Source: Synechococcus sp. CBW1002
GTDB taxonomy: Bacteria > Cyanobacteriota > Cyanobacteriia > PCC-6307 > Cyanobiaceae
Direction: 5' to 3'
Assembly (NCBI RefSeq): GCF_015840915.1
Contig: NZ_CP060398.1
Coordinates: forward strand, 3,224,001-3,288,000
DNA length: 64,000 bases
Part shown: positions 1 through 64,000 of the stretch, one piece after another
How positions within the stretch are numbered: position 1 is the stretch's first letter
Layout of the letters: the number at the start of each line of letters is the position of its first letter
Notes under the pieces: generated by a model
What the model saw: only the letters and a program-made list of their open reading frames with translations
What the model was told of the DNA's origin: nothing
Databases searched by the model: none
Program-made: the position numbers and the translations under genes

Positions 1-982
1 AGCCCGCCCCCCGTTCGCTGCGCTGCAAGGAGAGGCGGGCCGTCGCTCCCACCGGCAGATCCGCTGCCGGCAACCGCAGGACCACCGTGGCCGTGCGGCT
101 GCCGGCATCGAGTTGCGGCAGCACGGCGCTGATCGTGGCCGTGAGGCGGCGGTCGCCCACGCTCACAGGATGGCTTTCGCCCACCCGCAGGACCTGGGCG
201 ACGTCCGGAGGCACCCCCACGCGCAGTTCACGGGGGGCGGCTTCCACCAGGGTGAGCAGTGCCTGGCCGCCACTCACCACCACACCCTCATCAATCAGGC
301 GCTCGCTGACCGTGGCGGCGAAGGGGGCCACGAGCACGCTGCGGGCCAGGTCGACATCGATCTGGCGCAGGCGGGCGCTGAGGTCATCGACCTGGCTGTC
401 GGCCTGATCGAGGCGGCTGACCAGTGCCGCGGCGCCATAGATCTGCTGGTCGAGGTCTTCGAGGGAGATCGCCCCCTGGGCATGGAGCTTGCGGCGGCGT
501 TCCCGCTGCAGCTCCGCCAGGGTGAGCTGCTGGCGCACTTCCTGCACGGCGGCCCGGGCGGTGCGCTGCTGCGCCAGCAGCTGCTGGCGCTGAGCCAGCA
601 GCCGGCGGTTGTCGAGGCGGGCCAGCGGCCGGCCGGCCAGCACCGGATCCCCCTCTTCCACCAGCACCTGGGCCACGGTGCCGGCGAGCTCGAAGCCGAG
701 GCTGCTGCTGCGGCCGGCCACCACCTCGCCGCTGTACTCCCGGCTGGTGCGGTACTGACTCACAGGCTGTGCCGTGACCACGGACACGGGCAGGGCCCTG
801 GCCACAGGCGGACGGGGACGCTGGGCGACGGCCAGGGCGAGGCCCATGGCGGCGGTGAGTGGCAGCAGCCAGCGCAGCTGGCGGGAGGGTAGATGCTGCA
901 GCAGTTGCCGCAGGGCCGGGTGCCGCAGCTGCGGCGGCGCGTGGGCGCCTGGAGCAGGCAGGGCACCGGAGGCGGAATCCAT
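1..982 (-). CDS. RND-type efflux periplasmic adaptor (membrane fusion protein), 3' end outside window
   Basis: The reverse strand from the ATG at 982 stays open to the window edge, giving 327 codons of an incomplete protein. A hydrophobic N-terminal segment (about residues 38-53) is followed by a biotinyl-lipoyl-like half (VEEGDPVLAGRPLARLD), a coiled-coil hairpin rich in Gln, Leu and Arg, and a second lipoyl half (SVLVAPFAATVSERLIDEG). This is the HlyD/AcrA order of adaptors that link an inner-membrane pump to an outer-membrane channel. The pump gene would lie beyond the left edge. It is divergent from a PadR regulator, which suggests local control. Substrate unknown. Confidence 0.85.
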   Translation of the reverse strand, partial: MDSASGALPAPGAHAPPQLRHPALRQLLQHLPSRQLRWLLPLTAAMGLALAVAQRPRPPVARALPVSVVTAQPVSQYRTSREYSGEVVAGRSSSLGFELAGTVAQVLVEEGDPVLAGRPLARLDNRRLLAQRQQLLAQQRTARAAVQEVRQQLTLAELQRERRRKLHAQGAISLEDLDQQIYGAAALVSRLDQADSQVDDLSARLRQIDVDLARSVLVAPFAATVSERLIDEGVVVSGGQALLTLVEAAPRELRVGVPPDVAQVLRVGESHPVSVGDRRLTATISAVLPQLDAGSRTATVVLRLPAADLPVGATARLSLQRSERGAG

Positions 983-1004
983 GGCGGCACGGCGGTGAGA
1001 CCAA

Positions 1005-1067
1005 CGTTGCTAGGCAACGCGTTGGGTATTCGCGAAAGTGTATGCACAACAAGTTGACTAGGTCAAC
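1005..1067. promoter_or_regulatory. Two similar palindromes between efflux gene and PadR gene
   Basis: Two perfect inverted repeats share the plan GTTG..CTAG..CAAC: CGTTGC-TAG-GCAACG at 1005-1019 and GTTGAC-TAG-GTCAAC at 1053-1067. Their starts are 48 bp apart, and they lie in the only intergenic space between the divergent adaptor and PadR genes. They are good candidates for the operator of the PadR protein. The site sequence is seen; binding is inferred. Confidence 0.55.
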
Positions 1068-1171
1068 CGCGCCTGCGCGCTGCCGTCGTCGCCTCGGTGG
1101 TCGTCCCAGTGGTCGCGACGGGGGTGCGGGAGGAAGATCGGAAGGCCCAGCACCGCTGCCGATCGTTCCCC

Positions 1172-1717
1172 ATGGCCCTGGCTCACACGATCCTCACGGT
1201 GCTGAGTGAGAAGCCCGCCAGCGGCTACGACATCAGCAAGCAGTTCGAGGAAACCGTCGTCTGCTACTGGAAGGCCACCCAACAGCAGATCTACCGGGAG
1301 CTGGGAAAGATGGAGAAGCAGGGGTGGGTCTGCTGCCAGGTGGTGCCGCAGCTGGGAAAGCCCGACCGCAAGGTCTACGCCATCACCGAGACGGGCCGAC
1401 AGGAACTGAGCCGCTGGTCGGCGGAGCCCACATGGCCCACCCCGATCCGGGAGGACCTGCTGGTGCGGGTGCTGGGTGGTCCGTACGGATCGCGCACGCA
1501 ACTGCTGGAGGAAGTGCAGCGCCGTCGCGCCATCCATGGCCAGCAGCTGGCCTCCTACCAGGAACACGAAGCGGAGGTCCTGGCCCACGCCGCGTTGCCC
1601 CTGCAGGAGCAGTTCCGCTATCTCACCCTGCGCCGCGGCATCCTTTACGAACAGGAGTGGATCCGCTGGTGCGATGAGGTGATCGCCTTCCTGGACGCGC
1701 AGCCGCCAGGCTGCTGA
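1172..1717 (+). CDS. PadR family transcriptional regulator
   Basis: This 181-residue protein has an N-terminal winged helix (MALAHTILTVLSEKPASGYD, then a recognition segment around YWKATQQQIYRELGKME and a wing with KVYAITETG). A C-terminal helical domain follows (about residues 90-181), as in the PadR_C type of this family. I start at the ATG at 1172 because homology begins there; the frame is open 25 codons further upstream. PadR proteins usually repress a neighbouring efflux or detoxification gene and release DNA on binding a ligand. The divergent adaptor gene and the paired palindromes fit that role. The ligand cannot be told from sequence. Confidence 0.85.
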   Translation: MALAHTILTVLSEKPASGYDISKQFEETVVCYWKATQQQIYRELGKMEKQGWVCCQVVPQLGKPDRKVYAITETGRQELSRWSAEPTWPTPIREDLLVRVLGGPYGSRTQLLEEVQRRRAIHGQQLASYQEHEAEVLAHAALPLQEQFRYLTLRRGILYEQEWIRWCDEVIAFLDAQPPGC

Positions 1718-1765
1718 GGCGGGTTCAAGCGCGAACGCACCCTCAGACGGCGTGACACCTGCAGG

Positions 1766-1783
1766 GCCGCCGCTGATGGCGGC
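1766..1783. repeat. Small hairpin after padR
   Basis: GCCGCC and GGCGGC arms with a 6-nt loop lie 50 bp after the regulator gene. There is no T-run, so this is at best a weak terminator. Confidence 0.3.
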
Positions 1784-1850
1784 GGGCTCGCCAGGATGAT
1801 GACCTCAGCGTCAGGGCCATGCCCAGGCGGCTCAACACCCCGAGAGACCA

Positions 1851-3548
1851 GTGCCGACAACAGTGACGAAAGGAGTGACGACCACCACCTTCGCGGAGTT
1901 TGCCCAACGGGCCGACTATTCGCTGCTGGATGCACTGCAGCCGGATCCTCAGGCCAGCGGCGACGGCCACGATCACCAGCCCCGCCAGGTGTTCTCCGGT
2001 CATTACGTGCCGGTCACACCCACGGCGATTCCCGCGCCGGAGGTGGTGGCGCACAGCAGAACCCTGTTCCACGACCTGGGCCTGAGCGATGAGCTGGCCC
2101 ACGACGACCAGTTCCGTCGTCTGTTTTCCGGCGACATCAGCGTGGCGATGCAACCGATGCGACCGTTTGGCTGGGCCACCGGTTATGCCCTCTCGATCTA
2201 CGGGACCGAATACATCCAGCAGTGCCCGTTCGGCACCGGCAACGGCTATGGCGATGGCCGGGCCATTTCCGTGTTCGAAGGTGTGTTCAAGGGCAAACGC
2301 TGGGAGATGCAACTCAAAGGCGGTGGCCCCACGCCTTACTGCCGCGGGGCCGATGGACGCGCTGTGCTCCGCTCCAGTGTGCGCGAGTTTCTGGCGCAGG
2401 AGTTCATGCACGCCCTGGGGGTGCCCACCTCCCGCTCGCTGACGCTGTACATGTCGCGGGCCGAAACGGTGCGCCGGCCCTGGTATTCCCCGAACTCCCG
2501 GTCGTTCGATCCCGACATCCTGGTGGACAACCCAGCGGCGATCACCACCCGCGTGGCCCCCTCGTTTCTGCGGGTCGGCCAGCTGGAACTGTTCGCCCGT
2601 CGCGCCCGCAGCGGTGCGCACCCGGATGCACGGAACGAGCTGCGGTTGATCGTGGCGCACCTGATCGAGCGGAACTACCGGCCGGAGATTGATCCGGCTC
2701 TGGAGTTCAGCGATCAGGTGGTGGAGCTGGCGCGATTGTTCCGCGGGCGGCTTACTTCCCTGGTGGCCCACTGGATGCGGGTGGGCTACTGCCAGGGCAA
2801 TTTCAACAGCGACAACTGCGCCGCCGGTGGCTACACGCTCGACTACGGCCCGTTCGGCTTCTGCGAACGCTTTGATCCGCGCTTTCAGCCCTGGACCGGC
2901 GGCGGCGAGCATTTCTGCTTCTTCAACCAACCGGCGGCGGCGGAAGTGAACTACGGGATGTTCTGCAAATCGCTGCTGCCGCTGCTCGAGGGCAACACGC
3001 AGGCGCTGGCAAGGCTGGATGCGATCCGCGCCGGCTTCGCTGAAGCGATGGCTCAGGCGCTCGAGGCGATGTGGGCCAGCAAGCTCGGCCTGATCAACAC
3101 CGACGCCGAGCTGGTGAACGAACTGCTGCAGCTGATGGTGAGCTCCAAGCTGGATTACACGATCTTCTTCCGCAGGCTGTCTGACATCCCCGAGCACGTC
3201 TCTGCTCTGCAGGAGAGCTTCTACCTGCCCTGCTCCGAGCAGCTCGATGGGCAGTGGACGCAGTGGCTGCAACGCTGGCGGGATCGCCTCACGGCAGGTG
3301 GCGACATCAACGCGACATCCGCCGCGATGAAACGGGTGAACCCGGCCGTGACCTGGCGCGAGTGGCTGATTGCTCCGGCCTATGAGAAGGCTGCGGAAGG
3401 TGATTTCTGCCTGGTCAGGGAACTTCAGGAGGTGTTCCGCCATCCCTACGACGAGCTGCCTCCGGAGCTGGAGGCGACGTACGACCGCCTCAAGCCCCGG
3501 GAATTCTTCAACGCCGGGGGCGTGTCGCACTACAGCTGTTCGTCGTGA
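1851..3548 (+). CDS. selO: SelO/YdiU family protein adenylyltransferase (pseudokinase fold)
   Basis: The 565-residue length fits SelO, which transfers AMP from ATP to Ser/Thr/Tyr of target proteins and is linked to oxidative-stress responses in bacteria. Visible family blocks are [20 protein letters not shown] (about residue 145), the GVPTSRSL segment, the metal-binding NFNSDN block (near 316) and DYGPFGF (near 330). Canonical family members have NTDN in the metal site; here it reads NSDN, which keeps the Asp and Asn. The C-terminal Cys two residues from the end (SCSS) matches the conserved redox Cys seen in many SelO proteins. The start could also be the GTG about 20 bp downstream, right after AAAGGA. 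Confidence 0.88.
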
Positions 3549-3669
3549 TGGGTGCTCAGGGCAGCACCCGCTTGGCCAGCTGCTGCAGGCGATAGACGAT
3601 CCACGCTGATCAAGGTGGCGGCTTCCCGCCGGGCCAGCGCCAGATCGAGATCAGCCCGGTGAGCGGGCT

Positions 3670-4640
3670 TCAGCGCAACCCACTGGACGCACAGCGCTTG
3701 CCGGCGCCATCTACCGCTTCGTGCCGGCCGGGCCTCCCACGACCGACAGGCGGACCGCGGCGAGATGGTGGGGGCCCTGGCCCGGGAGGGAGGCCTGCCG
3801 GCGGTGCTGTGGGCCGGCCCTGAACGGCTGAGCCGCCAGATGCGGCAGGGGGAGCAGCCGGTGCAGGGGGGGGCGCCAGGCACCGGTGCTCCTGCGCCTG
3901 GGCTTTTCGGCCGATCCCTTCTCCTATGCGATCGCGCTGGGCTACCCCCAGGAGCCGCAGACGGCCTTCGCGCTCGATCCGGCCCTGAAGGGGGAATGGA
4001 TCTGGGCCGGCGGTAGCTTCCATCCCCGCGCCGTGCTCAGCCGCTCGAGCGGGCAGGCCGATCCCGACCGGAGCCTGTTCCAGAGCGGCGCCGATCCGCA
4101 GGAGCAGCCGGAGGTGCACCTGCTGCGTGAGCAGATCCTCAGCTGGCGCTTCTACGAAAGCTTCCGCACCGATGCCGGCGCGCCGGCGCGGCAGCCAAGG
4201 GTGGGCACCCGCTGCTTCGCCCTGGCCGGCGACGGCGGCGACCTGCCGGCCGCGGTGCCATCTGAGCGTGAGCACGGAGGAGGGGCTGTTCCGGCTGCGC
4301 TTCCACCAGCCGGGCCTGCTGCGGCCGCTGGATGCCGCGGAACTCTCGGACGGCACGCTGCGCTACATCCTGCTGACGGTGGCGCTGTTCAGCCCGCGCC
4401 TGCCGCCGCTGCTGGTGCTCAACGAAGACCGACATCGTGCTGGCGCCGATGCGCAGGCCGCGCAGCAGAAAGCGGCCGAACGTCTCCAGCCGGGGTGCTG
4501 TGGGCCTCGTCATCGGCGGAACGTCGGCCAGTCGGCGCCGGAGCTGAACGTGGGCGGCATTGTGAGCCATTACCCCACCAGCCTGCACCGCCAGGTGCTG
4601 CAGGCTGTCATGAGATCGGTCTGGCCGCGGCGGTCTAGCT
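3670..4640 (+). pseudogene. Decayed predicted AAA ATPase (COG4637-like)
   Basis: Recognisable pieces of a predicted ATPase run along the plus strand in changing frames. A first piece near 3765-3860 breaks at a G7 run. The next block (about 3890-4245) contains FSADPFSYAIALGYPQEPQT, LLREQILSWRFYESFRTDAG and RQPRVGTR. A third frame (about 4270-4425) contains FRLRFHQPGLLRPLDAAELS, DGTLRYILL and PPLLVLNED, the Walker B-like end of the family. The N-terminal P-loop part is missing and the tail after 4430 is scrambled. At least two frameshifts plus N- and C-terminal loss make this a dead gene. Confidence 0.65.
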
Positions 4641-4744
4641 GGGTTCGTGCCGGAGCACACCTTCGCGGTGGATCCAGGGGGCGTCGTTGCGGAGGGGGAC
4701 TCGCCAGAGCGAGACCAAGGCCATGAATGTGAAAGCTGATCGTC

Positions 4745-5101
4745 TCAGGCCAGCACGGCCTCGAGCTGAGTGATCAGCAGGGGCAGCTCCACCTGCACGA
4801 CATCCCAGACCACATCAAGGTCGACACCCAGGTAGCCATGGATCAGCTGATTGCGCATGGCCACGATCTCACGCCAGGCGATCTCTGGATGGGCAAGTCT
4901 TACCTCAGGCGGGATGCGGGCTGCTGCTTCGCCGATGAGTTCGATGTTGCGGAGAACCGCGTCCTGTACCAGTTGGTTGTCGAAGAACTGGTCGCGGTTC
5001 AGACCAGCGCAGTAGTCCACAGCTCGACGTGCAAGTTGATCCATGTCCCGGGCGTAGAGCCGCCAGTCACGACCAGACGGGCGATCAGATGCTGATGGCA
5101 T
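4745..5101 (-). CDS. hepT: HepT-like toxin (HEPN RNase, DUF86)
   Basis: This 118-residue all-helical protein has the HEPN catalytic motif R-x4-H-x-Y seen as RNQLIHGY near residue 85, and the family block [16 protein letters not shown]. HepT toxins cleave RNA (tRNA 3' ends in studied cases) and are silenced by the partner MntA, which AMPylates the Tyr of the motif. It starts inside the end of the mntA reading frame (17 bp overlap), so the two are translated as a pair. A second, diverged pair lies at 9974-10593. Confidence 0.85.
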
Positions 5102-5381
5102 CAGCCTCCACGCTCTGCCGCAACTCCTGCCTGAGCGCCTGTTCCGTCACCAGGTCCACGGACCTGCCGAGAAGATCCTCCAGAAACACCTGGAGGCCAT
5201 AGAACCGCCTGGCGGTGGAGGGGGCTTCGAACGCCACCAGCAGATCCACATCGCTCTCTGGAGTGGCCGCTCCCCGTGCCCATGAGCCGAAGATCCGGAG
5301 GCTGCGCACACCGAAGCGCTCGCTCCAATCGGGCGCGTGCTCTCTGAGCAGGCGGATCAGGTCGTCGGCGGTCTCAGCCAT
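5085..5381 (-). CDS. mntA: MntA-like minimal nucleotidyltransferase antitoxin
   Basis: The 98-residue protein has the nucleotidyltransferase signature [18 protein letters not shown] (G-S-x10-D-x-D) near residues 32-49. Family members AMPylate HepT to block it. It is the first gene of a two-gene unit whose stop overlaps the hepT start. The module lies between two decayed genes, so it is itself likely an acquired element. Confidence 0.85.
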
Positions 5382-5423
5382 TGCGCAGGAGCTTGTGGGA
5401 GGCGCTCGGCAAGCGATCGAACG

Positions 5424-5771
5424 CTAAACCGCCAACGCCATCACCGGTAGCCAAGCCGCCGGTATCGGCCGCTCCAGCCTCCATCGAATCGCCATCGGCC
5501 GCTCCGCCTCGTGGCTTTCGTAGCGGACAAACCCCAGACACCGAAACGGCTCGGTGACACCCTCGGCGCGGCCCCCTTCGCGCCGGTGCTCGCGCACGAA
5601 CCGCAGCACCCGTGAACCCCGCGTCTCGTGGTGGATGTACCGCTGGCCGCTGGGGGAGGCGGCTGTGGTGATGCTCTGGCTCTCCCAGGGGAACAGGGAG
5701 GGGCCCAGGGCCAGGTCGCGGGTGCGGGTGGTGGGGGAGAAGAGGGCGTCGTCAGACAGATGAACGAACTT
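5424..5771 (-). pseudogene. DUF3427 C-terminal fragment of a helicase-type protein
   Basis: A 115-codon open stretch follows an in-frame TAG at 5774-5772 and carries DUF3427 hallmarks: ALFSPTTRTRDLALGPSLFP, WESQSITT, GQRYIHHETRGS, VLRFVREHR, CLGFVRYESHEAERPMAI. In intact proteins this domain sits at the C-terminus of a large DEAD-box helicase/nuclease. No helicase part is present upstream, so only the tail survived. A codon-poor stretch with no recognisable gene (5772-6060) follows up to the IS110 element. Confidence 0.65.
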
Positions 5772-6060
5772 CTACCCATGGCTCTCCTTCAAGAAGGCTG
5801 GCGATGGCCTGATCAAGCGTTCGCAGCAGAACCGCTTGAAGGGCTTTGTTGGAGCTGTTTCCCACACGAAGCCAGATCACCTGTGGTGGGGGACCTTGCT
5901 TGAAGAGGAGAGCGAGGAAGTCGCGATCCCCCCAGTGTCAGCAAACGAACCAGTACGCGCGTACGCCCTCGCGCCCGAAACACCCACGGCCAAGCCAGAG
6001 CGCCCTTGCCACTCTGGTCATGAGGACATCGGGCCATGGCCGATGACATCTTTGGAGGCC

Positions 6061-6225
6061 TGACCCCGAAAGCAAACGTGGCCTGGGATTCGAATTGCGC
6101 TCCCTGCCCTGGCGACGGCTCGACTGACCAATGAGTTAGTCGGCCGATCCCGATTAGGAATTTGCTGATTTTAGTGCGCGAATCCTGCCTGATGCCCTCC
6201 CGATCACCTAGTGAGTCCTTAAGCC
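6061..6225 (+). other. IS110 upstream noncoding end, candidate bridge-RNA region
   Basis: This stretch lies directly 5' of the IS110 transposase. It contains a stem of 8 pairs (one G:U as RNA), CGACTGAC-CAATGA-GTTAGTCG at 6121-6142, and the self-complementary ATTCGAAT at 6088-6095. IS110-group elements are known to encode their bridge RNA in the long noncoding end upstream of the transposase. The exact element boundary and RNA ends cannot be set from one copy. Confidence 0.4.
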
Positions 6226-7569
6226 ATGGGAGAACCAATTTCAGCAGGCAAGCGCCGAGCTCGTCTGAAAGTCATTAACCCTCGTTCCGCTGGAATTGAT
6301 GTCGGCAGTAGATTCCACGTTGTTGCTGTTCCTGTCGAGCTTGATCCGAATCCCGTCCGCAAGTTTTCAAGCTTCACAAAGGATCTAATCGCACTCGCCG
6401 AATGGCTGCTGGCAGTTGGAATTAGCACCATTGCCATGGAGTCCACTGGAATCTACTGGGTTCCGCTTTACGAGATTCTCTCTGGCAAAGGCATTGACGT
6501 CTTTCTTGTTAATGCCAGGCACGCCAAGAATGTTCCGGGCCGCAAGACGGATATCAACGATGCACAATGGCTTCAGCAGCTCCACAGCTACGGCCTGGTG
6601 AGAGCAAGCTTTCGTCCAGACCAAAAAATCACAGAACTACGCTCATATCTGCGGCAGCGTGATCAACTTGTTCGATACCGCTCGTCTCATCAGCAACACA
6701 TCCAGAAGGCGCTGATGCTTATGAATCTTCAGCTTCATCATGTTGTCAGAGATATCAGCGGACTAACCGGTAGGCGAATCATCGATGCCATACTTTCAGG
6801 TGAGAGGGACCCCGAAAGACTCGCTTCTCTCCGAGACAGACGCTGCAAGGAGAGCGCGGCAACAATTGCGGCTGCTCTTGAGGGGAACTACCAAGACGAT
6901 CACTTGTTCTCTTTGAAGATCGCAGTTGAGCTCTTTGACACCTATTCAGAGAAGATCAGGGCCTGCGAGCTTGCGGCACAATCATTGATGACAGAGCTTG
7001 CCGGCTCGGACTATCAAGATCCAGGCAGTCAACCTGGGGATTGGAAGATATGCGGACATGGCTTTGCATTTAACCCAACCCACCTAATTCAAGCCTTGTC
7101 AGGCCACAATCTTCTAAGGCTTCCGGGATTAGGACCAACAACAGTTCTCACGCTCATTAGTGAGTGTGGGTTGGACATGAAGCGCTGGCCCAGTGCCCAG
7201 CATTTTGTGTCATGGCTGGGACTCAGTCCTCAGAACAGGATCTCAGGGGGAAAGGTACTTTCTTCACGAACACGACAGGGCACTACGCGAGCAGGTAGTG
7301 CCTTTTGGATGGCTGCCGTACCGCTGGGAAGAACGAATACTGCACTGGGTGCTTTTCAACGTCGTCTGGCAGCACGTGCCGGAAAGAGTAAAGCATTAAT
7401 TGCTACTGCCCGAAAGCTTGCCATTCTTTACTACAAGACGCTCCGTGATGGTTTGGTATATCAGGATCCCGGTGCTGCCGCATATCAGGAGGAATCAAGG
7501 GATCGTCAGATTCGTGGTCTCCAGCGACGCGCCATTGCCCTTGGTTTTCAACTTGTTGCCTCTGCTTGA
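6226..7569 (+). CDS. IS110 family transposase (DEDD recombinase)
   Basis: The 447-residue protein has an N-terminal RuvC-like DEDD domain: AGIDVGSRFH (first Asp), IAMESTGIYW (Glu) and GRKTDINDAQWL (the Asp pair). The C-terminal Transposase_20 domain shows LPGLGPTTVLTLISE (about residue 300) and a Ser-rich SSRTRQGTT segment where the serine nucleophile is expected. Codon use is clearly more AT-rich than that of flanking genes, a sign of recent arrival. Such elements recombine without terminal inverted repeats and are guided by an element-encoded bridge RNA. The gene looks intact. Confidence 0.92.
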   Translation: MGEPISAGKRRARLKVINPRSAGIDVGSRFHVVAVPVELDPNPVRKFSSFTKDLIALAEWLLAVGISTIAMESTGIYWVPLYEILSGKGIDVFLVNARHAKNVPGRKTDINDAQWLQQLHSYGLVRASFRPDQKITELRSYLRQRDQLVRYRSSHQQHIQKALMLMNLQLHHVVRDISGLTGRRIIDAILSGERDPERLASLRDRRCKESAATIAAALEGNYQDDHLFSLKIAVELFDTYSEKIRACELAAQSLMTELAGSDYQDPGSQPGDWKICGHGFAFNPTHLIQALSGHNLLRLPGLGPTTVLTLISECGLDMKRWPSAQHFVSWLGLSPQNRISGGKVLSSRTRQGTTRAGSAFWMAAVPLGRTNTALGAFQRRLAARAGKSKALIATARKLAILYYKTLRDGLVYQDPGAAAYQEESRDRQIRGLQRRAIALGFQLVASA

Positions 7570-7668
7570 GGTGTGGTCAGTCAGCCGAGATCCCTGTTGG
7601 CCGTTGGTGTTTCTTAGGAAGAAGTCCGCTCGGTTTGACCCGTCCACCTGGGGGCCCAACCGACGACT

Positions 7669-8178
7669 ATGCAACCGCCCTATGACGCCGCTCTGCGGGA
7701 AGCCGTCCGCCTGCGGATGAGCCCTCCGAACCTTGAGAGCGTGGCTGAGATCGCCCGCGACACCGGGATCACGGCGCAGACCATCTACAACTGGCGGAGC
7801 CAGTGGCAGAAGCAGGGCCAGCTGGTGCCTGCCACGAACCGGCCGCCGGAGCAGTGGAGCGCTGCCGACAAGCTGGCAGCCGTGATCCAGGCCGCAGGAC
7901 TGAACGGAAGCGAGCTCGGGTCGTTCTGCAGGGAGCGGGGGCTGTACCCCAAGCAGGTTGCCCGTTGGCGCCAGGCCGCCGAGGATGCCAATGGCCCCAG
8001 CGCGCCGAGCATGGCTGATCAGCGGGAACTGCAACGCAAGAATCAGGAACTGGTCCGGCGGAATCGCCAGCTGGAGCGTGAATTGCAGAAGAAAGAAAAA
8101 GCACTGACAGAAGCGGCGACGTTGTTGATGCTCTCAAAAAAGTTCAACCAGATCTTTCAACCGGACGAGGATCCTTGA
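7669..8178 (+). CDS. IS3 family transposase OrfA (helix-turn-helix subunit)
   Basis: This 169-residue protein has an N-terminal HTH (VAEIARDTGITAQTIYNWRS) and a second HTH-like segment (FCRERGLYPKQVARWR). A C-terminal Gln/Arg/Lys-rich leucine-zipper-like coil (about residues 120-150) normally mediates OrfA/OrfAB association. The stop overlaps the TTG start of orfB, and an A_AAA_AAG slippery heptamer lies 34 bp before the stop. Confidence 0.9.
   Translation: MQPPYDAALREAVRLRMSPPNLESVAEIARDTGITAQTIYNWRSQWQKQGQLVPATNRPPEQWSAADKLAAVIQAAGLNGSELGSFCRERGLYPKQVARWRQAAEDANGPSAPSMADQRELQRKNQELVRRNRQLERELQKKEKALTEAATLLMLSKKFNQIFQPDEDP
8136..8142 (+). other. -1 programmed frameshift site A_AAA_AAG in IS3
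   Basis: In the orfA frame the codons read TCA AAA AAG, which is the classic slippery heptamer. A slip of -1 enters the orfB frame, and that frame is open from 8142 to the orfB start at 8175. A CGATCG..CGATCG palindromic stem around 8190-8207 could stimulate slippage. The product would be an OrfAB fusion transposase. Confidence 0.65.
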
Positions 8179-9233
8179 TTCCGTCTGGCGATCGCGGTGC
8201 GATCGTCGCGCTTCTACAGGAAGGCATCAGTCGTGGCCTTTCGGCCAAGGCCATTGCTGATCTTTTCGGCCTGGCGACACGCACGCTGAGGCGATGGGGC
8301 TTGATGATTCGGACCCAGGGATTCAGCTGCGATCAACGCAAGGGAGCGTCCAGGCATGTCATGCATCGTTTCAGCGAGGAGGAGCGCCAACAGGTGTTGT
8401 CCACTGTCAACGATCCACGCTTTGCCGATCTCACGCCTGGTCAGATCGTGGCGATCCTTGCCGAGGAGGGAGTCTACGTGGGATCGGAGTCAACGATTTA
8501 CCGCATCATGCGCCAGGAAGGCCTGTTAAATCATCGCGGCAGGAGCCGCCCACCGCGGGAGCCAAGAGAGCCACCCGTGCTGGAGGCAACGGGCATCCAT
8601 CAAGTGCTGGCCTGGGATATCACCCTGTTGCCGGGGCCTGTGAAGGGTCAATTCTACTACCTTTATATGGTGATGGATGTGTGGAGCCGGCGCATCCTTG
8701 GCGTTGAGGTGCACGATCGTGAATGCGGCGAACTGGCCAAGCACTTCTTTGATCGTGTCTGCCGTGATGAAGGGATCAGCTCGGGGTCGACCACGATCCT
8801 GCACGCCGATAACGGAGCACCCATGCGCTCCTACACCTTGGCCGCCAAGCTGGCCGAGCTCGGCATCTCCCTGTCATTCTCGCGGCCGCGGGTGAGCAAT
8901 GACAACGCCTACGTTGAGTCATGGTTCCGAACCATGAAATATCACCAGAGCTATCCAGTGCGTCGTTTCCGGGATCTTCTCTCAGTGCGTGCCTGGGTCG
9001 ATGGTTTTGTTGACTGGTACAACGCTGAGCATCGTCACAGCGGCATCAAGTATGTGACGCCCAATCAACGTCACTACGGAGAAGCTGACGCGATCTGCAG
9101 AGTCCGTCAGCAGACCTATGAGCAGGCGCGTGCGCAACATCCACGCCGCTGGGCCAGGCCACCTCGCGATTGGGCTCAGCCAACAGTCGTGCGGGTCAAC
9201 CATCCCAGACCGCAGGACACTGTCGCTGCTTGA
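8175..9233 (+). CDS. IS3 family transposase OrfB (DDE integrase core)
   Basis: The 352-residue protein has an HTH-containing N-terminal region and an rve integrase core. The catalytic triad can be counted as D148 (LAWDITLL), D212 (LHADNGAP) and E248 (NAYVESWF). The 35-residue gap between the last two gives the D(35)E signature of IS3. The listed start is a TTG that overlaps the orfA stop (TTGA); the active protein is probably the OrfAB fusion made by -1 frameshifting. The frame is intact. Confidence 0.92.
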   Translation: MIPSGDRGAIVALLQEGISRGLSAKAIADLFGLATRTLRRWGLMIRTQGFSCDQRKGASRHVMHRFSEEERQQVLSTVNDPRFADLTPGQIVAILAEEGVYVGSESTIYRIMRQEGLLNHRGRSRPPREPREPPVLEATGIHQVLAWDITLLPGPVKGQFYYLYMVMDVWSRRILGVEVHDRECGELAKHFFDRVCRDEGISSGSTTILHADNGAPMRSYTLAAKLAELGISLSFSRPRVSNDNAYVESWFRTMKYHQSYPVRRFRDLLSVRAWVDGFVDWYNAEHRHSGIKYVTPNQRHYGEADAICRVRQQTYEQARAQHPRRWARPPRDWAQPTVVRVNHPRPQDTVAA

Positions 9234-9470
9234 AGATCAGAAACCCAGGCCCCAGGGGGTTGTGGTTGGACCGCCCGCAAGAGGCGGGCCGGCCTCAGCC
9301 TCCGACCGGGGGCCGGCCGCTCAAGCCTGCGCTCCTGATCAACGCGCGATGACGATCAACATCCGATCTCGAAGCCCATGATCCTCCATCCGGAGTAGGC
9401 TTTCTGAGGTACTCAGATCAGTACCCTGAGCGGACATCTTTGCTGATAGGCGCCGGTGGCAGGCCGGCCG

Positions 9471-9584
9471 ATGGTGCGCCGCCTGGGCCTGCTGGGGGGC
9501 CAGTGCACCGTGCCCGACGACTTCGATCAAATGGCTGCCGGCGATATTGCTGCTCTGTTTGAAGGCGCTGGGCAAGGCGGCTGA
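9471..9584 (+). pseudogene. C-terminal remnant of a Phd/YefM-type antitoxin
   Basis: A 37-codon stretch after an in-frame TAG encodes RRLGLLGGQCTVPDDFDQMA then DIAALFEGAG. This resembles the toxin-wrapping tail typical of Phd/YefM antitoxins (G-x-F/C-TVPDDFD...LFEG). The DNA-binding N-terminus and any toxin are absent. It is short, so the call rests on one motif. Confidence 0.45.
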
Positions 9585-9659
9585 GCCGCGCCATGCCTCG
9601 GCTGCTGTGCTGATCAAGGCAGAGTCCCCGTTGGCGAGTTACCCAGTGCCGCTCCTGTT

Positions 9660-9910
9660 CATGGCCGCTACCGAGAGGTATAGCCGTGCCTGAAGCTGTA
9701 GGCCACCACCCGCTCACCCCGCGCAGCCAGGCTCTCCACCTCGGTGCTCGGACCGCCAGCCTTCCTGTCGCTTGTGGTACGACCTCCCTGCAGCTGTGAA
9801 CGGTTTGCCGTACTGACGCGGCGGTCCAGCGGATCTATCAATGAATCAGAGGCCTCGACCAGGGCGGTTCCAACCAGTTCCCTGCAACCGGCCAGTCCAC
9901 CAGTGACCAT
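9660..9910 (-). pseudogene. Possible tyrosine-recombinase fragment
   Basis: The minus strand ends in ERVVAYSFRHGYTSR followed by a stop. The R-H-x2-R core (FRHGYTSR) is the central catalytic block of tyrosine recombinases. Nothing else of the enzyme is recognisable upstream, and the Tyr-bearing tail is not found downstream in any frame. Weak call. Confidence 0.3.
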
Positions 9911-9973
9911 GGCCTCACGAGGCAGGGCGAGCTGAGTCGCTTCTCTTAGGCTACCAATGGCTTCTGGGCAGCC

Positions 9974-10261
9974 ATGCGCCTCGACGACCTACTGGCACAG
10001 GCTCCAAGGATCAGGGAGATCGCCATGGCCCATGGCGCCAGCAATCTGGCGGCATTTGGGTCCGTGGCCCGTGATCAGGCTGGACCCGATAGTGATCTGG
10101 ATCTGCTGGTGGATCTGCCTCCACGCACCGGTCTCCTGGACCGCATTGCCCTGAAGCAGGCCCTGGAAGACACGCTGCACTGCCGCGTTGATCTGATTCG
10201 CCGCCGCAATCTCAGGCCCACCGCTCTGGCCTCGGCTGAGCGGGACGCGATCCCTCTGTGA
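9974..10261 (+). CDS. mntA: MntA-like minimal nucleotidyltransferase antitoxin (second module)
   Basis: This 95-residue protein has the signature FGSVARDQAGPDSDLDLLVD (G-S-x10-D-x-D) near residues 28-48 and the tail CRVDLIRRRNLRP typical of the family. It overlaps the downstream hepT by 1-4 bp, so the two are coupled. It is clearly diverged from the copy at 5085-5381, so the two modules are separate acquisitions rather than a recent duplication. Confidence 0.87.
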   Translation: MRLDDLLAQAPRIREIAMAHGASNLAAFGSVARDQAGPDSDLDLLVDLPPRTGLLDRIALKQALEDTLHCRVDLIRRRNLRPTALASAERDAIPL

Positions 10262-10593
10262 TGGAGCCCAGGGACCGTGATGCCTTGCGCGACATCCTGA
10301 CCACGATCCGACGGGTTCAAGGATTCCCCATTCCCGATCGCGAGACATTCATGGCCAGCGACGTTCTCCAGGATGCCGTGGTGCGCAATCTGGAGATCAT
10401 TGGGGAAGCCACCAAGTGGCTGAGCGACTCCTGCCGCAAGCAACATCCACAGATCCCCTGGCTGGAGATGGCAGGTATGCGGGATGTGCTGATCCATGCC
10501 TATGACCGCGTGGACCTTGAGGAGGTGTGGATCACCCTGAGCGAGCAACTGCCTGCGCTGCTGGTACAGATTGAGCCTCTGATCAGCGTGTGA
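10258..10593 (+). CDS. hepT: HepT-like toxin (second module)
   Basis: The 111-residue HEPN protein has R-x4-H-x-Y as RDVLIHAY near residue 81 and the helix block VVRNLEIIGEATKWLS. The start is GTG at 10258 or ATG at 10261, both overlapping the mntA stop. The expected role is an RNase toxin neutralised by AMPylation from the partner. A perfect hairpin (10600-10622) follows the stop within 7 bp. Confidence 0.87.
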   Translation: MMEPRDRDALRDILTTIRRVQGFPIPDRETFMASDVLQDAVVRNLEIIGEATKWLSDSCRKQHPQIPWLEMAGMRDVLIHAYDRVDLEEVWITLSEQLPALLVQIEPLISV

Positions 10594-10599
10594 TCAGGT

Positions 10600-10622
10600 G
10601 ACTTCTGAATCGATCAGAAGTC
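10600..10622 (+). terminator. Perfect hairpin after the second hepT
   Basis: GACTTCTGA and TCAGAAGTC are perfect 9-bp arms around a 5-nt loop. There is no long T-run, so termination is likely but not certain. Confidence 0.45.
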
Positions 10623-11080
10623 CTCAGGAACTGAGGTGAGCAGAGCCTCTCTGGAGTTGATGCCTTGCTGATCGCCTTGATTGTCGTCGGAAACACGACA
10701 AAGCCCAGTGACGAGGCCACCGGGCTTGAATCGTGGGTTGTGAGGTCGGAGCTGCTGACGCTGGCACCTGGGGCCAGGGGTCCATCGGGACGTTCCGTTG
10801 GGTCCGGGGCACCTGAGGCGGTGCAATGGACGGCGCCAGGGTTGTTTCAGCAAAACAGCCTCGACACGCCAGGAACGTCAGTGATCCGTTGAGAGTGTTG
10901 GAGCAGGGGCCGGATCGTCAGCTCACTCCAGACGGTTGCTCAGGTGGGGTGTCTTCCATGCTCTGGAGCCTCCCGGGTGTCGATGGAGTCACGATCGGAC
11001 AGCTGGCCGTCGGGGGCAAGAGCTGGAGCGAGAACGAAACCGCTCTTCACCATGGGCAATGGGGCTTCATGAAGGGGACT
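10623..11080. other. No gene recognised; one strong hairpin
   Basis: No reading frame here resembles a protein. A hairpin lies at 10701-10727 (AAGCCC-A-GTG / CAC-C-GGGCTT, 7-nt loop). The stretch is probably decayed accessory DNA. Confidence 0.4.
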
Positions 11081-11467
11081 TCACGGTGCTGGCATCACCA
11101 GCAACAGCAACCGGTTGCCCTCCGGATCCAGCAGCCAGGCTTCTGCGCCAAAGGGTTCCACGCGTGGAGGTTCCTGCAGCAAGGCGCCCAGGCCCAATGC
11201 TGCGGTGATCCAGGCGTTGAGCACGGCAACGGCACCTGTGCCATCCGACTGGCGTTGCAGGCACAGCGCCAATCGCCCCGGCTGCCGCGGCTGGGTCCGG
11301 CTGCGTGATGGGGCATAGATCTCCAGCCACCCGCCGGCCGGCCAGGCCACCCGCCAGTGGGTGCCACTCAGCCCCGGCTGCGGCTCCACCTCCAGCAGTG
11401 CGCCGTAGAAGCGGGCCAGGCCGGCCGGATCATCGGCGGCCAACACGATCGAGGCGCTCATCCCCAT
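11081..11467 (-). CDS. VOC superfamily (glyoxalase/bleomycin-resistance-like) protein
   Basis: The 128-residue protein shows the VOC fold pattern: SIVLAADDPAGLARFYGALL at the start of the first module and EAWLLDPEGNRLLLL at the end of the second. Substrates of this superfamily vary (methylglyoxal, antibiotics, dioxygenation), and the sequence gives no specific hint. It overlaps the upstream CDGSH gene by 10 bp, so the two probably form an operon. Start chosen at the ATG at 11467. Confidence 0.8.
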   Translation of the reverse strand: MGMSASIVLAADDPAGLARFYGALLEVEPQPGLSGTHWRVAWPAGGWLEIYAPSRSRTQPRQPGRLALCLQRQSDGTGAVAVLNAWITAALGLGALLQEPPRVEPFGAEAWLLDPEGNRLLLLVMPAP

Positions 11468-11709
11468 GGCCGCCACCAGGGCCTGCGGGGCTGGGCGGCA
11501 TGGCGGCCGTCGCAGAGGGGATAGCGGTGCGAACGGCCGCAGCGGCACAGCAGCATCGTGGCCGCCTCGCTCAGGCGCAGCTCGTAGGACACCCGGCCGG
11601 TTCCCAGATGGGCGCCATCGCAGAACCAGCCCTGACGGCTGCGACCACAACCGCACAGCTGATGCACCCCGGCGAGCAGTTCCAGCGGTTCCGGCCCTGG
11701 GGTGGCCAT
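11458..11709 (-). CDS. CDGSH-type iron-sulfur protein (dual motif)
   Basis: The 83-residue protein has two CDGSH-like cluster motifs: CGCGRSRQGWFCDGAH (about residues 19-34) and CRCGRSHRYPLCDGRH (about 56-71). Each supplies three Cys and one His for a 2Fe-2S cluster. Bacterial tandem-CDGSH proteins are thought to work in redox or iron handling. It is followed with a 10-bp overlap by a VOC protein. Start is ATG 11709; the frame is open further upstream, but without similarity. Confidence 0.8.
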   Translation of the reverse strand: MATPGPEPLELLAGVHQLCGCGRSRQGWFCDGAHLGTGRVSYELRLSEAATMLLCRCGRSHRYPLCDGRHAAQPRRPWWRPWG

Positions 11710-12013
11710 AGGCCTTGATGCCATCGGGGTAGACGTGCAGGAGCAGGCAGCGGATCTCGCAGCAGGGAGCGGTGGGGAGTGCCATGGGAAGGAAGGCGTG
11801 GAACCACCGACCGAGGCCCGCTGCGGCAGAGGCGGCAAGGACCGCGTCGCACCGAGAGGTGCGGCTTGCAGACATCGCGGCCCGGCCTGATCCTTGCCGC
11901 CGCTGACGCGGTGGGCACGCTGGGAGGGTTCACGCCGCTCTCGTGGTGCTCCCCGCCGGTGGCAGCGACGGTTCGTGGCCAGGCAGAACGGCGCTGGCTG
12001 GAGCAGGGCCGGA
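11710..12013. other. No gene recognised between CDGSH gene and DUF6880 remnant
   Basis: All long open stretches here look like frame shadows with Arg/Pro/Ser-rich composition. It may hold the promoter of the CDGSH-VOC pair, but no clear -10/-35 boxes stand out. Confidence 0.35.
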
Positions 12014-13362
12014 TCAGAGGCCCAGGGGCCTGGCCTTGCTCCAGAAGCCGCGTTTGCGGGCATGGGTGGAGCGGATCGCTGCCAGGTAGGCCTCATGGGG
12101 TGGGATCTCGCCCCAGTCGCTGATGCGAGAGCTCAGCAGCTGGCAGGTGTGCAGATGGCCGGCGGCGGCGGCGTATTGGCTGGAGTAGCGATTGGTCAGC
12201 GCGAAATCCACCATGCAGCGCAGGACCAGGGTCGCTGCCAGCGGATGGTCTGCACTCAGGCGCTCTGCTGCTGCGTCGAACAGCTCGTCGTGGGCACCGT
12301 TGAGTTCACCGTGGCGCTGCACGATCACCTGGGCCACGCGGTTCAGGCCCGTGGGCCAGTCCAGCAGAAAAGACAGGGCCTCGACAAGATCCGGCCTGGC
12401 AGCCACGAAGTCGATGGCGCGCTGCTCAGCCTCCCCGTCCTCGAAAGCGGGCAGCTGCTGGAGGTAATCGCGCAGATAGGTCTCCATCAGGGTCTGCTCG
12501 AACCAGTGCCACCGGGCCGCCTGGGCTTCATCGGTGCGGCCGAGGGCCTCCAGGGCGGCGATCTGGGCGTCTTCCCAGTCGAGTACCGGCCAGGGGGAGC
12601 GCTCCGGAGACCCCCCCCCGCAGAAACCGCAGGGCCTCCTCAGGCCGCCCGACCTTGAGCAGCCGCTGTGCAATCCCGGCCGCGATCCGAGGGAACGCGC
12701 CGCTGCCGTTCGCTGTACTGGGCGATGTAGCCATCTACATCCCCCATGGCCTCGGCAACGGCCCTGAGGCCGGACTGTGCGGTCCAGAACCGGGACTGCT
12801 CCTGGAGCAGCACCGTGGCTGGCTGCTGGGCCAGCTGCTCAAACTGCTGCCGCAGCGCCGCCAGCCCGGTGGGTCCAAGCGACTCGGCGAGCTTCCCGAT
12901 CAGGCCGTGCACGATGCCGTCGTCGTCGTGGCAGTGGGCCTCGAACACCTGTCGCGCCAGCGCTGCAGGCTCCGGCCGTGTCGCCAGAGCCACGGGGGGG
13001 AGGGCGTGGCATGCCTCCCGGAACAGCTCATCCATCTCAGCGTTGCTGTCATCGCAGCGGGAGAGCATGTTCCGGCTGAGAGCGAGGAACTCCCACAGCA
13101 GCGCCAGGGCCAGGGAGGGATCGCTCGTGGCGATCGGCCCGCGGATGGCGTCCAGCTGGCGGAGCAGATCCTTGGCCAGCGCCCTGAGCTGCTGTCGGTC
13201 GATGAAGCTGCGCGAGCCCCGGATGCTCCCGAACTGCTGACGCACCAGGGCGGACCAGCAGGCGGAAGCGGGAGTGGCGGGGATCAGTCTGCGTGCCGCC
13301 GCCGCTTTCGCCGCACCGCAGGATGCTCCGCGCCGGGCACCTCCAGGCTCGCCCCTGGGCAA
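12014..13362 (-). pseudogene. DUF6880-family gene broken by two frameshifts
   Basis: Reading down the minus strand, one frame (13362 to about 12710) carries RSFIDRQQLRALAKDLLRQL and EALG-like helical repeats. It then jumps to a second frame near 12710-12625 with IAAGIAQRLLKVGRPEEALR. A third frame (about 12610 to 12014) carries WEDAQIAALEALGRTDEAQA, LSADHPLAATLVLRCMVDFA and RKRGFWSKA. Together they make a near-complete protein of about 450 residues of the DUF6880 type (function unknown, helical repeats). The second break coincides with a run of nine C at 12611-12619, so sequencing error or phase variation is possible there. Confidence 0.7.
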
Positions 13363-13514
13363 GGGCTGCGCCAGGCGCCGCTGCTGGTTGCGTGGGTGCG
13401 ATCGCCCCGGCGTTGCCGCCGGTGCTCAGCGCACCTGATCGAGGGTCGGCGCCCCTTGCCGGGCGGGGCGGCCCTGCGGTGTCCCGTCGCTGCGCCGGAT
13501 GGCGTCAATGGTTC

Positions 13515-13829
13515 ATGGTCAGCTCAGTCGTTCGTTATTCCCCGCAAGATCCGGTGTCCCTGGTGGAGTCGTGCCAGAAGGCGCTGGAGTGGATCCTGCG
13601 CACCCACAGCGCCGAAGGCCGGCCGATCCGCCGCTGCTGGATCGATCAGCCCTATGGGGAGGAGGAGCTCACCTTGCTGGAGGAGGAGGTGCTGCCGGTG
13701 ATGGCGGCTTTCCTGGAGCGCATTGATGCGATCGATCAGGGGCTTGAGGCCAGGCTGCAGGCCGAGATCGCGGCCCAGGAGAGCCAGGCGCCGGATGGAG
13801 AAGAGGCTCCAGAGGGCGGGGCCTGCTGA
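13515..13829 (+). CDS. Conserved-looking hypothetical protein
   Basis: The 104-residue acidic helical protein begins MVSSVVRYSPQDP and contains SCQKALEWILRTHSAEGRPI and two Glu-rich helices. I do not recognise a family. ATG 13515 is preferred over upstream codons in the same frame because the sequence before it is low-complexity. A canonical terminator follows 8 bp after the stop, which supports a real transcribed gene. Confidence 0.6.
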   Translation: MVSSVVRYSPQDPVSLVESCQKALEWILRTHSAEGRPIRRCWIDQPYGEEELTLLEEEVLPVMAAFLERIDAIDQGLEARLQAEIAAQESQAPDGEEAPEGGAC

Positions 13830-13837
13830 TGCCCTGG

Positions 13838-13860
13838 GGCCGGCCAGAGGCCGGCCTTTT
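13838..13860 (+). terminator. Rho-independent terminator
   Basis: Perfect 8-bp arms GGCCGGCC / GGCCGGCC around AGA are followed by TTTT. Confidence 0.8.
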
Positions 13861-13907
13861 GGCTGGCGGCCCCCCTGCGTCATTCAAGCGGGCGTGGAGA
13901 GGTGCCG

Positions 13908-14306
13908 TCAGACCCAGTTGTCGAGCAACAGACCATCCACCCGCTCGAATTCCCGCAGGTTGTTGCTGACCAGGGTCAGGCCCTCACTGCGGGCATGGGC
14001 AGCGATGTGCAGATCATTCACACCAATCGGTAATCCACGCCGCTCAAGGGATGCGCGAATCAGTCCATAGTGCTGCGCAGCTTTGGCTCCGTAGCTGAGC
14101 ACATCCAAGCGACTGCAGAAGTCCTCCACAACGGCAAGAGATCTCCGGGGTTGGGAACTCTTTTCAGCCCCGTGCAGCAACTCGGCCAGGGTGATCGCAG
14201 AGATCCCCATCAGGGCAGCATTCTCGTTGAATCTCTCAAGCAGCGAAGCCGGCCTTTGCTTGATCACATAGATGCAGATATTGGTATCCAGCAGATAGCG
14301 CAACAT
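13908..14306 (-). CDS. vapC: VapC-type PIN-domain toxin (module A)
   Basis: The 132-residue PIN-domain ribonuclease has acidic residues at the expected places: YLLDTNICIY (Asp near residue 7), ITLAELLHG (Glu), GVNDLHIAAHA (Asp) and LVSNNLREFER near the end, where a conserved Asp is often N. It follows its antitoxin by 8 bp. VapC toxins cleave tRNA or rRNA. Confidence 0.9.
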   Translation of the reverse strand: MLRYLLDTNICIYVIKQRPASLLERFNENAALMGISAITLAELLHGAEKSSQPRRSLAVVEDFCSRLDVLSYGAKAAQHYGLIRASLERRGLPIGVNDLHIAAHARSEGLTLVSNNLREFERVDGLLLDNWV

Positions 14307-14314
14307 CTTCCGTG

Positions 14315-14560
14315 TCAGAAGGCCTCGCGCTCCGGTTGATCCTGAGTCGCCCTCTCCTGCAGGAAGTCATCCGGCACGGGCAGCGCATCCTGAAAGAACG
14401 TGTCCCAGCGGCGACCGAGCGGAGAGATGATGCGCTCCTCGCCGCAGGCCCGGACCTCCACGTCTTTCACGGAGTCAGGCAGGCGCAGATGGGCGGGGAT
14501 GCGCACAGCCTGACTGCGGTTACTGAGGAAGAGCCTGGTGACAGCCGCCACGGGGAGCAC
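14315..14560 (-). CDS. vapB: VapB-type antitoxin (module A)
   Basis: The 81-residue protein opens with a SpoVT/AbrB-like swapped-hairpin DNA-binding region (TRLFLSNRSQAVRIPAHLRL) and ends with a toxin-binding tail (WDTFFQDALPVPDDFLQERA). The start is a GTG at 14560; a later start near VTRLFL is possible. A nested hairpin lies just upstream (14586-14639). Confidence 0.87.
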   Translation of the reverse strand: MLPVAAVTRLFLSNRSQAVRIPAHLRLPDSVKDVEVRACGEERIISPLGRRWDTFFQDALPVPDDFLQERATQDQPEREAF

Positions 14561-14585
14561 CCATCTGGGATATACGCGAAGTCTA

Positions 14586-14639
14586 TCCCCTGAATGCCAG
14601 GGTGGATGGCCGCGTCATCCACCCGAGCCATTCAGGGGA
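14586..14639. repeat. Nested two-stage perfect inverted repeat
   Basis: Outer arms TCCCCTGAATG (14586-14596) and CATTCAGGGGA (14629-14639) are perfect over 11 bp. Inside them, GGGTGGATG (14600-14608) and CATCCACCC (14616-14624) are perfect over 9 bp with a 7-nt loop. It sits 26 bp upstream of vapB. It could be an operator, a transcript hairpin or a small mobile repeat. Confidence 0.7.
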
Positions 14640-14695
14640 ATCGCTGAGATTCAGGCCGGAGCGATCCCCGCCAGAAAAGTCTCGATCCAGCGCCG

Positions 14696-15046
14696 GTGCC
14701 GGTTGGTGGTGATCAGCCCGGCCAGGGATGGTTGGGAGTCGGGAACCTGAAACGCGGTGCGGAAGCCCCTGGAGAAGGCCTGGTGGAGCAGCTCTCTGCC
14801 CCACGGGGTGCAGCCCACCAACAACCACCCCGCCCCGTCGAGACGGCCTGGGAAGCGCCGTTGCCGACCAGAGCCGCCCCCGCCGGCGCGCAGGTGGACC
14901 GCTGGAACGAGTTCTCAGTGGTGGAGCTGCGAGCGCTGCTGCGCAGCTACCCGATCGATCGCCGCTCGCTGCCGGCCCCGATCGAGCTGTTGCGGCGAGA
15001 GGAGCTGCTCGAGGCCCAGATGCAGCTCGCTGCGTTGGTGACTTGA
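14696..15046 (+). CDS. Hypothetical small protein
   Basis: Only the C-terminal 50 residues look protein-like (VDRWNEFSVVELRALLRSYP, then IELLRREELLEAQMQLAALV), a helical segment. The N-terminal 65 residues are low-complexity, and the true start is uncertain (GTG at 14696 or an internal codon). No family recognised. Confidence 0.35.
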   Translation: MPVGGDQPGQGWLGVGNLKRGAEAPGEGLVEQLSAPRGAAHQQPPRPVETAWEAPLPTRAAPAGAQVDRWNEFSVVELRALLRSYPIDRRSLPAPIELLRREELLEAQMQLAALVT

Positions 15047-15090
15047 GCGCCTGAATCTCCCTGATCGCCGATTCCCCATTCCGTTCGCCC

Positions 15091-15546
15091 ATGACCACCA
15101 CCCCGATGACCGCCGCCATGCCCTCCTTGACCATGACCACCGCCTTGAGCCCCAGTGCCGCGCAGCCCCCCGTGAGCGCCGAGCCTGCCCCCGGATCGCC
15201 GGAGGCGCTGCTGCTGCTGGCTGGTCTGGGGATCCTGCCCGCCAGCGCGGACTTCAACGATCCCCGCTTTGCGCCCGACACCATCAGCAGCAGCCTGGAG
15301 CGACTCGTTGCCGTGAAGCAGGAGCTGGAATTCCTGGCGGCAGAGCAGAAACAGCTGCAGGAACATCTGCGTCTGGCCCATCTGCGCGGTGACCTCAGGC
15401 AGCAACTGCCCAGTAGGCGCTATAGCCTCAGCTGCAAGGAGATCGAATGCCAGCTCAAGGCCCGCCAGGCCTATGAACAGCAGAGCGGCGATGCCACCGC
15501 CACCGTGGGGAGCTGCTTCTGGGAGCTGAGGTCGATCAAGGGGTGA
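15091..15546 (+). CDS. Hypothetical protein with coiled-coil-like centre
   Basis: The 151-residue protein has a Thr/Ala/Pro-rich N-terminus. A helical stretch follows (about residues 65-110, with VAVKQELEFLAAEQKQLQEH), then a region with two Cys. No family recognised. A strong terminator 17 bp after the stop supports expression. Confidence 0.5.
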   Translation: MTTTPMTAAMPSLTMTTALSPSAAQPPVSAEPAPGSPEALLLLAGLGILPASADFNDPRFAPDTISSSLERLVAVKQELEFLAAEQKQLQEHLRLAHLRGDLRQQLPSRRYSLSCKEIECQLKARQAYEQQSGDATATVGSCFWELRSIKG

Positions 15547-15562
15547 AGCCACCCATCACAGA

Positions 15563-15591
15563 AGCCCTGGGCCCGGCGCCCGGGGCTTTTT
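15563..15591 (+). terminator. Rho-independent terminator
   Basis: AGCCCTGGGC / GCCCGGGGCT arms (one G:U) are followed by TTTTT. Confidence 0.85.
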
Positions 15592-15692
15592 CTTGCCCAC
15601 TCTCCCGGTGCGCCATGGCCGGAAGCCCCAGCATCCAACCACCGGTACTACGATGGGCATGCTTGTAATACAGGGATCGGGCCCTGCTCGTC

Positions 15693-15959
15693 ATGCCCCT
15701 CACCGTCAGGCTTGACGCCGATACAGAGCACTGCCTCGAGCAGCTCCTGGCAGAAACGGGACAGGACAAGAGCTCCTTGATTCGCCAGCTGATCCGAGAA
15801 CGCTGGCAGCAGCGCCAGCCCCTCCCGTCGATCACCCAGCAATTGGGTGGTCATCCCGGCAGCTTTCTCGACACCTTGCCGTCGGGGAGTTCAGAGCGTC
15901 AGGAGCGGCGCCGACTCCTCGGCCAGAGACTTGCAGCGCGGCGGATGGAGCGGCGCTGA
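15693..15959 (+). CDS. CopG/RHH-type antitoxin (module B)
   Basis: The 88-residue protein starts with a ribbon-helix-helix pattern (LTVRLDADTEHCLEQLLAET, KSSLIRQLIRERW) and has a basic tail rich in Arg. The ATG of the toxin overlaps its last base, so the two are translationally coupled. The upstream stretch contains TTGTAATACA near 15662, a possible -10-like element. Confidence 0.85.
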   Translation: MPLTVRLDADTEHCLEQLLAETGQDKSSLIRQLIRERWQQRQPLPSITQQLGGHPGSFLDTLPSGSSERQERRRLLGQRLAARRMERR

Positions 15960-16387
15960 TGCGGCGAATCCTGGTCGATTCGGGGATCCTGTTGAGCTAC
16001 TACCAACAGCAGGAGCCACTGCACCAGGCCGTCGTGGTCTTCTTTGATCAGACTGCCGCTCAATTGATCACCTCACCGATCTGCATCGCCGAGGTGCTCT
16101 GGCTGCTGGGTCATCCCGGTGATTCCCGCGTCATGGCCGCTCAGAACCATCTGCTCGGGGCCGTCAGCCGCTGTGGCATTGAGGTGATCAACCTGCTGCC
16201 AGTGGATTACGCCCGTATCGCGGAACTCAATCAACGCACTGCCGATCTGCCCGGCGATTTCGCCGATCTCACCTTGGTGACACTCTCGGAGCGGCTGGAT
16301 GTGGCCGAGATCCTCAGTCTCGACAGCGACTTCGATGTCTACCGGCGCTTCCGGCGCGATCCCTTCAGACGCGTTCCGCTCGGCTGA
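15959..16387 (+). CDS. PIN-domain toxin (module B)
   Basis: The 142-residue PIN protein has acidic positions in ILVDSGILLSYY (Asp), CIAEVLWLL (Glu), GDFADLTLVTLSE (Asp) and LSLDSDFDVYRR (Asp pair). The start overlaps the antitoxin stop. Its likely role is a VapC-like RNase held inactive by the RHH partner. Confidence 0.87.
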   Translation: MRRILVDSGILLSYYQQQEPLHQAVVVFFDQTAAQLITSPICIAEVLWLLGHPGDSRVMAAQNHLLGAVSRCGIEVINLLPVDYARIAELNQRTADLPGDFADLTLVTLSERLDVAEILSLDSDFDVYRRFRRDPFRRVPLG

Positions 16388-16490
16388 GACTCTGACGCAG
16401 CATGACCATTCAATGAGATGGTCCCGCGATAAGCCCTGCAACTGAGCTCGAGCCGCCCTGGAGCACCTGCGCCGCCTTGGGGAACTCTTT

Positions 16491-16706
16491 GTGGACACTG
16501 CATTCCCCACCTTGCCTTTAACCACCGCAGCCATCTCGATCGAGTTGCTGATGGACACCACCAACACCCTCCAGACACTCGAAACCTTGATCACCTGCAG
16601 GGCCGACGCAGCTGTGCACCACCCCGAAAAAGGGCCAGCTCTGCGGCATCTGCTGGCGGAGCTACTGGAGTTGGTGGAAGCAAGGACAGAAGAAACGGTG
16701 AGATGA
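16491..16706 (+). CDS. Hypothetical small protein
   Basis: The 71-residue frame ends in a helical segment (LRHLLAELLELVEARTEE). An internal ATG (MDTTNTLQTLETLI) is an equally good start. No family, terminator or RBS is clear, so this is only a candidate. Confidence 0.35.
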   Translation: MDTAFPTLPLTTAAISIELLMDTTNTLQTLETLITCRADAAVHHPEKGPALRHLLAELLELVEARTEETVR

Positions 16707-16960
16707 ACGGTGGCTCCTGGTCCAGCGTGGTCGGACAGGCAGAGGGCGTGGTCGCTCCGGTCGTGCGACCTGACGATGCCGATCGTGGGCTGGCTGATCA
16801 GTAATCCCTGCTGCATGGCCGGGTTGTGGCACCCAAAAGCCGATCGCAGCAATCAACAAGTCATCCTTCAAACACCCCCTGTCCCGTCGTTCGCATCGGC
16901 GGACTGCCTCCCTCCACCTCAGTTGTTGATCCAGGATTGGTTTCTAGACGCACCAACCCC

Positions 16961-17128
16961 ATGCCCCGCGAACGTGACCCCTACCGCATCCCCCGCGCCG
17001 GCTGGGAGATCGCACCGGCCGCTGGCCTGGCCTCCATTGATCTGAACGGAAACCAGGGTGCCCAGACCGGCACTGAGTTCATCGGAGAATCCACCATCGG
17101 CGGGATGCTGGTCTGCGCCGCCCTTTGA
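16961..17128 (+). pseudogene. Truncated copy of the membrane-protein gene at 18055
   Basis: From its ATG to about 17112 this DNA is nearly identical to the 5' end of the gene at 18055, about 150 bp with few mismatches. The shared protein start includes RERDPYRIPRAGWEIAPAAG and FIGEST-GGMLV. It then diverges to CAAL and a stop, removing both hydrophobic segments and the C-terminus. Upstream DNA of the two copies is not similar, so only the 5' coding part was duplicated or left after deletion. Confidence 0.75.
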
Positions 17129-17169
17129 ACACCCCGCTGCCATCTTTCGTCTGTTCCTGCAATGGATGC

Positions 17170-17556
17170 TCAGGAAGCGATCACCTCCACGGGGCACTGC
17201 AGCCCGGGCGCGCGGGCGGCACGGGCATCGGCGGTGAGCAGGGTGGCGCCGAGTTGTTCGGCCAGGGCCACATAGAGCGCGTCGTAGGCCGTGAGGTTGG
17301 CCCGCAGTTCCCAGGTCCGTGGCCAGAGGTGGCGGCTGGTGTGCCGCCGCAGCCCCAGCTGTTGGCTGGTGGCCAGGGCCTGCAGGGCGTGCTGCTCGGG
17401 CAGAAGATCGGCCAACACCAGGCGGCGCAGCACCGAGAGAAGCTCGGCATCGATCAGCTCCGGCGCCTGGAGATTGGCATCCGCGAGCCGTGCACGTGCA
17501 GGGCCATCGATCAACAGGGCATCCACCAGCACCGAGGCATCCACCACCACCACCAT
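17170..17556 (-). CDS. vapC: VapC-type PIN-domain toxin (module C)
   Basis: The 128-residue PIN protein has VVVDASVLVDALL (Asp), IDAELLSVLRR (Glu), YDALYVALAEQLG (Asp) and LLTADARAAR (Asp). The ATG at 17556 overlaps the vapB stop (TGATG). The module is antisense to, and lies between, the two copies of the 16961/18055 gene. Confidence 0.9.
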   Translation of the reverse strand: MVVVVDASVLVDALLIDGPARARLADANLQAPELIDAELLSVLRRLVLADLLPEQHALQALATSQQLGLRRHTSRHLWPRTWELRANLTAYDALYVALAEQLGATLLTADARAARAPGLQCPVEVIAS

Positions 17557-17780
17557 CAGCGTTCGGCGCGGCTCTGGCGCAGGGCCTCCAGGATCGCGCC
17601 GGGCTCGATGGTGGCCGAGGGCAAAGCCTGGAGCAGATCGGCGTTGTCCGCGCGGCGTGAGGTTTCGCAGAGCTCCTGCAGGGCAAAGGTGCTCAAGGGG
17701 AGTCCGGCGCGGCGGGCCAGCTGTTCCAGGCGCTCGGCCACATCGTCGGGCACGTGGCGGATGTAGAGGGTGCGCGACAC
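17556..17780 (-). CDS. vapB: FitA/VapB-type RHH antitoxin (module C)
   Basis: The 74-residue protein has an RHH-like start SRTLYIRHVPDDVAERLEQL and a tail matching FitA-type antitoxins. I start at GTG 17780 because an AGGAGG sits 8 bp upstream and the family pattern begins there; the open frame extends much further (to 18056) without similarity. Confidence 0.85.
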   Translation of the reverse strand: MSRTLYIRHVPDDVAERLEQLARRAGLPLSTFALQELCETSRRADNADLLQALPSATIEPGAILEALRQSRAER

Positions 17781-18054
17781 GATGACCTCCTGCTTGCAAT
17801 CTGCTAGCAGCCTAGGGGCAAATGTCGCTCTTCCACTCCCTCCAGCCATGGGCGGCACGCCCAGACAAGGCAATGGCACCAACCGTCGGATCCATTCTTT
17901 CTGCTCAATCCGCACGAACAACAGATGAGGCATTGCCCGCCCTCTGACACCCACCGGCAGCAACCCCCAAACCACCTCCAGCTGGTACTTCGCACGAATC
18001 GGCCCCCGTTCAGCCCCCGTCAGCCCCAGATTGAAGTTCCCCTGCACTCCTCCC

Positions 18055-18567
18055 ATGACCCGAGAACGTGATCCCTACCGCATCCCCCGCGCCGGCTGGG
18101 AGATCGCACCGGCCGCTGGCCTGGCCTCCATTGACCTGAACGGAAACCAGGGTGCCCTGACCGGCACTGAGTTCATCGGAGAATCCACCGTTGGCGGGAT
18201 GCTGGTCTACGCCATCTACCAGGCGCTGCTCACCGGCCTGCGCACCGAGGCGATGCGCAAGCGGGGCGACATCAATCGGGCCACCCAGATCCAGGTGATC
18301 GCCGAAAGCGTCTGGGCAACCACCAAGCAGGGGGCTGCGGTCAGTGCGGTGCTGAGCGTTGTCCTGCTGGTCTTCCCCTGGCTGGGCTTCCCCCTGACCC
18401 TGGTGGGCCTGGTGGGGATGGGCAAGGCGTCGCTGGATCTGGTCCATGCCTTCTGGGATGGCCTCAGCGATGAGCAGCGCCGTGATCTGCACCGTGCCGC
18501 CTTTGATGCGGGCGTGAACCTCAGCCAACTGCTGGGCAGGCCTGGCTCCGCCGCTCTCACAGCATGA
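18055..18567 (+). CDS. Unknown small membrane protein (first gene of a pair)
   Basis: The 170-residue protein has a polar start (RERDPYRIPRAGWEIAPAAG), a first hydrophobic segment (GGMLVYAIYQALLTGL, about 45-60) and a basic stretch. A long hydrophobic region follows (GAAVSAVLSVVLLVFPWLGF then LTLVGLVGMG, about 98-127), and the tail is soluble. I do not recognise the family. Its stop overlaps an ATG (ATGA) for a second membrane protein, so the two form an operon. A truncated near-identical copy of its 5' end lies at 16961. No catalytic motif is visible. An integral-membrane pair inside a toxin-antitoxin-rich island could be a defence or toxin/immunity unit, but that is inference from context only. 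Confidence 0.65.
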   Translation: MTRERDPYRIPRAGWEIAPAAGLASIDLNGNQGALTGTEFIGESTVGGMLVYAIYQALLTGLRTEAMRKRGDINRATQIQVIAESVWATTKQGAAVSAVLSVVLLVFPWLGFPLTLVGLVGMGKASLDLVHAFWDGLSDEQRRDLHRAAFDAGVNLSQLLGRPGSAALTA

Positions 18568-19270
18568 AGCGGGAGGGTGCGACCGGCTGGCTGGGGCGGC
18601 ACTGATCACACGGATCCAGGAGCCACTCCTGGATCCGCAACAAAGCGCTGGCCTCCAGGAACGGCTGACCAGCCACGCGGCTGAACTGCAGGGCCAGCTC
18701 CCCGAGCTGCTGCTGCGCAGCGACTCTCCCCACGACGCCATCCGCAGCTGGCTGGCCGATAAGGACCTCAGCCACTGGTGGCCCCAGTCCCAGGGGGGAA
18801 CGGCAGACCAGGGCTGGCAGTTCGAGACCGCCAGCTGGAACCGGAGCCGCGGCGCCGAGGTGATGAACCCTGCCGAGATCGCCCGCGCCCATGCCGATGG
18901 CGGCCTGGATGCGCTGCTGGCTCCCGGGGTGCCGGCCGACATGGCGGCCCATGGGGTGGAAGCAGCCTTGATCGCGGCCTCGATCGCCCTCGCCTGGCAC
19001 CTGATCCGCCAACGTCACAGCTGGGTGCAGGCTTCTGGCGCTGGCAAGCAGAGGATTCTGCGGGCAGCGATCCAGGCGGCTGGCCTCTCCGCCCTCAGTG
19101 GTGCCTCGATGTCACTGGTGGTCAGCCTGGCCCTGGCCCTGATCCCAGGCGGACAGATCTGGCTGATGGGAACCACGCTGGTCAGCCTGGCGCGCCTGCT
19201 TCCCGGGCCTGGCGAAAGGGCCTTCGATCTACGGGGACGGGGCTCCTTGAAGGCTCCCGCTACGCCTTGA
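18564..19270 (+). pseudogene. Second membrane protein of the pair; start frame disrupted
   Basis: An ATG at 18564 overlaps the previous stop, but its frame ends after 13 codons. The frame that looks like protein (open 18518-19270) has no ATG, GTG or TTG before 18860. It encodes LITRIQEPLLDPQQSAGLQE, AIRSWLADKDLSHWWPQSQG and GWQFETASWNR, then two or three hydrophobic segments (VEAALIAASIALAWHLI; SGASMSLVVSLALALIPGGQ). A one-base loss between 18575 and 18598 (G runs) would explain this. The hydrophobic core follows the same plan as the first gene (G-A-x2-S-x-V-x-S-x2-L-x3-P). Either a recent frameshift, a sequencing error or an unusual start; the product from GTG 18860 alone would be 136 residues. 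Confidence 0.5.
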
Positions 19271-19283
19271 AAGAAGGCGTAGC
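19259..19283. repeat. Hairpin across the stop of the membrane-protein pair
   Basis: GCTACGCC / GGCGTAGC perfect arms with a 9-nt loop overlap the stop codon at 19268-19270. It could end the transcript, although no T-run follows. Confidence 0.5.
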
Positions 19284-19331
19284 CCAATGGCATCAGAAAC
19301 CGTGGTACGGTCTTAGGCCGATTGATCGATA

Positions 19332-19347
19332 GGCCAGAAATCTGGCC
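19332..19347. promoter_or_regulatory. Short palindrome upstream of 19415 gene
   Basis: GGCCAGA-AA-TCTGGCC is a perfect 7-bp inverted repeat 68 bp before the next start codon; a possible operator. Confidence 0.35.
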
Positions 19348-19414
19348 AGATAGTCAAGACTGACCTTAATAGCGACAGAAAGAAAAAAACCTCAACCCAG
19401 GCTCAACCCTATCC

Positions 19415-19663
19415 ATGACAAAAAACAATCACTTCGAAGCCGAGAATGACCCGTTCAAGGTCCAGCAGATCTCGATGGCCGATATCGAAGCCGGCGACAT
19501 CGCCGAGATGGGGCTGCACCTGAACCTGAGCGAGCGGAGCTACTACTTCGATTTCAAGATCACCCCCCTCAGCAAGGAGATGAAGACCCAGCTGTACAAG
19601 CAGATCCAGGCCTTTGTCTACACCGACAAGGAACTCCACAACATCCTGAGTGAGCACAGCTGA
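19415..19663 (+). CDS. Unknown 82-residue protein, duplicated in part at 21.04-21.20 kb
   Basis: This acidic soluble protein contains NDPFKVQQISMADIEAGDIA, RSYYFDFKITPLSKEMKTQL and YKQIQAFVYTDKELHN. No family recognised. The second half recurs at about 21061-21204 with substitutions, together with its terminator. Retention of reading frame across both copies suggests the protein was once functional in each. A terminator follows 34 bp after the stop. Confidence 0.6.
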   Translation: MTKNNHFEAENDPFKVQQISMADIEAGDIAEMGLHLNLSERSYYFDFKITPLSKEMKTQLYKQIQAFVYTDKELHNILSEHS

Positions 19664-19697
19664 TCTCGCTCGGCTTGGGCTTGGATTGACGTCCTTT

Positions 19698-19724
19698 AGC
19701 GGGCTCCTCTGGGGGCCGCTTTTT
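19698..19724 (+). terminator. Rho-independent terminator (copy 1)
   Basis: AGCGGGCTCC-TCT-GGGGGCCGCT with one mismatch and a T5 run. A close relative is found at 21230-21256. Confidence 0.7.
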
Positions 19725-19778
19725 GGGGATCCTCCCGAGTCCGCAATCAATCCGCAGGCCGGGTAACTGTGGGAAAGC

Positions 19779-20251
19779 TCATGGTGCGTCTTCTCCACGG
19801 ACATCCGCCTGCAGCAGCTGGAACGTGAGCCCTTCCTGCTCAAACTGGCGAAAATCCTGGTCGAGGCTGATCAGTGGAAGGCCAGCAGCGATCGCGAAGG
19901 CGGCCAGGTAGGCATCCATCCAGCGCTTCGGGGCAGTCTGCTCGATTGCGCCCAGCTGGCACCAAAGACGCCCCAGATCAGGCGGCTCATCGATCACATC
20001 CACCTGCGGCAGCGCCATGAACGTCTGCAGTGCGGCCCAGGCATCGCCGTTGGTGGCCATCGGCACGCCACAAGCCTGCGTGATCGCCGGCGTGGAGGCC
20101 AGACGCAGAAAACTCTGCTGGGTGGCGCGGCACCACAAAGCCGGTTCCACCGCGCTGGTCGAGCGCAGCACCCACGGGCGAGCGCATGGGCCAGGTGCTC
20201 GCTGAAGGCCGCCGCCAGCCACACATTGCTGTCAAGCAGACAGGCCGGCAC
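19779..20251 (-). pseudogene. VapC-type PIN toxin with internal frameshift (module D)
   Basis: The N-terminus from 20251 (MPACLLDSNVWLAAAFSEHL) gives the first PIN Asp, then the frame is lost near 20175-20185. A different frame continues with ALWCRATQQSFLRLASTPAI, DAYLAAFAIAAGLPLISLDQ and DFRQFEQEGL, the second half of the same PIN family. About ten linker residues also appear to be missing. The intact antitoxin upstream overlaps the start by 20 bp. The toxin is probably dead. Confidence 0.75.
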
Positions 20252-20531
20252 GCTGGCGGTCCTCCTGCATCAGCGTCTCCTGCTCCAGCCGCAGCGCTGT
20301 GGCCACATCGATGGGATGCCGCTTGAGCCGGGGGTCAGGGCGAAACAGTGGCAGTCCTTCCGCGTCCACCTCCAGCACCTCGCGCTTGCTGGGCTGGGGC
20401 AGGGCGGCGCCATGCAGCCCCTGGCGGATGTAGTCGGCCACCAGCTCCTTGATCGGCCGCCCCTGCTGCAGGGCCCGCTGCTTCACTTGAAGCATCAGGT
20501 GATCCGGAAGGTCCAGCGTCATCTTCATCAC
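20232..20531 (-). CDS. vapB: VapB-type antitoxin (module D)
   Basis: The 99-residue protein starts MMKMTLDLPDHLMLQVKQRA, an RHH-like DNA-binding start, followed by KELVADYIRQGL. The tail (about residues 50-99) is charged and likely binds toxin. The second or third Met could be the true start. It precedes the frameshifted vapC, so it may persist alone. Confidence 0.8.
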   Translation of the reverse strand: MMKMTLDLPDHLMLQVKQRALQQGRPIKELVADYIRQGLHGAALPQPSKREVLEVDAEGLPLFRPDPRLKRHPIDVATALRLEQETLMQEDRQRAGLSA

Positions 20532-20744
20532 GCCCCAGCCTGGGAAACCAGCTTACTGGCTTGGTGGGTGAATGGGCGTGAGTGGCGCTCGCGTTGGCTC
20601 TCGATTCCAACGATCCGGAATGTCCGGATGGTTGAACTTTCGGCAAGGTCATTGATTCCAACAGGAGCACACCGGCTCGCTGTCTGCTGCGTCTCGATCG
20701 AGGACCGGATTCCAGCCAGTCATCAGGGCTCTCGAAAAGCGTGG

Positions 20745-20960
20745 TCAAGGCATGGCAGCCCCGGCTTCTGTCACGCCTCCCGACGCCAGCATTCCTCTGA
20801 TGTCATAGGCCAGCTTGCTCGCAAATGCGCTGGCGAATCGAGCGGTTGTCGCCACGCCTGAGCAGGCTCATCACGATGGTGCGCAGAAAGGGGAAGACCG
20901 CTATGCCCGCCCGGGTGGCATAGCGATGGGCGTCTTCAACGAGCTGGGCTCCCAACGATG
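20745..20960 (-). pseudogene. Possible transposase C-terminal remnant
   Basis: The minus strand shows AVFPFLRTIVMSLLRRGDNR and SIRQRICEQAGL in one frame and LAYDIRGMLASGGVTEAG, then a stop, in another. The order and wording resemble the end of a DDE transposase. No inverted repeats were found and no core motif remains. The gap 20532-20744 upstream shows no gene. Confidence 0.35.
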
Positions 20961-21039
20961 GCGACATCGATCAGGTTCACGTTGCCGCCGGTCCTCAGCC
21001 CATTCCTAGGCGGCCTCCCGGTGCGCGGATCCTGCGCTT

Positions 21040-21204
21040 CACAAGAAAGCCGGGCCGGCGCTGAACCTGAACGGGCAGAACTACTGCTTCGACTTCAGGA
21101 TCTCTCGCCTCAGCAAGGAGATGAAGATGCAGCTGTACAAGCAGATCCATAGCCTTCTCTACACCTATAACCAGCTCCACAACATTCAGACGAAGCGTAG
21201 TTGA
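21040..21204 (+). pseudogene. Decayed copy of the 19415 gene (C-terminal half)
   Basis: From about 21061 the frame reads LNLNGQNYCFDFRISRLSKE, MKMQLYKQIHSLLYTYNQLH and ends NIQTKRS. It parallels residues 35-82 of the 19415 product. The N-terminal part is replaced by unrelated sequence with no suitable start. Confidence 0.7.
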
Positions 21205-21229
21205 TTTCAATCAGCCTTGGCGCTCTCCT

Positions 21230-21256
21230 GCGGCCTCCTCTGGGGGCCGCTGTTTT
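21230..21256 (+). terminator. Rho-independent terminator (copy 2)
   Basis: GCGGCCTCC-TCT-GGGGGCCGC followed by TGTTTT. It and the sequence after it (about 40 bp) resemble the terminator region at 19698. Confidence 0.65.
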
Positions 21257-21346
21257 GGGGATCTTGACGACTCCGCAGTGAATCCGCAGTGACTCTTGAG
21301 GGCAAAAGCGGGATGCTGATAAGCGTCAACCAAACCGAGAACGCCC

Positions 21347-21661
21347 ATGGGTCCGATCGAATATGCCCTCGTGATTGAGGCTTTTCGCCTTCAAGGGGTA
21401 CTGAAGGCCAACTACCGGCCCGTCAAGCCGGCCTTGGACTGCATGGCCCAGGCGATTCGCGAAGCCTGTGAAGGCTATGGCTTCTCCGCAGAGATGATCA
21501 CCAACTTCCTGCTTCGCCAGGGAAGCCGCATCCATTCCCTTGATAAAGAGATCAACGACCGCCAGGAATTTCGGGCCATTGAGCGCCGAATGCTTTGCCT
21601 GATCGGCCGGGAGGGCAATCAGGACCGGCTCGCCCGGCAAGGACGGCGTCCCCAGGTATGA
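21347..21661 (+). CDS. Unknown 104-residue protein
   Basis: This helical protein contains YALVIEAFRLQGVLKANYRP, MAQAIREACEGYGFSAEMIT and HSLDKEINDRQEFRAIERRM, and ends in a basic tail. It looks protein-like in composition, but I do not recognise a family. It lies just before a cut GGCT-like gene. Confidence 0.5.
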   Translation: MGPIEYALVIEAFRLQGVLKANYRPVKPALDCMAQAIREACEGYGFSAEMITNFLLRQGSRIHSLDKEINDRQEFRAIERRMLCLIGREGNQDRLARQGRRPQV

Positions 21662-21731
21662 ACGCCCCCAGTTCCCGGCCTCGCTGAGCAGCATCAGCAA
21701 CCCGCAACCCCCGTCCCCTCCAATCCCCCCT

Positions 21732-21911
21732 ATGAACCATGTCTTTGTCTATGGCAGCCTCAAGCGCGGCCAGTCCAACCACCACTGGCTCCGTGGGGCC
21801 CTGTTTCTTGGGCGTCACCGCCTTGCAGGTGACCGCCTGTACTCCCTCGGTGGCTATCCGATGGCCGTGCTGGAGGATCACTCCAGTGCCGTGATCCATG
21901 GCGAGGTGTTC
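21732..21911 (+). pseudogene. 5' fragment of a GGCT/AIG2-like (gamma-glutamylcyclotransferase fold) gene
   Basis: The start MNHVFVYGSLKRGQSNHHWL carries the YGSLxxG substrate-loop motif of this fold, followed by GDRLYSLGGYPMAVLEDHSS and AVIHGEVF. Similarity stops near 21911, where the sequence becomes the antisense of a recombinase. The catalytic Glu-bearing part is lost. The long open frame continuing to 22853 is only a shadow of the recombinase. Confidence 0.65.
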
Positions 21912-22934
21912 ATGGACCCAGTCCATGCCGGCACCCTCGGCCCGCGGCGCCCAGAGCTTCTGGAGCCCCCTGTGCTGAAACTCCTTGTAGAGCACGTTGG
22001 ACACGGCGACGTTGTTGACGGCGATCCGCACGCTCGAGATCTCCGCGAAGCGCACCGTCCAGCGGGCGTTGAGCTGACCGTGGAAGAGATCCCAGTTCTG
22101 CCGCAGCTGATAGCGCTCCAGCCAGGCCTCGGGAACCGCGGGGGCGAAGTGCTCGCTGGTCTTGGTCTTCATGTCGCCGGGAATGCTGATCCAGCCCCGG
22201 TCGTCGATGCCTTCGGCGTGCCAGAGCTCATGGGGCCGCAGCCCGAACACGGCGATGCAGGCGAATACCCACTGGTGAAAGGGCTCGAGCCGATCCAGCC
22301 AGTGCTCCAGGTCAGCATCGGAGGGGATGACCCGCACCCGCATCGACGAGGCCTTACGGATCTTCTCGGCGGCACCCTTGGGCCTCATCCCCCTCAGCTG
22401 CTGCAGCACGGCCGTCAGATCCATCAGGCCGCTGCGGTGGATCTGGGAGATGGTCTCGATCCGGTGGTTGAACCGCTTCAGGTGGGTGAGCGGGTTCACC
22501 TCCATGGCCCAGCTCAGCAGCCGTTGGGGATCCGCCGGGTCACGGAATCGGGCAACCCGCAGCTTCAGGTCGTTGATGGCGTGGACGCGGCTGCCCTCCT
22601 TGCAGATCCTCACCTCGATATCGGCGATGCAGGCCTCCACCAGGCCCTGCCAGCGGAGGCGCGAGGTCCCGCCACGGGCCGCCAGGGGTTCGGGCCAGGG
22701 GCGGGTGCGCTGGCCCTCCAGACACAGATCCCGGGCCCGCTCGACGTCCTCGTCGCGGCGGTGCAGGAGCGGAGCCAGGGAGAACTCCCGCACATGGACC
22801 CCCTGCACCAGTTCGCACACGTAGATCGACGAGCTCCGGTCGTAGCGGCGTAGGCGGAAGCGGCACCGCCTGGCCACCAGTTCGCGGGCGCAGTGGTCCC
22901 AGGCATCGATGCGATGAGAAAGGCGAGACGGCAA
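21912..22934 (-). pseudogene. Tyrosine recombinase/integrase, C-terminus lost
   Basis: From a TTG at 22934 the minus strand encodes an integrase-like protein: an N-terminal SAM-like region, and a catalytic start FACIAVFGLRPHELWHAEGI (first conserved Arg in GLRPHE). A beta-strand region follows (GWISIPGDMKTKTSEHF), then AVPEAWLERYQL. The later His-x2-Arg and Tyr blocks are missing because the frame runs into the antisense of the GGCT fragment near 21911. The enzyme cannot be active. It lies 1.3 kb from tRNA-Met and probably once mobilised this island. Confidence 0.65.
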
Positions 22935-22983
22935 GGCGCGGACCGGGCGGCTCGCAGGAGTATTCCCCGAAGCCGTCGAAGCA

Positions 22984-23005
22984 GGTTGTGAACAGGTTCA
23001 CAACC
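22984..23005. repeat. Perfect 10-bp inverted repeat upstream of the recombinase
   Basis: GGTTGTGAAC-AG-GTTCACAACC lies 50 bp upstream of the recombinase start and 10 bp from the IS630 insertion. It could be an operator or an arm-type recombinase site. Confidence 0.6.
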
Positions 23006-23013
23006 AATGGCTT

Positions 23014-24105
23014 CTAGTGTGCCGTCCCGGAGATCTGCGAGCAAAGTCGCTGGAGCTTCTCCAGGATTGAATCCGCTGTGGCCGTCCAGTTGAACGGCGC
23101 CTTGGTCTTGTTGTAGGCCGCCACGAATTGCTCGATCTTGGAGATCAACTCCTTGACGCTGGAGAAGCTGCCGCGTCGGATCGCCCGCTGGGTGATGATC
23201 CCAAACCAACGCTCCACCTGGTTGATCCAGGAGGCGTAGGTCGGTGTGTAGTGCACGTGGAAGCGGGGCCGCTGCGCCAGCCAGGCCCTCACCTTGGCGT
23301 GCTTGTGGGTGCAGTAGTTGTCGACGATCAAGTGGACATCAAGCTCCTCGGGGACCGACTTCTCGATCTGGCGCAGGAACCCCAGGAACTCCTGATGCCT
23401 ATGGCGGGGCTTGCATTGGGTGATCACCTCGCCTGTTGCCACATCCAGAGCAGCGAACAGCGTGGTGGTGCCGTGGCGGATGTAGTCGTGGGTGACGCCC
23501 TCCACGTAACCCAGGCCCATGGGCAACAGCGGCTGGGTGCGGTCCAGTGCCTGGATCTGCGTCTTCTCGTCGACGCAGAGCACCATCGCCTTATCCGGAG
23601 GGTTCAGGTACAGGCCGACGATGTCGCGGACCTTCTCCACAAAGAACGGGTCGGTGGAGAGCTTGAACGACTTCTGCCGGTGGGGCTGGACCGAGAAAGT
23701 CTGCAGCCAGCGGTGAACGGTGGTTTTGGAGATGCCGGTGGCAGCCGCGAGGGAGCGCGCAGACCACTGGGTGCTGCCATCGGTGGGCTTGGTCTGCAGT
23801 GCCCGGTTGATCACCTCCGCCACCGTGTCGTCCTCGTAGGTGCGAGGCCTACCCGGCCGCAGCTCGTCATGCAGGCCCTCCAGGCCCAGCTCCCGGTACC
23901 GCTTGCGCCACTTGCCAACGGTCATCCCCGTCAGCCCCATCCGTTTGGCGATGGCGGTGTTGGTCTCGCCGGCACCGCAGGCCAGCACGATCTGAGCGCG
24001 CTGCACGATCGAATGCGGCAACGACCGGGAATTTGCAAGGGCCCGCAACTGCTGAACCTCGTCCTCGCTGAGGACCAGCGGAGGCATCGGACGACCAAGC
24101 GCCAC
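23014..24105 (-). CDS. IS630 family transposase
   Basis: The 363-residue protein has an N-terminal HTH ([20 protein letters not shown]), a second HTH ([17 protein letters not shown]) and a DDE core: [12 protein letters not shown] (Asp), [12 protein letters not shown] (Asp) and [12 protein letters not shown] (Glu). IS630 transposases work by cut-and-paste into TA. The reading frame is complete. Its stop codon uses the target TA (see mobile element). Confidence 0.95.
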
Positions 24106-24159
24106 AAGGCACCTCGGGTGACACTCTCGATTCTAGCTGTTATTTCCGGGACGGCATAC
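23017..24159 (-). mobile_element. IS630 insertion sequence with TA target duplication
   Basis: Inverted ends GTGTGCCGTCCCGGAGAT (from 23017) and GTATGCCGTCCCGGAAAT (reverse complement ending at 24159) match at 16 of 18 positions. They are flanked by TA at 23015-23016 and 24160-24161. The length is 1143 bp. It is inserted between the recombinase remnant and tRNA-Met. Confidence 0.9.
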
Positions 24160-24266
24160 TAGAGGCTCCTACCGGCTACAACCTGGACAGTGTGGTCTCA
24201 GGCGTGGAATGCCCCAGAACCCAGTCCCAGAAAGCAAAAGCCCCTGATTTCAAGCAAACATGCGAA

Positions 24267-24340
24267 TGGCTCGGGGGAGACTTGAACTCCCGACCTTGGG
24301 GTTATGAATCCCACGCTCTAACCAGCTGAGCTACCGAGCC
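24267..24340 (-). tRNA. tRNA-Met (CAU)
   Basis: The complement folds as a cloverleaf: acceptor GGCTCGG / CCGAGCC, D-arm GCTCAGCTGGTTAGAGC, anticodon stem GTGGG with loop ATTCATAAC (anticodon CAT), T-arm GGGAGTTCAAGTCTCCC. CCA is not encoded. The CAT anticodon could in principle be tRNA-Ile2 (lysidine), but the body looks like elongator Met. The 3' end points toward the recombinase remnant. Confidence 0.93.
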
Positions 24341-24399
24341 TTGCCTTGGGAAGTGTAAAGGATGACCGTTCCCCCAGGATCCAGCCGGACAGATGCTGC

Positions 24400-25413
24400 T
24401 CAGGCGCGGGGTGGCAGGAACTGCAGGGGATTTGCGGCGCCCCTGGATGGGGGATGGATTTCAAAATGGAGGTGAGGGCCGGTGCTGCGTCCGGTGCTGC
24501 CCATCTGGGAGATCTGGGTCCCCTGGTTCACCTCTTCACCGACCCGCACCAGCAGGCGGCTGTTGTGGGCGTAGAGAGATCGGCTGCCATCGTCGTGGGT
24601 CAGTTCCACCAGGTAGCCGTAGCCGCCGTCGTGCCAGCCAGCAAAGGAAACCCTCCCGGAACGGGCTGCCACGATGGAGGTGCCGACGTTGTTGGCCACG
24701 TCGATACCCTTGTGCATCCGCCCCCAACGCCAGCCGAATCCGGAGGTGAAGGTGCCCTGTGCGGGCCAGATCCAGGTGGTGCGGGACGCGTCATTTCCGC
24801 CACCGAAGCGCCGCTCGGGGCCAAGATCTGGCTGATCGGGCCAGCTGAGGCCACCACTGCCGACGGGCTTGAGACCCAGAACCATGCGCGAGCGCCCCGG
24901 AGATGACTGGGCAAGGCGAACCTGACTACCGGCCACCAGGCGGGCCGTTTCCAGGCCAGGGTTCAGGCGCAGAAGCTCCTGCAAGGTAACCCCATAACGC
25001 TGGGCAATCTTGATCAGAGTGTCGCCTAAGCGAACCACCCCGGACTGCTCCAGCGGGGGCGGCTGCTGCAGAGGGGGTGTTCGACGCAATTCACTGGTGT
25101 CGAGCGCCAGCAGAAACTTTGCCTTTCGACTGCTCTGGGACGGCAACACAAGCCAGTCACCGGATTCGAATTCGTGGTCTTCGTTGACGTCGTTGAGCTT
25201 GGCCAACCGGGTCTCGTCAACGCTGAGTTCGTTGGAGAGATCTTCGATCGAAACCGGCTGACGCACCTTTACCCAGAGCTTGTCGAGGCTGGCGGCTGGG
25301 AGAGAGGCAACCAGAGCGTTTTCGACACGATCACCGCTCCAATCGGCGCGTGCCATGAGCCCAACAACGGGAATCGTGGCAACAGCGGGTAAAAGGATCA
25401 GCCAAGGCTTCAT
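24400..25413 (-). CDS. LysM and M23 peptidase-domain envelope protein
   Basis: The 337-residue protein has an N-terminal membrane or signal segment (LILLPAVATIPVVGLMA). Two LysM-like regions follow (about residues 45-95 and 128-170, with LGDTLIKIAQRYGVTLQELL). The C-terminal M23 domain has its zinc ligands in MHKGIDVAN (H-x3-D) and GPHLHFEIHP (H-x-H). It acts in the periplasm on peptidoglycan or as an amidase activator. All four metal-site residues are present, so it may be a real endopeptidase. A small hairpin (GACACC-7-GGTGTC, 25512-25530) lies upstream. Confidence 0.9.
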   Translation of the reverse strand: MKPWLILLPAVATIPVVGLMARADWSGDRVENALVASLPAASLDKLWVKVRQPVSIEDLSNELSVDETRLAKLNDVNEDHEFESGDWLVLPSQSSRKAKFLLALDTSELRRTPPLQQPPPLEQSGVVRLGDTLIKIAQRYGVTLQELLRLNPGLETARLVAGSQVRLAQSSPGRSRMVLGLKPVGSGGLSWPDQPDLGPERRFGGGNDASRTTWIWPAQGTFTSGFGWRWGRMHKGIDVANNVGTSIVAARSGRVSFAGWHDGGYGYLVELTHDDGSRSLYAHNSRLLVRVGEEVNQGTQISQMGSTGRSTGPHLHFEIHPPSRGAANPLQFLPPRA

Positions 25414-25567
25414 GGAGTTTCAGTTCATGCGGACAAGACCCGGTAGAGAAGCCACCATCTCCGGGCAGCGCAGACAGTAGCGCCCCGAACCCTTGCAAGC
25501 AAGCAAGCATCGACACCGAAAACAGGTGTCTCAGCGTAAGAATGCAGGCCAATCCTGGCTTCTGGCA

Positions 25568-26038
25568 TCAGGAAAGTTGCCGCAGCGCCTCAAACAGCAC
25601 CACCCCGACCGCTACGGATAGGTTGAGACTCCTGACGCCACCATTCCCATGGCGCTGACCGCAGGCCATGGGAATGGTGAGACAGTCGTCTGCGAGGGCC
25701 TGAACCGGGTTCGGTAATCCGTCCGTTTCCCGTCCGAACAGCAGCCAGTCGTCGTCTCTGTAAGCCAGATCGGTGTAGCCATGCTCGGCATGACTGCTCA
25801 GGGCCAGGAGTCGACCGCCACGACGCGCTCTCTCCTGCAGGAAAGCCTCCAGGTCGCCATGGCGATGCAGGCGCACCCAGGGCCAGTAGTCCAGGCCGGC
25901 GCGGCGCAGCTGCCGATCATCGATCTGAAAGCCGAGCGGTTCGATCAGATGCAGTTCAGTGCCGGTGGCGGCACAGGTGCGGGCCACATTGCCGGTGTTG
26001 GGAGGAATCTGAGGCTGGAACAGCACGACCTGTGGCAT
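25568..26038 (-). CDS. trmL: tRNA (cytidine/uridine-34 2'-O)-methyltransferase TrmL
   Basis: The 156-residue SPOUT-fold enzyme has PPNTGNVARTCAATG (motif 1), LLFGRETDGLP (motif 2) and VRSLNLSVAVGVVLFEALRQ (motif 3 knot). It methylates the wobble nucleotide of certain leucine tRNAs using SAM. Length and motif order match the family. It ends the run of genes that includes cobU. Confidence 0.93.
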   Translation of the reverse strand: MPQVVLFQPQIPPNTGNVARTCAATGTELHLIEPLGFQIDDRQLRRAGLDYWPWVRLHRHGDLEAFLQERARRGGRLLALSSHAEHGYTDLAYRDDDWLLFGRETDGLPNPVQALADDCLTIPMACGQRHGNGGVRSLNLSVAVGVVLFEALRQLS

Positions 26039-26041
26039 CGC

Positions 26042-26617
26042 TCAGGGCTCCAGCAGCTCTGGTACGGGCTGGCTCAGAGCCAGCAGATCAACAGCCCGCC
26101 CCTGCAGCACCAGCCAGGCTCCCGTGCACAGAGCCATCAACCGCTGCTGCAGGCGGCCCTGCCGATCGCGGAACAATCCGCCGATGGCTGTGGGGGGAAC
26201 CACCCCCCAGCCCACCTCCTCACAGACGAGGACCACAGGAGCGGCGCAGTGGCCGATCGCCTCCAACAGGCCCGCACAGGCCGTTTCCCAGGTCTCCCCG
26301 TCCCAGTCGAGCCCGGCCGCCACCCAGGTGCCGAGCGAATCAACCAGCGCAAGTTGATCGGGGCCCAGCTCCTGCAGGGCCTCGGCCAGGTGGCGCCCCA
26401 CCTCGCGGTTCTGCCAGCTTGAGGGGCGGCGGCGGCGATGCAGGGCAAGCCGCTGCTGCCAAGCGGGATCCTCCGGCAGGGAGGGCCCAGTGGCCAGATA
26501 CACCACCTGGCGGCCCGAACGGGCGGCCAGGTGCTCGGCCCAGCGGCTCTTGCCGCCGCTGCTGGGGCCACTCACCAGGGTCAGACAACCGCGCAAGCCC
26601 AGCTCAGCCCCCACCAT
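26042..26617 (-). CDS. cobU: Adenosylcobinamide kinase / guanylyltransferase
   Basis: The 191-residue protein has the P-loop LVSGPSSGGKSRWAE (G-x-S-x2-G-K-S) near residue 17 and the block LVCEEVGWGVVP of the CobU/CobP family. It phosphorylates adenosylcobinamide and adds GMP in the lower-ligand assembly steps of B12 synthesis. It overlaps pxcA by 14 bp. Only 4 bp separate it from trmL, so they are likely cotranscribed. CobN and MetH lie in the same window. Confidence 0.92.
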   Translation of the reverse strand: MVGAELGLRGCLTLVSGPSSGGKSRWAEHLAARSGRQVVYLATGPSLPEDPAWQQRLALHRRRRPSSWQNREVGRHLAEALQELGPDQLALVDSLGTWVAAGLDWDGETWETACAGLLEAIGHCAAPVVLVCEEVGWGVVPPTAIGGLFRDRQGRLQQRLMALCTGAWLVLQGRAVDLLALSQPVPELLEP

Positions 26618-27749
26618 TCATGTTGCGCAGGGTCGCCACGGACGATGGAGACACACGGTTGAGATAACGGAAGATCCAGTATTTGAAAATCGTCGCCAGT
26701 ACCACCGGGAAGGTGGCGATGAACAACATGATGAAATTCTCCCTGGCCGGCAATCCCAGGTGATTGGCCACCCCATCCAGCAGAACGGTCCAGCCCTCAG
26801 GGCTGTGGAAACCCACGAAGATGTCCGTGAACAGGATGATGGCGAAAGCCTTGGCACTGTCACTCAGGCCATAGACCAGCTCATCGAGAAAGCTGCGCAG
26901 CACCTGGATGTCCCTCTGGCCGAACACGCAGACGGCGATGAACCCGAACAGACCGCCAAGGTCGGCGAGAACGTTCTTGATGGCATGCGTGCTGTCCTGA
27001 TCCGCCTCCTCCTTCAGATCCTGAGCCCGCTTGGCCAGCAAGGCATGGAGTTCCTCGCGCGAGGGGAGGGCCGTGCCCTGGAGCAACGCGTCGAACTCGA
27101 TCTCCTCCCGGTAGACCCGCAGCTTCTCCACAGCCCTCTCCTCGAGCTGGGGCTTGGGATAGGTCAGAAAGGCATTATCCGGTGCAAATCGATCCACCAG
27201 TGGCGAGAACACATAGGCGCGGCTCACCTGCTGCATCAGCACCGGCACCAGGATCAGCAGCAACAGGATCCGCAGGGAGACCAGGGTGGAATCGCGCCGG
27301 CGCCGGAAGCCGGCCAGCACCGAGGCCTCGGCTTCCGGATCCAGCTGGCGCCTCACCTGGTCCACCACCCCGATGAGGCTGCGGGGCAGCACTTCCGGTG
27401 ATCGGCTGATCTTGGGCAGGCGCTGTGGTCGTTTGGTGTAGTGCCCGACCACCGATTCAATCAGCTGCACCTGACGCAGATCCTGGCCGGCCAGTTCCTG
27501 GCGATGGGGCTCGATCATGTCCAGGGCGGTGCGGCACAGCTGCAGGGCGACGCGAAAGCGACGCAGCACCTGGGCCTCAACCGAGCGCGGAACGCTGAGT
27601 TCGATCTCAGGGCGCACGGGCCTGTCGTTGTAATACTCCAGCTCAATACTCTGGATCAGAAGCGCAGCTTCATAGCCGCGGGCCAGGTCACTGCTGAAAT
27701 CCTTGGCCTGGGCACGGCCGAAGGCTCCGATCCAGTCGGTCAGGCCCAT
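26604..27749 (-). CDS. pxcA: PxcA/CemA proton-extrusion protein
   Basis: The 381-residue membrane protein has a soluble N-terminal half (about 1-155), a first transmembrane segment (LRILLLLILVPVLMQQVSRA) and three more near the end (GLFGFIAVCVFG; FAIILFTDIFVGF; FIMLFIATFPVVLATIFKYW). This is the cyanobacterial homologue of chloroplast CemA. It is needed for light-driven proton extrusion and helps inorganic-carbon uptake and acclimation. The family C-terminus FKYWIFRYLNRVSP is present. Confidence 0.93.
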   Translation of the reverse strand: MGLTDWIGAFGRAQAKDFSSDLARGYEAALLIQSIELEYYNDRPVRPEIELSVPRSVEAQVLRRFRVALQLCRTALDMIEPHRQELAGQDLRQVQLIESVVGHYTKRPQRLPKISRSPEVLPRSLIGVVDQVRRQLDPEAEASVLAGFRRRRDSTLVSLRILLLLILVPVLMQQVSRAYVFSPLVDRFAPDNAFLTYPKPQLEERAVEKLRVYREEIEFDALLQGTALPSREELHALLAKRAQDLKEEADQDSTHAIKNVLADLGGLFGFIAVCVFGQRDIQVLRSFLDELVYGLSDSAKAFAIILFTDIFVGFHSPEGWTVLLDGVANHLGLPARENFIMLFIATFPVVLATIFKYWIFRYLNRVSPSSVATLRNMNGGG

Positions 27750-27794
27750 GGAGTGGCGGCGGCGATCGTGAACACCAATCTTCGGCTGTCAGGC

Positions 27795-28532
27795 TCAGCG
27801 TGAGAAGACCCACCAGGTCAGCATCGGCACAATTGTGCCCACCACCAGCAGCACGATCACCCAGGTGAAGGCATTGCTGTTGGCGGTCTCCTCACGGCTG
27901 GGCACATTGGAGGGCAGGCTCACCACTTCGGCCTCGGCAGCTTCTCCAGGATCCTCTCCACCCTGAAGCACCAGAGCCAGGCGATCCAGAGCCTCGACTG
28001 ATGCCTGCCGATAACGGGCCCCATCCCGCAGCGGAGTCGCCATCGTGCTGCGGGCGGTGCTGGTGAGCAGATCGCGGGGCAACTGGCCATTCAGGGCAGG
28101 ATCCACCACCACAGCGGCCGTGTTGGTCTGGCTGTCGATCAACAGAAGCAGCAGCGGATCAGGACTGGAAGCCTGCTTCCAGCGCTCGATCAGCTCCCGT
28201 CCCACTGCCGGCAGGGAAAGGCCGTAATCCAGCCGGTTCAAGGTGACCAGCCGCGCATCAATGTGAGCCCCTTCGAAGGCCGCAAGCTTGATCTCCAGCT
28301 CCGAGCTGGCTGCCCGGCTCAGAACGGAGGCGGTGTCGAGCACATGCTCGCCGGCTGGCAGATCAGGCAGATCCGCTGCCGAAACCGCCAGCGCCACCGG
28401 AGCTGGAACCAGCCACAGCACCAGGGCCGTCGTGACGGCCAGGAGCCAGCGGTGCCAGACGGGGAGGGTGTCCGGACGGTTAAGGGAACCAGCAGCAGCG
28501 GGCAGAACCACCTGGCGGGATGCGAAGTGCAT
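27795..28532 (-). CDS. TPM-domain (Psb32/TLP18.3-like) thylakoid protein
   Basis: The 245-residue protein has an N-terminal signal/anchor (LLAVTTALVLWLVPAPVALA), a TPM domain (VLDTASVLSRAASSELEIKL, then PLLLLLIDSQTNTAAVVVD) and a C-terminal membrane segment (WVIVLLVVGTIVPMLTWWVF). In cyanobacteria, Psb32 protects and speeds repair of photosystem II. The call is by domain plan; several TPM proteins share it. Confidence 0.82.
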   Translation of the reverse strand: MHFASRQVVLPAAAGSLNRPDTLPVWHRWLLAVTTALVLWLVPAPVALAVSAADLPDLPAGEHVLDTASVLSRAASSELEIKLAAFEGAHIDARLVTLNRLDYGLSLPAVGRELIERWKQASSPDPLLLLLIDSQTNTAAVVVDPALNGQLPRDLLTSTARSTMATPLRDGARYRQASVEALDRLALVLQGGEDPGEAAEAEVVSLPSNVPSREETANSNAFTWVIVLLVVGTIVPMLTWWVFSR

Positions 28533-28548
28533 GGATTCCAGTTTGCAC

Positions 28549-28956
28549 TCAGCCGGCCAGGCTGTCGCGATTCAGCACGGCGATCACATCGAGGATCTGG
28601 GCAGCGCGTCCCTCGCCCAGCCTGAATTCGCTGGCCAGTTGCTCGAGCAACTCCTCCTCGGCGGCCTGCACCACGCGGTCGCAACGCACCAGCTGGGCAG
28701 CCATCGCCAGGCAGGTTTCCTGCTGCCCAGGATCCAGCGCCGGGATCGCTTCATGCAGCAGGGCTCGCCAGCCGGACTGGCGTAACTGATTGAGCAGCCC
28801 ATCGAACAGATCCCCCATCGCCTTCTCGCTCAGATTGCGGTAGGGGCTTCGGAACTCCAACTGGCTGCGCAGCGCCCGGGCCTCATCGCGGCCCAGGGTG
28901 CCGTCACAGGCCACCGCCGCCAGGGCAACCGCGGCAAAGGCCTGACTCGGAGTCAT
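28549..28956 (-). CDS. TerB-like helical protein
   Basis: The 135-residue protein starts at MTPSQAF (ATG 28956); an upstream start at 28989 adds 11 hydrophobic residues. AFAAVALAAVACDGTLGRDE and LVRCDRVVQAAEEELLEQLA repeat the TerB/EF-like D-G-x(2)-E-x2 pattern. TerB-like domains are generic helical scaffolds, and the role here is unknown. It is close to the TPM gene and probably cotranscribed. Confidence 0.72.
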   Translation of the reverse strand: MTPSQAFAAVALAAVACDGTLGRDEARALRSQLEFRSPYRNLSEKAMGDLFDGLLNQLRQSGWRALLHEAIPALDPGQQETCLAMAAQLVRCDRVVQAAEEELLEQLASEFRLGEGRAAQILDVIAVLNRDSLAG

Positions 28957-29042
28957 GGGAAGAAGGCAGATCAGATTCCATTGCAGCAAGGACCGGTGAA
29001 TCCGGCATCCTTGGCGATTGATCCACCTGCGCCCCTTTCCCC

Positions 29043-29738
29043 ATGGACCTGCCCCTACCGGCCCGCTTCAGCCTGGGGATCGGGATCCTGGGGCTGGCAC
29101 TGCTGGTGGCCAACCAGCTCACGGCCGGGCCTCCGTCTCCCGCGCTGGAGCGCGCCTCTGTTCTGGCCAGCCTGCTGGCGGTCGGGCTGATGTTGGTGGG
29201 AGTGCTGTGGACCAGGGCCATCCCCGAGGCCTCCGAACGTGTCGCCCTGGAAGGAGAGCAGGGGCTCCAGCTGAGTCGGGAGTGCTCCGAGTCACTGGCC
29301 CGAGAACTGGCATGGGGCAGCCAGATGCTGCTCACTGCAACCCCGGCCGCCGTGGTGCTGATCCACTGGCGCGGCACCACCCTGTTACGGCGAGGCCTGC
29401 TCCAGAGCGAAGCCTTCGTCCCTGGAGCGATCTGCGAGCGCAGCCGCCGCAGCGGCAAGGCCGTGTCGCTGGTGAATCTCAAGTTGTACCCCGGCAGGGC
29501 CGAATTCGAACCCCTGCTGGCTGGTGTGCCATCGGTGCTGGTACAGCCGATCGGTGATCAGGGCTGGATCCTGCTGGGGGGCTGGTCACCCCGCTGTTTC
29601 AGCCGCAGCGACCTCGCCTGGACCGAGGGCTGGGCCCGCAAACTCAAAGACGAATTGGCTCCGGTTCGCGTTTCGTCGTCTGTCCCGACCCCTTCGGAAT
29701 CGTCAGCTGCGTCTGCACCCGGGCACCAGGAGTCGTGA
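29043..29738 (+). CDS. Cofactor assembly of complex C subunit B (CCB-type) protein
   Basis: The 231-residue protein has two N-terminal transmembrane segments (FSLGIGILGLALLVANQLTA and LASLLAVGLMLVGVLW). A soluble domain follows with LAWGSQMLLTATPAAVVLIH and TLLRRGLLQSEAFVPGAICE. This matches the CCB2/4-like proteins that help attach heme c(i) to cytochrome b6. Its Ser/Pro-rich C-terminus overlaps lptC on the other strand by 95 bp. Confidence 0.78.
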   Translation: MDLPLPARFSLGIGILGLALLVANQLTAGPPSPALERASVLASLLAVGLMLVGVLWTRAIPEASERVALEGEQGLQLSRECSESLARELAWGSQMLLTATPAAVVLIHWRGTTLLRRGLLQSEAFVPGAICERSRRSGKAVSLVNLKLYPGRAEFEPLLAGVPSVLVQPIGDQGWILLGGWSPRCFSRSDLAWTEGWARKLKDELAPVRVSSSVPTPSESSAASAPGHQES

Positions 29739-30990
29739 ACACCGCCAGCCCCTTGGAACCCATGCGACCCCGCAGCTTCTGGCTGCGGGTGATCTGGTCG
29801 TTGGCCTTGCGCCGCAGCACCACGTTTCCATCGGCCTCGATCACCTGGGTCTTCCAGTTCCACTGACACCGCTGGGCACGCAACGAATCACCGGGCTGAT
29901 CCAGCTGGCAACCCCTCGGAATCGTGGCCAGCTCCTTATCGAGCTGCACCTCCAGAGCTTCACCGCGCACCTGCAGATCGCCGAACTGGCCCTCCATCGG
30001 CAGGTCCGTGCTGGCGATCTGCTTCTCGAGATCGAGCAGGGTGGCCTGGGCCCGCAGGCGGGATTTGTTGGTTGGGTCCTCGAACAGCACGGGAGCCTGC
30101 AAGCGCAGCACCTGCTGGATCGTGTTGCCCTCCAGGGCAGGGGATATGAGGATCTGAACCACTCCTGGCTTGAGGGTGCGGGTGCCCCGCAGGGGGCCGA
30201 TGGCGATCAGGCGGCCGCTGCCCGGGTACCAGTCGGCTGTGGTGGCGCGGATGATCACATCCGGCCTGCGTTTCGGTGTGGCAAGAGCGGGGATGGCGTA
30301 AGCGAGTTCAGAGGCTGTTGGCTTTGCCTTGCTGCCGTCCTTGCCATTGCTGGTAGCGGTGGCTTTGTCATGAGCTCTCGGTGGCACTCGCCTGTCTTCG
30401 CTCTTGCCTGCGCCTTTCCCATCGCCCTTGGCAGCCTTGGTCCAGCGCTGCAGCTCAGGCTGACCACGCAACTCAAGCTTGTCCTGGTCAATCAGGAAGC
30501 GGGCCCTCTGGGCCACCAGGCGGGTTTCCTGGTTGGTGGCGCTGGGACGCAGATCGATCTCCATCAGCTGCTCGGAAGGAATCCAGCGCACCCGTTCGCC
30601 CTCGATCAGCACCGGCTGACTGCCAAGGCGCTGGATCCGGACCCCCCCTTCCAGCTGAATCACCTGGCCATCGTTGAGCACGGTGCCGCTGGTGGCCTCA
30701 ATCCGATAGAGCGGCTTGCCCTTCGCATAGATGAGGCCGTGCGGCGAGCGCGCCCGTGCGATGCGGCGATTGAGGTCGTAACGGGCCTCAGGACTTCTGA
30801 GCTCCCAGGCGGGACGGCCCTTGGGATCCTGCTGGCGCAGATCCAGGGAACGGAACACGAAGGGCAGGGGATCCTCGGCCTGCTCCGGCAGGTTCGGAGC
30901 GCAGCCGACCAGCAGGGCAGGCAGAAAGAGAAGCGCAAACCAGCCGGGGCGGGGCCCCCGGCGGGGAAGGCGGAGGGGTGGGCAGCTCAC
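29644..30990 (-). CDS. lptC: LptC/OstA-like lipoprotein (LPS export)
   Basis: The 448-residue protein begins at GTG 30990, which overlaps the metG stop (GTGA). A lipoprotein signal ends in LLFLPALLVGC (lipobox Cys near residue 30). The body repeats beta-jellyroll strands of the LptC/OstA kind (LDLRQQDPKGRPAWELRSPE; VIQLEGGVRIQR; VIEADGNVVLRR). LptC passes LPS from the inner-membrane transporter to the periplasmic bridge. A Lys/Gly/Ser-rich insert (about residues 210-245) splits the domain. It is longer than E. coli LptC, as is usual in cyanobacteria. Confidence 0.82.
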   Translation of the reverse strand: MSCPPLRLPRRGPRPGWFALLFLPALLVGCAPNLPEQAEDPLPFVFRSLDLRQQDPKGRPAWELRSPEARYDLNRRIARARSPHGLIYAKGKPLYRIEATSGTVLNDGQVIQLEGGVRIQRLGSQPVLIEGERVRWIPSEQLMEIDLRPSATNQETRLVAQRARFLIDQDKLELRGQPELQRWTKAAKGDGKGAGKSEDRRVPPRAHDKATATSNGKDGSKAKPTASELAYAIPALATPKRRPDVIIRATTADWYPGSGRLIAIGPLRGTRTLKPGVVQILISPALEGNTIQQVLRLQAPVLFEDPTNKSRLRAQATLLDLEKQIASTDLPMEGQFGDLQVRGEALEVQLDKELATIPRGCQLDQPGDSLRAQRCQWNWKTQVIEADGNVVLRRKANDQITRSQKLRGRMGSKGLAVFTTPGARVQTQLTIPKGSGQTTKREPEPIRL

Positions 30991-32600
30991 AGGGGGGAGT
31001 CCAACTCCAGTCGACCCATCACGGGGGAAGGTTCGGGCAGTTCCAGACCCGGCTGCAGACGGCCCCATTGCTGGGCGACCTGCCAGGCCGTCGGTGTCGC
31101 GGCAGTGGACGCAGCTTCAAGCGATAGGGCTGCAGGCGAGGGCAAAGTCTCAGTGCCGGATTCAAAAGGCTCCTGGCCGAGTTGCTCCAGCATGCGATCC
31201 GACAGCTCCGGCAGCAGAGGCGCCAGCAGGACCCCCACCCAGCGGGTGGCCTCGAGCACGGCATAGAGATCGGCCGCCACCACCTCGCTCTGGCCCTCCT
31301 GCTTCATGCGGCTCCAGGGAGCCCGCTCATTGAGGAAGCCGTTGGCCGCGATGGCCAGGCCCAGCACGGCCTCAGCTGCCGTCCGGAAATCCAGAGCCTC
31401 CAGAGCGGCCGCGCTGCGATCGGCCGCGTCCTGCGCGGCCAGCGCCAGGGGATGGGCTGGATCTTCCCCCGCTCCGGCTGGAGGCACGCCCCCGTCGAAC
31501 CAACGCCGCGCCATCGAGGAGGTGCGGTTGAGCAGGTTGCCGATCGTGTTGGCGAGATCGTTGTTCACCAGATCACTGAAGCGCTGCTGCTGGAAGTCAC
31601 CGTCGTCGCCGAAGGGGATATCGCGCAGCAGGTACCACCGCACCGCATCACGGCCGCACCGCTCCAGCAACACCACCGGATCGAGCACATTGCCGAGCGA
31701 CTTGCCCATCTTCTGGCCCTCACGGGTGAGAAAGCCGTGGCCGAACACCCGTTCCGGCAGCGGCAATCCGGCCGACAACAGCATCGCCGGCCAGTAGACA
31801 GCATGGAAACGCAGGATGTCCTTGCCGATCACATGCAGTTGCGCCGGCCAGCCACGTTGGAGGATCTGGTCCAGCACCACCGGTTCGTCCGGTTCGAGCA
31901 GGGCGGTGAGGTAGCCAAGCAAGGCGTCGAACCATACATAGAAGGTGTGGCCTGGGTGACCGGGCACTGGAATGCCCCAGGGCAGATCGATGCGGGAGAT
32001 CGAAAAATCGCGCAGCCCCTGGACCACGAAATTCTCCACCTCCCGGCGGCGGCTGGCTGGCTGGATGAAGCCCGGTCGAGCAATCAGCTCCTCGATCTGT
32101 GCCTGATAGCGCGACAGACGGAAGAACAGGTTGACCTCATCGCGCCATTCCAGGGGGCGCTGATGAATGGAACACTCGGGATCCTCGGCGCCGGGGGCGT
32201 CATCCTTGAATTCCTCGCAGGCGACGCAATACCAACCCTGCTGGCGTCCCTCCACCACATCACCGCTGGCCTCCACCCGCGCGAAGAACTGCTCAACCAG
32301 CTGACGATGGCGGGGATCGGTGGTGCGAATCAAGCGATCGTTGCTGATCTGCCAGCGCGACCACAGATCCCGATAGGACGCACTGACGCTGTCGCAATGG
32401 GCCTGGGGGGTGAGGCCCGCCGCCTCGGCAGTGCGCTGAATCTTCTGGCCGTGCTCGTCGCAGCCGGTGATGAAGTGCACCTGATCACCGCACAGACGAC
32501 GATGACGGGCGATGGCATCACAGGCCAGGGTGGTGTAGGTGCTGCCCAGGTGCGCCCGGTCGTTGACGTAATAGAGCGGAGTTGTGAGGGTGTAGGACAT
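30987..32600 (-). CDS. metG: Methionyl-tRNA synthetase
   Basis: The 537-residue class I synthetase has its HIGH-type motif as AHLGS near residue 17 and its KMSKS-type motif as KMGKS (near 300). The family blocks ITGCDEHGQKI, GWYCVACEEF (zinc-binding region), FYVWFDALLGYLTA and IGKDILRFHAVYWPAML are present. It charges tRNA-Met, one gene for which lies at 24267. It forms a coupled pair with lptC. The C-terminal extension found in some MetG is absent. Confidence 0.96.
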   Translation of the reverse strand: MSYTLTTPLYYVNDRAHLGSTYTTLACDAIARHRRLCGDQVHFITGCDEHGQKIQRTAEAAGLTPQAHCDSVSASYRDLWSRWQISNDRLIRTTDPRHRQLVEQFFARVEASGDVVEGRQQGWYCVACEEFKDDAPGAEDPECSIHQRPLEWRDEVNLFFRLSRYQAQIEELIARPGFIQPASRRREVENFVVQGLRDFSISRIDLPWGIPVPGHPGHTFYVWFDALLGYLTALLEPDEPVVLDQILQRGWPAQLHVIGKDILRFHAVYWPAMLLSAGLPLPERVFGHGFLTREGQKMGKSLGNVLDPVVLLERCGRDAVRWYLLRDIPFGDDGDFQQQRFSDLVNNDLANTIGNLLNRTSSMARRWFDGGVPPAGAGEDPAHPLALAAQDAADRSAAALEALDFRTAAEAVLGLAIAANGFLNERAPWSRMKQEGQSEVVAADLYAVLEATRWVGVLLAPLLPELSDRMLEQLGQEPFESGTETLPSPAALSLEAASTAATPTAWQVAQQWGRLQPGLELPEPSPVMGRLELDSPL

Positions 32601-32773
32601 CGGCCGGAGGCTGGTGGCGGGGGACCGGAGTGGCGGGAGATTGGTTCTCGCTGCGCCGCCCTCTCAGACCTGCGCCCGCGGCCCTGCGTCGGGGCCGGAT
32701 CCTACCGAGAGCCCCGGGACGGTTCCGGACCAGGATCCCCTCTCCTCTCTCTCCCCATTCCCCTTCGCCTGCC

Positions 32774-33421
32774 ATGCCGGAAGGAACCGAGACCACCGGG
32801 CTGTGCAGCCTCGATGCCGGGCTCAGCCCGGCCTGCCGGCACATCTGGCTCGGGGCGCTGCACCAGCTCGCCCTGGCGGATGGAGATTTCTCCGAGGAGG
32901 AGCAGCACCTGCTCATCCATGAGCTCAAGGCAGAACTGCCCGACGACTCCTGGGACGGCATCCAGCAACCCGGTGACGGCGCCCTGGTGCATCGCTTCGG
33001 TGTGGGCACGGAGCTGGCCGAGCAGTTCCTGCGCAGCGCCGTGATGGTGGCCCTGGCCGATGGCCACATCAGCGAGGTGGAGCTGGACCTGTTGCAGCGC
33101 TGGAGCCGCGAGCTGCAGGTGGCTGAGGCGGTGGTGGCCCAGCTGAGCGTGGACGCCTGCGGCGTGCCCCATCCCCAGGCCCTCGACGGCCTGCGCCAGT
33201 GGCTCGATGGCATCCAGCCGAATGATCCGGCGGTGGCACGCTTTCTGGTGAAGCTGATCCCGGCCCAGTGCCCCTTCGAGCGGGACGTGGTGCTCTTTGG
33301 CCGCAAGCTGGTGCACATCCCGCCGATGTGCAAGATCAACCCCCTCTACGACCAGCTGGTGGCCCTGCGCTTCCGTTGCCTCTGCCGCCTCGAGGAGTCG
33401 GATGGCACTGATGCCACCTGA
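32774..33421 (+). CDS. TerB-like plus Mo-nitrogenase C-terminal-like (Mo-nitro_C) protein
   Basis: The 215-residue protein has an N-terminal TerB-like region with two D-G-x2-E-x2 repeats (LALADGDFSEEEQHLLIHEL; VALADGHISEVELDLLQRWS). It ends with the cyanobacterial domain IPAQCPFERDVVLFGRKLVH, PPMCKINPLYDQL, RFRCLC. That domain is named after nitrogenase but is common in cyanobacteria that do not fix nitrogen. I start at ATG 32774; earlier codons in frame lack similarity. The next gene starts inside its 3' end. Confidence 0.82.
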   Translation: MPEGTETTGLCSLDAGLSPACRHIWLGALHQLALADGDFSEEEQHLLIHELKAELPDDSWDGIQQPGDGALVHRFGVGTELAEQFLRSAVMVALADGHISEVELDLLQRWSRELQVAEAVVAQLSVDACGVPHPQALDGLRQWLDGIQPNDPAVARFLVKLIPAQCPFERDVVLFGRKLVHIPPMCKINPLYDQLVALRFRCLCRLEESDGTDAT

Positions 33422-35225
33422 TCTCAACGCCGGCCTTACCCCCCAGGTGCTGGTCTGGGGCGGCGGCAGCGGCGGCGTCGCCGCCGCCCTCCAGGCAGCC
33501 CGCAGCGGCGCCGACACCCTGCTGCTCACCCCCGCCTCCTGGCTGGGCGGCATGCTCAGCGCAGCCGGCGTCTGTGCCCCGGATGGCAATGAACTCTCTC
33601 CGTGGCAGAGCGGCCTCTGGGGTGCCCTGCTGCGGGCCCTGGAACACCGCGAGCCCAGCGGCCTGGATCACAACTGGGTGAGCTGTTTCGGGTTCCGGCC
33701 GCGAACGGCCGAGACGATCCTGCAGGAGTGGGTGGCGGCGGAGCCGCGGTTGCGCTGGTGGCCCGGCTGTCGCCTGCTCGACGTGCGCCGCTTGGGCGAT
33801 CGGATCAGCGCTGTACGCGTCCAGGTCGGCCCTGAGGGCGGAACGAACCAGGGCGAGCGCCCATGGATCGAGCCGCAGCTGGTGATCGACGGCAGCGACC
33901 GCGGTGATCTGTTTCCCCTGGCAGAGGCCCCCTTCCGGCTGGGCTGGGAAGCCGCCGAAGACCATGGCGAACCCAGTGCCCCCAGCCGGGAGCGGTTGAC
34001 CGGCGATCCGTTCTTTCGCCGCCAGCCGGTGCAGTCGCCCACCTGGGTGGTGATGGGCCAGCTGGATCAGGAGCGGTTGCCGGCCCCCGCAGAGCCGCCT
34101 GACCTGGCGGAACCCTTCCAGCAGGCCTGCAGCCGCTTTGGCCTGGAGCGCACCCTCACCTATGGCCGCCTGCCCGGCGGGTTGGTGATGCTCAACTGGC
34201 CGCTCTGTGGCAACGACTGGCACGAGGGGCTGGAGCAGGCCTTTTCGGGCGATGCCCTCCAGGACAACGCGCTGGAGCGGGCCATGCAGGCCCACAGCCT
34301 GGCCTTCCTGGCAACCCTCGAACAGGCCTGCGAGGGGGCCCTGGTGGCCGGCGATGCCTTTCCGGGGGCCCTGGCCCTGATGCCCTACTGGCGCGAAGGG
34401 CGCCGGCTGGTGGGCCGGGATCTGGTGCTGGAGCAGCACCTGCTGCCCCAGGGGGAGGGAGCCTCGATCGCGGCCCTGCCGCTGGAGGCCAGCGGCGCGA
34501 TTGCAGCGATTGCGGTGGGGAACTACGCCAATGACCACCACTACCCGGGCGGTGACTGGCCCCTGGCGCCCAAGAGCTGCCGCTGGGGCGGCCGCTGGAG
34601 CGGCACGCCCTTCGCGCTTCCCTACGGCGCCCTGGTCAGCGCGACGGTGAGCAACCTGCTCGCCGCCGACAAGTGCCTCAGCGTCAGCCACATGGCCAAC
34701 GGCGCAACCCGGCTGCAGCCGCTTGTGCTCAACATCGGCCAGGCCGCCGGACTGGCTGCCGCGCTCTGCCTGCGCCACGGTTGTACGCCAGCCGAGCTGC
34801 CGGTGCGAACACTGCAGGAGGCCCTGATCGACGACCGCCTGGCCCCAGCCAGCCCCGTGCCCCTGTGGGACACCCCCTGGCACCATCCGCAGCGGCGGAA
34901 GCGGCAGAAGCAGGTGCTCGATGATCCCTCGCTGCTCTCGCCTACAGGAACCTGGATGGGCCCGGCGCAGCCCGGCCACCAGCCACCGGCCTCACCCCAC
35001 GAGCGGCTCTGGCAGGGAGAGCTGCGGCCCGATGGCCAGGGGGGTTACCGGCTGCGCGTATCCAGCCCAAGCCAGGCCGAGGCTGGCCGCGACTGGCCCC
35101 TGATCACCCTGGAGCCGGAGCTGCACCAGTGGCTGCTGCAGCTCGACAGCCCCCGATCGGTGCGGCTGATCGCCCATGCCAACCCCTGGGGGCCCTGGCT
35201 GCGGGCCTCACGCCTGACCGACTGA
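33402..35225 (+). CDS. FAD-dependent oxidoreductase (FAD_oxidored family)
   Basis: The 607-residue protein has a Rossmann FAD-binding start VLVWGGGSGGVAAALQAARS (G-x-G-x2-G) and the block SWLGGMLSAAGVCAPDGNEL. Further family segments are LVIDGSDRGDLFPLA, GNYANDHHYPGGDW and a C-terminal MANGATRLQPLVLNIGQAAG. Substrate unknown. The start is ATG 33402 or 33411, overlapping the previous gene by 20 or 11 bp. The 3' end overlaps the RNase gene on the opposite strand by 18 bp. Confidence 0.85.
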   Translation: MALMPPDLNAGLTPQVLVWGGGSGGVAAALQAARSGADTLLLTPASWLGGMLSAAGVCAPDGNELSPWQSGLWGALLRALEHREPSGLDHNWVSCFGFRPRTAETILQEWVAAEPRLRWWPGCRLLDVRRLGDRISAVRVQVGPEGGTNQGERPWIEPQLVIDGSDRGDLFPLAEAPFRLGWEAAEDHGEPSAPSRERLTGDPFFRRQPVQSPTWVVMGQLDQERLPAPAEPPDLAEPFQQACSRFGLERTLTYGRLPGGLVMLNWPLCGNDWHEGLEQAFSGDALQDNALERAMQAHSLAFLATLEQACEGALVAGDAFPGALALMPYWREGRRLVGRDLVLEQHLLPQGEGASIAALPLEASGAIAAIAVGNYANDHHYPGGDWPLAPKSCRWGGRWSGTPFALPYGALVSATVSNLLAADKCLSVSHMANGATRLQPLVLNIGQAAGLAAALCLRHGCTPAELPVRTLQEALIDDRLAPASPVPLWDTPWHHPQRRKRQKQVLDDPSLLSPTGTWMGPAQPGHQPPASPHERLWQGELRPDGQGGYRLRVSSPSQAEAGRDWPLITLEPELHQWLLQLDSPRSVRLIAHANPWGPWLRASRLTD

Positions 35226-37121
35226 GGCCCGCCCCTGCAGACGCAGCTGATCGCGCAGGGGATCCACCTCGAGAACCCGAAGCAGCAGCGCATCGCCCGG
35301 ATCGCTGCCTTCGGGGCATTCCGCCACCAGATCCATGGCCAGGTCTTCGACATGCACCAGAGCCAGCCGCTCCTGCGGACGGAGCCAGCGCAGAAACACC
35401 CCGGGCCACTGGTCACGCTGATGGGCCGCGAACCACACCTGCTGCCAGTGGCGGTGATCCTCACGGCTGATCTGAATCCCCTGCTTGACCGGGTCCTCCA
35501 GCTCGCTCAGCAACGCCGCCACGTCCTCCTCCGGCAATGGCGCCTGATCCGTCAGGGCGGCCTGCAGCTGGCGCTGCACGAGCAGATCGCCGTAGCGTCG
35601 GATCGGTGAGGTGGCCTGCGCGTATCCCTCCAGAGCGAGGCTGAAGTGGAGAGCCGGTTGGGTACCGGTGTGACTGCGACTGAGGCAGCGCTTGATGGCG
35701 GCGTGGCGCACCGGCCCCGGTGGCAACGCCTCAAGCTCGGCCGGCGACGGCAGCTCAGTCGGAAGCTGGCTGCGGTAGGGGAGTGCCAGACCCTCCCGGC
35801 GACCGAACTCGGCCACCACGGCCCCCGCCAGGATCATCGCTTCGGCCACCAGCAGCCGCGATGGACCCGGCTCGACGATCTCCAGCACCGGCTCGTCGCC
35901 GGCGGCGCGGATGCGGCCTTCGGGTTGATCCATCATCAGGGCGCCATGCTGCTGGCGCCAGCCACGCCGGCGCAGCAGCAGCTGGTGCAGGCAAAGCAGA
36001 TCAGCCTCCTGCGGCGGCGCCAGTTCGATCAGCTCGTCGGCGTCGGCGTAGGAGAGGCGATAGGTGGGTTGAACCCAGCTGCGCTGCAGGCCGAAGTCGG
36101 CCACGGCCCCGGTGGCATCGAGCTCCACCCAGAGACTCCAGGCCGCACAGCGACGGCCCTGCACCAGGCTGAAGGGACCGGTGGAGAGGCACTCCGGAAA
36201 CATCGGCAGGGTTCCCCCCGCCAGGTAGAGGCTGCTGGCCCGGCGTCGGGCTTCGAGGTCGAGCGCTGAACCCGCCGGCACCAGTCGACCCGGATCGGCC
36301 ACATGAATCCAGAGGCGCTGCACACCACCCGGCAAGGTCTCGAGCGAGAGGCCGTCGTCAATGTCGCGGGTGTCGGCATCGTCGATCGTCACCATCCGGA
36401 GCCCGGTGAGATCCCGCCGCTGCTCATCGCCGGGCTGGGGCTGATCCGCCTGGGCGACAAGCTCTTCGGCCTCCGTCAGGAGTTCGTCGGAGAAGCCGTG
36501 CTGCCAATGGCTGCGAGCCAGGGAAGGCAGGTGGTGCGGCTGCCAGAGACCCAGGTCCACCATCAGGTGGCGGATCGCTCCGGTCTCGGCAGGGCAGTGG
36601 GCCACCTGCAGCGCCTGGCGCAGCTCCAGCGGCAGGGGGTCGGTGCTGTCGCCCCCGGCCCAGAGCATCAGCAGCTCCAGATCGCGGCGATGCTCGGGAT
36701 CGAGAGTTGTGGGATCCAGAGGCTGGCGCCGCCGCAGGGCCTCATGCCAGCGGCGGCGGCGCTCCAGCACCAGGCGTTCACGGCGCCGGTCGCGCCGCAG
36801 GCGCCGCAGCTCATCCACCGGCCGGGGTTCCACAACCCCGTGTCGCCAGCGGAACAGCAGCTGGTCGCCTTCCAGCCAGAGCCAGCAGGCGGCGAGCAGG
36901 GCGGGGTTGGCCCCATCGCCGAGCAGGGAAGCGAAATCCGAGAGTGGTTGGGGCTGCCCGTCTTCCACCAGAAGGTGCCAGGCCTCGCCAAGCTGCCGTC
37001 GGGACGGCAAAGCCTCGGCCACAACCTCTGCGGAGAGGTTCCATGGCGAAGCCCCCAGACCCGCAGGAATATCAGCTCCTGAAGGCAGGGGGATGAGCAG
37101 GGTGATCTGACGCAGCGGCAA
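35208..37121 (-). CDS. RNase II/RNase R family exoribonuclease
   Basis: The protein has at least 637 residues. The catalytic RNB domain shows the acidic cluster TIDDADTRDIDDGLSLE near residue 245 and later ISPIRRYGDLLVQRQL-type wording (ATSPIRRYGDLLVQRQLQAA). A C-terminal S1-like tail follows. It degrades RNA 3' to 5'. In-frame sequence up to about 37260 (PGDLVGLSTDKGPQLALVRG) looks like the conserved N-terminus but has no ATG, GTG or TTG; the TTG at 37121 is inside it. So the true start is unclear. rpsR and rpmG lie directly upstream on the same strand. Confidence 0.9.
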   Translation of the reverse strand: MPLRQITLLIPLPSGADIPAGLGASPWNLSAEVVAEALPSRRQLGEAWHLLVEDGQPQPLSDFASLLGDGANPALLAACWLWLEGDQLLFRWRHGVVEPRPVDELRRLRRDRRRERLVLERRRRWHEALRRRQPLDPTTLDPEHRRDLELLMLWAGGDSTDPLPLELRQALQVAHCPAETGAIRHLMVDLGLWQPHHLPSLARSHWQHGFSDELLTEAEELVAQADQPQPGDEQRRDLTGLRMVTIDDADTRDIDDGLSLETLPGGVQRLWIHVADPGRLVPAGSALDLEARRRASSLYLAGGTLPMFPECLSTGPFSLVQGRRCAAWSLWVELDATGAVADFGLQRSWVQPTYRLSYADADELIELAPPQEADLLCLHQLLLRRRGWRQQHGALMMDQPEGRIRAAGDEPVLEIVEPGPSRLLVAEAMILAGAVVAEFGRREGLALPYRSQLPTELPSPAELEALPPGPVRHAAIKRCLSRSHTGTQPALHFSLALEGYAQATSPIRRYGDLLVQRQLQAALTDQAPLPEEDVAALLSELEDPVKQGIQISREDHRHWQQVWFAAHQRDQWPGVFLRWLRPQERLALVHVEDLAMDLVAECPEGSDPGDALLLRVLEVDPLRDQLRLQGRASVGQA

Positions 37122-37261
37122 CTGCTGCGGTCGGGCCAGAAAACCGGCCAGGACCTTGGCTTTGCCAGACTGCAGACCCCGAACCAGGGCCAGCTGGGGC
37201 CCCTTGTCCGTGCTCAGTCCGACCAGATCGCCGGGTTGGAGGGTCTGGGAAGCCAGAGGGA

Positions 37262-37483
37262 TCAGCCCTCGGGATTCACAAAGGGAAGCAGGGCCACGAT
37301 GCGGGCACGCTTGACGGCGTTGGTGAGATCGCGCTGCTGCTTGGCGGTGAGGCCCGTCAGACGGCGGGGCAGGATCTTGCCGCGCTCAGTGATGAATTTC
37401 TTGAGCAGATCGACATCCTTGTAGTCGATCGGGTCGCCCGGCTTGATCGGGGAGAGACGCTTCTTGAAAAAGGAACTGGCCAT
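37262..37483 (-). CDS. rpsR: 30S ribosomal protein S18
   Basis: The 73-residue protein has the full S18 pattern: [40 protein letters not shown] and [20 protein letters not shown]. It binds the platform of the small subunit with S6. It lies in a ribosomal pair with rpmG and upstream of the RNase II/R gene. Confidence 0.98.
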
Positions 37484-37605
37484 CGAAAAGAAAGAGAAGA
37501 CGAAAAAACTGCGGCTGCAACGGCAACCCCTGAGCTCCGGCCCGCAAGCAGGAGCGGCTGGAAATCAGGATGAGGCGGAAGCAGACCACTGCTTCCGCCC
37601 GGACC

Positions 37606-37800
37606 TCACTTGATTTCCTTGTGGTTGGTGGAGGCGTTGCAGTGGGGGCAGAACTTCTTCAGCTCCAGCCGTTCGGTGGTGTTGCGGCGGTTCTTCTGGG
37701 TGGTGTAGCGGGACACACCAGGAGACCGCTTGGCGGGGTTGGACCGGCATTCGGTGCACTCGAGAGTGATCACGATCCGGACGCCCTTGTTTTTGGCCAT
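37606..37800 (-). CDS. rpmG: 50S ribosomal protein L33
   Basis: The 64-residue protein has L33 blocks [15 protein letters not shown] and [20 protein letters not shown]. Two CxxC pairs (CTEC and CPHC) show the zinc-binding form. It is the first gene of the rpmG-rpsR-RNase run and is divergent from pheT across a 112-bp promoter gap. Confidence 0.98.
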
Positions 37801-37912
37801 AAAGGACGTTGCGCCGCGTGTGCGATGCGAAGTGACAAACGAAGACTTTACCGTGTGATGGTTCCCTACCCCTCCGCTCCCTAGGATCGACTGCCGTTGA
37901 TGGACTGAATGG

Positions 37913-40348
37913 ATGCGGGTCTCGCTCCAGTGGTTGAAGGAGCTCGTGACCTGCGAGCCGGACGATCTGCAGCCACAGCTCCTGGCTGAGCGGCTGTCGG
38001 TCGCCGGGTTCGAAGTCGAGGAGATTCATGACCTGGCGGCCCAGGCCTCTGGGGTGGTCGTTGGGCTCGTCGCGGATCGCCGGCCCCATCCGGATGCCAC
38101 CAAACTGAGCGTCTGCCGGGTCGATGTCGGCAGCGCAGAACCGTTGCAGATTGTCTGTGGCGCCGCCAATGTCCGCGCTGGCATCCACGTGCCGGTGGCC
38201 CTGGTGGGTACCACCCTGCCGGCGGTGGATCTGACGATCAAGCCAGCCGAACTGCGGGGTGTGGCCAGCAGCGGCATGATCTGCTCCCTGCGGGAACTCG
38301 GCCTGCCCGACGCCAGCGACGGGATTGCCGTTCTGGATGATCTGCTCGCGTCCGTACCCCTGCCGGGCCAACCTGTGGGGCCGCATCTGGGCCTCGACGA
38401 TCAGGTGCTGGAGCTGGCGATCACCGCCAACCGGCCGGATGGTCTGTCGATGCAGGGCATTGCCCGTGAAGTGGCGGCTCTGTTGGAGGCCTCCACCAGC
38501 CTGCCCCCAGCCGCGCCCGCGATCGAAGCCGCACCCCTGGCGATCGATGCAGCCTCGAGGCTGGCGATCGAAGCCGGTGGACTGTTCAGCGTCACGGCCC
38601 TGAAGGGCGTGCGTGTGGCGCCGTCACCCCAGTGGCTGCAGCAGCGTCTGGAGCGTGCCGGCATTCGACCGATCAACACGGTGGTGGACATCACCAACCT
38701 GGTGATGCTGGAAACCGGTCAACCCCTGCATGCCTTCGACAGCGATCGCCTGGCGCACAAGACCGCTGGCCAGGCCGAACCGGCAGCCCTGGGGTTGCGG
38801 CAGGCCCGCAGCGGGGAGTCGTTCACCAGCCTCGATGGCGAGTCGCGGACCCTGGATGAGGAAGCCCTGGTGGTCACCTACGCCGATCAGGCGATTGCCC
38901 TGGCCGGCGTGATCGGCGGCCTTGAGGAGGCGGTTCAGAACGACACCACATCCCTGTGGCTGGAAGCCGCCGTGTTTGCGCCCCAGGCCGTGCGGCGGTC
39001 GGCCCGTAGCCAGGGTCTGCGCACCGAGGCCAGCCTGCGCTTTGAGAAGGGTCTGCCGCGGGAAGCCACCCTGGCGGCCGCGGATCGGGCCGTGCAGCTG
39101 CTGATCGAGCTGGCCGGCGCCGAACTGGAGGGCCGTTGGCTGCATCAGCGGCCCCAGGAGCCGGTTCAGCCCCTGAGGCTGCGCCGCGAAGCCCTGCACA
39201 ACCTGCTCGGGCCGGTGGTGGTGGACGGCGAAGAAGAGGATCTCGAGGAGGGGCGCATCGCGGCCACCCTCACGGCCCTGGGCTGCGTGCTGAAGGACAG
39301 CGACGATGGCTGGAGTGTGGTCGTCCCCCCCTCGCGCCGCATGGACCTGCAGCGGGAAGTGGATCTGATCGAGGAGGTGGCCCGCCTGGTGGGCTACGAC
39401 CAGTTCGCCTGCCATCTGCCCGACCCCCTGCTCCCCGGCGGCCTCGAACCTGCCCAGCTGGCCGAGCGCCGGTTGCGCCGCGCCCTCTGCGCGGCTGGTC
39501 TGCAGGAAACCTGCAGCCTCTCGCTGGTGCCCCAGGCTGCCGGGCGGCTGCCACTGGCCAACCCCCTGCTGGCGGATTACGGCCATCTGCGCGACAACCT
39601 GCACGAAGAATTGCTCCAGGCGGCCCGCCGCAACCTCCAGGCCTCCCAAAACGGCTTCTGGGCCTTCGAGATCGGCCAGGTCTTCGATGCCGATGGTGTC
39701 GAACGGCAGCAGCTGGTGGGGGTGCTGGCCGGCGAACGCCGCGCCGAGCGCTGGACCAGCAGCGGCAAACCCCAGCCGCCTGGCTACTTCCAGGCCCGGG
39801 GCGTCTTGCAGGCGGCGCTGCAGACCCTGAAGCTGCCCGTGGACGATCGCCCGCTCACCGATCAGCCCCTGCTGCATCCCGGTCGTGCTGCCACGCTGCT
39901 GGTCGAGGGCCGGCCGGCCGGCTGGTTCGGCCAGCTGCATCCCGAGCAGGCCGACCAACACGACCTGCCGGAGGCCACCTACCTGTTCACCCTGGCCCTG
40001 GAGCCGCTGCTCTGCGCCGCCACACGCCGCAACCGCTGGCAACCCGCCTTCGCTCCCTTCGCCACAGTGCCGGCCTCCGAGCGGGATCTGGCCCTGGTGG
40101 TGCCGCAGGCCACCCGGGCGGCCGACCTGCTCAGCACCATCCGCAAGGCGGGCAAGCCCCTGCTGGAGCAGGCGGAGCTGGTGGATCGCTATGAGGGCAC
40201 GCAGCTGGGGGATGGCCAGTGCAGCCAGGCCTTCCGGCTGCGCTACCGCGATCCGAAGCGCACCCTCACCGACGATCAGGTGGATGGGGCCCAGGCGAAG
40301 ATCCGTGCGGCGCTCGAAAAGCAGTTCGGGGCCCAGCTGCGCAGCTGA
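37913..40348 (+). CDS. pheT: Phenylalanyl-tRNA synthetase beta subunit
   Basis: The 811-residue protein has the expected order: an N-terminal EMAP/OB domain ([20 protein letters not shown]), a B3/4 editing domain ([20 protein letters not shown]), B5, a catalytic-like core with the aaRS signature region ([10 protein letters not shown]) and a C-terminal FDX-ACB domain ([20 protein letters not shown]). It works with PheS (not in this window). The gene is full length. Confidence 0.97.
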
Positions 40349-40379
40349 GCCTGCGTTCACCGCCTGGGCATCGCTGAGC

Positions 40380-41909
40380 TCAGGCGCAGCGCTCCAGCAC
40401 CACCAGGGTTTCCACGTGGCTGGTGTTGGGGAAAAAATCGAGGGGTTGCACGCTCAGCAGCCGGAACCGTGCAGCTTCCGGCTCGGCCAAGGCTTCTGCC
40501 CCGGTCCCAGCGTCAGCATTGGCCTCAGCGTCGGCACTGGCCTCAGCGCAGACGGATGGATCCGTTTGAGGAGCCTGCCTGGTGCCGCAGAGGCGACCGA
40601 GATCCCGGGCCAGGGTGCCTGGGTCGCAGCTGAGATAGAGCAGCAGCGGTGGGGGGGAGTTCAGGATGGCCTCCAGCACCGGCGGCTCCAGCCCCTTGCG
40701 GGGCGGATCGAGCAACAGGGCGCCAGCGCCGGGTAGTGATTGGGCCAGAGCCTCGGCCACATCCGAGTTGCTGAAGCGTGCCAAGGCGCTCAGACCATTG
40801 GATTCAGCATTGCGGCGGGCCAGTTGGACCGAAGCCAGGTGTGCCTCGATGCCCTCGACCCGATAGCCGGCGGCCGCGATCGGAAGGGTGTAGGTGCCGA
40901 TGCCGCAGTAGGCATCGATCACGGAGCGGCTCGTGCCAGCGGCTTTCAGTGCAGCCAGAAGCAGGGGCACGACCCGCTCGGCCTGCACCGTGTTCACCTG
41001 AAAGAAGGTGTCGGCGGCAATGCGATAGCGCAGGCCAGCAAAGCGTTCCTCCAGCCAGTCCCGCCCGCAGAGCGTGCGGGTCTCATGGCCCATCAGCTTG
41101 TTGTTGGGCTCCGGCTGGAGATTGAGCGACACCCCCACCACCTCGGGCCAGCGATCCATCCAGCTGCTGGCCAGCGCATCGAGGCCCGGCAGGTTGTCGT
41201 TGCTGGCGATGAGGGTGATCAGCACATCGCCGGTGTGGTGGCCCACCCGCAGAGCCAGATGGCGAAGACCACCACCGCTGCGGCCATGGCGATCCACCGG
41301 CCAGGCGGCTTCCTCCAGATCCTCCTTCAACGGTTCGATCAGCCGATCCAGCCGGGCGTCCAGCACCGGGCAGTGGTTCATGTTGACGATCTGATGGGAG
41401 CCGCGTCGGTAGAACCCGGCCCGCAGCCGCAGCTCGTCAGTGAGCTCCAACGGAATCACGGCGCGGTTGCGGTAGCCGAGCGGAGACTCCGCTGCCAGCA
41501 AGGGCAGGGGCGGCAGGTCCGTTCCGCCGAGGCGCCGCAGCACCTCGCCCACCATCCCCTGCTTCCAGGACACCTGGGCGGCATCGCTGCAATGCTGCAG
41601 GCTGCAGCCGCCACAATTGTCCGAAAGGATGCAGGGGGGCTGGCGCCGGTCGGGGGACGGGCGTTCGATCCCCTTGAGTTCCGCCACCAGGTGGCGCCGG
41701 GCCTGGTGCACCACCCGCACGCGGACAAGCTCGCCGGGCAGGGCGTCGGCCACGAAGACCACCTGATCCCCCACACGGCCCACGCCCTGGCCATCGCGAC
41801 CCAGATCGGCGATCTCCACCGAGAGCAGAGACCCCACTGCCACGCGGGCCCGGGTCTGATGGTCCCTGGATTTCGACACGGGCGGGAGGCAGACACTGGC
41901 CTTGATCAT
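40380..41909 (-). CDS. rlmD: 23S rRNA (uracil-1939 C5) methyltransferase, RlmD/RumA type
   Basis: The 509-residue protein has a TRAM domain (about residues 25-80) and iron-sulfur cysteines in CILSDNCGGCSLQHC. The SAM domain has VIDAYCGIGTYTLPIAAAGY, LLLDPPRKGLEP and the catalytic YLSCDPGTLARDLGRL. A 26-residue Ala/Glu/Asp-rich insert after the catalytic Cys (40486-40563) is not part of the usual fold. I start at ATG 41909; the longer open frame runs into apcD on the opposite strand. Confidence 0.9.
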   Translation of the reverse strand: MIKASVCLPPVSKSRDHQTRARVAVGSLLSVEIADLGRDGQGVGRVGDQVVFVADALPGELVRVRVVHQARRHLVAELKGIERPSPDRRQPPCILSDNCGGCSLQHCSDAAQVSWKQGMVGEVLRRLGGTDLPPLPLLAAESPLGYRNRAVIPLELTDELRLRAGFYRRGSHQIVNMNHCPVLDARLDRLIEPLKEDLEEAAWPVDRHGRSGGGLRHLALRVGHHTGDVLITLIASNDNLPGLDALASSWMDRWPEVVGVSLNLQPEPNNKLMGHETRTLCGRDWLEERFAGLRYRIAADTFFQVNTVQAERVVPLLLAALKAAGTSRSVIDAYCGIGTYTLPIAAAGYRVEGIEAHLASVQLARRNAESNGLSALARFSNSDVAEALAQSLPGAGALLLDPPRKGLEPPVLEAILNSPPPLLLYLSCDPGTLARDLGRLCGTRQAPQTDPSVCAEASADAEANADAGTGAEALAEPEAARFRLLSVQPLDFFPNTSHVETLVVLERCA

Positions 41910-42014
41910 CGGCCCCTGGGCAGACCAGGTTGCAAAGGGGCGTAACACGTTCGGCTCAGGAGGCGATCCGGAGACGAGATCTCGATAAGGTGGTGCGTGC
42001 ACGTGGCAGCAGAA

Positions 42015-42509
42015 ATGAGCGTCGTTCGGGATCTGATCCTCCAGGCCGATGATCAGCTTCGTTATCCCACCGGCGGCGAGCTGCGCTCGATGGTGGACTT
42101 CCTCACCGGAGGCAGCCAACGGCTGTCGATCGTGAAGGTGCTCACCGACAACGAGAAAAAAATCATCGATGAGGCAGCCAAACAGCTGTTCTCCCGCAAG
42201 CCCGATTACGTGGCCCCGGGTGGCAACGCCTATGGCCAGAAGCAGCGTGCCCAGTGCCTGAGGGATTACAGCTGGTACCTCAGGCTGGTCACCTATGGCG
42301 TTCTGGCTGGCAGCACCGAGCAGATCCAGAAGATCGGCCTGGAGGGTGCCCGCGAGATGTACAACAGCCTCGGTGTTCCCATGCCCGGTATGGTCGAAGC
42401 CATGCGCACCCTCCGGGAAGCCGCCCTATCGCTGCTGAGCACTGAGCAAGCGGCTACGGCTGGTCCCTATTTTGACTTTCTGATTCAGGGCATGCAGACC
42501 ACCACCTGA
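42015..42509 (+). CDS. apcD: Allophycocyanin alpha-B subunit
   Basis: The 164-residue phycobiliprotein begins [20 protein letters not shown]. It has the chromophore site region [20 protein letters not shown] with the bilin-binding Cys, and the family segments [20 protein letters not shown]. ApcD is a terminal emitter of the phycobilisome core that passes energy to photosystem I/II. The upstream GTG at 41997 is an alternative but lacks homology. A terminator follows 25 bp after the stop. Confidence 0.95.
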
Positions 42510-42534
42510 AGCACCTGACGGACACACATCTTCC

Positions 42535-42562
42535 GCCGCGTCTCCTACAGGCGCGGCTTTTT
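42535..42562 (+). terminator. Rho-independent terminator of apcD
   Basis: GCCGCG / CGCGGC stem with an 11-nt loop and TTTTT. Confidence 0.85.
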
Positions 42563-42795
42563 CATGCTCTCTCGATCGGGTGACTGGTCAAGGGGCTTCC
42601 CAGGATGAGCACGTCAGGAAGCATCGGCAGGTGATTCGCCCGGAGCACCAGTGTCTCAGCTATCCCGACCAAGTCGCCATATTGGTCTGAACAAGAGACA
42701 CAGCCTGGATGTGTGAGCTGGCTCTGCCGTACAGCCGTCAAGGACCGACATTGAGGCAACGTTCCCGATCCGAGCAAGCCGGCAGAACTGGACGC

Positions 42796-42825
42796 CGCAC
42801 GTTTGACGTCCGCACGTTTGACATC
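42796..42825. repeat. Tandem 15-bp direct repeat
   Basis: CGCACGTTTGACGTC is followed at once by CGCACGTTTGACATC (one difference). Confidence 0.8.
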
Positions 42826-42923
42826 CGGACCCGACGCACGAGTCTCATTAGGGACCATAGACAAGACCCATAGGCGTCTCATTCGGGATAGACAGGAAGA
42901 GAATGGCCTGATTTCGACCTGGC

Positions 42924-42953
42924 CCCGCAGGGGTGCCGGAGACCCCCTGCGGG
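42924..42953. repeat. Perfect 10-bp hairpin
   Basis: CCCGCAGGGG / CCCCTGCGGG arms around a 10-nt loop. Confidence 0.75.
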
Positions 42954-43027
42954 CGCACACGACAACAAGGTCCTGGGGAGGCGAAATCCGAACCGATCAC
43001 CAGTCCGCCATCACCCGCTCTCCGAAT

Positions 43028-43054
43028 GCGTACCTGCTTCAAAAGCAGGTACGC
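43028..43054. repeat. Perfect 12-bp hairpin with 3-nt loop
   Basis: GCGTACCTGCTT-CAA-AAGCAGGTACGC. Looks like a tRNA-Leu(CAA) anticodon arm by eye, but no other cloverleaf arm is present. Confidence 0.8.
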
Positions 43055-43123
43055 AGACTCCCAGAGCACAGTTCCTGACTTGGCTTTCAAGCAGTCAATC
43101 AAGACTTGGACAGTCTGTTCACA

Positions 43124-43143
43124 CCCCACTGGACACAGTGGGG
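43124..43143. repeat. Perfect 8-bp hairpin with GACA loop
   Basis: CCCCACTG-GACA-CAGTGGGG. Confidence 0.75.
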
Positions 43144-43510
43144 GGCGCGTGGGCACGGGCACGCCATCCAGACCGACCCGGAGGTCATCTCCCAGACAAT
43201 GGTGGCTCCAGCAGGGTCTTCAAGCCCGAAGCACAGCCCTGCATCCAGAGCGGCTCGCCTCACCTCTGCATCCCAAGACAGACAAATGGCAGCTGGATTC
43301 CACGATTTTTCTGAATGTCGTGATCAGAATCAGATGAAGAAGCCAATGGAGTTCGCATAAGAATCGATCCAACCCTGCGGAGTCACGATCCAGCTGCAAA
43401 GGACCGAGCAAAGGTCAAGCGAACCACTCAGCCATTCCGAGGAAGAACGAAAACCCATCCCTTCGCAGTAGTCTCACGAGGCCCATTCAAGACTTTGAAT
43501 CAGTCCTGAT

Positions 43511-43561
43511 ATGGGACCCAGTTGAGAAGGTCTAGGCGCATGGTCCCCGACTGAGTCCCAT
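43511..43561. repeat. Long-loop hairpin with a competing pairing
   Basis: ATGGGACCCAGT (43511-43522) and ACTGAGTCCCAT (43550-43561) pair at 11 of 12. TGAGAAG (43523-43529), inside the loop, can also pair with CTTCTCA (43578-43584), so two folds compete. Confidence 0.5.
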
Positions 43562-43865
43562 GGCTGGTCTCGTCCGACTTCTCAGGCGAGATGCATGGAC
43601 AATGCCCGCAACTCCCTCCCCTTAACACCGGCCGATGGTCAACACATCCGGCCCTGAAGGCCCGCCGGGCTCACGAGATCGCATTTCAACCTCTCGCTAT
43701 CGACACGACATTGGACACACATCGGGACAGCCTCAAGACGAACGAGAACCCATGGTCCACGCAACAGGTCTCTGCAGCGGGTCGCTGCAATCGGTCATCC
43801 AGCAGACTGTGCGATCAGCGCTGACGCGAGGTCTTGGCTTGATCCACTCAGCCAGAGCAGCGTTC

Positions 43866-45155
43866 TCAGCTGGATCCGCGGTAGAGCTCCTTGAGCATGT
43901 GATAGGCCTCATTGAGACGTCGCATCACATCCACGGAGCCGCCTGAATCGGGATGATGGAGCACAGCCATCTCGCGGTAAGACTCCCGGATCTGGCGGAG
44001 GCTGAGCTGATGACCCGGTGCTGTTGGCAATTGCAGCAGCTTGAGGGCGCCATGGAGGGTCATCGTGTGCTCCAGGGTGAGGAATGAAGTCCCGGGGCGG
44101 CGCCTGCGAAACCGATGCACAAAACGTCGAATCAACGTCGGAAGGCGTAGCTCCAGGGTGGCGGCACTGAAAGGGTCTTCCAGCAGCCCCGCCATCACCA
44201 TCACCCGCTCAAAACTGGCAGGACCCGCCTCCCAGCTGGGGACAAAGCACCGTACCAATGCACTGGCCAGGGACCAGGTGAACGCCCGTCCCTCGCTCTG
44301 GTCGGCGTGCGGCCAGATGTCCTGAGCCAACCAGACCATGGCGGCTTCGAGCACGGCCTCATTGGGTTCGCTGCCGTAAAGATCACTCCAGTGCTGGGCA
44401 GCTGCCGTGAGGGCCCGCTGAATGGATGCCGCCGGCACCGTCGGCAGGGAATCATCCGTCTGGATCGAGCCAGGCCGGACCCGCAGACTACGCCGCAGGC
44501 GATCGGAGCGGCGCTGAACGAAGCCCGGCAGATCGATACCGCCAGGGCTGCCCCCACTGGACGGTGGAGGAACCTCCGACGGGGCACGGGGCGATGCGAT
44601 CGGATCTCCAGTGGCTCGCAGAGCCACCTGCCTGCGGGGCACCAGCACCAGGGAGCCGCGCTCGTCGAGGGCGGTGCTGAACTCCTCGTCCTCCGGATCC
44701 TCAGGCGCATCCTCTTCTGCAACCAGGTCCTGCGCAGAGTGCCTGCTCCCATCCAGGATCTCTGGCTCCGGTGTCGGCATTCCTGGGGCAGGAAGCGGCG
44801 AGCCAAGCCCAGCCGTGGTCCAGTCGCTCGCCTCATCAGCGGCGCTCCCCAGGTCCTCTGGCGGAGACTGCATCGTCTCGGTGGCAGTCACGTCCGACCC
44901 CACGGTGTCTCTGGGGACTGCCTCCGGGGAGACAGTCCTCACTGGCCAACTCCCGCTGGAGAGTTCCACGACCTCCAGCGTCTCTTCCGGAAGGTCATCC
45001 TCGAAGAGACCCTGCAGCAGCCGCACCAGGATGTCGCCCCGGCTGCGTAGACCCCATTCCCCCCGCAGACTGTCGATCTGGGCGACCAGTTCAACCGGCA
45101 GTTCCAGACTGATCCTGCGCCGCTCTCTCTGGGCCGAGTCCACTACTGGTTCCAC
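43866..45155 (-). CDS. RHH-like N-terminus plus C-terminal J-domain protein
   Basis: The 429-residue protein has a CopG/RHH-like start (RERRRISLELPVELVAQIDS, LRSRGDILVRLLQGLF), a long acidic Pro/Ser-rich linker (about 75-190) and a helical middle domain. It ends with a J-domain (LRQIRESYREMAVLHHPDSG then MRRLNEAYHML) that keeps the HPD triad which stimulates DnaK. I start at GTG 45155, so the gene clears the upstream stop; an alternative start at 45236 would overlap it. A J-domain joined to a DNA-binding-like fold is unusual. Role unknown. Confidence 0.75.
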   Translation of the reverse strand: MEPVVDSAQRERRRISLELPVELVAQIDSLRGEWGLRSRGDILVRLLQGLFEDDLPEETLEVVELSSGSWPVRTVSPEAVPRDTVGSDVTATETMQSPPEDLGSAADEASDWTTAGLGSPLPAPGMPTPEPEILDGSRHSAQDLVAEEDAPEDPEDEEFSTALDERGSLVLVPRRQVALRATGDPIASPRAPSEVPPPSSGGSPGGIDLPGFVQRRSDRLRRSLRVRPGSIQTDDSLPTVPAASIQRALTAAAQHWSDLYGSEPNEAVLEAAMVWLAQDIWPHADQSEGRAFTWSLASALVRCFVPSWEAGPASFERVMVMAGLLEDPFSAATLELRLPTLIRRFVHRFRRRRPGTSFLTLEHTMTLHGALKLLQLPTAPGHQLSLRQIRESYREMAVLHHPDSGGSVDVMRRLNEAYHMLKELYRGSS

Positions 45156-45171
45156 CGACGATGTGATTCGC

Positions 45172-46848
45172 TCAGCGGCCCACAAGGCCGCGCATGATGT
45201 CTTGCTGAGCCTCCACAGCGTCCCGGTAGCGCTCAATCAACGACTGACTGACCCTGACCGGTGGAAGGACCACGGGGACCTGTGTGGCAGCGGCTGCCGA
45301 CCGTGACGGACTGACGGAATGGTTGATCGGGGGAAGGGGCGGGGTCGGCGGCTCCCAGCGATGAGGTCCGGGAGTCACGAGCGGGCGGGGCTGAGCCACA
45401 GCTGGTCGAGGCACCTGAGGACCGGCTGGTTGGACCGCCGGCGCAGGAACCAGGGCGGGGCCATTGTTGGCGACCGCAGGCGGAACAGCAGGTGGCGGAG
45501 CATTCGGACGGGTCACCGATGAACGAGCCAGCTCCAGTTGTCGCTCCCGCTCCTGCACAAGGGCCAACTGGGAGCTGGGCACAACGCTGAGAAGGTGGCC
45601 AGGGGTCGCATCGGCTGGGTAAACCAAGCTCACCCGCACGGTATTGACCACCCCAGGCTGCAATTGCAGGGAGGTGAGCGAGAGGCTCTGACCAGAACGC
45701 ATGCCGACGTGCATTTCCTGCAGACCTTCGGGAGTCGTGACCTGCAGAGAGCCTCGGAAAGCGGTGAAATGTCGGCCACCACTGGGAGACGGATGGCTCA
45801 TCACCAGCTCATACGGTCCATTGCCGGTGAGCTGTAGATCGACGTCGAAGCGAACGCCATAGGTGCCCACATTGTCAAGCGACGAATCGATCATGCGGGT
45901 CGCCAAGGCATTCACCTGCACGTCGCTGGTCCCGAAGTGATGGCGGAATGTGCTGGTCAACGGCACGTGAAGAGGTCCCTGGCTGCCTAGGTCATGACGA
46001 ATGCTGGCCTTGTAGGCATCGCCAAGGGCCACGCCCCCCACCCGGGAAAAAATCTGGCGGTTCTGGATGTCGGCGATGCGACTGAGATAGACCCGACCCG
46101 GAGCCAGACGCCCCTGATCGAGCACCGCCAGGATGTCTCGATCACTGGTGGGGTCCTTCGCCGCCACCACAGCCACCTGGAAGGGACCATCGCTGTGACC
46201 TCGCAGCAGGGCATTGGCAATCCCAAGGGCCGGAAGGGCCGTGTTGAACAGCACGACCCGGCTGCGAGCAGGAATGGTGATCTCATCGGTGAGATTTCGA
46301 TCCAGGCGACCCCGCAGCATCTGAACCGCCGTGGCATCTCCAGGACCCGTGTTCCATGGCCTGGGGCCCAAAGGCTTCACTCCCATCAGATTGTTTGCCA
46401 GATAAGGCGCTTCGAAACTGTTGCGGACCGCACCGTTCTTGAAGCGGATGTGAACGGGCCGCACACCGGGATTGATCAGGATCGCCGCCAGGGTGAGCTG
46501 GGCGCGGCGATCCTGCGGAGAAATGCTCTTGCGGTTGGGGGGGAAATACTTGTGATGCAGGTGCAGGCCGAAGTCTCCGTTGAAGGTGAATTCAGAATTG
46601 CGGAGGGCTTGGCCCGTCTCCGCAGCGATTGAGCTGCCGGGAGTGGTGGTGATCAAGATGCCGGGCCCCTCCACCTCCTCCGGCTGGTTGGAGTGGAGCA
46701 CGGGCACGTTGTTGAAGGTGCCGTTGAGTGGGCGTGCCTGCTGACCAGCCATCAACGCCACATAGGCCGAAGCAGCCGGAGCCTGCAGGACCAGCGCCGA
46801 ACCAAGCAGGACAGCCGAAACGGCTGGCAGGACTGAAACCAGCTGCAT
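45172..46848 (-). CDS. DUF3370-family secreted protein with Pro-rich tail
   Basis: The 558-residue protein has a clear signal peptide (LVSVLPAVSAVLLGSALVLQ, then APAASA). A DUF3370 region follows, typical of cyanobacteria (QQARPLNGTFNNVPVLHSNQ, PEEVEGPGILITTTPGS, FGLHLHHKYFPP). About 150 C-terminal residues are Pro/Ala/Val-rich and end in a helix. Location is probably periplasm or cell surface. The function is not known. ATG 46848 is chosen for the signal peptide; the frame is open further upstream. Confidence 0.83.
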   Translation of the reverse strand: MQLVSVLPAVSAVLLGSALVLQAPAASAYVALMAGQQARPLNGTFNNVPVLHSNQPEEVEGPGILITTTPGSSIAAETGQALRNSEFTFNGDFGLHLHHKYFPPNRKSISPQDRRAQLTLAAILINPGVRPVHIRFKNGAVRNSFEAPYLANNLMGVKPLGPRPWNTGPGDATAVQMLRGRLDRNLTDEITIPARSRVVLFNTALPALGIANALLRGHSDGPFQVAVVAAKDPTSDRDILAVLDQGRLAPGRVYLSRIADIQNRQIFSRVGGVALGDAYKASIRHDLGSQGPLHVPLTSTFRHHFGTSDVQVNALATRMIDSSLDNVGTYGVRFDVDLQLTGNGPYELVMSHPSPSGGRHFTAFRGSLQVTTPEGLQEMHVGMRSGQSLSLTSLQLQPGVVNTVRVSLVYPADATPGHLLSVVPSSQLALVQERERQLELARSSVTRPNAPPPAVPPAVANNGPALVPAPAVQPAGPQVPRPAVAQPRPLVTPGPHRWEPPTPPLPPINHSVSPSRSAAAATQVPVVLPPVRVSQSLIERYRDAVEAQQDIMRGLVGR

Positions 46849-47103
46849 AGAACCAGCGGGACCGACCTCTTTCAAACTGTGTCTTGCGACTGGCAAAGGC
46901 ACATGATCTGTGATTTTCTTCGCAGTTGGGGGCGAGGCTTCCTGCTGAACCCAGAATGGGGCCACTCTGCCTGGGGAAGGCAAGCGTAAGGGGAGGGCCC
47001 AGCGGAGCATCTCAACGATCTCTGGTAGACGAGGATGGGAGTGGGCAAGTCTCAGAGGCGCTGAGTCGCAGGCTAGAACCAGACGGATCCACAGAATTTT
47101 CTC

Positions 47104-47298
47104 ATGTTTCCGCCCTTCCCCTGCTGTGCCTCCGAGGAGGACAGCCGCACCAGTCGGCGGCGTTACCAGGAACGCAAGCTGCGCATGCTGTCTTTCTGGC
47201 GCGATGGAATCGAGCGGCAGCTGGCGGCAGTGACAGCCGCGATCAACACCCTGGAAGCACAGATGCGCCGAGACCAGCCGCTGGACCCTCAGGATTGA
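47104..47298 (+). CDS. Small conserved-looking hypothetical protein
   Basis: The 64-residue protein has a Cys pair near the start and the helix KLRMLSFWRDGIERQLAAVT, then INTLEAQM. Its 3' end overlaps the sigma factor gene tail-to-tail by 56 bp. No family recognised. Confidence 0.55.
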   Translation: MFPPFPCCASEEDSRTSRRRYQERKLRMLSFWRDGIERQLAAVTAAINTLEAQMRRDQPLDPQD

Positions 47299-48046
47299 GC
47301 CTCAGTTGCCCCCACTGGCTGCGCAACTGATCCAGCGCTCCAAGAAACCAGCGGCGGGCCGTCATCGGACTCACCTGCAGCTGCCGGGCGACGCGGCGAT
47401 AGCTCCAGCCTCCCAGAACGACCTGGCGTACCAGAGTGGCCAGAGCCGGGTCGAGGTTGGCCAGCAGCCGCTCCACCGATGTCGGGCTGCTCCCGTTGAA
47501 GCCAGTCAGGTCATCGTGACCGCCTGAGACTTCCTCCCGGCTGGCATCCGGCAGGGCAGTGGGTTCGGTTCCGACCAGACCCTCCAGCGAAGCCGCACGC
47601 TTGAGTTGCTCCCCCTGGCGCAGCACATGCCACTGCTCGGGGCTGAGGCCCAGAGCCCGCCGCAGCTCCTCGGAGCCGGGGGTGCGCCCCTGCTGGCATT
47701 CGATCTCCCGTCCCAGCACCCGCAACCGATCGAGCATCTCCACCTGGCGACGGGGCAGCCTCACGCAACCGACGGAATCGCGCAGGTAGTGGAGGATGGC
47801 GCCCCGCACATGGGGCCGGGCAAAGGCCTCAAAAGGCACAGCGCGGTCCTGGTTGTAGAGCTCGGCGGCGCGCAGCAGCCCCAGCATCCCGACCTGCAGG
47901 AGGTCATCCAGGGGCTCACGGCAGCAGCGGGAATAGTGCAAGGCCAGGGGCCGCACAATCTGGAGGTACTGGAGCACGCGTGCATTCCGGCGCTGCTCGG
48001 CGGTGGATCGAGCGGCGGCTGGTGCTGGCAGACAACGGCGAGACAT
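47243..48046 (-). CDS. Group 3 sigma factor (SigF-like)
   Basis: The 267-residue protein has sigma region 2 (EPLDDLLQVGMLGLLRAAEL, FEAFARPHVRGAILHYLRDS), region 3 (RTPGSEELRRALGLSPEQWH) and region 4 with an HTH (GGWSYRRVARQLQVSPMTAR). The absence of region 1 and the short length fit group 3 (alternative) sigma factors. SigF in cyanobacteria controls pili and surface genes. GATTCC inverted repeats lie about 90 bp upstream. Confidence 0.88.
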   Translation of the reverse strand: MSRRCLPAPAAARSTAEQRRNARVLQYLQIVRPLALHYSRCCREPLDDLLQVGMLGLLRAAELYNQDRAVPFEAFARPHVRGAILHYLRDSVGCVRLPRRQVEMLDRLRVLGREIECQQGRTPGSEELRRALGLSPEQWHVLRQGEQLKRAASLEGLVGTEPTALPDASREEVSGGHDDLTGFNGSSPTSVERLLANLDPALATLVRQVVLGGWSYRRVARQLQVSPMTARRWFLGALDQLRSQWGQLRLNPEGPAAGLGASVLPGC

Positions 48047-48132
48047 CGAATCGGAGGCGAATGGCCATCGGAGAGCACCGGTGGGGGTCTCCTCGGTTCA
48101 CTCAGCCGCAGCCGGGCGTCGTCCTCAACCGC

Positions 48133-48173
48133 GATTCCACGGAATCAGCCGGCCGGAGGGGCAAGATTCCGTG
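48133..48173. promoter_or_regulatory. Three GATTCC half-sites upstream of the sigma factor
   Basis: GATTCC-AC-GGAATC (48133-48146) is a perfect palindrome. CACGGAATC (48138-48146) also pairs with GATTCCGTG (48165-48173) across 18 nt. A candidate binding site controlling the sigma gene. Confidence 0.4.
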
Positions 48174-48276
48174 AAACCACGGCCTTCGAGCCCAGCCTTC
48201 CAGTCGCCAGCTGCACCGTGACTGCGGGAGGAGCCTGTTCAAGAGGGTCCGGTCGGCAGTGATCAGCCCGCAGGGA

Positions 48277-49170
48277 TCAGTCGGGGGCGGTCAGTCCCTC
48301 GATCTGGGACTCAAGCAGGAGCTCGGGCGATGCCGCCACCTCTTGCAGCAATCGAAAGGGGCCCTCTGTCTCAATCCAGTCCAGACGTGAGGATGGACAA
48401 CACAGCAGGCAGCCGGCGAAGCCGAGCGCATTGACGCTGAAACCGGCCGCATGTTCCCGCACCCGCCGCACGGTCAGGAACCAGTCGTCATCGAAGAGCA
48501 GGTTGTAGGGGTGACGGGGCTGACGATCGGATTCCGGGCTGCCCAGGCCGAGGGAACGGCAGTGCTCCTGGTAAAGGCTGGGCAGGTCGGAGCAGCCGAG
48601 TGGATCGTGGCGGCGGCTGAGCCTGTAGGCCCAGGGCCAGGCAGGAGCCAGCCCATCGAGCTGGCAGCGCAGCCTCGGAGCCAACGGGCAGCTCGGTTCG
48701 CCGGGGTGGCGCGGCAACAGCTGCAGATGCCGATGCGGCTGGCTGGCCCCGGCTTCGGCACAGCTGTTGAAGAACCAGAGCCCGCCGGTATCGCTGGCTA
48801 CGTGGGCCACGCTGGCCCAGTCGTTCTCCTGCAGCCAACCGGCCTGAGCTTGCCACTGGCTGGTGATCAGCAGCAGATGGCCCCGCTGCACGGGGAATTT
48901 GTTGAGCAGCACCACATGGCTTTCGCCCAGCAGCTCCACCTGCAGCAGCGGTTCCCAGGGCAGGAATGGGTTCGGCTTGGGCCCGCCCGCCCGCAGATGC
49001 TTGGGGGTGCTGGAAAGCAGTCGACGCAACACGAAGGGGGCGCTGCTCGGATGGGGCACCCGCTCCGTACGCAGTGGCACCAGGGCACCGGCGGCCAAGG
49101 CCCGCTCAGAGACGGCCAGGGCACGACGCCAGAGCCGAGCGGCGCGCTGGCCGGGACGCGTGCCCCGCAT
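48277..49170 (-). CDS. Ap4A phosphorylase (ATP adenylyltransferase)
   Basis: The 297-residue HIT-superfamily protein has the triad region ASQPHRHLQLLP (H-x-H-x-Q) near residue 155, preceded by HVVLLNKFPVQRGHLLLITS and the C-terminal YNLLFDDDWFLTVRR. It splits diadenosine tetraphosphate with phosphate into ATP and ADP, or runs in reverse. ATG 49170 is used; the open frame continues into the next gene. Confidence 0.88.
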   Translation of the reverse strand: MRGTRPGQRAARLWRRALAVSERALAAGALVPLRTERVPHPSSAPFVLRRLLSSTPKHLRAGGPKPNPFLPWEPLLQVELLGESHVVLLNKFPVQRGHLLLITSQWQAQAGWLQENDWASVAHVASDTGGLWFFNSCAEAGASQPHRHLQLLPRHPGEPSCPLAPRLRCQLDGLAPAWPWAYRLSRRHDPLGCSDLPSLYQEHCRSLGLGSPESDRQPRHPYNLLFDDDWFLTVRRVREHAAGFSVNALGFAGCLLCCPSSRLDWIETEGPFRLLQEVAASPELLLESQIEGLTAPD

Positions 49171-49177
49171 CAGGGAG

Positions 49178-50278
49178 TTACCCGGCACCGGCCTTGAGGC
49201 GGGCCAGGGAGGCACCCTGGTAGTAGCGGCCGAGGATCTGGTTGTACCGAAGACCCTGCTCAGCCAGATCCTGGGCACCGTGCTGGCTCATGCTGGCGCC
49301 GAGATGGCCATGGGCCTCCGAACTGATCTGCTGGGTGGAGGCGTAGAGGCTTTCGACGATCCCGCCCTGGTAGCTGAGGATCAGGCCGGCGGTGGAGGCA
49401 GCTGCCTGTCGGGTTCGCTCGCTGACGCTGGCCAGTCCGCGATACGCCTGCCAGCGGGTGGTGTTGCCCAGGTGCCAATGGCGGCTGGCCGGCCGGGCCA
49501 TGTGAGCCAGGGCATAGGAACGGGCCGCCACGGCCTGGGCCCGCAGGGCCTCCATGTTCCAGCTGCTGGGCATTTCCGCCCCCACCACCGAGGCCACGTA
49601 GTCCTCGAGCGAAAGATGGTTGACAAGCTCCACGCCACTGCCGTTGAGCAGGAGCCTCAAGCGGCCTGCATAGGCCTGGCCATCAACCAGCAGCACGCCG
49701 GAACTTGTCTGTAACCAGGCTTCCGCCAGGCCGGATGGCAGAGCCCCCAGGGCCACAGCATCGCCAGCGGAACCCTGCTGCAGCAGGCGGCCGTCGCGGC
49801 TGAGCAGCTGCCAGGGGCCGCTGGCCCCCAGTCGGGGCTGGCCGGCAGCCCCCAGTAAGGCCACGCGGATCTCCAGGGCCACCGGTGCACCAGCCCCAGG
49901 CTCCACCAGATCGAGGCGCTGGGACGCCGCACTGGCGGCCCGCTCGGCCTGGAGGCCGCTCAGCTGGTCCTGGGTCGGCGCCATCCGCTCCTCACCGCCA
50001 GCTGCCGTGCCGGCCGCGCTGCGGGAGGCCGTCGTGGTGGTGGTGGGGCTGGCCACCAGGGCTGCGAGCAGGCGATCGTCGTCGGCCGTGCCGCGGCTGC
50101 TGGCCATGAGGCCCTGGGCCGCAAAACCGACGGCGAGAGCTCCCGCCGCCAGGGGGCCGGTCAGCAGCAGACGCCGGCTGAACGGAGGCAGCCAGGGCAG
50201 GTTCAGGCAGCGGCCCAGAGTGCTGCCCAGCTCTCGGCACCGCTGCCATCGGGTTCTGCCTGCAAGCTGCCGTTCCAC
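49178..50278 (-). CDS. SpoIID/LytB-domain protein
   Basis: The 366-residue protein has an N-terminal membrane or signal segment (LLLTGPLAAGALAVGFAAQG). The SpoIID domain shows SLEDYVASVVGAEMPSSWNM, EALRAQAVAARSYAL and the C-terminal STAGLILSYQGGIVESLYAS. In spore formers this domain is a lytic transglycosylase of denuded glycan; in cyanobacteria its role is unclear. The start overlaps phzF by 76 bp, so a later start is possible. Confidence 0.85.
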   Translation of the reverse strand: MERQLAGRTRWQRCRELGSTLGRCLNLPWLPPFSRRLLLTGPLAAGALAVGFAAQGLMASSRGTADDDRLLAALVASPTTTTTASRSAAGTAAGGEERMAPTQDQLSGLQAERAASAASQRLDLVEPGAGAPVALEIRVALLGAAGQPRLGASGPWQLLSRDGRLLQQGSAGDAVALGALPSGLAEAWLQTSSGVLLVDGQAYAGRLRLLLNGSGVELVNHLSLEDYVASVVGAEMPSSWNMEALRAQAVAARSYALAHMARPASRHWHLGNTTRWQAYRGLASVSERTRQAAASTAGLILSYQGGIVESLYASTQQISSEAHGHLGASMSQHGAQDLAEQGLRYNQILGRYYQGASLARLKAGAG

Positions 50279-51123
50279 AACAGATGGCCCGTACCGGTCA
50301 AGCGGATCATGCCTGAAGATGCCGCCTCACAGAGCATGCCGCCTGGCCGGCTGGAACACTGCCAGCCCACCACCGGCCGGTTGAGGCGCTCGATCCAGTA
50401 GGGGGCCACCAGGGCATGGGCGGATCCGGTGACCGGGTCCTCATCGATGCCGAGCCCCGGGGCGAAGAAGCGCAGGCGGAAGTCGGCGGGGCGGCCACCG
50501 ACCAGCTCGCCAGAAGCAACGCCAGAGCCCTCCGCATGGCTGGTCTGGGCGCACTGCTGCATCAGCACAAGCCCTGCCCGCGCCTCCCCCTGCAGCTCCG
50601 CTGCCAGACCATCGAGCTGGCCCAGCTGGGCCGCCGGCGGCAACAGAGCGACGCAGTACCCCAGCGCGGAATGCCAGTACTGCTCCACGCCTGAGCCGAG
50701 TCGACGATGCAGCAGCGCCGCCAGCGGATCCGGCAGTTCTGCCGGCTGCAGCGGTGCGCTCGGGAGCTCGATCCGTCCACGGCCCGGATCGTCTTCGGCC
50801 AGCTGCACGACCAGGGGGCCACTGCGGCTGAGCAGGGCAGTGGACGCGCCAGGTTCCAACAGGCCCCAGGCCCCCAGCGCCAGCAGCGCAGCCAGGGTGG
50901 CGTGGCCGCAGAGCGGCACCTCACAGCTGGGGGTGAACCAGCGCAGGGCCCAGCCTCCGCCAGGCGCTGGCAGCAGAAAGGCCGTTTCCGACTGGCGCAG
51001 GCTGGTGGCCACCCCCTGCAGCCAGGCGTCGCTGGCGGGTCGCTCCAGCCGCACAACGGCGGCACCGTTGCCGGCCAGGGGCCGTTCGGCGAAGGCCTCG
51101 ATCAGCAGGGCTGGGAGCATCAC
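50203..51123 (-). CDS. PhzF-family isomerase
   Basis: The 306-residue protein has the two-domain PhzF pattern: IEAFAERPLAGNGAAVVRLE, catalytic Glu in LRQSETAFLLP, TPSCEVPLCGHATLAALLAL, and the second half with FFAPGLGIDEDPVTGSAHAL. The family is named for phenazine synthesis, but most bacterial members have unknown substrates. No phenazine genes are near. Confidence 0.9.
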   Translation of the reverse strand: MMLPALLIEAFAERPLAGNGAAVVRLERPASDAWLQGVATSLRQSETAFLLPAPGGGWALRWFTPSCEVPLCGHATLAALLALGAWGLLEPGASTALLSRSGPLVVQLAEDDPGRGRIELPSAPLQPAELPDPLAALLHRRLGSGVEQYWHSALGYCVALLPPAAQLGQLDGLAAELQGEARAGLVLMQQCAQTSHAEGSGVASGELVGGRPADFRLRFFAPGLGIDEDPVTGSAHALVAPYWIERLNRPVVGWQCSSRPGGMLCEAASSGMIRLTGTGHLLWNGSLQAEPDGSGAESWAALWAAA

Positions 51124-51148
51124 GCAGGCGCGAATGAAGGTGGGCAGA

Positions 51149-52060
51149 TCACTCTGACGTGAGCTGCCGTTCCATCAGATCCGCCACGGCCCGGCGGGGT
51201 GTCGTGCGGCCCTCAAGCACCTGCACCACCTGATCGCAGATGGGCAGATGCCAACCGTTCTGTTGGGCCAACCGCAGCACGGCCCTGGCGGTGGCACGGC
51301 CCTCCACCGTGGCCCCGATCCGGGCGATGGCGGCGGTTTCGTCCAGCCCCTCCGCCAGCAGAACGCCGCAGCGATAGTTGCGGCTCAGGGAGCTGGTGGC
51401 CGTGGCCAGCAGATCCCCCAGGCCCGCCAGGCCATAGGTGGTGGCGGGATCACCCCCCATGCCGCGCACCACCAGGCCGAGTTCCGCCAGCCCCCGGCAG
51501 AGCAGCGAGGCGCGGGCATTGGCACCCAGGCCAAGACCGTCGCAGATGCCGGCCGCCAGGGCCATCACGTTCTTGAGGGCCCCGGCGGCTTCGACGCCGA
51601 TCGGGTCAGCATTGGTGTAGAGGCGCAGGTTGTCGCTGCTCAGCTCCCGTTGCAGATGGCGGGCCAGCGTCGCCTTCTGGGAGGCCAGAACGCTGGCGGC
51701 GGGCAGACCCTGCTGCAGCTCCGTGGCCAGGTTGGGACCGCTCAGCACCGCCAGCGCTGCGTTCGCGAGGTGTTGCCGCCAGAGCTGGGTGGCGGTGCAG
51801 AGCCGATCCGGATCGAGACCCTTGCTGCAGCTCAACAGGGGCAGATCGTCCGGCCAGGCGGCGCTCAACTGGCTCGCCAGGGGCTCGATGCCGGCCATCG
51901 CCACGGCCGCCACCACCAGATCCCGATCGCCCAGCAGCGCCTTGGCATCGCCGCCATCCCGGCGCGACCAGACCACGACGTGATGACCGGCGCGGCGCCA
52001 CAGATCGGTGAGGGTGGTGCCCCAGGCACCGCGGCCCAGAACGACAAGCCTCAGAGCCAT
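51149..52060 (-). CDS. gpsA: Glycerol-3-phosphate dehydrogenase (NAD(P)+)
   Basis: The 303-residue protein has the Rossmann start LVVLGRGAWGTTLTDLWRRA (G-x-G-x2-G). The catalytic-region wording GVEAAGALKNVMALAAGICD includes the active Lys, followed by LGLGANARASLLCRGLAELG. It makes sn-glycerol-3-phosphate for lipid synthesis. It is slightly shorter than average (330-340). The start ATG 52060 excludes a long upstream shadow frame. Confidence 0.93.
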   Translation of the reverse strand: MALRLVVLGRGAWGTTLTDLWRRAGHHVVVWSRRDGGDAKALLGDRDLVVAAVAMAGIEPLASQLSAAWPDDLPLLSCSKGLDPDRLCTATQLWRQHLANAALAVLSGPNLATELQQGLPAASVLASQKATLARHLQRELSSDNLRLYTNADPIGVEAAGALKNVMALAAGICDGLGLGANARASLLCRGLAELGLVVRGMGGDPATTYGLAGLGDLLATATSSLSRNYRCGVLLAEGLDETAAIARIGATVEGRATARAVLRLAQQNGWHLPICDQVVQVLEGRTTPRRAVADLMERQLTSE

Positions 52061-52130
52061 GCGCAAACGGACGAGAAACCGCGACTGCCGCGGTGGGGCC
52101 GTCATCATGCGCCATCCAGGGATCCCTGCC

Positions 52131-52898
52131 ATGCCGAATCCACCGCAGCCCTCCGCGGCCCTGGCCCCGTTGGAGCGCTGGCAGGGGGAAGCGCTGGTGG
52201 TGGGAGCCGGCGGCATCGGCATGGCCCTGCTGGAGGCCTTGCAACAGCGTGCTCCGGGGCTGCGGCTGCATGCTGCCGGTCGCCATCGGCCCGATCGCCT
52301 GCCGGAGGAGGTGGTCTGGCTGCCTCTGGACCTGAGCGATGACCTCAGCCTGGGCACTTTTGCCGCACGGATCCAAGCCACGGCGCCGACCCTGCGGCTG
52401 GTGATCAACACCGCTGGTCTGCTGCACGCCCCTGCTCTCCAACCGGAGAAGCGGCTCAGCCAGGTGAAGCGCCAGGCCCTGGAGCAGAGCTTCGCGGTGA
52501 ATGCCTTCGGGCCCATCCTGCTGGCGCAAGCCGTGGAGCCCTGCCTGCCGCGCCGCGAGCCCTGCCAGTTCGCCAGCCTGTCGGCCCGGGTGGGCAGCAT
52601 CGGCGACAACCGGCTCGGCGGCTGGTACGCCTACCGGGGCGCCAAGGCCGCCCAGAACCAGCTGCTGCGCACCCTGGCCCTGGAGTGGCAACGACGGCTG
52701 CCCCTGGCCTGCGTCAGCCTGCTGCACCCCGGCACCACGGCCACCGCCTTCTCAGCCCCCTTTCGCGGCTCGGTGCCAGCCGAGCAGTTGTTCACACCCC
52801 GGCGGGCCGCTGATCACCTCCTGGATGTGATCAGTGGCCTGGGGCCGGAGCAGAGCGGCAACTTCTGGGCATGGGACGGGGCGGCGATTCCCTGGTGA
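52131..52898 (+). CDS. Short-chain dehydrogenase/reductase
   Basis: The 255-residue protein has the cofactor motif ALVVGAGGIGMALLEALQQ, INTAGLLH in place of NNAG, Ser in ASLSARVGS and the catalytic YAYRGAKAAQNQLL (Y-x3-K). The C-terminal part (CVSLLHPGTTATAFSAPF) is as in C-factor-like SDRs. Substrate unknown. It is divergent from gpsA; ATG 52131 is preferred over 52106. Confidence 0.9.
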   Translation: MPNPPQPSAALAPLERWQGEALVVGAGGIGMALLEALQQRAPGLRLHAAGRHRPDRLPEEVVWLPLDLSDDLSLGTFAARIQATAPTLRLVINTAGLLHAPALQPEKRLSQVKRQALEQSFAVNAFGPILLAQAVEPCLPRREPCQFASLSARVGSIGDNRLGGWYAYRGAKAAQNQLLRTLALEWQRRLPLACVSLLHPGTTATAFSAPFRGSVPAEQLFTPRRAADHLLDVISGLGPEQSGNFWAWDGAAIPW

Positions 52899-52907
52899 GC
52901 AGGCGGC

Positions 52908-53306
52908 TCAGACGGCATGCTCGCGCAGCACCTCCAGCGGGATGATCTCAAGGGTGGAGCGTTCGCAGGCCGCCAGCCGCACGGGCGGCGCCATACCGTC
53001 GTCGTAGGCCTCCAGCCAGCGGGCTGCGCAGACGCACCAGGCATCTCCCGGCTTGAGGCCGGGAAACTGGAACTCCGGAACGGGCGTGGTGAGGTCGTTG
53101 CCCTGGGCACGGGCATAGGTGAGGAACGCCTCACTGACCACGCAACAGACGGTGTGGCGGCCCAGATCGGTGGGATCGGTGCGGCAGTAGCCGTCGCGAT
53201 GCCACCCGGTCAACGGGGCACAGCCGCACAGCTCCAGGGGTTGGTCGAGCACGTTGCGCGCCTCGGAGGCGGAAACCAGGGGCGAGTCAGGAACGGAGCT
53301 GGACAC
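52908..53306 (-). CDS. DUF2237-family protein
   Basis: The 132-residue protein has NVLDQPLELCGCAPLTGWHR, GYCRTDPTDLGRHTVCCVVS, EAFLTYARAQGNDLTTPVPE and GDAWCVCAARWLEA. These are the Cys-rich blocks of DUF2237 (function unknown, found in many bacteria). GTG 53306 is the first start in frame with similarity. A +1-frame extension to 53537 is shadow. Confidence 0.88.
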   Translation of the reverse strand: MSSSVPDSPLVSASEARNVLDQPLELCGCAPLTGWHRDGYCRTDPTDLGRHTVCCVVSEAFLTYARAQGNDLTTPVPEFQFPGLKPGDAWCVCAARWLEAYDDGMAPPVRLAACERSTLEIIPLEVLREHAV

Positions 53307-53423
53307 GGCCGTAGGGGGGGCGGTTGTGTCGCAGTCTGACGAAGGACTGGCACAAGCTTTCCCCAGGAGGTTGACGGGATCCGGGGGGTAGGCGTTAAAG
53401 GTCGTTGATTGCCACCCCCCTTC

Positions 53424-53654
53424 ATGAGCTGGGATTTCACCGAAGACGCGGCCTTCATGGCCCTGTGCGACGCCTACAAGGAGAGCGGTGAACCCTCCGC
53501 CATGGAGTTCCTGGCCCACGGCGAAGGAGCGTTTCACTTTCAGGAACTGACTCAGAACGCTGCCGGTGAGGGGGTTGATCTGAGTGACTCGACCGAGCTC
53601 GAGGAGTTCCAGCAGGAGGTGATCGACACGCTCGAGGCCATGTGTGCCGACTGA
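53424..53654 (+). CDS. Conserved-looking acidic hypothetical protein
   Basis: The 76-residue protein (MSWDFTEDAAFMALCDAYKE) is very acidic, with a helical tail (TELEEFQQEVIDTLEAMCAD). ATG 53424 is preferred over 53409. It looks like a small cyanobacterial protein of unknown role. Confidence 0.65.
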   Translation: MSWDFTEDAAFMALCDAYKESGEPSAMEFLAHGEGAFHFQELTQNAAGEGVDLSDSTELEEFQQEVIDTLEAMCAD

Positions 53655-53720
53655 GCTGACCCGATCGCGTCCCTGACCGCCAGGGCCAGGGATCCGAGGC
53701 TGGAGCCCCAGGAGCGGCGC

Positions 53721-53993
53721 TCAGGAATAGAAGAAGGCAATCTCCTTGTCCTTGAGGCCGTCCCAGCCGGCAGCCTTGAGACGGGCATCCAGAGAGGCCT
53801 GATCGAAGTGCTTGGAGCCGGTCTTGACGATGCGGTTTCGCATCGACTTCTTGACGCCGCTGCGGGAACGCTGGCTTTCGAGCTCCATCACCTCGTTGTA
53901 GAGCTCCACCATCTCGACGGGAATGGGGGTGCCATCGAGATCAAGCCCGGAGGCAATGGCGGCATCAACACCACCGGGTCCGGCAATGGCCAT
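53721..53993 (-). CDS. Small conserved-looking hypothetical protein
   Basis: The 90-residue protein contains DGTPIPVEMVELYNEVMELE, RSRSGVKKSMRNRIVKTGSK and a KDKEIAFFYS end. The basic centre could bind nucleic acid. It lies downstream of metH with an 80-bp gap on the same strand. Confidence 0.65.
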   Translation of the reverse strand: MAIAGPGGVDAAIASGLDLDGTPIPVEMVELYNEVMELESQRSRSGVKKSMRNRIVKTGSKHFDQASLDARLKAAGWDGLKDKEIAFFYS

Positions 53994-54070
53994 GGATCGC
54001 AAACAGAGAGGCGGCAAAAGCCTGCCATGACCCTGGGGCAGCAGGCACGGCCAAGGGCAGACGGCCGAGA

Positions 54071-57000
54071 TCAGGCGCTGAAGTAGCGGGCCTTGCTGTG
54101 CAGTGCCACCAGGGCTGTGGTGCTCTGCTCAGGATCCAGCTGATCACTCTCATCCATGGACAGACCAATGCGCTCGGCACCGAGCCATGCCAGCTGGGGA
54201 CGGGAATCGGCCACATTGGGACAGGCCGGATAGCCGAAGGAATAGCGGCTGCCTCGGTAGCGCTGCGCCAGCACATCCCGAAGGGCCGCGGGTTCCTCGG
54301 CGGCGAAGCCGAGCTCCTTTCGGATGCGGGCATGGACCCACTCCGCCAGGGCCTCGGCCATCTGCACGGCAAGGCCATGGAAATAGAGGTAATCCGTGTA
54401 TTGATCCGCTTGGAACAGCTGCTGCGCAAACGTGGTGGCCCCCTCCCCCATGGTCACCGCCTGCATCGGCATCATGTCGGCAGGCCTGGGCTCTCCATCG
54501 GCACCGATCACCAGATCGCGGTAGAAATCGGCGATGCAGTAGCGGTTGCCAGCCCGCTGACGCGGCAGTTCAAAACGGCCCAGTTCGCGGCCCGCCTGGC
54601 TGGGGCTATCCGATTCAGCCAGACCCGTGGGATCAAAGATCACCACGGCATTGCCGCTGCGGCCGCAGGGGAAATAGCCATACGCCACCCGCGGGGTCAG
54701 CAGGCTTTCGTTGATGCACCGTTGCTTCCAGTGCTGCAGCACGGGCTCAGCCTTCTCGACCAGCATGGCTTCGTAGTCGGCACGTGATTGCTGCTGGGTT
54801 TTGCGCAATTGCCACTGGCCAGCGAACAGGGCCTGACGATCGAGGTAGGCAAACACCTCCTCTAGATCGATGTCGTTTTCGTTGAGGACTCTGCTGCCCC
54901 AGAACGGTGGGGTCAGGGCCGGCTCCTCGGGCACCATCTCAGAACGATGGTCGTTGGGGCCAGGGGAGATGGAGCCGGCAGGCTGAACAGCACCGGAGTG
55001 AAGCTGGGACGCAATGTCCGCAGATGTCTCAGACGAAGATGTCTGACTTGAAGACGTTTCAGCGGGAGTGGTGGCACCATCCTCAGGGCCCGCATTACCA
55101 TCGGCACTGGCCAGACCAAGCCCTTCGGGAACGCCCGCCAGGAAACCCTTCTGATCATCCCAGGTGCCGGCTGATTTCGCATCCATCAAGGCATCCATGA
55201 AGCGCAGATCGGCAAACGCATCGCGGCCATAGACCACCAGGCCGCGATAGGCGGCGCGGCAGTCACCGTTGACGAAGCGCGGCGTCAGTGCAGCACCACC
55301 GAGAATCACGGGCACACCGATGCCGGCCTGATTGAAGGCCTCAAGGTTGTCCTTCATGAAGGCCGTGGATTTGACCAGCAGACCACTCATGGCAATGCAA
55401 TCGGCATTGTGTTTCTGCTGGGCCTCAATGATGGCATCACAACTCTGTTTGATGCCGAGATTGATCACCTCATAGCCATTGTTGGTAAGAATGATATCCA
55501 CCAGATTCTTGCCGATATCGTGGACGTCGCCCTTCACGGTGGCAATCAGAAACTTGCCCTTGCCGCTGCTCTCCCCCTCCTGCTTCTCCATGTGGGGCTC
55601 GAGATAGGCCACCGCCGACTTCATGGTTTCAGCACTCTGCAGCACAAAGGGCAACTGCATCTGGCCGGAACCGAACAGTTCGCCCACCACCTTCATGCCA
55701 TCCAGCAGGAAAGTGTTGATGATCTGCAGCGGCGGATAACTGGCCAGGGCTTCATCGAGGCTTGGCTCCAGGCCGATCCGTTCCCCATCAATGATGTGCT
55801 GTTTCAGCCGCTCTTCCACAGGAAGATCGGTCAGCGATGGCCCCGAAGCCCGCGCCTCACGGGCGCTCACCCCTTCGAACAGGGTGGTCAACACCGTGAG
55901 CGGGTCGTAGTTGCAGACCGCTCCAGCTTTTGCCGCCTCCGTCGCCGAGATGCCAGCTTCGCTGGCATTCACAAAGCGACGGCGATCGTGAATCAGATCG
56001 CGGCAGACCTGCTGGTGCTCCTCACTGATCTTCACCAGCGGCAGAATCTTGGCCGGGCTGACTATCGCGGCATCCATGCCGGCCGCGCAGCAGTCGTGCA
56101 AGAACACGGAGTTCAACACGATACGGGCAGCTGGTGACAGTCCAAAACTCACATTGCTGACGCCCAGCACCACGTGCACGCCCGGCAACTGCGTGCGGAT
56201 CCGGCGGATCGATTCGATCGTGGCGGCAGCATTGAGCCGATCCTCCTCGATGCCGGTGGAGATCGGCAGGGCCAGGGGGTCGTAAAAGAGTTCATGGGCA
56301 GGGATGCCGAACTCCAGGGCATCGCGGTAAGCGCGTTGTGCAATGGCGAACTTGCGCTCCGCCGTGCGTGCCATGCCCTCTTCATCGATGGTGCCGACCA
56401 CCACACCAGCGCCGTAGGCCTTGGCCAGCTCCAGCACCTTGAAGAAACGCTCGTCGCCGTCTTCGTAGTTGGTCGAGTTGAGGATGCACTTGCCACCGGC
56501 CACCTTGAGGCCGGCCTCCATCTTCTGCCACTCGGTGGAATCGAGCATCAACGGCAGATTGACATTGGTCACCAACCGGCTCACCAGCTGGTGCATGTCG
56601 CGTTCACCATCGCGGCCCACGTAATCGACGTTGACGTCAAGCACGTGGGCGTTCTCCTTCACCTGGTTGCGGGCCACGGCCACCAGACCGTCCCAGTCTT
56701 CCGCCGCCAACAGTTCGCGCACCTTTTTGCTGCCACTGGCATTGAGCCGCTCGCCGATGATCAGGAAGGAGTTGTCCTGGTGATACGGCGTGGTGCCATA
56801 GATCGAGGCAGCAGCGGGCTCGTAGCGCAACAACGGCCGCGGGCCGCTGTGGGTGGCATCGCCATCGGCAGCCTGGAGTGCATCGGAGCGACGCACCTCG
56901 CGGGGGGCTGGGCTGAGCTCGGCCGCCAGCTCCACCAGGGCGCCGATGTGGGCGGGGGTGGTGCCACAGCAGCCTCCGATCACCTGGACGCCGAGATCTT

Positions 57001-57910
57001 CGACGAAGTGCAGCAGCTGCAGCTTCATCTCCAGCGGCGTCAGCCGGTAATGGGCCACCCCGCCGATGTTCTCGGGCAGGCCGGCATTGGGGATGCAGCT
57101 CACCACAAAGGGACTGTTGGCGCTGAGGTAGCGGATGTGCTCCTTCATCTGCTCCGGGCCAGTGGCGCAGTTGAGGCCGAGCACATCAATCGAAAAGGGC
57201 TCCAGGATCGCCACCACGGCGGCTATGTCCGAACCCACCAGCATCGTGCCGGTGGTCTCCATGGTCACGCTGACCATCAGAGGCCTTCGCTCACCTGTGG
57301 CCTTGAATGCCGCCTCCAGGCCCTGCAAGGCCGCCTTGATCTGGAGAACGTCCTGGCAGGTCTCGACGATGAACAGATCCACATCTCCCGCCAGAAGGCC
57401 CTCGGCCTGCTCCTGGAAGGAGGCCCGCATCGTCTCGAAGGCAACGTGGCCCAGGGTGGGCAACTTGGTGGTGGGACCCATCGAACCCGCCACGAAGCGC
57501 GGTTTGTCGGGGGTGCTGTAGGCATCGGCCATCTCACGGGCCAACGCGGCGGCCCGTTTGTTCAGGGCGAAGGCCTGATCGGCGATGTCGTATTCAGCCA
57601 ACACCAGGGACGTGGCACCGAAGGTGTCGGTCTCGATCACATCGGCGCCAACTTCAAGGAACTGGCGGTGCACCGCCTGCACGGCATCGGGCCTGGACAT
57701 CACCAGAACCTCGTTGCAACCCTCCAGGGCAGCCCCACCGAAATCCTCGGCCGTCAGATTCATCTGCTGCAGCGAGGTGCCGGTGGCGCCGTCGAACACC
57801 AACACCGGACGATGGGGGCCATGAAGGCGCTCCAGAAATCCAGTGCGCTGCTGACGGGGCCCTGCGTTGGCAGAACCTTCGGTCGGAGAGGAGGGGGCAG
57901 TGATGACCAT
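54071..57910 (-). CDS. metH: Cobalamin-dependent methionine synthase
   Basis: The 1279-residue protein has all four modules. The homocysteine-binding domain has zinc cysteines in LGLNCATG (about 250) and [12 protein letters not shown] (about 315). The folate-binding domain has [11 protein letters not shown]. The B12 cap/binding domain has [20 protein letters not shown] (D-x-H-x2-G) and ISGLLVKS-like wording. The reactivation domain has [15 protein letters not shown] Ser/Thr-rich linker lies between the B12 and reactivation domains (about residues 950-1000). It requires a corrinoid; CobU and CobN are in this window. Confidence 0.96.
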
Positions 57911-57929
57911 CTGCGGGTGTTCCTGTCGC

Positions 57930-58847
57930 TCAGGCCTCGAGGCGAATGCGCGTCACCCAATGGTCATAGGCGGGATCCCGGCCCTCCGTGATCAGGGTGA
58001 GGCGTTCGCGCAGCCGTTCCATGATCGGTCTCTGCGCGGGAAGGTCGGTGGTTTCAACCCGCCGAACCGGTGTGACCCGCGCTGCGGTTCCACTGAGAAA
58101 CACCTCATCGGCCACAAAGAGCTCGGTCTTGTCGACCGGTCGCTCCAGGGTGGGGATGCCCATGTCGCGGGCCAGTTCCAGCACACTGGCCCGGGTGATG
58201 CCCTCGAGGATGTCCTGATCCACGCCGGGTGTGATCAGCACACCATCGCGCACGATGAAGAGATTCATACCGCTGGCTTCGCTCATCTTGCCGCGGCTGT
58301 TGAGCAGCAGAGCTTCATCAAAGCCACTGCGCACTGCCTCTGTTTTCGCCAGGGAACTGGTGATGTAGGCGCCGGAGATCTTGCCGCGCAGCGGCAGGGA
58401 GCGATCTTCCTGGCGGGTCCAGGAGCTGATGCGGCAGCTCACCCCTTCGGGAGACAGATAGTCGCCCAGCTCAATGCCGTAGATCAGAAAGTCGGTCTGG
58501 ATGTCGTGCAGGCGCGGGGCGATGCCCAGATCGCTGGTGTAGACGAATGGCCGCAGATAAACCGGACAGGTGGGTTTGTTCGCCTGCAGAAACGCGTGGA
58601 TGGCTGCGTGGATCGTTTCCTCGCTCAGTTCCGTGAGCAGCAGCCGCGCGCTCTGACTGAGGCGGCGCGCATGGCGATCGGCACGAAACAGCAGAATCTC
58701 ACTGGAATCGCTTGGATTGGGTATCGCCCGCATCCCCCCGAACGCGCCGGTGCCGTAATGAAGCGCGTGGGTGGCCACCGACAGGGTCGCCTCTGCAAAT
58801 GGCACGCACTGACCGCCGAACCAGGCATAGGGGAGGAACTGATGCAT
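57930..58847 (-). CDS. ilvE: Branched-chain amino acid aminotransferase
   Basis: The 305-residue class IV PLP enzyme has [33 protein letters not shown], the PLP Lys in [20 protein letters not shown], and [13 protein letters not shown] followed by [16 protein letters not shown]. It makes Val, Leu and Ile. The metH gene starts 20 bp further on in the same direction, so the two may be cotranscribed. Confidence 0.95.
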
Positions 58848-58920
58848 CGGACCGGCGTTTCTGGAGCGATCTTCTCACTGCCAGGCCCCGGCCGTGCCCG
58901 CAAGCACCCAGGATGAGGCC

Positions 58921-61900
58921 ATGCATCGATTGGCCACGGTTCCAGGTTCAGCCGAGGAAGCGGCGCAGGGAGCGTTCGTTGAGCAGCCAGCGGCGCCGGT
59001 GCTGCTGCTCACCAGTGCCGACACCGACATCGTGGCGCTGGAAGCCCTGCTGGTGGCTGAGCCGGATCTGCTCGGCAGTGACCTTCGCGCCCTCAACCTG
59101 GCGGCGCTGGTCCATCCGGCCGTGATCGATCACTACGTCGCCAGCACGGTGGCAGCAGCCCGGTTGGTGGTGGTGCGCCTGCTGGGGGGGAAGGGTCACT
59201 GGAGTTACGGCCTGGAGCGCCTGCAGGACTGGTGGCAGCAGGATCCAGTCAGGCGAACGCTGGTGGTGCTGGCCGGCACCGCCGACGAAGACCGTGCCCT
59301 GGCGAACCTGGGCAGCGTCCCACCAGCTCTGGCCATCGGCCTGGCCGGCTGCCTGCGGGAGGGCGGGGCGGAGAACCTGCGTCGGATGCTGCGCAGCCTG
59401 CGCTGTCTCCTGGAGGGGCGGGAAGTGGTCCCGCCGCAGCCCAGCCCGCTGGCCGATCCCCTGCCCCACGACTGGCAGAACGATCCGGGCCCGCGGGTGG
59501 GGCTGCTGCTTTACCGGGCCCTGCACCAGGCCGGCGATCTGGCCCTGGTGGAGGACTGTCTCAAGGCCTTGCGGGGGCAGGGGCTCTGTCCCCGGGCCCT
59601 GTGGGTCAGCGGACTGCGGGATGCGGTCGTGCAACGGGGCGTGGCCGACCTCCTGAGCCGCGAACAGGTGCAGGCGGTGCTCTGTGCCACCGCCTTTGCC
59701 TCGGTAAGCGTCTCGGAGGCAGGGCTGGGGGCGCCGCTGTGGGAGGCCCTGAACGTGCCGGTGCTGCAGCTGCTCACCAGCGGCCAGCCGCGCGCCACCT
59801 GGCAGGCCAGCAGCATTGGCCTCGGGCCGGTGGATCTGTCGCTGCAGGTGGCGTTGCCGGAACTGGATGGCCGGCTCACCACCCGCATCGGCGCCTTCAA
59901 GGAAACCGAGCAAGCCAGTGAACGGTTATCCGTGGCCTTGACGCGTTACCGGCCCGACCCGGAGCGGTTGGCTTGGATCGCCCAGCTCACGGCCCACTGG
60001 ATCCGGCTGCGGACGACCGCGGCCGCGGAGCGGCGCGTGGCACTCGTGCTGGCCAATTACCCCACGCGCAACAGTCGCCTGGCCAACGGTGTCGGGCTGG
60101 ACACGCCAGCCAGCGCCGCCCTGATGCTGCAGTGGCTGGCGCAGGCCGGCTACGACCTGGCGGATCCCGACCAGGACCTTGCCCTTGGTGCTACCCGTCA
60201 CGAGCCGGCACTGCCCGCCGATGGCGACGCCCTGATCCAGCGCCTGCTGGCGGGCCGCAGCAACGACCCCGAGAGCGGTCACCGGCCGGCCCTGGACCAT
60301 CTTCCCCTGGAGTGCTACGTGCAGTGGTACGCATCCCTGCCGCCGGCAGGCCGGGAGCGGCTGGAAGCCGTCTGGGGTCCGCCGGAGCGGGATGGCGGCC
60401 TGGAGGCGGCCGGCTTTCCGATCCGTGGATTGCGCTTCGGGCGGGTGGTGCTGCTGATCCAGCCGGAACGGGGCTATGACCGCGATCCCAGCCTCAGCTA
60501 TCACAGCCCCGATCTGCCGCCCACCCATGCCTACCTGGCCCAGTACCTGTGGCTGCGGCAGAGCTTCGCAGCCCAGGTGGTGGTGCATGTGGGCAAGCAC
60601 GGCAATCTCGAATGGCTGCCCGGCAAGGGCCTGGGCCTCTCGTCCGACTGCTATCCGGAATGGGCCCTGGGGCCGATGCCGCACCTCTATCCCTTCATCG
60701 TCAATGACCCGGGCGAGGGGTCGCAAGCCAAGCGCCGGGCCCAGGCGGTGATCCTCGATCACCTCACCCCACCGCTGGGGCGGGCCGGGCTCCATGGCGA
60801 CCTGCAGGAACTGGAGGCACTGCTCGACGAATACTGGGAGGCCTGCCAACTGGGCAGCGAACGCGCCATCTCCCTGCGCAGGCGGCTGGCCGAACGTCTG
60901 GAGGGACTGGAATTTCCCCTGGAGCCCGGCAGTTGCCAGGAAGAGGAAGAATCGACTGCGATCCGGACCCTGGAGGAGCGCCTTGAGGCAGCCGATGGCT
61001 ATCTCTGCGAGCTGAAGGAGGCTCAGATCCGCCTGGGGCTGCACACCTACGGCACCCTGCCGTCGGCCGGCAAATTGACCGAACTGCTGCTTTGCCTGGC
61101 CCGCGCACCGCAGGACCGCCAACCGGGTTTCACGCAGGCGCTGGCCCGGGACCTCAACCTCGACCTCGACCCCTGGAGCGATCCGGAGGAGGCGCGCCTG
61201 AGCGAGCTCGACCGGCAACGTCTGCAGGCGCTGCAGGCTCAGCAGTGCTCGGTACCCCTGCGCCACGTGGGCGATGGTGTGGTGTTGCTGGAGCAGGCCG
61301 CTCTGGCGCTGCTCCAACCGCTGCTGAAGGACCCTGAAGACAGCGATTCCGGGGTCACAGCTGCAGCCCAGCCGCCGGTGTGGGGCGCCAGCACGGCAGC
61401 CGCCCTGGACAGGGTCCAGACCGTTCTGCTGCCACGGCTGCTGGCCTGTGGCGATGCCGAACAGCAGGCCTTTCTGCGGGGACTGGCCGGCGAGCGCATC
61501 GCCGCCGGGCCTTCCGGTGCCCCCACCCGCGGCCGCCCCGATCTCTTGCCCACGGGCCGCAACTTCTATTCGGTCGATCTGCGGGGCCTGCCCACCGAAG
61601 CGGCCTGGGATCTGGGACGCCGCAGTGCCGCCCTGCTGCTGGAGTTGCACCTCCAGGAGCAGGGCGACGACCTGCGCTGCCTGGCCCTGTCGGTGTGGGG
61701 CACAGCCACGATGCGCAACGGTGGCGAAGACATCGCCCAGGCCCTGGCCCTGCTGGGGGTGCAACCGGTCTGGGACGGACCCACCCGGCGGATGGTGGAT
61801 CTCGAGCTGATTCCCCTGCGCGTGCTGCAGCGGCCACGGGTGGACGTGACCCTGCGGATCTCGGGGCTGTTCCGCGACGCCTTTCCCCAGCTGGTGGGCT

Positions 61901-62760
61901 GGATCAACCGGGCCACGGCCATGGTGGCGGCGCTGGATGAACCCGAGGAGTCCAATCCCCTGGCGGCGGCGGCCCGCCGCGAGGGCCACAGCGGCCGTGT
62001 CTATGGATCGGCGCCAGGGGCCTACGGCGCCGGTCTGCAGGGCCTGATCGACAGCGGCCACTGGGAGGAGCGCCGCGATCTGGGGGAGGCCTTCCTCAAC
62101 TGGAGTCAGTGGCGGTATGACGGGGACGCCGGTCTGGGCAGCTCAGCCGGCTCGACGGCTCTGGCCCCCGGGGCGATTGACGCCCGCATCGATCGCAGCG
62201 GTCTGGAGCGGCGGCTGCGCCACGTTGAGGTGGTGTTGCACAACCAGGACAACCGCGAGCACGACCTGCTCGACTCGGATGATTACTACCAGTTCCAGGG
62301 AGGCCTCAGCGCCGCCGCTGAAGCGCTCAGTGGCTCAGCTCCGGCCCTGTGGTTCGGCGATCATTCCCGTAGCCAGCGGCCGCGCCTGCATCGGCTGGAA
62401 CGGGAATTCGACAAGGTGCTGCGCAGCCGCGTACTCAACCCCCGCTGGATCGATGCCATGCGCGAGCACGGCTACAAGGGAGGATTCGAGATGGCGGCCA
62501 GTCTGGATTACCTGTTCGCCTACGACGCCAGCACCGGCCGGGTACCGGACTGGAGCTATGGAGCTCTCTGTGACCGCTGGCTGGGGGATGCAGCCGTGCG
62601 CCAGTTCCTGCAGGGCGCCAACCCCTGGGCCCTGCGAGATATGGCCGAACGACTGCTGGAGGCCCACCACCGCGGACTCTGGGAGAGCGCGAACCAGAAC
62701 CAGCTGGACCAGCTACGCCAGCTGGTTCTGGACAGTGAGGCCATGATCGAAGCCCGTTAG
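58921..62760 (+). CDS. cobN: Cobaltochelatase subunit CobN
   Basis: The protein has about 1279 residues with the CobN/Mg-chelatase H-subunit pattern: VVRLLGGKGHWSYGLERL, RVALVLANYPTRNSR, VVVHVGKHGNLEWLPGKGLG, PFIVNDPGEGSQAKRRAQAV, TGRNFYSVDLRG, AYGAGLQGLIDSG and a C-terminal DYLFAYDASTGRVPDWSYG. CobN inserts cobalt into hydrogenobyrinate a,c-diamide. ATG 58921 follows AGGATGAGG; a GTG at 58894 is also open. Partners CobS/CobT are not in the window. Confidence 0.93.
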   Translation: MHRLATVPGSAEEAAQGAFVEQPAAPVLLLTSADTDIVALEALLVAEPDLLGSDLRALNLAALVHPAVIDHYVASTVAAARLVVVRLLGGKGHWSYGLERLQDWWQQDPVRRTLVVLAGTADEDRALANLGSVPPALAIGLAGCLREGGAENLRRMLRSLRCLLEGREVVPPQPSPLADPLPHDWQNDPGPRVGLLLYRALHQAGDLALVEDCLKALRGQGLCPRALWVSGLRDAVVQRGVADLLSREQVQAVLCATAFASVSVSEAGLGAPLWEALNVPVLQLLTSGQPRATWQASSIGLGPVDLSLQVALPELDGRLTTRIGAFKETEQASERLSVALTRYRPDPERLAWIAQLTAHWIRLRTTAAAERRVALVLANYPTRNSRLANGVGLDTPASAALMLQWLAQAGYDLADPDQDLALGATRHEPALPADGDALIQRLLAGRSNDPESGHRPALDHLPLECYVQWYASLPPAGRERLEAVWGPPERDGGLEAAGFPIRGLRFGRVVLLIQPERGYDRDPSLSYHSPDLPPTHAYLAQYLWLRQSFAAQVVVHVGKHGNLEWLPGKGLGLSSDCYPEWALGPMPHLYPFIVNDPGEGSQAKRRAQAVILDHLTPPLGRAGLHGDLQELEALLDEYWEACQLGSERAISLRRRLAERLEGLEFPLEPGSCQEEEESTAIRTLEERLEAADGYLCELKEAQIRLGLHTYGTLPSAGKLTELLLCLARAPQDRQPGFTQALARDLNLDLDPWSDPEEARLSELDRQRLQALQAQQCSVPLRHVGDGVVLLEQAALALLQPLLKDPEDSDSGVTAAAQPPVWGASTAAALDRVQTVLLPRLLACGDAEQQAFLRGLAGERIAAGPSGAPTRGRPDLLPTGRNFYSVDLRGLPTEAAWDLGRRSAALLLELHLQEQGDDLRCLALSVWGTATMRNGGEDIAQALALLGVQPVWDGPTRRMVDLELIPLRVLQRPRVDVTLRISGLFRDAFPQLVGWINRATAMVAALDEPEESNPLAAAARREGHSGRVYGSAPGAYGAGLQGLIDSGHWEERRDLGEAFLNWSQWRYDGDAGLGSSAGSTALAPGAIDARIDRSGLERRLRHVEVVLHNQDNREHDLLDSDDYYQFQGGLSAAAEALSGSAPALWFGDHSRSQRPRLHRLEREFDKVLRSRVLNPRWIDAMREHGYKGGFEMAASLDYLFAYDASTGRVPDWSYGALCDRWLGDAAVRQFLQGANPWALRDMAERLLEAHHRGLWESANQNQLDQLRQLVLDSEAMIEAR

Positions 62761-62788
62761 GGCCTGATCAAGCGCCCCAGCCTGCCGC

Positions 62789-63319
62789 TCAGGCGTTGAG
62801 ATCCTTGACCATGGACTTGAACGGATCGATCGATCCGGGCTTGCCCTGCTGACGGGTGATCGCCGGTTGGTCGTTGGCGTCGGTGTCGTTCTGCTTCCTG
62901 GCGGCAGCGGCCCCACCCGGGACGTTCACCCCGGTCACGGCCGAGCCCTTGAGCCGCTGCTCCAGCTCAGCGGCGGACATCTGCTTGGCAAAGGTCTTCT
63001 TGACCGGCTTGGGCACACCGCCGGTGAGATTCATCTCAGCGCTGGCGGAAGCCATGCCGGGGAGTCCTTCCGAGGCCCGTTCCAGACGCGCCTCCATCGA
63101 GGCCACCTCCTGCACCATCTCCTTGTTGCCGGGGTTATCAGCCGTACCCGGGAAGGTATGGCGAATCGTGTTGGAGCGCCGCATGAAGTTCACATCCCCC
63201 ATGCTGGTGGAGGCGTCTGGCTCCAGGAAGAACGCTTCGGCTTCCTTCTTGGGTTTGGAGGCCGGCTTCGAGGCCGCCGCAGCGTTACGGGAACCGAGCA
63301 GACGATCGAAGAGGCCCAT
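62789..63319 (-). CDS. Unknown conserved-looking soluble protein
   Basis: The 176-residue protein has a basic N-terminus (MGLFDRLLGSRNAAAASKPA), a motif-like centre (FFLEPDASTSMGDVNFMRRS, NTIRHTFPG) and a helical middle. The C-terminus is Pro/Ala-rich and ends SMVKDLNA. The centre looks conserved, with an aromatic and Arg-rich surface. I do not recognise a function. Confidence 0.65.
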   Translation of the reverse strand: MGLFDRLLGSRNAAAASKPASKPKKEAEAFFLEPDASTSMGDVNFMRRSNTIRHTFPGTADNPGNKEMVQEVASMEARLERASEGLPGMASASAEMNLTGGVPKPVKKTFAKQMSAAELEQRLKGSAVTGVNVPGGAAAARKQNDTDANDQPAITRQQGKPGSIDPFKSMVKDLNA

Positions 63320-63347
63320 CGGCGTTGAAGAAAGGCGTCAACTGAGC

Positions 63348-64000
63348 CTAGCGGCCCCGCAGCTCCAACCCATGGGTATCGGTACCACAACTCTGCAAAA
63401 GGCCACGTTCAGCCAGAGCGCCGGCGATTGCTTCGCACACCAGCGGTGTCGGCGCCCAGCAACCCTGCATGGCGTAGTCGTACCAGGCTTCGGCCCCGTC
63501 AAACCCCTGGGCGGCGGCGGCCGTCAGCAGACGCTGGTGGCTCAGGCGATAGCGGGCCGGATGGGCCAGCAAGGCCAGGCCTCCAGCGGCGCGGATGGCC
63601 GCCACCACGGCCTCGGAGCGAAGCGCCGGTCCCACCACCGCCTCGCCGCGCAGGTAGATCGCCAGGGCGGGATGGTCAGGGTTGAAGCCCAGGGCCAGCA
63701 CATGCACCAGACAACCCTCCAGCAGGCAGCTGATTTCGACACCACTCCAGAGGGTGGGAACGGTCACCCCTTCAGACGCCAGTTCATTCAGGGCCGCCTG
63801 CACCTGCGGACAGGCCGCCATGGAGTGGTGATCCGTCACCGCGAAATGTTCCAGACCGATCGCAGCGGCCTGGCGGGCCAGCTCGCGGGGATGCAGGCTG
63901 CCGTCGCTGCAGGTGGTGTGGCAATGGAAATTGAGCCGACCCGGGCAGCTGTCTGCCGAGACTGTTCGGAGCACCCTGGCCAGAGGGTGGTTGGCCGCCT
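63348..64000 (-). CDS. PHP-domain phosphoesterase, 5' end outside window
   Basis: The frame is open to the window edge, and the sequence before the first start (HPLARVLRTVSADSCPG) looks like protein, so the start lies beyond 64000. Metal-site motifs are NFHCHTTCSDGSL (H-x-H and D), AVTDHH, ALLAHPARY and SCGTDTHG. PHP proteins of this size are metal-dependent phosphatases or nucleases of unknown substrate. Confidence 0.9.
   Translation of the reverse strand, partial: AANHPLARVLRTVSADSCPGRLNFHCHTTCSDGSLHPRELARQAAAIGLEHFAVTDHHSMAACPQVQAALNELASEGVTVPTLWSGVEISCLLEGCLVHVLALGFNPDHPALAIYLRGEAVVGPALRSEAVVAAIRAAGGLALLAHPARYRLSHQRLLTAAAAQGFDGAEAWYDYAMQGCWAPTPLVCEAIAGALAERGLLQSCGTDTHGLELRGR

Follow-up and report, generated by a model that had tools for sequence, protein, structure and literature searches.

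What is maintained in the noncoding DNA between apcD and the convergent gene for a J-domain protein in Synechococcus sp. CBW1002, and does it act as RNA or as DNA? In the window, the 64,000-nucleotide stretch of this genome that was analysed, a first-pass annotation had marked positions 42563-43865 as hairpin-dense and proposed that they encode undescribed small RNAs or form a structured DNA element. The gap itself was confirmed, running for 1,356 bases from the apcD stop (42509) to the end of the J-domain gene (43866), with the stem of the apcD terminator, followed by TTTTT, standing just ahead of the marked interval (Table 1). None of the seven open reading frames tested in or overlapping the gap had a Pfam match, which bears out the earlier impression that no protein frame is convincing, and a hidden protein was rejected. 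The reported tandem 15-mer was present (42795-42824, copies 93% identical), as were direct repeats, although the latter were weak. Stem richness held up, while the count of four stems did not: counting perfect stems that span 8 bp or more and enclose a loop of 3-12 nt, we found three, the longest of 13 bp rather than 12. Dinucleotide shuffles of the gap (n = 200) gave a mean of 0.23 stems and a maximum of 2, so the density of stems is above chance. Local fold z-scores on the two strands were -5.0 and -3.8 for 42983-43102, and -2.9 and -3.4 for 43463-43582.

Table 1. Features of the apcD-J locus and the candidate recombinase (window positions, except for the recombinase)
Feature	Position	Strand	Remarks
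apcD-type phycobilisome gene	41997..42509	+	left convergent neighbour; PF00502, E 3.5e-58
intrinsic terminator of apcD	42535..42557	+	gap boundary, outside the site
perfect stem	42924-42953		10 bp, GC-rich
perfect stem	43027-43055		13 bp, 3-nt loop
core palindrome, putative dif core	43028..43054	.	GCGTACCTGC-N7-GCAGGTACGC; two inverted half-sites, short crossover region
spacer between core and boxes	43055..43106	.	putative bend or accessory-protein region
first arm-type box, TGGACA	43107..43112	+	starts 52 bases past the palindrome
perfect stem	43124-43143		8 bp
second arm-type box, TGGACA	43130..43135	+	23 bp (about two helical turns) past the first
J-domain gene	43866..45236	-	right convergent neighbour; ribbon-helix-helix-like N-terminus
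recombinase orthologue of the window's genome	C1:52960-54444		reading frame, locus L177

A conserved palindrome with boxes on one side

To find out which parts of the gap recur in relatives, we set it beside its counterparts at 18 other loci. With G001, the closest relative, the window shares a few short stretches of the gap, and beyond the genus only the 13-bp palindrome aligns. The rest of the window's gap is unaligned outside the genus; the 15-bp tandem repeat and the other stems belong to no stretch aligned with G001 or with more distant relatives. The 10-bp stem at 42924-42953 and the stretch 43463-43582 likewise both fall outside the parts that align with the sister species.

All 19 apcD-J gaps examined contained a palindrome of this pattern, and a sequence-free test of palindromicity placed the site among the best 27-mers in 14 of the 19. 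Further loci with the J gene carried it in 14 of 20 cases; four of the six without it end within 400 bases of the J gene, whereas L027 (G018) and L049 extend further. Across 400 Cyanobiaceae genomes, the strict pattern matched 176 and the reversed-pattern control none. As for a dif site, a single copy per chromosome is typical: of the 176, 172 have exactly one match and four have two, and the window's own genome has one. Some of the 224 genomes without a strict match are incomplete or carry variants, and others may truly lack the site. Relaxed searches recovered the variant GCATAACTG in genus g79 and GCGTCACTG in G024 and G034. The loose pattern matched none of seven genomes of genus g18, and a search around the J gene of its member G018 also failed to find the site; at three mismatches, all eight g18 genomes exceeded the controls, but no clean palindrome was seen among the matches listed.

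Several loci showed related features. Just downstream of the J gene of G018, L193 (G018:C2:600000-619000) contains AT-rich repeated palindromes with GACTAATTA-like words. A second dif-like palindrome lies on a small contig of 10,387 bases (L209, G164:C20) whose genes, judged by eye, include capsid-like, primase/helicase-like and sigma-factor-like ones. L210 (G178:C14:112000-131000) holds a second palindrome 83 kb from the first, near genes that by eye resemble a T7-type RNA polymerase and an integrase. G195 has two extra palindromes 9.4 kb apart (L220 and L221, C1:1036572 and 1046026) and another at 336876; boxes of the pair start near 74-75, and the two may flank a mobile module.

We then examined the symmetry of the core in 49 distinct 27-mers, collected by a script that required at least 17 of 18 half-site matches plus CTG and left positions 2 and 6 free. 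Because the scripts demand it, the constancy of half-site positions 1-9 is partly by construction. Position 2 was symmetric in 45 of the sequences, compared to 35.6 expected from independent arms, and position 6 in 32, compared to 19.2. Covariation at these two positions would be expected from an RNA helix and from a symmetric protein site alike. Towards the centre, positions 10 and 12 were no more symmetric than chance, position 11 was barely above it (18 against 14.1), and position 13 was asymmetric, matching its partner in 4 of the 49 where 14.6 were expected. Two protein half-sites flanking an asymmetric crossover region account for this profile better than an RNA helix under selection. 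A dif site is likewise made of inverted half-sites with an asymmetric middle, which directional strand exchange requires.

A one-sided TGGAC motif is paired with the palindrome and had been missed in the first-pass annotation. By word count, TGGACA is enriched in the gaps (37 compared to 11.5), almost exclusively on the J side (37 of 41 across 19 gaps), owing to a near-fixed arrangement of boxes beside the palindrome: they have one orientation, lie on one side, usually begin 50-56 bp from it, and repeat 11 or 21-23 bp further on. Reading outward, TGGAC was present at 48-56 in 55 of 67 distinct cellular sites, where shuffled flanks averaged 0.79 and never exceeded 4. Eight of the 12 sites without a box in this interval are extra or mobile-looking copies or come from incomplete bins (L155, L162, L163, L169, L172 and L219-L221), several of them with boxes starting near 74. 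Boxes at 45-90 were confined to one side in 56 of 59 chromosomal sites, with two sites having them on both sides and one having none. At least two boxes occurred on one side in 48 of the 59 distinct chromosomal sites (maximum of 1 for shuffled flanks), at spacings of 11 (25 times), 21-23 (19 times), 5-6 (eight times), and single cases of 12, 18 and 30. These spacings are mostly helical, and the boxes lie about 50-85 bp from the core. Repeats of the arm type, phased and at an almost constant distance from the core, are a hallmark of lambda-type att sites. Across 58 oriented sites, the spacer shows weak conservation of A at +0 and from +8 to +10, and is rich in G and T near +26 to +31.

Two other words are enriched in the apcD-J gaps, GTCTCA/TGAGAC (59 compared to 12.3 expected, 16 of 17 gaps) and CAAGAC (48 compared to 11.9, 15 of 17 gaps). 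Mapping GTCTCA and CAAGAC by side and strand within the gaps gave no clear pattern, and they were kept out of the model.

Outside the family, the pattern search returned one palindrome match in G040. That genome also gave one match to the reversed-pattern control, so a lone palindrome match there is weak by itself; the match is notable through its boxes, since inspection of the flank afterwards revealed TGGAC at +52 and +63, on one side only. A match in G045, also from outside the family, has one TGGAC at +49 and looked coding-like by eye, and was left uncounted. There was no pattern match in the 17 remaining genomes of other families.

A dif site is expected at the replication terminus, at the switch in strand skew. 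We located dnaN in eight site-bearing genomes of our choosing, and the palindrome was roughly opposite it in all eight, at 0.385-0.555 of the circle (G000 0.555, G004 0.511, G010 0.511, G011 0.505, G024 0.485, G031 0.519, G034 0.465, G227 0.385). The genomes used have synteny in common and therefore do not amount to independent tests. Among five genomes scanned contiguously around the site, three had the keto-skew change point within 4 kb of the palindrome (G031 -4.0 kb, G010 +3.0 kb, G024 -2.75 kb). In G034 the change point was 40 kb off, without a clear sign change, and the window's own genome had weak skew, with the change point 57 kb away. Over the 20 kb around the site in G011, GC skew went from +0.045 on the left to -0.040 on the right, and TA skew did not flip within this interval; in samples from around the G011 chromosome, each of the two skews was mostly positive on one replichore and negative on the other. 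Collectively, the conservation of the palindrome, its phased boxes and its place at the replication terminus support the part of the original proposal that invoked a structured DNA element.

A candidate recombinase and viral copies of the site

A dif site is acted on by a chromosomal tyrosine recombinase, and at least one PF00589 match was present in all 28 genomes that were at least 90% complete. Candidates were fetched from 16 Cyanobiaceae genomes, and all of these but G012, which is 69% complete, had an orthologue of the G011 recombinase (15 of 16, local identity 54-66%); orthologues in G040 (46%), G044 and G046 were 46-50% identical. Five residues, R244, K271, R336, H359 and Y368, are invariant in all 18 recombinases and are presumably catalytic, judging from the usual motif; Y333 replaces the first histidine of the usual HxxR motif. 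Known Xer family profiles matched the protein at scores far below their cut-offs, and its best sequence match in the PDB was XerA (4a8e). At ~390 aa, it appears to differ from a simple Xer, which has core-binding and catalytic domains only, in having an extra conserved N-terminal region, for which Arm-DNA-bind_2 gave a weak match in 4 of the 18 host recombinases (best E 0.01) and a match in 1 of 16 viral relatives (E 6.6e-4).

These viral relatives were not recovered with a single-recombinase query, and an alignment-based search yielded 34 at 28-45% identity. Comparison of host and viral profiles indicated homology over nearly the full length (E 1.3e-89). A model of one viral relative (pLDDT 88.7, pTM 0.61) begins with a helix, three strands and a helix, and matched XerA (top match), an integron integrase, lambda Int (353 alignment columns) and XerH. 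Together with the weak Pfam matches, this model makes it probable that the N-terminus of the host recombinase binds arm-type DNA.

FtsK_SpoIIIE (PF01580) exceeded its cut-off in none of 25 Cyanobiaceae genomes, with two weak matches below it, whereas 8 of 14 control genomes were above it. Because the FtsK translocase of the FtsK-dependent Xer systems and the usual dif layout are both missing, we set the site apart from that family. The recombinase also occurs in G018 and G007, where no site was recognised. From co-occurrence and domain logic, we infer that this enzyme and the site form a pair.

The palindrome was also found in a viral collection, in at least 120 stretches compared to 7 for the reversed-pattern control. 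Terminase or portal proteins like those of T7-like cyanophages are encoded at 55 of the 120 loci, and some of the remaining stretches may be host DNA. Distal boxes at 40-80 accompany 52 of 102 distinct viral sites, and in 69 of the 102 a box lies no more than 8 bases from the core, on one side or both. Searching for the GCATAAC variant identified 30 stretches of the collection, with a one-sided box at 42-53 in 19 of 25 readable sites, a count that has no shuffle control. Integrase queries detected no tyrosine recombinase near viral sites in the fetched slices (1.4 to 15 kb). In AP013539, a complete environmental phage, the site occupies noncoding DNA next to the terminase gene, and none of the 49 features, many of which are hypothetical, is annotated as an integrase or recombinase; another complete environmental phage record, AP013538, has no site. 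In 13 cultured T7-like cyanophages, the 3 kb to either side of the terminase gene (less where a record ended) contained no site, and no site was found at the 34 viral loci encoding a relative of the recombinase, several of which are cut close to the gene. We consider that T7-like cyanophages probably use the host recombinase at their copies of the site.

Weighing the explanations

The conserved part of the gap is, with good probability, the chromosome-dimer-resolution site of this lineage, a dif-type site built like the attachment arm of a lambda integrase. Recombination at the site is inferred from its anatomy, as is each step of the mechanism that we propose. Recombinase protomers would dimerise on the core, contacting its two half-sites with their core-binding and catalytic domains, while the DNA between core and boxes would bend back so that the N-terminal domains could grip the TGGAC boxes. 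Synapsis of two such complexes would be productive on a dimeric chromosome carrying the sites as direct repeats, and strand exchange in the asymmetric centre would then resolve it into two monomers. Directionality, which FtsK provides elsewhere, would come from the one-sided boxes, and these could favour direct repeats, hence resolution. Against this reading stand G018 and G007, where the recombinase occurs and no site was recognised; genus g18 and the further genomes without the strict pattern; L049, which has the J gene and no site; the distant skew change points of G034 and the window's own genome; the unflipped TA skew of G011; G227, in which the site is off-centre at 0.385 of the circle; and, for the enzyme, the tyrosine at Y333. 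The fuller proposal, in which a housekeeping, arm-binding recombinase carries out FtsK-free dimer resolution of the lambda-integrase type and T7-like cyanophages lacking an integrase rely on the host enzyme to integrate transiently or to resolve their genomes, seems to us evenly poised between right and wrong.

The closest competitor would have no recombination at all, the palindrome being bound instead by a terminus-organising or fork-arrest protein of the MatP or Ter kind, possibly the J-domain protein itself. That protein has matches to DnaJ (E 2.6e-4) and RHH_1 (E 0.01), both below cut-off, and its ribbon-helix-helix-like N-terminus is a conserved stretch in an alignment of 35 sequences. 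Of 37 Cyanobiaceae genomes, 25 have a full J homologue and 24 of these show the site, which was seen in none of the other 12. Most of the 12 were scored by the strict pattern only and several are incomplete, and the tally is uncorrected for relatedness. The terminus position would suit a protein of this kind as well, as would the enrichment of GTCTCA in the gaps. However, matS and fork-trap sites occur in many copies per genome, whereas the palindrome has one, and a core with an asymmetric centre and one-sided phased boxes is the layout of an integrase site, one that recurs in the viral copies. G018, with a J gene and no recognised site, likewise argues against a binding site for the J protein, and we judge this explanation improbable. 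Under the dif-type reading, the J-domain protein is a possible accessory factor.

Could the site be a mere phage attachment site (attB), kept by frequent integration and serving no housekeeping role? The viral stretches that carry the palindrome, at least 120 of them, and the extra copies on mobile-looking DNA in some genomes would be accounted for, but a mere target would not be expected to keep its boxes and position across many Cyanobiaceae genera, and the chromosomal copy itself carries boxes; this possibility appears more doubtful still.

The suggestion of undescribed small RNAs found no support, as the gap had no Rfam match, no sigma-70-like promoter match and no terminator 3' of the palindrome. 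Nothing in the gap reached Rfam gathering scores in the covariance check, and a relaxed search (E up to 10) gave six matches, all far below those scores; with neither threshold yielding an acceptable match, a small RNA was rejected. In a scan of 42400-43900 for intrinsic terminators, the apcD terminator alone qualified, and the palindrome was rejected as a terminator because no T-run follows its stem. The sole Rfam match in the window at gathering scores was a tRNA gene at 24267-24340 on the minus strand. That the gap encodes one or more small RNAs, or that the palindrome terminates transcription, is therefore very unlikely: stem density above that of shuffles and the low fold z-scores favour an RNA, and covariation at stem positions 2 and 6 is compatible with a helix, but pairing at positions 10, 12 and 13 is not maintained, the window's gap outside the palindrome does not align beyond the genus, and both the T-run and the Rfam match are missing.

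Relation to known recombination systems

The dif-type site that we favour shares several properties with XerCD-dif, XerS-difSL and XerH-difH, namely a single short inverted-repeat site at the replication terminus, a tyrosine recombinase, an asymmetric centre, and use by mobile elements as well. It differs from them in the lack of FtsK in Cyanobiaceae, in the one-sided phased arm-type boxes, and in an enzyme of ~390 aa with an additional N-terminal region. Its core sequence also departs from the known dif consensus. The site spans 27 bp, is centred on a base, and has the half-site GCGTAMCTG, rather than the 11-6-11 bp layout given in the available parts of PMC2958812 and PMC5357621. Like this site, archaeal XerA-dif is FtsK-independent according to the same portions of these two papers, and XerA is both the best PDB match of the recombinase and the top fold match of the viral relative. 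A partial precedent for a one-sided flanking motif is found there: in the consulted sections of PMC2958812, the predicted dif of one archaeon has a conserved 13-bp sequence on one side only, and predicted dif sites of Thermococcales are flanked by inverted repeats. In contrast, archaeal sites have 11-bp arms and a 6-bp spacer, with no TGGAC-type phased boxes described in those sections, and enzymes of the Xer subgroup are simple and without an arm-binding domain, as stated in the portion of PMC8138268 available to us.

Two systems from mobile elements share the arm-like part of the architecture. The lambda att site, with its core and P' arm-type sites, likewise combines a core inverted repeat with phased arm-type repeats tens of bp off on one side, and the three-strand-plus-helix N-terminal domain of lambda integrase resembles that of the modelled viral relative. 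Unlike att, the cyanobacterial site is a single, housekeeping-like chromosomal copy near the terminus rather than at the end of a prophage. The accessory sequences of the plasmid sites cer and psi are one-sided too. They bind ArgR and PepA, whereas the cyanobacterial repeats probably bind the recombinase itself. Resolution at cer and psi is also FtsK-independent and aided by accessory sequence (for cer, in the available part of PMC5357621).

Earlier work offers few landmarks for cyanobacteria. A 2011 survey predicted dif in none of five single-chromosome cyanobacteria (PMC3025954), a 2016 comparison found xerC to be rare in the phylum (PMC5101192), and in Oscillatoriophycideae Xer is replaced by a distinct Cyan subgroup (PMC8138268), each according to the excerpts at hand. 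For Prochlorococcus MED4, the terminus or dif position is marked from earlier work, with no sequence given in the accessible text (PMC10913375). Within the portions seen of the open-access literature, we found no dif sequence for cyanobacteria. The palindrome now offers a terminus marker for genomes with weak skew.

If our interpretation is true, it would break a published rule, laid out in the part of PMC8138268 that we consulted, by which simple tyrosine recombinases serve dimer resolution and mobile-element enzymes arose through the gain of an arm-binding domain. It would also give a reading for a motif found on many viral contigs, and would thereby bear on the puzzle of cyanophage integration without stable prophages, described in the available text of PMC8776855. 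With a defined site, defined boxes and one candidate enzyme, the proposal is testable in culture, and it bears on how dimeric chromosomes may be separated without FtsK in some of the most abundant photosynthetic cells.
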